From IMG/VR virus record IMGVR_UViG_3300031772_000363, positions 1 through 20,322 of that record: a stretch of 20,322 nucleotides of DNA; one strand, written 5' to 3'. The notes under the pieces are model-generated. The model searched no databases, was not told the DNA's origin, and saw nothing but the letters and a program-made list of their open reading frames with translations. Numbering within the stretch: position 1 is the stretch's first letter; each line of letters opens with the position of its first letter. Shown here piece after piece: positions 1-20,322 of the stretch. A program made the translations under genes and the position numbers. The DNA comes from a virus.

Positions 1-73
1 TAGGATTCTCTGATTTTTTATCATTTGTTGCGATATACTCTTTATTCAACCCGATTACGAGGGGATCGATCAT
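1..73 (-). CDS. Start of a hypothetical phage tail-region protein (partial)
   Basis: An ATG at 71-73 is preceded by AAGGAG with six bases between, and the frame is open to the window edge. The 24 visible residues begin MIDPLVIGLNKEYIATNDKK. They are hydrophilic, with no signal peptide and no motif I recognise. It follows the gpG-like gene after a 9-base gap, so it belongs to the same late operon. From position after the tail tube gene it could be a tail assembly chaperone or another small tail protein, but that rests on gene order only. Confidence 0.6.
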   Translation of the reverse strand, partial: MIDPLVIGLNKEYIATNDKKSENP

Positions 74-82
74 TTTTTCTCC

Positions 83-574
83 TTATACTTTTAAATTTAA
101 ATACTTATGCGATGATTTTTGCAATCGCTCAGCAACCCAGCGATCCATTCTTGATTTAATCTTTTCCCACCGTTCTGGAGAAATACCTAAAAAGCGCCTA
201 ATGACCCTAGTTTGTTTATTGACACCAAGATATTGATGGTATATTCCTATCATATCACGGCGTGGAGAACCTCTTGAAATTATCCCTATAACCGCCACAT
301 TATTGACTACTTTGTATGCGTGTATAGCATTAAGCATAACACCTGTGCGTTCTAGAGGAGGTTTCCCACCATATCCTAATCTCTTTTTATCGTTGATTGT
401 TTTTCTGGCAAGTTTAGCCAAGGGAGAACCTGTTTCAAAATCAGTGCTTTTCCTGATGTTCTTACGGCAATCATTTGCCACCACTTCGCTTATTTGAGTA
501 AGCGGAACGGTGGCATCCATAAAATCAGGGATCACAAAATCACATTTAATATCAACAGTAAATTCACTAGGCAT
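83..574 (-). CDS. Phage virion morphogenesis protein, Mu gpG-like (tail completion family)
   Basis: This 163-residue protein fits the phage virion morphogenesis family typified by Mu gpG, thought to act in tail completion or head-tail joining. Family-like segments seen here are PLAKLARKTINDKKR (about residues 51-65), the LERTGVMLNAI stretch (74-84), IYHQYLG (111-117) and RRFLGISPE (126-134). These correspond to the family's 'F.pLa..Ti..K', 'L..TG.m..sI', 'iHqfG' and 'R.FLGis' blocks. Length is normal for the family. The ATG at 574 has AAGGAG five bases upstream and lies 9 bases after the tail tube stop. There is no poly-serine tail, unlike the upstream neighbour. The family assignment is from remembered motif pattern. 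Confidence 0.8.
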   Translation of the reverse strand: MPSEFTVDIKCDFVIPDFMDATVPLTQISEVVANDCRKNIRKSTDFETGSPLAKLARKTINDKKRLGYGGKPPLERTGVMLNAIHAYKVVNNVAVIGIISRGSPRRDMIGIYHQYLGVNKQTRVIRRFLGISPERWEKIKSRMDRWVAERLQKSSHKYLNLKV

Positions 575-583
575 TACTACTCC

Positions 584-1621
584 TTACGCAGAAGTCGAAC
601 TCGATGAACTAGAACTTGATCTAGAACTAGATGAACTCGACATTGAACTCGATGAAGAAGAACTCGATGACGATGTTCCCATAGTGATTACGATTTCGTC
701 ATTACCCGCATCGGAGTTCTTGCAGACTTCGCATGTCGCATTCAACATACGCAGACCAGAACGATCTCCTTCTTTTAATCCCGTATAACGGACAGCAGGC
801 AAAGAGAATTCAATGCTGTTACCATTACCATCATTGATTATCACACTTACTGCCGCTAATGTCCTTGCCATAAGCTTCAGATAGAAATCATGGCTTGTTA
901 CTGCCATTAATTCAGGATCAAATGAAATGATCGGATTCCTTCCCGTGATCTTGGTAAAATCAATACCACTAGGATCAGACGGCAACGGGGAAACAACTAA
1001 TTCATTCTGCAAATCAATCGTGAAATTATCAAGCACCAATGTGCTTCCTAAAATCGTGATCGCAGCCCCCATAAACATAAAAGGAACCTGCACAGGGTAT
1101 GTAGGAGTAAGCATCGTTTGGTCTGAATGCTCTGAATATTTCCCCTGCATATTGAATTCGCAGAAAATAGGTTCTCCTACTTTCATAGCGATCTTGACAT
1201 TACCCGCGCATCCAAGCATGGTCTTCCTAAAACCATCTTCATATTTTGCTATTGTAGCAGTAGGGAACCCGCTTGACATCATAGTATAGATATTCGATAC
1301 TCCTACACTCAATGTTTCTGTAAGGCCACAACAACGCAAAAAAGGAGTGATAGGCAATGTAGTGCCTTTACCCCCGCTTGGCGGACCCATAAGTTCTGCC
1401 TTGAATGTCAATTCAGCTTTCCTAGCTCCAGGCTCTGAACCAAACCTTGACATATGTTTCACCACGGGGTTTCTCTTAAACTGTTCAGGAACAATGTCTA
1501 AAATAGGCTCATACGCCAATATTGTCGCTTCTGATCCGGTTAAGGTGACGGCTTCACCGTTTGTGGTTTCGATTTTACCTGCTAACTGGCCTATCCTTGC
1601 TATTTTACTGACTGGACTCAT
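584..1621 (-). CDS. Major tail tube protein with C-terminal poly-serine tail
   Basis: The 345-residue product resembles siphovirus-type tail tube proteins, whose hexameric rings stack into the tube through which DNA leaves the capsid. Supporting blocks are the KAELTFKAELMGPPSGGKG segment (68-86), followed by PITPFLRCCGL (90-100), IAKYEDGFRKTMLGCAGNV (124-142) and a final beta-rich half. Comparable tube proteins have 'f.velkG.....p...pLLracG' and 'y.DG..+.l.GarG' at these places. Residues 317-345 are an appended tract of Ser interrupted by Met, Arg and Thr, ending TSA; normal tube proteins lack it. Serine codons here are rich in TCG and AGT, unlike the giant fibre gene. The ATG at 1621 has AAAGGAGG four bases upstream. 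If expressed, each ring would carry several exposed serine tails. Confidence 0.82.
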   Translation of the reverse strand: MSPVSKIARIGQLAGKIETTNGEAVTLTGSEATILAYEPILDIVPEQFKRNPVVKHMSRFGSEPGARKAELTFKAELMGPPSGGKGTTLPITPFLRCCGLTETLSVGVSNIYTMMSSGFPTATIAKYEDGFRKTMLGCAGNVKIAMKVGEPIFCEFNMQGKYSEHSDQTMLTPTYPVQVPFMFMGAAITILGSTLVLDNFTIDLQNELVVSPLPSDPSGIDFTKITGRNPIISFDPELMAVTSHDFYLKLMARTLAAVSVIINDGNGNSIEFSLPAVRYTGLKEGDRSGLRMLNATCEVCKNSDAGNDEIVITMGTSSSSSSSSSSMSSSSSSRSSSSSSSSTSA

Positions 1622-1631
1622 ACATCCTCCT

Positions 1632-2090
1632 TTAGAATATCCTTCGTTCTATGACTGAAAATCTTATCTCAACGCTATGGCAGAGAACTAAGCCTAAGCG
1701 AACCATTGTAATCGTGCCTGCAACAGGCATAACTAATATATCACATACTCCACTCAATGTGGGGTTGTTCATAAATTTGCGGCACACAGGTTCTACATAT
1801 GAATCCTGGAACACTTTGTCGCTTTCTAGCGAATCATCTAACGCATAAAATCCCCGGATAGTAAAATCATGGGTAGGAACTTCAATCCCCCCTGCGCCAC
1901 CATGTTCAGTCCTAGAAAAAGAATTCCTTTCTATCTCCCATGTATTTATCTTCTTATCCCTTACAAAAAGATCCTTGTAAGTGGCAAGGTCGTTGCAGTA
2001 CCTTTTATAATCATACACTGTACCTATATCAACAGTAATGACTTCCTCTATTAAGTCTTTTATTTTTGCTCTGATTATGCTTAATGACAT
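1632..2090 (-). CDS. Tail-terminator-like protein
   Basis: This 152-residue protein sits between neck genes and the tail tube gene, the usual place of the tail terminator that caps the finished tube and joins it to the head. The N-terminus (IRAKIKDLIEEV, then DIGTVYDYKRY) and the middle block FTIRGFYALDDSLESDKVFQ resemble terminator-like minor tail proteins, where 'i...l..v..ig.V.dy.r' and 'i.g...lddS...e..fq' are common. The C-terminus, LCHSVEIRFSVIERR, is a typical beta-rich ending with 'lcH...i.i.V.E'. No Shine-Dalgarno sequence precedes the ATG at 2090; a predicted stem-loop fills that leader. The frame is open back to a TAA near 2186, but I find no ATG, GTG or TTG in it. Assignment rests on remembered pattern plus position. 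Confidence 0.65.
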   Translation of the reverse strand: MSLSIIRAKIKDLIEEVITVDIGTVYDYKRYCNDLATYKDLFVRDKKINTWEIERNSFSRTEHGGAGGIEVPTHDFTIRGFYALDDSLESDKVFQDSYVEPVCRKFMNNPTLSGVCDILVMPVAGTITMVRLGLVLCHSVEIRFSVIERRIF

Positions 2091-2097
2091 GATTTTT

Positions 2098-2152
2098 AAG
2101 GCAGGAAGATAGACTACGGAGTATCTTGTGGAGAGTCGTCTATCGCCGCCTT
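2098..2152 (-). promoter_or_regulatory. Stem-loop in the leader of the tail-terminator-like gene
   Basis: An inverted repeat pairs 2108-2114 (gatagac) with 2138-2144 (gtctatc), and an outer stem pairs 2098-2102 (aaggc) with 2148-2152 (gcctt). The asymmetric internal loop between the two stems has 5 and 3 bases. The structure ends 8 bases before the ATG at 2090, exactly where a Shine-Dalgarno sequence would be expected but is absent. There is no U-tract on the minus-strand RNA, so it does not look like an intrinsic terminator. A role in translation or mRNA processing is inference. Confidence 0.4.
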
Positions 2153-2176
2153 TTCCGTTAACTTTGTGCTGGGGAG

Positions 2177-2599
2177 TTAGCGCTGATTACTTGGATGGGT
2201 GAGATAATCTTCACCCCAAGGATAGACAATATCGAATTCCTTCATTATCGTGCCAGCTTGTGCCGCACCGCCAGCACCTTTTCCAGAATCAGATCCCATA
2301 CCCATAAAATTAGCGTATTGGGAAAACTTTTCTTTTGCTAAAGCAGCATAGGTATCTGATTTTCGCTGGTAGTCGATCACATCCGCATCGATTGAAGGAT
2401 TCGTTGTCTGCGCAAATTTTGCCGCAAGCGCCCAGAAACAAAGCCCGGCAGTTAAAGTTATAACTGCCTCTGTATCGTTATCAGGTATCGTATTAGTCGT
2501 ATCATTTAAAGTGTGAGGCACTATGTAAAGCAGTCTTGCTTTTTTCCCACTAGCAGGAACGAATGTTCTGAAACGTATAAAAGTAGCTACGGTTGACAT
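2177..2599 (-). CDS. Hypothetical neck or head-tail connector protein
   Basis: This 140-residue protein has no domain I can name with certainty. The N-terminal third is beta-rich. A helical block follows from about residue 45 (VITLTAGLCFWALAAKF, then IDYQRKSDTYAALAKEKFSQY), and the tail after residue 105 is Gly/Ala-rich and then charged. A helix-rich small protein between the capsid/adaptor genes and the tail terminator is commonly a head-tail adaptor or completion protein, and that is the best guess. The ATG at 2599 is preceded by AAGGA with about 8 bases spacing. It starts 11 bases after the upstream adaptor gene's stop. An 86-base structured gap follows it. Confidence 0.55.
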   Translation of the reverse strand: MSTVATFIRFRTFVPASGKKARLLYIVPHTLNDTTNTIPDNDTEAVITLTAGLCFWALAAKFAQTTNPSIDADVIDYQRKSDTYAALAKEKFSQYANFMGMGSDSGKGAGGAAQAGTIMKEFDIVYPWGEDYLTHPSNQR

Positions 2600-2610
2600 A
2601 CTTTCCGTCC

Positions 2611-2958
2611 TTAAGCAGAACTGCTTGAACTTGAACTAGAGCTAGAAGAAGAAGATGATTTTTTAAAAAATATCCATTCTTCGTCTTCAATATATTCTGG
2701 ATCTTGGTAATCATCCGCTGGATATTCAATCTTTCCTGTAATACTTGAAAATCCATCTACCCAATCTTCGGGGAGAGCAAAATCATACGCAGTACCATCC
2801 CCGGTGATTTCATGGATTAATTCTAGCGGCCTATCTTTGGAATAAAGAAGTACAGCCTGCGCCAGGAGTCTATTCTGGTCATCAGGCTGTAATTCTTCTG
2901 CGGTATCTTGCAGGGCAGTTTCCAACCTAGAAAGAAAATCCTCTTTAGTCATACTCAT
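2611..2958 (-). CDS. Head-tail adaptor-like protein with C-terminal poly-serine tail
   Basis: The 115-residue product has an all-alpha N-terminus (EDFLSRLETALQDTAEEL, then NRLLAQAVLLYS). It is followed by a beta-rich part with ITGDGTAYDFALPEDWVDGF (51-70), IEYPADD and YIEDEEWIFF. The 'vtGdg...y.LP..W..GfS.i..iEYPa' pattern recurs in phage neck/adaptor proteins encoded between capsid and tail genes. Residues 101-114 are 14 consecutive serines, ending in Ala. The start at 2958 has AGGAG six bases upstream; that sequence overlaps the TAG stop of the preceding gene. A second ATG two codons later is less well placed. The Ser tail parallels those of the neighbouring structural genes. Confidence 0.65.
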   Translation of the reverse strand: MSMTKEDFLSRLETALQDTAEELQPDDQNRLLAQAVLLYSKDRPLELIHEITGDGTAYDFALPEDWVDGFSSITGKIEYPADDYQDPEYIEDEEWIFFKKSSSSSSSSSSSSSSA

Positions 2959-2968
2959 TGCTTAACTC

Positions 2969-3307
2969 CTACGGAGATAAATATCCGCTTGCACTCGAAC
3001 TCGAAAAACTAGAGCTTGAACTGCTTCTAGAACTGCTAGAACTAGAACTAGAACTGCTAGACGATATGCTAGAAGAACTAGAACTAGAAGAACTAGATTT
3101 CGAACTTGAGCTAGAACTTGAGCTAGAACTTGAGTATGTATTAGTAAGAGGAACTGATCTTCCCAGGATTTGAGCTTGTTTACGAAATGCCCTGATAATG
3201 ACACAATCTTCTACGATTGCATCATATGCACCACAAGCAACATTTTCGCAGGTTAGCCCTGCGGTGGTACTACTTTTAAACGGACATTTATAAGCTGGGG
3301 CTGACAC
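2969..3307 (-). CDS. Small four-cysteine protein with long poly-serine tail
   Basis: The start is a GTG at 3305-3307 with AAGGAG six to seven bases upstream; no better ATG exists nearby. The 112-residue protein has a compact N-terminal domain of about 58 residues with Cys at positions 8, 20, 25 and 35 (C-x11-C-x4-C-x9-C). That spacing could bind a metal ion or form disulfides. About 45 residues of Ser follow, broken by Lys, Ile, Arg and Phe, and the protein ends ASGYLSP with a TAG stop. I do not recognise the family. Position between the small head proteins and the adaptor suggests a virion component. The tail uses AGT/TCT/AGC/TCA codons like those of the giant fibre gene. Confidence 0.6.
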   Translation of the reverse strand: MSAPAYKCPFKSSTTAGLTCENVACGAYDAIVEDCVIIRAFRKQAQILGRSVPLTNTYSSSSSSSSSSSKSSSSSSSSSSISSSSSSSSSSSSRSSSSSSFSSSSASGYLSP

Positions 3308-3324
3308 AGTTATCTCCTTCTATG

Positions 3325-3900
3325 TTAGGTACTTGAACTGCTTGAACTAGAACTTGACTTACTTGAACTGCTTGAACTAGAACTAATACTAGACGAACTA
3401 GAGCTAGAGCTTGAAATACTTGAACTGCTAGAGCTAGAACTAATACTAGACGAACTAGAACTAGAGCTGCTTATAGAACTAGAGCTAGAACTCATACTAG
3501 AAGAACTAGAGCTAGAGCTGCTAATAGAGCTAGAACTGCTAGAGCTAGATGATCCAGCACCAGTAACATTAGGAGATAACGCATACCAATAAGAACCATC
3601 GCACCAGAATTCTACAGTTTCATTGGTTCCTATACTTACATTATCATAATTAGATCCACCACCACCATACCCACCAGAAACATACACAACGCCTTGAGCT
3701 ACTGAATAAACAAGTATACTCACTCCTTCTAAGGCAGCAGATGCCGCAGGCAAAGTCAGAGTAGCGTTATTGCTTAGTTTAACAAATGAATATCCGCTTT
3801 TCAGGATATCCGCTTCGGTAAGAGAATAATCGGCGGTTTTGGTAAGTGCAGTTCCTCTTCGCTGTGCTATAAAATATTTGAATCTTGTTAATTTACTCAT
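3325..3900 (-). CDS. Small head-region protein, paralogue B, with poly-serine tail
   Basis: I place the start at the ATG at 3898-3900, five bases after a perfect AAGGAGG; a TTG one codon earlier would sit too close to it. The product is 191 residues. The first ~115 residues are clearly related to the next gene upstream: KLTRFKY, the DGYSF/SGYSF block, TLTLPAA, a GGYGGGGSNYD turn and WCDGSYWYALS all match. The remaining ~75 residues are Ser with Ile, Met or Lys about every ninth residue. The LTLPAA and WCDGSYWY motifs recall small beta-sandwich phage proteins that decorate capsids or fibres. A decoration role is inferred from position right after the capsid gene. The paralogue lacks the Ser tail. 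Confidence 0.7.
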   Translation of the reverse strand: MSKLTRFKYFIAQRRGTALTKTADYSLTEADILKSGYSFVKLSNNATLTLPAASAALEGVSILVYSVAQGVVYVSGGYGGGGSNYDNVSIGTNETVEFWCDGSYWYALSPNVTGAGSSSSSSSSSISSSSSSSSSMSSSSSSISSSSSSSSSISSSSSSSSISSSSSSSSSISSSSSSSSKSSSSSSSSST

Positions 3901-3905
3901 CAATA

Positions 3906-3938
3906 CCTCCTTAAATGTTAAGTATTTTTCAACTTAAC
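3906..3938 (-). promoter_or_regulatory. Leader hairpin plus strong Shine-Dalgarno of paralogue B
   Basis: A 7-bp inverted repeat pairs 3917-3923 with 3932-3938 around an 8-base loop. It is followed at once by AAGGAGG (3906-3912) and the ATG at 3900. The same arrangement, with nearly the same bases, precedes paralogue A at 4330-4349. The stem differs by a change in each arm (T-A for C-G) that keeps pairing, which argues for a functional RNA structure. No U-tract follows, so it is not a terminator. Confidence 0.5.
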
Positions 3939-3962
3939 AGCTACGCCTAAAGGCTATCGCCA

Positions 3963-4313
3963 TTAAGAGGCTCCAACTGCTTCTGACATTGCGTACCAAT
4001 ATGATCCGTCGCACCACGCACGAATTGCACAATACGCCCCAGGAGTTACTGTATCATAACTTCCACCACCACCACCAAACCCTGCGGCAACTGCTACTTT
4101 ACCAGATGCATTGTTGCAGAAAATAATCAGCATAACACCTGTTAAAGAAGATGCAGCTGCGGGAAGTGTGAGTGTAACTGCACCACTTACTTTAATGAAA
4201 CTATACCCGTCGGTAAGGATGTTTGCTGCGGTAAGGGTTGTATTACCAGTTATTGTTTTTGTAGTTCCACGGAGTTCTGCGACAGAATATTTAAATCTCG
4301 TAACTTTGCCCAT
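3963..4313 (-). CDS. Small head-region protein, paralogue A (no serine tail)
   Basis: This 116-residue protein follows the capsid gene directly. It shares with its neighbour at 3325-3900 the order VTRFKY, a TL.. AAnIL.dGYSF block, VTLTLPAA, a GG..GGGGSYD turn and AWCDGSYWYAMS, and ends at GAS where the neighbour's poly-serine tail begins. It is Gly/Thr/Ala-rich and beta-strand-like, with no signal peptide or membrane segment. The ATG at 4313 has AAGGAGG four bases upstream. It is likely a virion decoration or head-surface protein, by position and by resemblance to small beta-sandwich phage proteins, but no function is proven by the sequence. The pair arose by tandem duplication that included the leader. 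Confidence 0.68.
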   Translation of the reverse strand: MGKVTRFKYSVAELRGTTKTITGNTTLTAANILTDGYSFIKVSGAVTLTLPAAASSLTGVMLIIFCNNASGKVAVAAGFGGGGGSYDTVTPGAYCAIRAWCDGSYWYAMSEAVGAS

Positions 4314-4329
4314 GCTACCTCCTTAATTG

Positions 4330-4349
4330 TTAGGTATTTTTCAACCTAA
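4330..4349 (-). promoter_or_regulatory. Leader hairpin of paralogue A
   Basis: Bases 4330-4335 and 4344-4349 form a 6-bp stem (ttaggt/acctaa) around an 8-base loop identical to the loop in the leader at 3917-3938. AAGGAGG follows eight bases downstream on the minus strand. Together with the shared TTAATGGCGAT stretch beyond it, this marks the leader as duplicated along with the gene. Confidence 0.5.
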
Positions 4350-4356
4350 TAGCTGT

Positions 4357-4382
4357 GCTGGGGAAGATTACTCTCCCCCAGC
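4357..4382 (-). promoter_or_regulatory. Strong GC-rich hairpin with GUAA tetraloop downstream of the capsid gene
   Basis: On the minus-strand RNA, 4382-4372 pairs with 4367-4357 as an 11-bp stem with one G.U pair, closed by a GUAA tetraloop, a GNRA type that stabilises RNA hairpins. It begins 18 bases after the capsid stop codon. No run of U follows, so a simple intrinsic terminator is unlikely. A 3'-end stabiliser or processing site that sets capsid mRNA levels above those of downstream genes is plausible but unproven. Confidence 0.55.
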
Positions 4383-4400
4383 CATCGCCATTAATTGTGG

Positions 4401-6992
4401 TTAAGATACTATTGCACCAGCAAAGGCACGGAAATCAACCACCGCTCCGCCATATTCATGGCGAACTTTATAGCGAATGGTGTCATACACGAACACATTG
4501 CCCTGAGTAGGCTGATCTTGAACCAATAATTCAGGATCTTCCTGACCATTCAAGAAACCTACTTCAATACCCTCTACATCACTGAGTGCCGCTGAGAGAT
4601 AATAATTATTCTCATCGCCTCTCAAGTAAGGGCTTACCTGCACATCAAACGAATCACGGATGGTATTCATCCCATTCTCTGCGTTCTCAGGATTCTTCTC
4701 GGATGTCTTTAATGCAAGAGCAGTTCCGCGAAGTCCTCTAGGAACCCAAAGCGTAGGATTCTGTATTGCGAGAACCTGGCTTACTTTCCAAACACCTACA
4801 GTAACTAAATGTTGCGCATCAGTCGTACCGTAGATGCCACGGGTAATCGTCAAAGTAGCACTTCCATCGGAAGCATCTACTCTCGCAATTTCGCCGTCCA
4901 TCCAGATTAAATCACCCGCTTTGAAAAATGCAGCGGTTGTTGCCGTAAGGATTAGTGATGTCGCAGCAGCTTCGAGCTGAGTTGCAACAAGGGTTTTATA
5001 CCCCAACTCACACTGATAATACATCCCATCCAACAGCGTTGATAGGTTGTCATACCCTAATGCACCAGTGCCAATATTCTTATGCGCGGCAACATACAGA
5101 ACAGCTGAATCGTAAATAGTCGCGGCATTGATACCAGATGCATTGTATCCTAACATCAGATCGAATACAAACTGGTTCAATGTGTACGCAGCTGCCTTGC
5201 CGATTTTCTGAGGAATTCCACCAAGGATCTTCAGATCATCGTCGATGATCATCCTGCGGGTTAAAGTCACCATGCCACCTTTTGTCATGACAGCATAGGT
5301 CGCTTCCTCGTCAGTCGGGAATCCAAGTTCCGGGTAAGTAGGAGTCGCGGAATCAATTGGAGTTCCAGCAACAGTCCTGCCTGCCTGAACGGTAGGCAAC
5401 ACACCGAATCCACCCCAGCGGATCCTCTCTTGGAGTTTGAAGTCCTTGATAGGAACGCTACGGGCAATTTTCTGCCAAAGCGGATCGATCTTCTTATACT
5501 CAGGTAACATCCTTCTCTGCATCGAATATCCTAATGCATACGAGAACGATGTTTCTGTCGCTTCATGCAACCTTGCGATTGCCTTCGGTCCGATATGCCC
5601 AGTGATCATCGGGTCATCGGTATAGGCAACATAGGCTTCACGCAACGAGGTAAAACCTTCGATATCCTTATAATTCTCTTTTTCTGCATCCGTCGGCTTA
5701 TGGCCTAACATCAGATCCATAGATGCCTGCAAACGGGTCACTGGTTCTCTCTCGACGAAAGCACCTTCAGCCCCGCCGCCAAGATCAATCACGGATCCAC
5801 TCTCGACTAATTTCGCAAGCGTATCCTGTTCGACCTTGATGGATTCTTTTAACTCGGCCTCTTGGAATATTTTGTTATTGAATGAATTGCGGATCTTGTT
5901 TTTGATAGGAACGGGAAGATTTGATTCGCCTAATGCAAGCTCTAAAAGTTCCTTGCATTCACGTTTCTTCATCTTGGTGTCCATATCAACCATGCGGGCT
6001 TCGAGATCCTTGTTCTTTTTCTCAAGATCTTCCTGTGCTAATTTCGCTTCGGCGGCTTTCTTTAATTCCTCAGCTTCTTGTTTCTTGACCATCTCAGCTT
6101 TTTTCTTTTTCTCTTCAGGTGACATACCATCACCACAGCCTTCTTTCTCTTTTGTTTCTTTAACTTCTTTAGCTTCTTTAATTAAAGAACCTAAAAGAGT
6201 TTCCGCTTCAGCGTATTTCTTTTCTTTTACATTTGCCAGGATCGATTCGATCACTGATGTCTTGTCAGACTTTTTCTCTTTCGCATCGTTTAATACTGAT
6301 TCAAAGATTTTAATTACTTCCTCTTCGGTGATGTTTGCGACATCGACGCTTTCCAATAATTTCGGGTTCCAAGCCTTTAAGGCTTCCAAAATTTTGTTAA
6401 ACATTTGTTCACTTCCTCCTTGTTTGTTTAAACTTTCAATAAGCTGTAACAAGCCTCCGCCTGCGGCAGGCTGTGTTACAAAATCCGTGCTAAATACTTT
6501 AGTAATCCCATTGACTACGGTTATAGGCTGTCCGTTCAGCATACGAACACTAGATGGTCCCTCTGCATTTATTGATAAACCAAGAAGGTTCTTCAACCCT
6601 TTTTTCCATCCCTCGACGAGTAACTTCTTTAATTCAGCAACACGATCGTTTTCGAGAAGATGCAATTGCCCGGTAAGACCGGTAACTTCTCTGCCTTCTA
6701 CCTTGACAGTTTCGTATTTTACATCATCAAGATATCCAGCAGTCTGCAAAGGGAACCCTTCTGGCCGTATTTTCTCTACCGATAAAGGAATGTGATCGAA
6801 ATGTTTTCCTTTCCATTCATAAAAACATACTTTCGATTTTTCGAACAGTGGGATTGAATTGGTGAGAGCTTCTTTAGAATAATACTTTCCATTCTTAGAA
6901 AGCCCTTCTTCTATGATGATAACTTTCCAGGTATCACCTGATTCAGAACTTTCCAAAAATGGAACAATACCAAATTGTAGGAAGGGATTCAT
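4401..6992 (-). CDS. Fused prohead protease, scaffold and major capsid protein
   Basis: The 863-residue product combines three phage head functions. Residues 1-180 look like a prohead protease: WKVIIIEEGLSKNGKYY, a histidine block GKHFDHIP (62-69), LGLSINAEG (137-145) with the likely nucleophile Ser140, and DFVTQPAAGG (170-179), matching the family's 'vT.PAa.G' ending. Residues about 197-400 are Lys/Glu-rich and helical, coiled-coil-like from 290 to 350, as expected for scaffold. Residues about 420-863 are the shell protein, ending FVYDTIRYKVRHEYGGAVVDFRAF, a common capsid C-terminus. Residues about 672-738 look like an inserted beta domain (DLIWMDGEIARV, ITRGIYGTTDAQH). The gene starts within the TAATG that ends the upstream gene. 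An internal Shine-Dalgarno sequence precedes Met197. Protease cleavage probably frees shell from scaffold near residue 400. Confidence 0.85.
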   Translation of the reverse strand: MNPFLQFGIVPFLESSESGDTWKVIIIEEGLSKNGKYYSKEALTNSIPLFEKSKVCFYEWKGKHFDHIPLSVEKIRPEGFPLQTAGYLDDVKYETVKVEGREVTGLTGQLHLLENDRVAELKKLLVEGWKKGLKNLLGLSINAEGPSSVRMLNGQPITVVNGITKVFSTDFVTQPAAGGGLLQLIESLNKQGGSEQMFNKILEALKAWNPKLLESVDVANITEEEVIKIFESVLNDAKEKKSDKTSVIESILANVKEKKYAEAETLLGSLIKEAKEVKETKEKEGCGDGMSPEEKKKKAEMVKKQEAEELKKAAEAKLAQEDLEKKNKDLEARMVDMDTKMKKRECKELLELALGESNLPVPIKNKIRNSFNNKIFQEAELKESIKVEQDTLAKLVESGSVIDLGGGAEGAFVEREPVTRLQASMDLMLGHKPTDAEKENYKDIEGFTSLREAYVAYTDDPMITGHIGPKAIARLHEATETSFSYALGYSMQRRMLPEYKKIDPLWQKIARSVPIKDFKLQERIRWGGFGVLPTVQAGRTVAGTPIDSATPTYPELGFPTDEEATYAVMTKGGMVTLTRRMIIDDDLKILGGIPQKIGKAAAYTLNQFVFDLMLGYNASGINAATIYDSAVLYVAAHKNIGTGALGYDNLSTLLDGMYYQCELGYKTLVATQLEAAATSLILTATTAAFFKAGDLIWMDGEIARVDASDGSATLTITRGIYGTTDAQHLVTVGVWKVSQVLAIQNPTLWVPRGLRGTALALKTSEKNPENAENGMNTIRDSFDVQVSPYLRGDENNYYLSAALSDVEGIEVGFLNGQEDPELLVQDQPTQGNVFVYDTIRYKVRHEYGGAVVDFRAFAGAIVS
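6402..6421 (-). promoter_or_regulatory. Internal ribosome binding site and ATG for a scaffold-capsid product
   Basis: Inside the head fusion gene, AAGGAGG (6415-6421) lies ten bases before an in-frame ATG (6402-6404) encoding Met197. This point falls just after the protease domain and at the start of the scaffold-like helices (MFNKILEALKAW). Initiation here would give a 667-residue scaffold-capsid protein without protease. Lambda uses the same logic, with scaffold Nu3 made from an internal start within the C protease gene. The motif is as strong as those at real gene starts in this window. Confidence 0.6.
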
Positions 6993-7303
6993 TAAATAAT
7001 CGCTCCAGCGAATTCTTTTGCGATACGATTAATAAAGATCTGTCTGGTTTCTTTATTGCTCGGTTCGCTCGCCGGCTCGAATAATATTGTCCTTATGTCA
7101 TGCTTTTTTAACCACGATTTTGATTCTTGTGCGGTATATTGATTTTTATCAAACCTATAGGATTGGATTTTCATAGAAGAACTATTATCGTCTTTAGGTT
7201 TTTGCAATATAATGCTTATACTAGGTGCAATCTGCTTAGTTGCAAAAATTCCATCCGCAAGAGAATTTGCGATTCTTGCTGAATGATAATTAGGATATGG
7301 CAT
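6992..7303 (-). CDS. Hypothetical 103-residue protein ahead of the head fusion gene
   Basis: The protein is coupled to the capsid fusion through a shared TAATG. It opens PYPNYHSARIANSLADGIF and contains MKIQSYRFDKNQYTAQESKSWLKKHD (about 44-69) followed by ILFEPA. The pattern 'RFDK..yta.esk.WL..h' resembles the 's.rf.k..wt.eeA..W...h' segment found near the N-terminus of some phage prohead protease proteins. It may therefore be a small accessory or separated domain of the protease that follows; this is inference. No clear Shine-Dalgarno sequence precedes the ATG at 7303, and a stop lies in frame about 35 bases upstream. It is the first gene behind the candidate promoter at 7360-7388. Confidence 0.6.
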   Translation of the reverse strand: MPYPNYHSARIANSLADGIFATKQIAPSISIILQKPKDDNSSSMKIQSYRFDKNQYTAQESKSWLKKHDIRTILFEPASEPSNKETRQIFINRIAKEFAGAII

Positions 7304-7359
7304 CGTAGTATGTTTGTGTATAAATCTGTTAATAACTTCTTAACTCCCTATCTGATAAA

Positions 7360-7388
7360 AACATACACTATAAAATCCAAAAAGTCAA
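7360..7388 (-). promoter_or_regulatory. Candidate sigma70-type promoter for the head genes
   Basis: On the minus strand TTGACT (7383-7388) and TATGTT (7360-7365) are separated by exactly 17 bases and lie about 57 bases before the 103-residue gene. The -35 box matches consensus at five of six positions and the -10 box at four. It falls in one of the few intergenic gaps of the window, between portal and head genes. Confidence 0.5.
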
Positions 7389-7394
7389 GAAATA

Positions 7395-8882
7395 TTATTT
7401 TTTGCTCAAAATGGATTTCTTAACAATTGGTTCTTTTTTAACTGTTTTCTCAGGAGTTACTTGAACTATAGGAGCTACTGGTGCTACTTTTGGTTCAGGT
7501 GCAGGAGGATAATTTGTTTCATTATCATCTGGTTCTTCCTGGTCCTGACTTTCAATATCGTTCCCTAATTGTGAAAGAACTGTATTAAATATCCTCTTTG
7601 CCTGTGGATCGGTAAGCCATTTAGCACCTACCGCTTTCTGCAAACCATCTACGAAATTAGATATTGAATCAGTCAATCCCTTATTATCCCTAGATATTAT
7701 AGGAGATGGAATGATTTTGAATGTTCTATCTACATTTTCTTTCAATCTTTTATGCAATATAGCCTGATCAATGACAAAATTAACCATATATTGTAATTGG
7801 TTTTTAACCGCCTTTTGCCTTGATTTCAGCTTTTTAAGGGTAGGAATACCCATTTCAAGTGCTGTAGCCCTTGTAGTAGTAGATCCCTCACCAAACCAAT
7901 GCTCTGGGAACCCTGCCCCACCAAGTATCTGATTCTTGAATAATCTAGCTTCCTGGGATGCATCCGCGGCCTCTAGGCTTGGAGTTTCTGATTTCCAATG
8001 CACTTTTTCGTTATGGGCGCGTATAGAACCAGATTTAGGCATCGAAAGATCCTTAACAAATGCAGTAAGTTCCTCTTTAGTCATACCATCACATGTTACA
8101 TCCCATATGAAAGTATTAAGTAAAAAAGCTCTCTCAAGCCTTGCAAAGAGGAACTGATCATGCCCATCAAGCCAATCTGCAAGGGATAAAAGGTCACTTC
8201 TACCTCTAGTAGCACTACTTACTTTGTTTACCGTAAAAAAGAAGCAATCTCCTGTAAGTTTCGCATAAGAACCAGACTTAGCATCTCTTTCAACATTAAT
8301 TATATCCAGCTCTCTTTCATTATCACTATTTCTAGGTTTCCAATAAAGTTTTCTGTTTATTTTAGGATTTATCCTGTCTTTAGTGACTTTCAAGATAGTT
8401 GAAGGATCCACATAGCCTAATTTAACTGCACCATTTGCAGAATTAACCCATACGGGTAGACACAATTCTCCAAAGATACTCAGTTCAAGGGTATTGATAT
8501 CTATTTCAGTATCTAAGTTATTATCAGGGTCATTCCAGAAGTCTTGTATTACCTCTAGAACATCTTTGTCATCCGCAGTATAAGTGAACCCATCACCTAC
8601 CACAAAATCCCTTGTAATCTCTATGATCCTTTTGGCAAGAGGATTAGAATCAAAAAGGTAATAAGCAATATCCTGCATCCTTTTCTGAGTCAATACAAAC
8701 AGATCTCTATTGGACAATTGGTTCAAAGATCTCCAAAGGTTGTCCTCTGAAGTTCCTCCTACCATAGGATACGCTTCTGCGATCCTATTAGCTATCTCAA
8801 CACTTCTTTTCTCCCTTTCCTGAAATGATACTACCTTGTCGCCTACTAGTTCCTTTGAAAATGACTCTTTTAATTTTTTCAT
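7395..8882 (-). CDS. Portal protein
   Basis: The 495-residue product is the predicted portal, the dodecameric ring at one capsid vertex through which DNA is packaged and ejected. Typical portal segments are SNPLAKRIIEITRDFVVGDG (79-98), SIFGELCLPVWVN (135-147) with GYVDPSTI soon after, a mid-protein block with LLSLADWLDGHDQFLFARLER, and GEGSTTTRATALEMG before a long helical stretch. Length is normal. It follows TerL with a 4-base ATGA overlap, the usual terminase-portal coupling. The last ~45 residues are Pro/Lys/Val-rich (PPAPEPKVAPVAPIV, then KKEPIVKKSILSKK), a flexible basic tail not needed for the portal fold; what it does is unknown. There is no serine tail here. Confidence 0.88.
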   Translation of the reverse strand: MKKLKESFSKELVGDKVVSFQEREKRSVEIANRIAEAYPMVGGTSEDNLWRSLNQLSNRDLFVLTQKRMQDIAYYLFDSNPLAKRIIEITRDFVVGDGFTYTADDKDVLEVIQDFWNDPDNNLDTEIDINTLELSIFGELCLPVWVNSANGAVKLGYVDPSTILKVTKDRINPKINRKLYWKPRNSDNERELDIINVERDAKSGSYAKLTGDCFFFTVNKVSSATRGRSDLLSLADWLDGHDQFLFARLERAFLLNTFIWDVTCDGMTKEELTAFVKDLSMPKSGSIRAHNEKVHWKSETPSLEAADASQEARLFKNQILGGAGFPEHWFGEGSTTTRATALEMGIPTLKKLKSRQKAVKNQLQYMVNFVIDQAILHKRLKENVDRTFKIIPSPIISRDNKGLTDSISNFVDGLQKAVGAKWLTDPQAKRIFNTVLSQLGNDIESQDQEEPDDNETNYPPAPEPKVAPVAPIVQVTPEKTVKKEPIVKKSILSKK

Positions 8883-10459
8883 GAGAATAATCCTTTCCTT
8901 TCTATGCGCCGATTACCAATGACCGAGAATGTCGATGCCGGTCTTGAAATAGGCGATTCTACTGTTCGAATGACATTTCCATCGTCATCTTTGATTTCAT
9001 CCCCAGGATCTAATCCTACAACCACCCCTGCGGCCTTAACTCTTGGGAAAAGCCAGTTTATCCCGTATTCTGCTGCGTTCACCGCGTGGGTAGCCCAATT
9101 GTCTATGTGATCAGCTAATGATTTATCTAAAGTGACTCCGTTCATACATTTAGCAAATTCAAGGCATGTAGGTTCATTGGATATGTTGAACTGTGGTCTT
9201 CCATTGATGTATTTTTTAAGACAAGCCTTTACGCATTTCATCTTGTCGTCATTCGTCAGTTCTTTTGTTTGTATATTAATCGCACCATTTGATACCATTT
9301 TGTATTCATCTATAACGCTTGTTTTGGTAAGCCTACTGCGCTTATTTCCAGATTTATCACCAATAAAGTCTATTTCTTTTATCTCTCCCTGGTAATGTAT
9401 TGCATCTAGGCATTTTACGAATTCATGGTACAGTTCATTCGTAAGCATATTCTTGAATAACTTGTAGTATATAAAGAATAATCTATCTTCAAAATCCTTT
9501 TGGGCAAAAAGGAACACTTCACCATCAAGCCCAAAATCCATAAAGCAATACAGTTTGGACTTAGGATTGAGATATACTTTATGACCTAGAAGATGGAATC
9601 GATCGTCATATTCAGGATATGACCTATTCGTGAGAGCTTTATCATATTCAATATTCAATTCCTGTGCGATCTCTTCCTGGGTCATAGATGCGGTTTTACG
9701 CTTAAACCACTCATCATCTTTTTCAGGATGCTCTTTCCAGTGGAACTGCATCTTGACATACGATGAATTTTTCATTTCCTTTATCTCAGCGAATTTGTTA
9801 TTAAAACTCGCTTTCGGAGGAGTTGAGTTCAATAAGAGTGTGTTTGTAGCGTTCCGCAGACCTTTATACATTTCGTCAAGGCACTCAATGAACGCCGCTT
9901 CATCCACAAAGATCATACGATACTGCGTATCACGACCTGCATTAGGGTTAGCCGATTCACCTTTGATGACTGAATTCATTGAAGGAACAGAAAATGTAAG
10001 ATAAGGATTATGTATGCGCGGTTTCAAAAACGGAGGCAACCTCTGCCACATAAATAAAAGCCTTCCATGCAAGGCATGATAGCTGTTGCCCGTATCTTGA
10101 ACTTCTGTTTCTTTCCTTGATACATTCAACGCGGTAAACCCTTTGGTATAGCAAACCTGATGCAACTCCCACCCCATAATAGTCCAAGAAATACCCATAT
10201 CCCTTGATTTCTCTATGAATAGATCCTGGTACTTATCAAGTTGCTTTAATAACTTGATCTGATGTAGCCAAAGAGTAAAAGGAATTATCGATGGGGTCTT
10301 CCTGGTATCAATAGCCCACACATAATTCTTGAACCAATATTCCTTATCCTCAACCGCACGGCGGTATTCCTGCATCTGCCACCGTTGCGCATCTTGGGGT
10401 GTTCTATTGGCTATTTCCGCTTTCCAGTCTATTCGTTCCGCCTTCTGAAGGATCTCCAC
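8879..10459 (-). CDS. terL: Terminase large subunit
   Basis: This 526-residue protein has the ATPase and nuclease domains of the DNA-packaging motor. The Walker A-like segment is EKSRDMGISWT (83-93), Walker B is RMIFVDEAAF (181-190) and the coupling motif is LLNSTPP (209-215). The RNase H-like nuclease acids are probably Asp308 (FMDFG), Asp364 or Asp367 (IDFIGDKSG) and Asp450 or Asp453 (ADHIDNWATHAVNA). The start codon is GTG at 10457-10459, seven bases after GAGGAG, both inside the end of the small subunit gene (56-base overlap). The next Met is at residue 29, so the GTG is the best choice. The stop overlaps the portal start as ATGA. Confidence 0.93.
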   Translation of the reverse strand: MEILQKAERIDWKAEIANRTPQDAQRWQMQEYRRAVEDKEYWFKNYVWAIDTRKTPSIIPFTLWLHQIKLLKQLDKYQDLFIEKSRDMGISWTIMGWELHQVCYTKGFTALNVSRKETEVQDTGNSYHALHGRLLFMWQRLPPFLKPRIHNPYLTFSVPSMNSVIKGESANPNAGRDTQYRMIFVDEAAFIECLDEMYKGLRNATNTLLLNSTPPKASFNNKFAEIKEMKNSSYVKMQFHWKEHPEKDDEWFKRKTASMTQEEIAQELNIEYDKALTNRSYPEYDDRFHLLGHKVYLNPKSKLYCFMDFGLDGEVFLFAQKDFEDRLFFIYYKLFKNMLTNELYHEFVKCLDAIHYQGEIKEIDFIGDKSGNKRSRLTKTSVIDEYKMVSNGAINIQTKELTNDDKMKCVKACLKKYINGRPQFNISNEPTCLEFAKCMNGVTLDKSLADHIDNWATHAVNAAEYGINWLFPRVKAAGVVVGLDPGDEIKDDDGNVIRTVESPISRPASTFSVIGNRRIERKGLFS

Positions 10460-10937
10460 CGGCTAGCTCCTCTGCTGTTAAGAATTTCTTTTCTGTTTCT
10501 TTTTGGGTTACTCCACCAGACAAAAATACCTCAAGCCTCATGAGTTTATCCAAATGGTTCAGGGTAGGTTTGCTCATAAGGTTTCCTTCGTCTATCTGCT
10601 GGCTAAATAGATCGATTGCTTTTCTTACCGTATCAAGCATCTTGATGCGCCGTTCTTCTAGCAACACATTGAATTTCTCTGAAACTCTTTCCTGGAATAT
10701 GGTAAGCCTTTGCCGTAAAGGTGCTATACCTCTGCGCGTATCCCCACGCTCGAAATACCTTTTTGCCGTTTCAAAGCACATATCAGATGATTTTGCGGCC
10801 TCGACTAAAGGTTTCCCTTCCGCAAGGTACATGAATAAGGCATCAATCTTTTCTTGTGGCAAAGAATGCCTAAATCCATAACCTCTTTTTGTAGAATGAG
10901 GTTTCCTAAGATTTGCTAGTGAATTTGGGTGTATCAT
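10404..10937 (-). CDS. terS: Terminase small subunit (likely)
   Basis: A 177-residue protein directly upstream of and overlapping TerL. The N-terminal half carries a helix-turn-helix-like block (EKIDALFMYLAEGKPLVEAA, then FETAKRYFERGD), suited to DNA recognition by a small terminase. A long helical oligomerisation region follows (LRQRLTIFQERVSEKFNVLL, then IDLFSQQID). The C-terminal end is Gly/Glu-rich and disordered, and its codons contain the TerL ribosome binding site. Small terminases choose the packaging site and regulate TerL. The identity comes from fold pattern and position; sequence conservation in this family is low. The ATG at 10937 shares one base with the upstream stop (TAATG). 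Confidence 0.78.
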   Translation of the reverse strand: MIHPNSLANLRKPHSTKRGYGFRHSLPQEKIDALFMYLAEGKPLVEAAKSSDMCFETAKRYFERGDTRRGIAPLRQRLTIFQERVSEKFNVLLEERRIKMLDTVRKAIDLFSQQIDEGNLMSKPTLNHLDKLMRLEVFLSGGVTQKETEKKFLTAEELAGGDPSEGGTNRLESGNSQ

Positions 10938-11242
10938 TAATGAGCCTCCTTTTTACGAACTAAGAATTCAATTACACCTGTCCTTTTGTCTGCACCCGTA
11001 CTAAATGTAGTAGTAAAAAACAACGCAAAAGATCCTACTATCAAAGGAGTGTATTTATATTGTAGTTGCGTGGTGGCTATTCCCGCAGTTGTTTCTGCAA
11101 GTACCGGAGCCGTAGTACCTACTTTATAAATAGAAACTTTACCGCTTCCTGCATCAGGTGTCTGTGCGACTCCATTAATCTTAAACGATCCTCTGAATGT
11201 CACATCATCCCCTACATAAAACTCATTTATTTTATTTGGCAT
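10937..11242 (-). CDS. Small beta-sandwich phage protein
   Basis: The 101-residue product reads as a single beta-rich, Ig-like domain: FYVGDDVTFRGSFKINGV, GSGKVSIYKVG and VGSFALFFTTTFSTGADKRTG, then a charged end. The opening 'gDdv.f.g.f..nG....' is common in small phage domains attached to baseplate, fibre or head-surface proteins. It lies between the giant serine-repeat gene and TerS, so it may belong to the adhesion block rather than to packaging. The ATG at 11242 has AGGAGG five bases upstream. No catalytic motif, signal peptide or membrane segment is seen. Function is unknown. Confidence 0.55.
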   Translation of the reverse strand: MPNKINEFYVGDDVTFRGSFKINGVAQTPDAGSGKVSIYKVGTTAPVLAETTAGIATTQLQYKYTPLIVGSFALFFTTTFSTGADKRTGVIEFLVRKKEAH

Positions 11243-11250
11243 AGTACCTC

Positions 11251-14200
11251 CTAATGTTGATGGAACTTATATTTTTTTGTGTCATCTATAAAAACATATT
11301 CACCAGTATCATCGTTAAATGTAAGATCTAAAACTTCACTTTTAAATTGTAGATTATTAGTTTCGTCACAAAAACTATAATAATATGTTTCATCTATAAA
11401 ATCAACTTTTAATGGCAACGATGAAGCTGAACTGCTACTAGAACTAAATGAACTAGAACTAGATGAGCTGCTAGAAAAACTAGAACTACTTAAAGAATAT
11501 GAACTAGATGAACTGCTAGAACTAATTGAACTGCTAGAACTAGAAGAACTGCTAGAAATACTAGAGCTAGATGAACTACTAGATGAACTAGAACTAAATG
11601 AACTACTTGAACTAGAAGAACTACTTGAAAAACTTGAACTAGATGAACTGCTAGAAATACTAGAAGAACTAGAACTACTTAAAGAAATAATAGAACTAGA
11701 ACTGCTAGAAGAATATGAACTTGAAGAGCTATTAGAACTTGACGAACTACTAGATATACTTGAACTACTAGATGAGCTAGAACTAAATGAACTACTAGAA
11801 GAACTAGAACTGATCGAACTACTTGAACTACTAGAACTGATTGAACTACTAGAACTTGACGAACTACTAGATATACTTGAACTACTAGATGAGCTAGAAC
11901 TGATCGAACTACTAGAACTAGAGGAACTACTTGAAATACTAAAACTAGATGAACTGCTTGAAATACTAGAGCTAGATGAACTGCTTGAGATACTAGAGCT
12001 AGATGAACTGCTTGAAATACTAGAGCTAGATGAGCTACTAGAGATGCTAGAACTAGACGAACTACTAGAAATACTAGAGCTAGAAGAACTGCTAGAGATG
12101 CTAGAGCTAGATGAACTGCTAGAGATGCTAGAGCTAGAGGAACTGCTTGAAATACTAGAACTCGATGAACTTGATGAACTAATGGATTCATTAGAACTTG
12201 AAGAACTGCTTGAAATACTAGAACTCGATGAACTACTTGATAAACTAGAACTACTAGAAGAACTAGAAGAAGTACTAAAAATACTAGAACTAGACGAACT
12301 GCTAGAGATACTAGAACTAGACGAACTGCTAGAGATGCTAGAACTAGATGAGCTACTAGAGATGCTAGAGCTAGACGAACTACTAGAGATGCTAGAGCTA
12401 GATGAGCTGCTAGAGATGCTAGAGCTAGATGAGCTACTAGAGATGCTAGAACTAGATGAGCTACTAGAGATGCTAGAGCTAGACGAACTGCTAGAGATGC
12501 TAGAGCTAGAGGAACTGCTAGAGATGCTAGAGCTAGAGGAACTGCTAGAGATGCTAGAGCTAGAGGAACTGCTAGAGATGCTAGAGCTAGAGGAACTGCT
12601 AGAAATACTTGAACTAGATGAGCTACTAGAGATGCTAGAACTTGAAGAGCTACTAGAGATGCTAGAACTAGAAGAACTACTAGAAATGCTAGAGCTACTA
12701 GAAGAACTAGAACTGATCGAACTATTAGAACTTGACGAACTGCTAGAAATACTAGAGCTAGATGAACTGTTAGAAATACTAGAGCTAGATGAACTGCTAG
12801 AAATACTTGAACTAGATGAACTGCTAGAAATACTAGAGCTAGATGAACTACTTGAAATACTAGAACTAGAAGAACTACTTGAAGAACTAGAACTGATCGA
12901 ACTACTAGAACTAGAAGAACTGCTAGACCTACTAGAACTCGATGAACTACTAGAAATACTAGAACTAGACGAACTGCTAGAAATACTAGAGCTAGATGAA
13001 CTGCTAGAAATACTAGAGCTAGATGAACTGCTAGAAATACTAGAGCTAGATGAACTGCTTGAAATACTAGAGCTAGATGAACTGCTAGAATAACTTAAAC
13101 TACTAGAAGAACTAGAACTTATCGAACTACTAGAACTTGACGAACTGCTAGAGATACTAGAACTAGATGAACTACTAGAATAACTAGAACTGCTAGAAGA
13201 ACTAGAACTTATCGAACTACTAGAACTTGACGAACTGCTAGAAATACTAGAGCTAGATGAACTGCTTGAAATACTAGAGCTAGATGAACTGCTTGAAATA
13301 CTAGAGCTAGATGAACTGCTTGAAATACTAGAGCTAGATGAACTGCTTGAATAACTTGAACTACTAGAAGAACTAGAACTTATCGAACTACTAGAACTTG
13401 ACGAACTACTAGAGATACTAGAACTAGATGAACTACTAGAATAACTAGAACTGCTAGAAGAACTAGAACTTATCGAACTACTAGAACTTGACGAACTGCT
13501 AGAAATACTCGAACTCGAAGAACTACTTGAAAGACTAGATGAACTTGAACTACTAGAGATGCTAGAGCTAGAGGAACTTGAACTACTAGAGATGCTAGAG
13601 CTAGAGGAACTGCTAGATCTGCTAGAACTAGAACTTGAGGAACTGCTAGAAATACTAGAGCTACTAGAAGAACTAGAACTAAATGAACTACTAGAGCTAG
13701 AACTACTAGAAGAACTAAAATCTACTTGCCAAAGGTCTGTATATAGAATAAAAGCAACTGATTCAGATGAGCTACTAGATGAACTGCTAGAAATACTAGA
13801 GCTAGATGAACTGCTAGAAATGCTAGAGCTAGAAGAACTGCTTGAAATACTAGAGCTAGATGAACTGCTAGAAATACTAGAGCTTGACGAACTGCTTGAA
13901 ATACTAGAGCTAGAAGAACTGCTAGAAATACTAGAGCTAGATGAACTGCTAGAAATACTAGAGCTTGATGAACTGCTAGAAATACTAGAGCTAGACGAAC
14001 TGCTTGAAATACTAGAGCTAGAAGAACTGCTTGAAATGCTAGAGCTAGATGAACTGCTTGAAATACTAGAGCTAGATGAACTGCTAGAAATACTAGAGCT
14101 AGACGAACTGCTTGATCTACTAGAACTAGAAGAACTGCTTGAAATGCTAGAGCTAGATGAACTGCTTGAAATACTAGAGCTAGACGAACTGCTTGATCTA

Positions 14201-14934
14201 CTAGAACTAGACGAACTGCTTGATCTACTAGAACTAGAACTTGAGGAACTGCTAGAGATGCTAGAGCTAGATGAAGAACTAGACCTAGAAGAACTACTAG
14301 AGCTTGACGATGAACTTGTCCAAAAAGTTATAGTATCTGTGCCAAAATTAACCCAAGGATTATCAGTTCCAGTATCAGCGTCAGCAGCATCCAAGTCATT
14401 CGCAGCATTGTCCCCTACTATTATTAATCCATCGTGATCACTTCCGTTGCCTGGATTTCCCCCTAACCCTATTTCTATTACTATTCTATCACCATTTGAA
14501 CACGCTAATGAACTTGATGTCGCACTATCATACCTACTAGCTTCACTACCTGTTGTAGGAGCCTCAGTATTATCAGGATTGAATGCTACTAATGTACCTC
14601 TATATGTAACTCCATCAGATTGAACTACCCTAATAACCCAAGTAAGCACTAAATTACAATCAGTAGCCCTTTCACTGCATTTTATGGATAACCCTACTGT
14701 TTGTGCTTGGATAGTCTGGGCGGCTATTGGTGCAGAAATCCATTGACCAAAATAAAAATCTTTATCTAAATCATCCGCATCAGCATGAGTAACATTTGTC
14801 ATTGCTGATGATATTTTAGTAGTTACTGCATTTAATCTTCCTATAGCTCCACTAGCGGCAGCATCCCAGCTTGTACTGTACGCCGGAGTTATATCTGCCG
14901 CACCTGAAGATGGAAGATAGAATTTAGTTGCCAT
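11251..14934 (-). CDS. Giant poly-serine repeat fibre-like protein
   Basis: The 1227-residue protein has four parts. Residues 1-206 are a beta-rich globular domain (TKFYLPSSGAADITPAYS, WISAPIAAQTIQAQTVGLSI, GDRIVIEIGLGGNPGNGSDH), a jelly-roll-like domain often seen in phage fibre proteins. Residues 207-1172 are almost all Ser in units of eight Ser plus one Ile, with occasional 10-12 residue spacings and rare Arg, Tyr, Leu, Phe, Asn or Glu. A 16-residue non-Ser insert (ESVAFILYTDLWQVDF) sits at 391-406. Residues 1173-1227 are a short domain with two related hairpin-like repeats (VDFIDETYYYSF and LDLTFNDDTGEYVF). It is probably an elongated virion surface fibre, by domain style and neighbours. 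A weak AGGA precedes the ATG. The tract length suggests it could expand or contract. Confidence 0.75.
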   Translation of the reverse strand: MATKFYLPSSGAADITPAYSTSWDAAASGAIGRLNAVTTKISSAMTNVTHADADDLDKDFYFGQWISAPIAAQTIQAQTVGLSIKCSERATDCNLVLTWVIRVVQSDGVTYRGTLVAFNPDNTEAPTTGSEASRYDSATSSSLACSNGDRIVIEIGLGGNPGNGSDHDGLIIVGDNAANDLDAADADTGTDNPWVNFGTDTITFWTSSSSSSSSSSRSSSSSSSSISSSSSSSSSSRSSSSSSSSRSSSSSSSSISSSSSSSSISSSSSSSSRSSSSSSSSISSSSSSSSISSSSSSSSISSSSSSSSISSSSSSSSISSSSSSSSISSSSSSSSISSSSSSSSISSSSSSSSISSSSSSSSISSSSSSSSISSSSSSSSISSSSSSSSSESVAFILYTDLWQVDFSSSSSSSSSSSFSSSSSSSSSISSSSSSSSSSRSSSSSSSSISSSSSSSSSSISSSSSSSSLSSSSSSSSISSSSSSSSSSISSSSSSSSSYSSSSSSSSISSSSSSSSSSISSSSSSSSSYSSSSSSSSISSSSSSSSISSSSSSSSISSSSSSSSISSSSSSSSSSISSSSSSSSSYSSSSSSSSISSSSSSSSSSISSSSSSSLSYSSSSSSSSISSSSSSSSISSSSSSSSISSSSSSSSISSSSSSSSISSSSSSSSRSSSSSSSSSSISSSSSSSSSSSSISSSSSSSSISSSSSSSSISSSSSSSSISNSSSSSSISSSSSSSNSSISSSSSSSSSISSSSSSSSISSSSSSSSISSSSSSSSISSSSSSSSISSSSSSSSISSSSSSSSISSSSSSSSISSSSSSSSISSSSSSSSISSSSSSSSISSSSSSSSISSSSSSSSISSSSSSSSISSSSSSSSISSSSSSSSIFSTSSSSSSSSSLSSSSSSSSISSSSSSSNESISSSSSSSSSISSSSSSSSISSSSSSSSISSSSSSSSISSSSSSSSISSSSSSSSISSSSSSSSISSSSSSSSISSSSSSFSISSSSSSSSSSISSSSSSSSSISSSSSSSSSSISSSSSSSSISSSSSSSSFSSSSSSSSSISSSSSSSNSSSSSYSSSSSSSIISLSSSSSSSISSSSSSSSFSSSSSSSSSSFSSSSSSSSSSSSISSSSSSSSSSISSSSSSSSYSLSSSSFSSSSSSSSSFSSSSSSASSLPLKVDFIDETYYYSFCDETNNLQFKSEVLDLTFNDDTGEYVFIDDTKKYKFHQH
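11419..14316 (-). repeat. In-frame 27-bp tandem repeats encoding (Ser8-Ile)n
   Basis: About 2.9 kb of degenerate tandem repeat, with a typical sense unit ATT TCT AGC AGT TCA TCT AGC (+ TCT AGT). Unit length is mostly 27 bases, sometimes 30-36 or more, always a multiple of three. Serine codon family (TCN or AGY) is conserved at each unit position while third bases vary freely; the fourth Ser is found as TCA, TCC, TCG and TCT. Ile varies between ATT and ATC. A unique insert lies at 13717-13764. Each unit holds up to three CTAG tetranucleotides. Confidence 0.9.
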
Positions 14935-14935
14935 A

Positions 14936-16372
14936 TTAATTTAATTCCTGATACACTCTGCAAGAAATCCAATTGTTAGCATCAAAGTAATCGCCCAAAT
15001 CAGCAGAAACTATCGCGGTAAGAGTAAAATCAGTATTAACAGGAGAAGAATTGTCTGAGTCTATTGTTTCCCACAATCCTGAGATCCTATTAAAAATCTG
15101 TAAGTATACAGTTTTAATAGCTGGATCAAGGCTAGTTTTACCTTTCCAGGTAATGGTAGCTTGTTGCTGAGCTGTGTTTTTGTCTTTGAATAAGAAGACT
15201 AAAAATGGTTGCGTAGACGCTGGGGCTATATATCCTAAATAACTTGTTGAAAAACAATATTCGCTAGACCCAGCACTAGCAGCTACAGAAGTATCCAGTA
15301 AATCACCATCAACTATACTAATATCTGTTGCGTAATTACCGTTTGTGTTTGTATTACTTATTGTAACAGCTAATGCCTGGTCTCCCGCATTTTTACGCAG
15401 TGTTAATGTATAAGATTTTCCACTTCCAGGAAAGCCTTCGAACTGAACATACAAGTTCTTAAGAGTATACGATAAACAACTTACAGCTTGTCTTATAGCT
15501 TCAGTAGGAGCAAATTGAACTTGCCCACCACTTAAAGAATAGTACATAGTTGAACCAGGAGTGACATCTCCATTTGCCCCTTCTGATGTCTTTGGTATTA
15601 CGAATTCACCTAAAGTATCTGGCAAAAATACACAGGAGAATTTAACTCCCATGCCATTTCCGCCAGAATCACCTACCCTTACTGATAAATAATCTCCTGC
15701 AACAACAGAAAAGTTATTTGATAAATCGTTTCCAGTAGTAGAAGGGTTAGCTATAGTAACTACTAAAGATTGGTCAGTAGTATTTTTCCTAGTAATAAAT
15801 GAAACGTTTCCTAACGCAGGTGCACTGTTTAAACTAGCATATAATTTTTTTACTGTCCCCGATGTCGGGAAGACAATGTCACTCCATAAGGCTGCAGCAT
15901 GAATTCCATTAAATGTACATAATGAAAGGTATCTTCCATTAGTAATAGAAGTAGTTGCACCCATAAAAATGTTTTCACCCGCTGCCGTAGGTACAAACTT
16001 CATTGCAAATGTCATTTTTACTGCGGTAGGTGTATTTGATGGAGTTACTCCTATTGAAATAAGGTCTCCTGCATTTACAGAAATTGGATGTGAAGTATCT
16101 GCACCAGAAGTACTGGAATCACTTAAAGTAACATTAAGCGATTGTTCTACCCCATTTTTGTATAAAGATGTCGAATAACTTTTACTTGCTCCTGGAGAAT
16201 CCCTCAAAAGAACTTTTAAATTATCAAATACACCAGAAGTAGGCACAATACAAGATATATCGCTTTCTGTAGCAGAAGGCTGATTCATCCCCATAGGAAG
16301 AAAATATCTAGGATTAGCTGTATCTAAATTAGTACCAGCAGAACCACCTAATATAATTTGAGAAGTACTCAT
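14936..16372 (-). CDS. Fibre-like protein with three tandem beta-sandwich repeats
   Basis: This 478-residue protein contains three related ~120-residue units, at about 4-128, 134-250 and 257-380. Each has an opening 'fm/y.lsg/n' strand, an 'l..l.v.l...pg..ks...tl.kNg.dQsL.vtis' core (compare KNGVEQSLNVTLSD, KNTTDQSLVVTIAN and KNAGDQALAVTISN) and a '..i.v..GD.lsi.v..s' strand. The final ~95 residues form a different beta domain (QQATITWKGKTSLDPAIKTV, then GLWETIDSDNS). Such repeats are typical of phage fibre or receptor-binding proteins. It has no serine tract, unlike both neighbours. The ATG at 16372 lies 2 bases from the previous stop, with its GGAG inside the upstream gene's final Val-Glu-Ile-Ser codons. 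An exact receptor cannot be inferred. Confidence 0.65.
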   Translation of the reverse strand: MSTSQIILGGSAGTNLDTANPRYFLPMGMNQPSATESDISCIVPTSGVFDNLKVLLRDSPGASKSYSTSLYKNGVEQSLNVTLSDSSTSGADTSHPISVNAGDLISIGVTPSNTPTAVKMTFAMKFVPTAAGENIFMGATTSITNGRYLSLCTFNGIHAAALWSDIVFPTSGTVKKLYASLNSAPALGNVSFITRKNTTDQSLVVTIANPSTTGNDLSNNFSVVAGDYLSVRVGDSGGNGMGVKFSCVFLPDTLGEFVIPKTSEGANGDVTPGSTMYYSLSGGQVQFAPTEAIRQAVSCLSYTLKNLYVQFEGFPGSGKSYTLTLRKNAGDQALAVTISNTNTNGNYATDISIVDGDLLDTSVAASAGSSEYCFSTSYLGYIAPASTQPFLVFLFKDKNTAQQQATITWKGKTSLDPAIKTVYLQIFNRISGLWETIDSDNSSPVNTDFTLTAIVSADLGDYFDANNWISCRVYQELN

Positions 16373-16373
16373 A

Positions 16374-17522
16374 TTAACTTATCTCCACATATTGACTATC
16401 TTCAAGAGTTACTTTTGTATAATCTCCTGCTGAAAAAGCAGTTGCTAAATCTGTATCGTTTGCGGGTAAAGCTGCAATGTTTTCTCTTGAATAAATCTGA
16501 GAAGCTAATGATGAGCTGCTTGAACTAGAACTTGATGAACTGCTAGAAGAAGAACTTGATGAACTGCTAGAAGAAGAACTTGAGGAACTTCCACTAACAT
16601 ACTCATCAGCACCAATATCCCAAGTTCCTGCGCCAGTTGGTCGAGTATCGCCGTCTATATCATCAGTAAAGGTTACGGAAAGGTCTGTACCTATATTAAG
16701 CAACGCAGAGCCAACGACTAGGTGAAAGTCTTCACTATCTGCGGTTACATTAGTAAATGTAGTTATATCGTAAGGTATACTATCACCAGCTGTACCTCCA
16801 GCAGAAGTGTCAGAGGATGCACAAGTTGTCATACTTGTCCCACTACCCCAATCAGCCGTTGCACCATTAGAGTAGGCATAGCAATTCTTATAGGTTACAT
16901 TGTAATATATAGAATAAGCCGCATTCGTATTAGCTAAAGAAATAATAGTACAATTTAATATTTGGTGTGCTGTTGGATTATTCCAAGTTCCTCCAGTAAA
17001 ACAAGCTATATTAGCTTTTCCAATAAGTACAGAATTGCGTAAAATATTTCCAGTAGTTTCTCCTACATTAGCATAAGCAACACCTCCAGAAATAAGAATA
17101 CACTTATCAATTATTAAATTGTATGCTTCGTATGAAGTACCAGTTGAATGGAATGCTCTTGTATATACATCTGTTTGGGTACTTGTGTTGTTAAATTGAA
17201 GTCCAGTTATAAAAGTATATTTTGTATATAGGGAGACAATTTCAGCATTATTAACTGTAGCCACAAGGCGGTATTTCGACGTATTATATTTCCCATCATG
17301 GCGGCACCCAGCAGTAGTATAAATGTTAATATAGTCATTGACAGTGGTGGTGTAATTATGAATAGTACAAGCCGTAGTATCTGCACTACTCCAAGTACCG
17401 TCTATCTCAACAGTAAACCATCCATCTCCCGTTAAATCCTGCTCATTGGCGTTCATGCAGGCTTCAAGGGAGGTATAATCTCCGCCAGAAGGTTTTACTG
17501 TCTTTTTAAGAAATTCAGCCAT
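16374..17522 (-). CDS. Beta-helix fibre-like protein with serine linker and C-terminal module
   Basis: This 382-residue protein has three parts. Residues 1-310 look like a right-handed parallel beta-helix, with Asn/Thr/Ile-rich coils such as YNLIIDKCILISGG, ILRNSVLIGKANI and HQILNCTIISLANTNAAYSI, ending in DGDTRPTGAGTWDIGADEY, a recurrent ending of such domains. Residues ~312-338 are a pure Ser linker. The last ~40 residues (IYSRENIAALPANDTDLATA onward) are about 75% identical to the free-standing 43-residue protein encoded at 17928-18059. Beta-helix domains in phage fibres often bind or cleave surface polysaccharide; no catalytic residues can be assigned here. The start shares a base with the preceding stop (TAATG), implying coupling. 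Confidence 0.7.
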   Translation of the reverse strand: MAEFLKKTVKPSGGDYTSLEACMNANEQDLTGDGWFTVEIDGTWSSADTTACTIHNYTTTVNDYINIYTTAGCRHDGKYNTSKYRLVATVNNAEIVSLYTKYTFITGLQFNNTSTQTDVYTRAFHSTGTSYEAYNLIIDKCILISGGVAYANVGETTGNILRNSVLIGKANIACFTGGTWNNPTAHQILNCTIISLANTNAAYSIYYNVTYKNCYAYSNGATADWGSGTSMTTCASSDTSAGGTAGDSIPYDITTFTNVTADSEDFHLVVGSALLNIGTDLSVTFTDDIDGDTRPTGAGTWDIGADEYVSGSSSSSSSSSSSSSSSSSSSSSSSSSSSLASQIYSRENIAALPANDTDLATAFSAGDYTKVTLEDSQYVEIS

Positions 17523-17926
17523 TAGAGTATTTTTCTTTCTATATAAGTTGTAACCTGTACTTTACTTATCGTAAATATACCGCCCTGACTTATAATAGTA
17601 GACATCCAATTAGACGGTACTCGCCATTCACGAAAACGAAGGAGTCGTATCTGCTCGTGCCCTTGCGCATCTGTATATAGTTCATTTATTGAATTTTCGT
17701 ATTGTTTAGCTTCTTCAACTGTCATGCCGGGAATCTTTACTATTACAAAATCAGGCAAACATTCTGCACTGCCCCATACCCAGCCATCAGGACGAACCAC
17801 TACAATATCGCCAAGTTGCGTGCGGGCATCATATTGTTCTTTTTCTGCGGCACTCAATTTATTAATATCAGCCTGTTTCCAGGCATCTTTCCAATGAGTT
17901 TTTGCTTTAACAAGTAATTCAGCCAT
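17522..17926 (-). CDS. Hypothetical phage protein with DGWxWG motif
   Basis: A 134-residue soluble protein containing LGDIVVVRPDGWVWGSAECLPDFVIVKIPGMTVEEAKQYE across residues ~38-77. The 'gDivvv.pDgw.wG..E..p.f.ivkvPgm...ea..y' pattern recurs in small phage proteins near fibre genes; I know no established function. The N-terminus is helical and Lys-rich, and the C-terminus (GGIFTISKVQVTTYIERKIL) is beta-rich. The ATG at 17926 lies one base from the stop of the 43-residue gene, whose GTGGAGATAAGT end supplies the Shine-Dalgarno sequence. Its own stop overlaps the beta-helix gene start. It is probably a virion or fibre-assembly component by context only. Confidence 0.6.
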   Translation of the reverse strand: MAELLVKAKTHWKDAWKQADINKLSAAEKEQYDARTQLGDIVVVRPDGWVWGSAECLPDFVIVKIPGMTVEEAKQYENSINELYTDAQGHEQIRLLRFREWRVPSNWMSTIISQGGIFTISKVQVTTYIERKIL

Positions 17927-17927
17927 A

Positions 17928-18059
17928 TCAACTTATCTCCACATAATCGCTATCTTCTAATGTTACTTTTGTATAATCACTAGCAGAAAGTATAGTTGCT
18001 AAATCTATATCATCTGTTGGTAATGTAGCGACATTTTCTCTAGAATATAATTTATCCAT
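17928..18059 (-). CDS. 43-residue free-standing copy of the fibre C-terminal module
   Basis: A short ORF with ATG at 18057-18059, AAGGAG seven bases upstream, and a TGA stop. It encodes MDKLYSRENVATLPTDDIDL and continues to DYTKVTLEDSDYVEIS. By my count it matches the C-terminal 40 residues of the beta-helix fibre protein at 30 of 40 positions, and similarity is also clear at DNA level (compare 16374-16500). A proper start and Shine-Dalgarno sequence suggest it is made as a separate peptide rather than being debris. It could be a trimerisation or attachment module acting in trans, or the remnant of a fibre gene that lost its body. It begins 23 bases after the GT9-like gene. Confidence 0.7.
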   Translation of the reverse strand: MDKLYSRENVATLPTDDIDLATILSASDYTKVTLEDSDYVEIS

Positions 18060-18082
18060 AGAATTCTCCTTTATGGAATGGA

Positions 18083-18895
18083 TTACTTATTTTTTAAGAT
18101 CCACTCTTTGATCGATCCGTCAATATAGTTTCTGATATCAATGCGCTTGATGGGCGATTTGGTGAAATGCGGTGCCTGGAGATCCTTCTCTAGTAGGCAG
18201 ACATTGGTATGAGGCAACAGACTCAAAGCCAAATGGAAGTTCCCAGATACAGCACCGATAAAATAGTCGCAGTGGGCAAGTAATGCAATCAAAGTATCAA
18301 GCCGTGCAGGCCAATTACGCACATGGTTATCAACAAAATCAAACTTCTTTCCTGTTTCATTATAAAATGCATGTTGAAAAAGAGTTTCAACGGGGATGCA
18401 ATCAGCATCAATGATCTCTTGCCATACTTTTTTTGCAATAGGTTCATCAGTATTGGCAAGCCAACTTACCGAAGTATTGCTGAAATGAACCGCGACTATT
18501 TTTTTGCTTTTAATAGGTGCATGACCGCAGGTGAGAGGAATACCTAATTCTTCTAAGCATGAAACTTCGGCTTTTGTTAGATTTACATCCTCTAACTTTT
18601 CTAAAGGCATATGGCAAGAAAAAACAAGGTCGTAATCACTTGTTTTAACCGTTTCTTGCCAATTTCCATCAAGTAGGATCGCATCTTCTATTATGAATTC
18701 TTCCTGCAATCCTCTTGCAAGTCCAAGATCTATCTGTATTTCCGGGTAGTTTGTTTTTAAATAAAGATAGGGAGCTTTAAACATTACCGCATCACCTACC
18801 CCGTGCCAAAAAGGAAGAAGAACTTTTTTATATAAACCAGTATCGAGATGTTCTACTAGCTTTTTACCACCCTTAACATCAGTGATGAGAGGCAT
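18083..18895 (-). CDS. GT9-like (heptosyltransferase-type) glycosyltransferase
   Basis: This 270-residue GT-B-type protein resembles family 9 glycosyltransferases, which move sugars, classically heptose, from nucleotide-sugar donors. Segments seen are VLLPFWHGVGDAVMFKAPYL (25-44, the family's 'G.GD.i...p....l' entry), VAVHFSNTSVSWLAN (134-148) and IALLAHCDYFIGAVSGNFHLALSL (203-226, matching 'li..ad..ig.dsG..HlA.al'). It is shorter than the usual ~340 residues. Related GT9-like enzymes of the TibC/AAH type add heptose to serines of autotransporters. The substrate here is unknown: host surface sugar and phage virion serine are both possible. It has its own promoter-like sequence (18915-18943) and AAAGGA before the ATG. 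Confidence 0.72.
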   Translation of the reverse strand: MPLITDVKGGKKLVEHLDTGLYKKVLLPFWHGVGDAVMFKAPYLYLKTNYPEIQIDLGLARGLQEEFIIEDAILLDGNWQETVKTSDYDLVFSCHMPLEKLEDVNLTKAEVSCLEELGIPLTCGHAPIKSKKIVAVHFSNTSVSWLANTDEPIAKKVWQEIIDADCIPVETLFQHAFYNETGKKFDFVDNHVRNWPARLDTLIALLAHCDYFIGAVSGNFHLALSLLPHTNVCLLEKDLQAPHFTKSPIKRIDIRNYIDGSIKEWILKNK

Positions 18896-18914
18896 TTTTT
18901 ATCCTTTCAATGTG

Positions 18915-18943
18915 AGTATAGCATATATTCATAATTAAAACAA
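18915..18943 (-). promoter_or_regulatory. Candidate extended -10 promoter for the GT9-like gene
   Basis: TATACT (18915-18920) is preceded by TGC, forming an extended -10 element, and lies 17 bases from a weak -35 TTGTTT (18938-18943). The predicted transcript would start about 13 bases before the ATG, just ahead of its AAAGGAT ribosome site. The position, in the 64-base gap between the two glycosyltransferase genes, is sensible for a promoter. Confidence 0.5.
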
Positions 18944-18959
18944 ATTTCATCAATTTAGA

Positions 18960-19922
18960 TTATTCTTCGTATGGCAATTCTGGATGCCTATAATTGACCT
19001 TTTCTATCTTAATTTTATGGTCTAACATCCTTAAAAAGTTACTATAAAGCAAATCCATAGCACCTTTCGCCATATTGTCACAGCATTCTGTGGCCTTTAA
19101 ATATCCTTCGGCACAGTGATGCCTATTGTCTAATTGGCAATCACGCCATTTTTTATGGTAATATTGGCCATGATAGGAGAAAACAGGTATCCCACACTCA
19201 GTTTTAATGAGTCCCCTGTCGCTTACAGCCCTTATGTAAGGCTTTAAAAGCTGTTCATTGGTAGCTAACCATTGGATACCAGGTAAAACCACTGTTTTAT
19301 CCGCACTACCGACCTCTAATAGGCATATATTCATCGCATCCATGTCAGGAGCCTTGAAATTATCCCCATTCATATCATCCTTACCATCTACGAATATCTG
19401 GTAAGAACGCTCAAGTGCATTACCCCATATCTTTGTATCTATGAATAAAGGACAGTTACAAAGGTCAACTTGGTTGTAATACCCTTTAGGGATGAGCCAT
19501 TTCCCCTTATATTGGTGGTGCGGATCGTCATACACCTTATTTTGCTCTTTCCCTGCGCAAAGCACAAAACCAGTATCCGCGGCAATCTGAAAATATTGCC
19601 AAGGATCCCTTACAAACACCATATCCGCATCAAGAACGCATACTGCATCATATTCAATCCCTACTTCACGGGCATAATAATAGCGCTTACGACATACAAC
19701 TTCACTAAGGCCAAAAGATTCCTGTATTTCATATTCAGTGATCTCATGGAATATAACCGTATAGTTCAATAAAGAAAATTGATCGATCACTTTTTGCGGG
19801 ATTTTATACCCATAAAAATGAACATCTTGCTTGTTCCCTACGAAATCAAGACTGTTCAATTCAGCAACTACCTCTGGAAGATACTTGATATCCGCGCATA
19901 CTACAAATGCATACTTTGACAT
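18960..19922 (-). CDS. GT-A-fold (GT8-like) glycosyltransferase
   Basis: I place the start at ATG 19920-19922 (MSKYAFVVCADIKYL), five bases after AAGGAG; a longer reading from 19964 would overlap the previous gene and has no ribosome site. The product is 320 residues. YDAVCVLDADMVFVRDP (91-107) holds the metal-binding DxD (98-100) at the end of a strand, as in GT-A enzymes. The NCPLFIDTKIW segment (156-166) resembles the acceptor-side 'N.G....t..w' block. FSYHGQYYHKKW (248-259) resembles the GT8 C-terminal 'H..g..KPW' metal/nucleotide motif. Donor and acceptor are unknown. The middle and C-terminus are Cys-rich. It lies between a radical SAM gene and another glycosyltransferase, suggesting a shared modification pathway. 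Confidence 0.72.
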   Translation of the reverse strand: MSKYAFVVCADIKYLPEVVAELNSLDFVGNKQDVHFYGYKIPQKVIDQFSLLNYTVIFHEITEYEIQESFGLSEVVCRKRYYYAREVGIEYDAVCVLDADMVFVRDPWQYFQIAADTGFVLCAGKEQNKVYDDPHHQYKGKWLIPKGYYNQVDLCNCPLFIDTKIWGNALERSYQIFVDGKDDMNGDNFKAPDMDAMNICLLEVGSADKTVVLPGIQWLATNEQLLKPYIRAVSDRGLIKTECGIPVFSYHGQYYHKKWRDCQLDNRHHCAEGYLKATECCDNMAKGAMDLLYSNFLRMLDHKIKIEKVNYRHPELPYEE

Positions 19923-19932
19923 TTTCTCTCCT

Positions 19933-20322
19933 TTAATAAGATATTGGACATCCGTAAAAATCACATTTTTTACAAAGATCTACTTTATCACGCATCCCTT
20001 TAATATGGAGTTTGATCATCCATTTCCTTTTTTCTCCATCCCACATAGTAGAAAGATGCTGGTTCATCACATTACCTAACATATTTTTCTTATGAGGATT
20101 GAATCTTACACAAGGATACACATCCCCAAACCTATCTATCAATAAATGCGATAAAAGATCTAGGCATATTCCGTGTTCAGGAATAGTTACTTTTTTTTCA
20201 TATTGATAACTTCCCATAGGATGATGCAATACGCGCGTGACGACTGTACCTGGAAGATCATACCAACGCTCTGGATCAGAAACTTCCCCTAGCAACCGGT
20301 ATACTATACGCGGAGGTCTATC
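19933..20322 (-). CDS. Radical SAM/SPASM-type protein, C-terminal part (partial)
   Basis: The frame is open to the window edge with no ATG in its first codons, so the gene begins outside. The visible 129 residues hold a SPASM-like region. GICLDLLSHLLIDRFGDVYP, then CVRFNP, then a hydrophilic segment with LGNVMNQHLSTMW, and finally DLCKKCDFYGCPISY give the pattern C..., YPC, LGN, then C-x2-C-x4-C near the end. Such C-termini bind auxiliary iron-sulfur clusters and follow a radical SAM barrel, which would lie upstream (beyond 20322) and is not visible. The stop TAA is followed directly by the Shine-Dalgarno sequence of the glycosyltransferase gene. Its substrate is unknown; peptide or sugar modification is usual for the class. 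Confidence 0.7.
   Translation of the reverse strand, partial: DRPPRIVYRLLGEVSDPERWYDLPGTVVTRVLHHPMGSYQYEKKVTIPEHGICLDLLSHLLIDRFGDVYPCVRFNPHKKNMLGNVMNQHLSTMWDGEKRKWMIKLHIKGMRDKVDLCKKCDFYGCPISY

Follow-up and report, generated by a model that had tools for sequence, protein, structure and literature searches.

Scaffold proteins translated from a start nested within a protease gene are known from the C/Nu3 arrangement of phage lambda, and prohead proteases cleave themselves as well as the scaffold. The herpesvirus UL26/UL26.5 pair also comprises a protease-scaffold protein with a scaffold nested in the same frame, there by way of a separate nested transcript and with the capsid protein unfused. 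Genes in which protease, scaffold and major capsid protein (MCP) are fused have been described in MD8-like Pseudomonas phages (PMC8508860); the word “internal” is absent from the main text of that paper, and a limited search of the open-access literature yielded no account of internal initiation in fused protease-capsid genes. Nested scaffold starts and fused genes are therefore already known, and what appears to be new is internal initiation within the fused genes. We propose, with considerable confidence, that at the locus described here a conserved internal start would yield abundant scaffold-capsid protein and scarce protease fusion.

The gene in question lies at 4401..6992 on the minus strand of the window, which is the whole 20,322-nt stretch analysed (positions 1 to 20,322 of IMG/VR record IMGVR_UViG_3300031772_000363), and encodes 863 residues. 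Its PHROG matches are 133, 4523 and 15531, including “head maturation protease” and “major head and protease protein”. Residues 480-857 (4422..5555, minus strand) form an HK97-type major capsid domain, with a Pfam PF25209 match of 102 bits (E 9e-29) against a curated cut-off of 27. The N-terminal domain, residues 14-172 (6477..6953), has no match in Pfam, PF00574 of the Clp-type proteases included, no protease match in a sequence-profile search of the PDB and no significant fold match there. Its AF2 model (pLDDT 75) nevertheless gave 75 Foldseek matches in BFVD at E<=0.001 to predicted viral capsid maturation or prohead proteases (best 5e-9, TM 0.5-0.6), and His67 and Ser140 are invariant in the alignment of homologues. 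The fold match and the invariant Ser and His point to a prohead protease, COG3740-like and with a herpes-assemblin-like fold; because the PDB yielded no significant match, the two residues are best regarded as putatively catalytic. A linker of variable residues (173-196, 6405..6476) follows, with PAAGG directly after the last strand of the protease domain, and then a delta-like scaffold domain predicted to be nearly all helix (residues 197 to ~397, 5802..6404). The full-length AF2 model (pLDDT 53) was used solely for secondary structure: pLDDT falls below 50 at residues 168-196, and helices run from ~194 to ~397 at low overall confidence. Protease, helical region and PF25209 capsid thus share a single ORF, as in a fused protease-scaffold-MCP gene, and neither this gene nor its full-length homologues has a stop codon between scaffold and capsid. 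Within the capsid domain, residues 660-745 (~4758-5015, minus strand) form a beta-rich insertion with resemblance to parts of tail proteins (phrog_1101; PDB 8vjh, 8rk3).

Elsewhere in the window, very long Ser-rich repeat tracts with units such as SSSSSSSSI occur in several proteins, encoded at 11251-14934 (minus strand), 2969-3307, 3325-3903, 584-1621 and 16374-17522. The plus-strand ORFs 12044-13093 and 13559-14437, with ELDELLEM repeats, lie opposite the first of these and look like antisense shadows. The gene at 3325-3903 (minus strand) probably starts at ATG 3900, after AGGAGGTATTG (3898-3911), and not at TTG 3903.

A preliminary description had placed an AAGGAGG ten bases before an in-frame ATG, Met197, at the boundary between protease and scaffold. 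Both the motif and its placement were borne out: on the minus strand, the Shine-Dalgarno (SD) sequence spans 6421-6415, a 10-nt spacer 6414-6405 and the ATG 6404-6402, opening a nested scaffold-capsid ORF of 667 residues (4401..6404), and Met197 falls where the protease ends and the scaffold begins because the protease ends at ~172, confidence is low over 168-196 and helices start from ~194. Six matches to AGGAGG-N4..11-ATG are present in the window, each of them on the coding strand, while shuffled sequences average 1.28 occurrences and never reach six; five of the six are gene starts, and the sixth is the Met197 site. The anti-SD duplex at Met197 (-10.9 kcal/mol) matches the strongest one at any gene start of the window and ranks first among the 20 in-frame ATGs of the fusion gene. 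Genes of the window itself make use of AGGAGG; the Met197 spacer is longer than the 4-7 nt at the other AGGAGG starts, and the family range is 7-10. The full-length start (ATG, 6990..6992) shares bases with the stop codon of the preceding gene (TAATG) and has a GGAG at 7006-7003, with a duplex energy of only -5.6 kcal/mol; its ribosome site is weaker than the internal one in most family members. The mRNA at the internal site is also more open, with a mean unpaired probability of 0.59 versus 0.44 at random positions.

The strongest argument against chance is conservation. Relatives were drawn from IMG/VR, a GTDB MAG and a phage collection, and gave a close set of 26 distinct homologous genes with 46-98% amino-acid identity; with Microcystis phage Mae-JY22, 27 distinct genes cover the region, and the boundary ATG is present in all of them. 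An SD with ATG stands at this same boundary in 26/26 close homologues, as GGAGG, AGGAGG, AGGAGA or AAGGAG. In most of them the SD takes the form GGA GGN, encoding Gly-Gly. Arg-Arg (AGG AGG or AGG AGA) replaces this pair in five genes (L027, L028, L039, L040 and L043) and Glu-Gly (GAA GGA, giving AAGGAG) in one (L036), while two (L025 and L029) carry GGGAGG and an ATG one codon earlier. The spacer residues vary freely (SEQ, VEQ, LEQ, MEI, LLM, YPK, NNM, GIE, EVD). Duplex energies at the boundary ATG range from -7.6 to -12.7 kcal/mol across the 26 genes, and in 25 of them this ATG outranks every other in-frame ATG in SD strength, coming second in L036. A start codon occupies 12 alignment columns in >=60% of the genes, and a strong SD accompanies column 197 only (mean -11.1 kcal/mol; next -5.0); no further conserved internal start, for instance at the scaffold/capsid junction, was found among these columns. 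It is conceivable, although quite unlikely, that the SD-like stretch serves as a ribosome pausing element for folding, without initiation. Its position exactly between two domains would suit such a role; pausing, however, requires no ATG at 7-10 nt, yet all 26 genes retain one within a variable linker, where it shifts with the layout, and the mRNA at this site is more open than average.

The same alignments bear on whether the protein sequence, rather than internal initiation, could account for the motif. A Gly-Gly hinge followed by Met, with an accidental SD, is a reading that we find scarcely credible, even though Gly-Gly does favour GGAGG and synonymous resampling of single genes gave p values of 0.002-0.77, mostly non-significant. 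This is because Gly-Gly itself helps to retain a fair SD; the case consequently rests on conservation, and codon conservation was assessed per column instead. Gly192 is encoded by GGA in 17/17 genes, against a background of 28% of Gly codons; GGT, GGC and GGG, the other 72%, never occur there. It is the sole column with a single codon among 237 conserved four- or sixfold columns, and likewise among 45 well-conserved Gly columns, and all nine representatives sharing <75% identity have GGA at this position (p=9e-6). At Gly193 the third base, which lies outside GGAGG, is free and shows no codon excess. Codon use at this pair is thus specific. Homologues keeping the residues and losing both SD and Met had been named as the observation that would count against an internal start, and the opposite was seen: residues, and the frame in which the motif is read, change while SD and ATG stay, the Arg-Arg and Glu-Gly replacements retaining AGGAG, and no Gly-Gly-x-x-x-Met with non-SD codons was found among the homologues. 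A sliding window of synonymous conservation across the gene did not single out the boundary site, because few of its bases are constrained.

An equally dim prospect is that the site is an unused relic, the ribosome site of a formerly separate scaffold-capsid gene. Such fusions recur, and this protease type is also found unfused, in relatives from Streptomyces phage JustBecause and from Arthrobacter. A relic would decay, yet the Gly192 codon is invariant while Gly codons elsewhere are near synonymous saturation, with pairwise sharing of 0.35 versus 0.29 for independent draws. On this codon evidence, the internal start is conserved at the nucleotide level, its SD and ATG being under selection, as an initiation site of the lambda C/Nu3 kind would be.

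In the pathway that we propose, one mRNA would be read from two in-frame starts of the 863-residue gene. Initiation at 6992, with its modest ribosome site and upstream-stop overlap, would produce the protease-scaffold-capsid chain, and initiation at the strong internal site (6421-6402) would produce the 667-residue scaffold-capsid, probably in excess. The two forms, sharing scaffold and shell domains, would co-assemble, so that a minority of protease-bearing subunits would enter the procapsid, where the protease would remove the scaffold and itself. The analysis establishes the sequence elements, where they lie relative to the domains and the nucleotide-level selection on them; initiation itself, the product ratio, co-assembly and cleavage are the steps that we infer from sequence. 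A more abundant short product would thereby solve the stoichiometry of the fusion, and hints in this direction come from the weaker full-length SD in most members and from an internal site that is more open on average. It is improbable, although less so than pausing, that internal initiation is a minor supplement and that the ratio of protease to shell is set mainly by autocleavage or by low translation from the first start. Self-cleavage of prohead proteases is established knowledge, and the full-length start does have some SD; on the other hand, the internal SD is the stronger of the two in most members and is under strong selection. Internal initiation in substantial amounts would explain how a phage that requires hundreds of shell subunits and few protease molecules can encode the two as one chain. 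It further predicts at which residue the main virion protein really begins in an entire class of phages with a shell annotated as protease, a prediction that bears on annotation, proteomics and capsid structure work.

On the sequences available, this layout is not peculiar to the phage of the window and recurs in many genes that fuse protease and capsid in other phages. Sixteen more distant fusions were collected, most with a Clp-type protease (PF00574) and some prohead-like, and 14 of them carry such a site. An SD precedes 15 of the 39 ATGs within 65 residues after the protease, versus 19/314 elsewhere (Fisher test, odds ratio 9.7, p=1.3e-7, kinship not corrected for); for S1, Pd22F and Mae-JY22, the end of the protease was placed by eye with motifs as a guide. 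Vibrio phage L058 has no clear SD and ATG in the 65 residues after its protease, and in PY223 an AAAGGGG is present and the strict motif absent. A number of fused genes belong to known phages (L047, L048, L053, L054, L055, L056, L057, L059, L060-L063); where annotated, they are mostly recorded as protease, peptidase or hypothetical only, and a nested scaffold-capsid protein that the annotation lacks is probably encoded within them.

Comparison with individual systems illustrates how far the arrangement extends. The MD8-like Pseudomonas phages, Gifsy-2, Fels-1, mEp460 and F10 (PHROG 4523/133) resemble the window gene in fusing protease, scaffold region and PF25209, and most have an SD and ATG just after the protease; they differ in that their protease is of the Clp type (PF00574), whereas that of the window gene has the predicted prohead-protease fold. 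The Mae-JY22 protein (XAI95674.1), annotated as hypothetical, is homologous over protease, scaffold and capsid and has GGAG N9 ATG at the same site, although it is only 28-34% identical and its SD is weaker. Streptomyces phages JustBecause (gp23 and gp25), Kela, Quantum and Frankenweenie have a related protease and scaffold, with an internal GGGAGG and ATG in 4/4, but their capsid gene is separate and the internal ATG lies ~12 residues further upstream; the four are too alike for a selection test. We lean towards the view that internal initiation at this border generally accompanies the fusion of head protease to shell protein in phages, having been kept or having arisen repeatedly across the Clp-type, prohead-type and S49 (lambda) classes. 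If this is true, many genes labelled only “Clp protease” or “hypothetical” would encode an abundant, unannotated scaffold-capsid protein.

The closest parallel for the nested start is still lambda C/Nu3. When lambda C was put through the same scan, codon 309 ranked first among internal codons (CAGGAGGGCGAATG, Ser-Gly-Gly-Arg-Met), with an AGGAGG site in codons 306-309 (GGA GGG CGA ATG). We take codon 309 to be the true Nu3 start. The lambda record NC_001416 (L065) annotates nu3 from C codon 239, and codon 309 has a far better ribosome site. The parallel drawn at the outset therefore stands, and with it the difference that had been pointed out, namely that the nested product of the window gene includes the shell protein. 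Both systems have a strong internal SD and an in-frame ATG at the border of protease and scaffold, with identical GGA GGN codons. In lambda, however, the protease is of the S49 type and the nested product is scaffold only, because capsid protein E is encoded by a separate gene, while in the window gene the predicted nested product is not scaffold alone. The arrangement of lambda C/Nu3 would hence also cover cases in which the nested product contains the shell protein.
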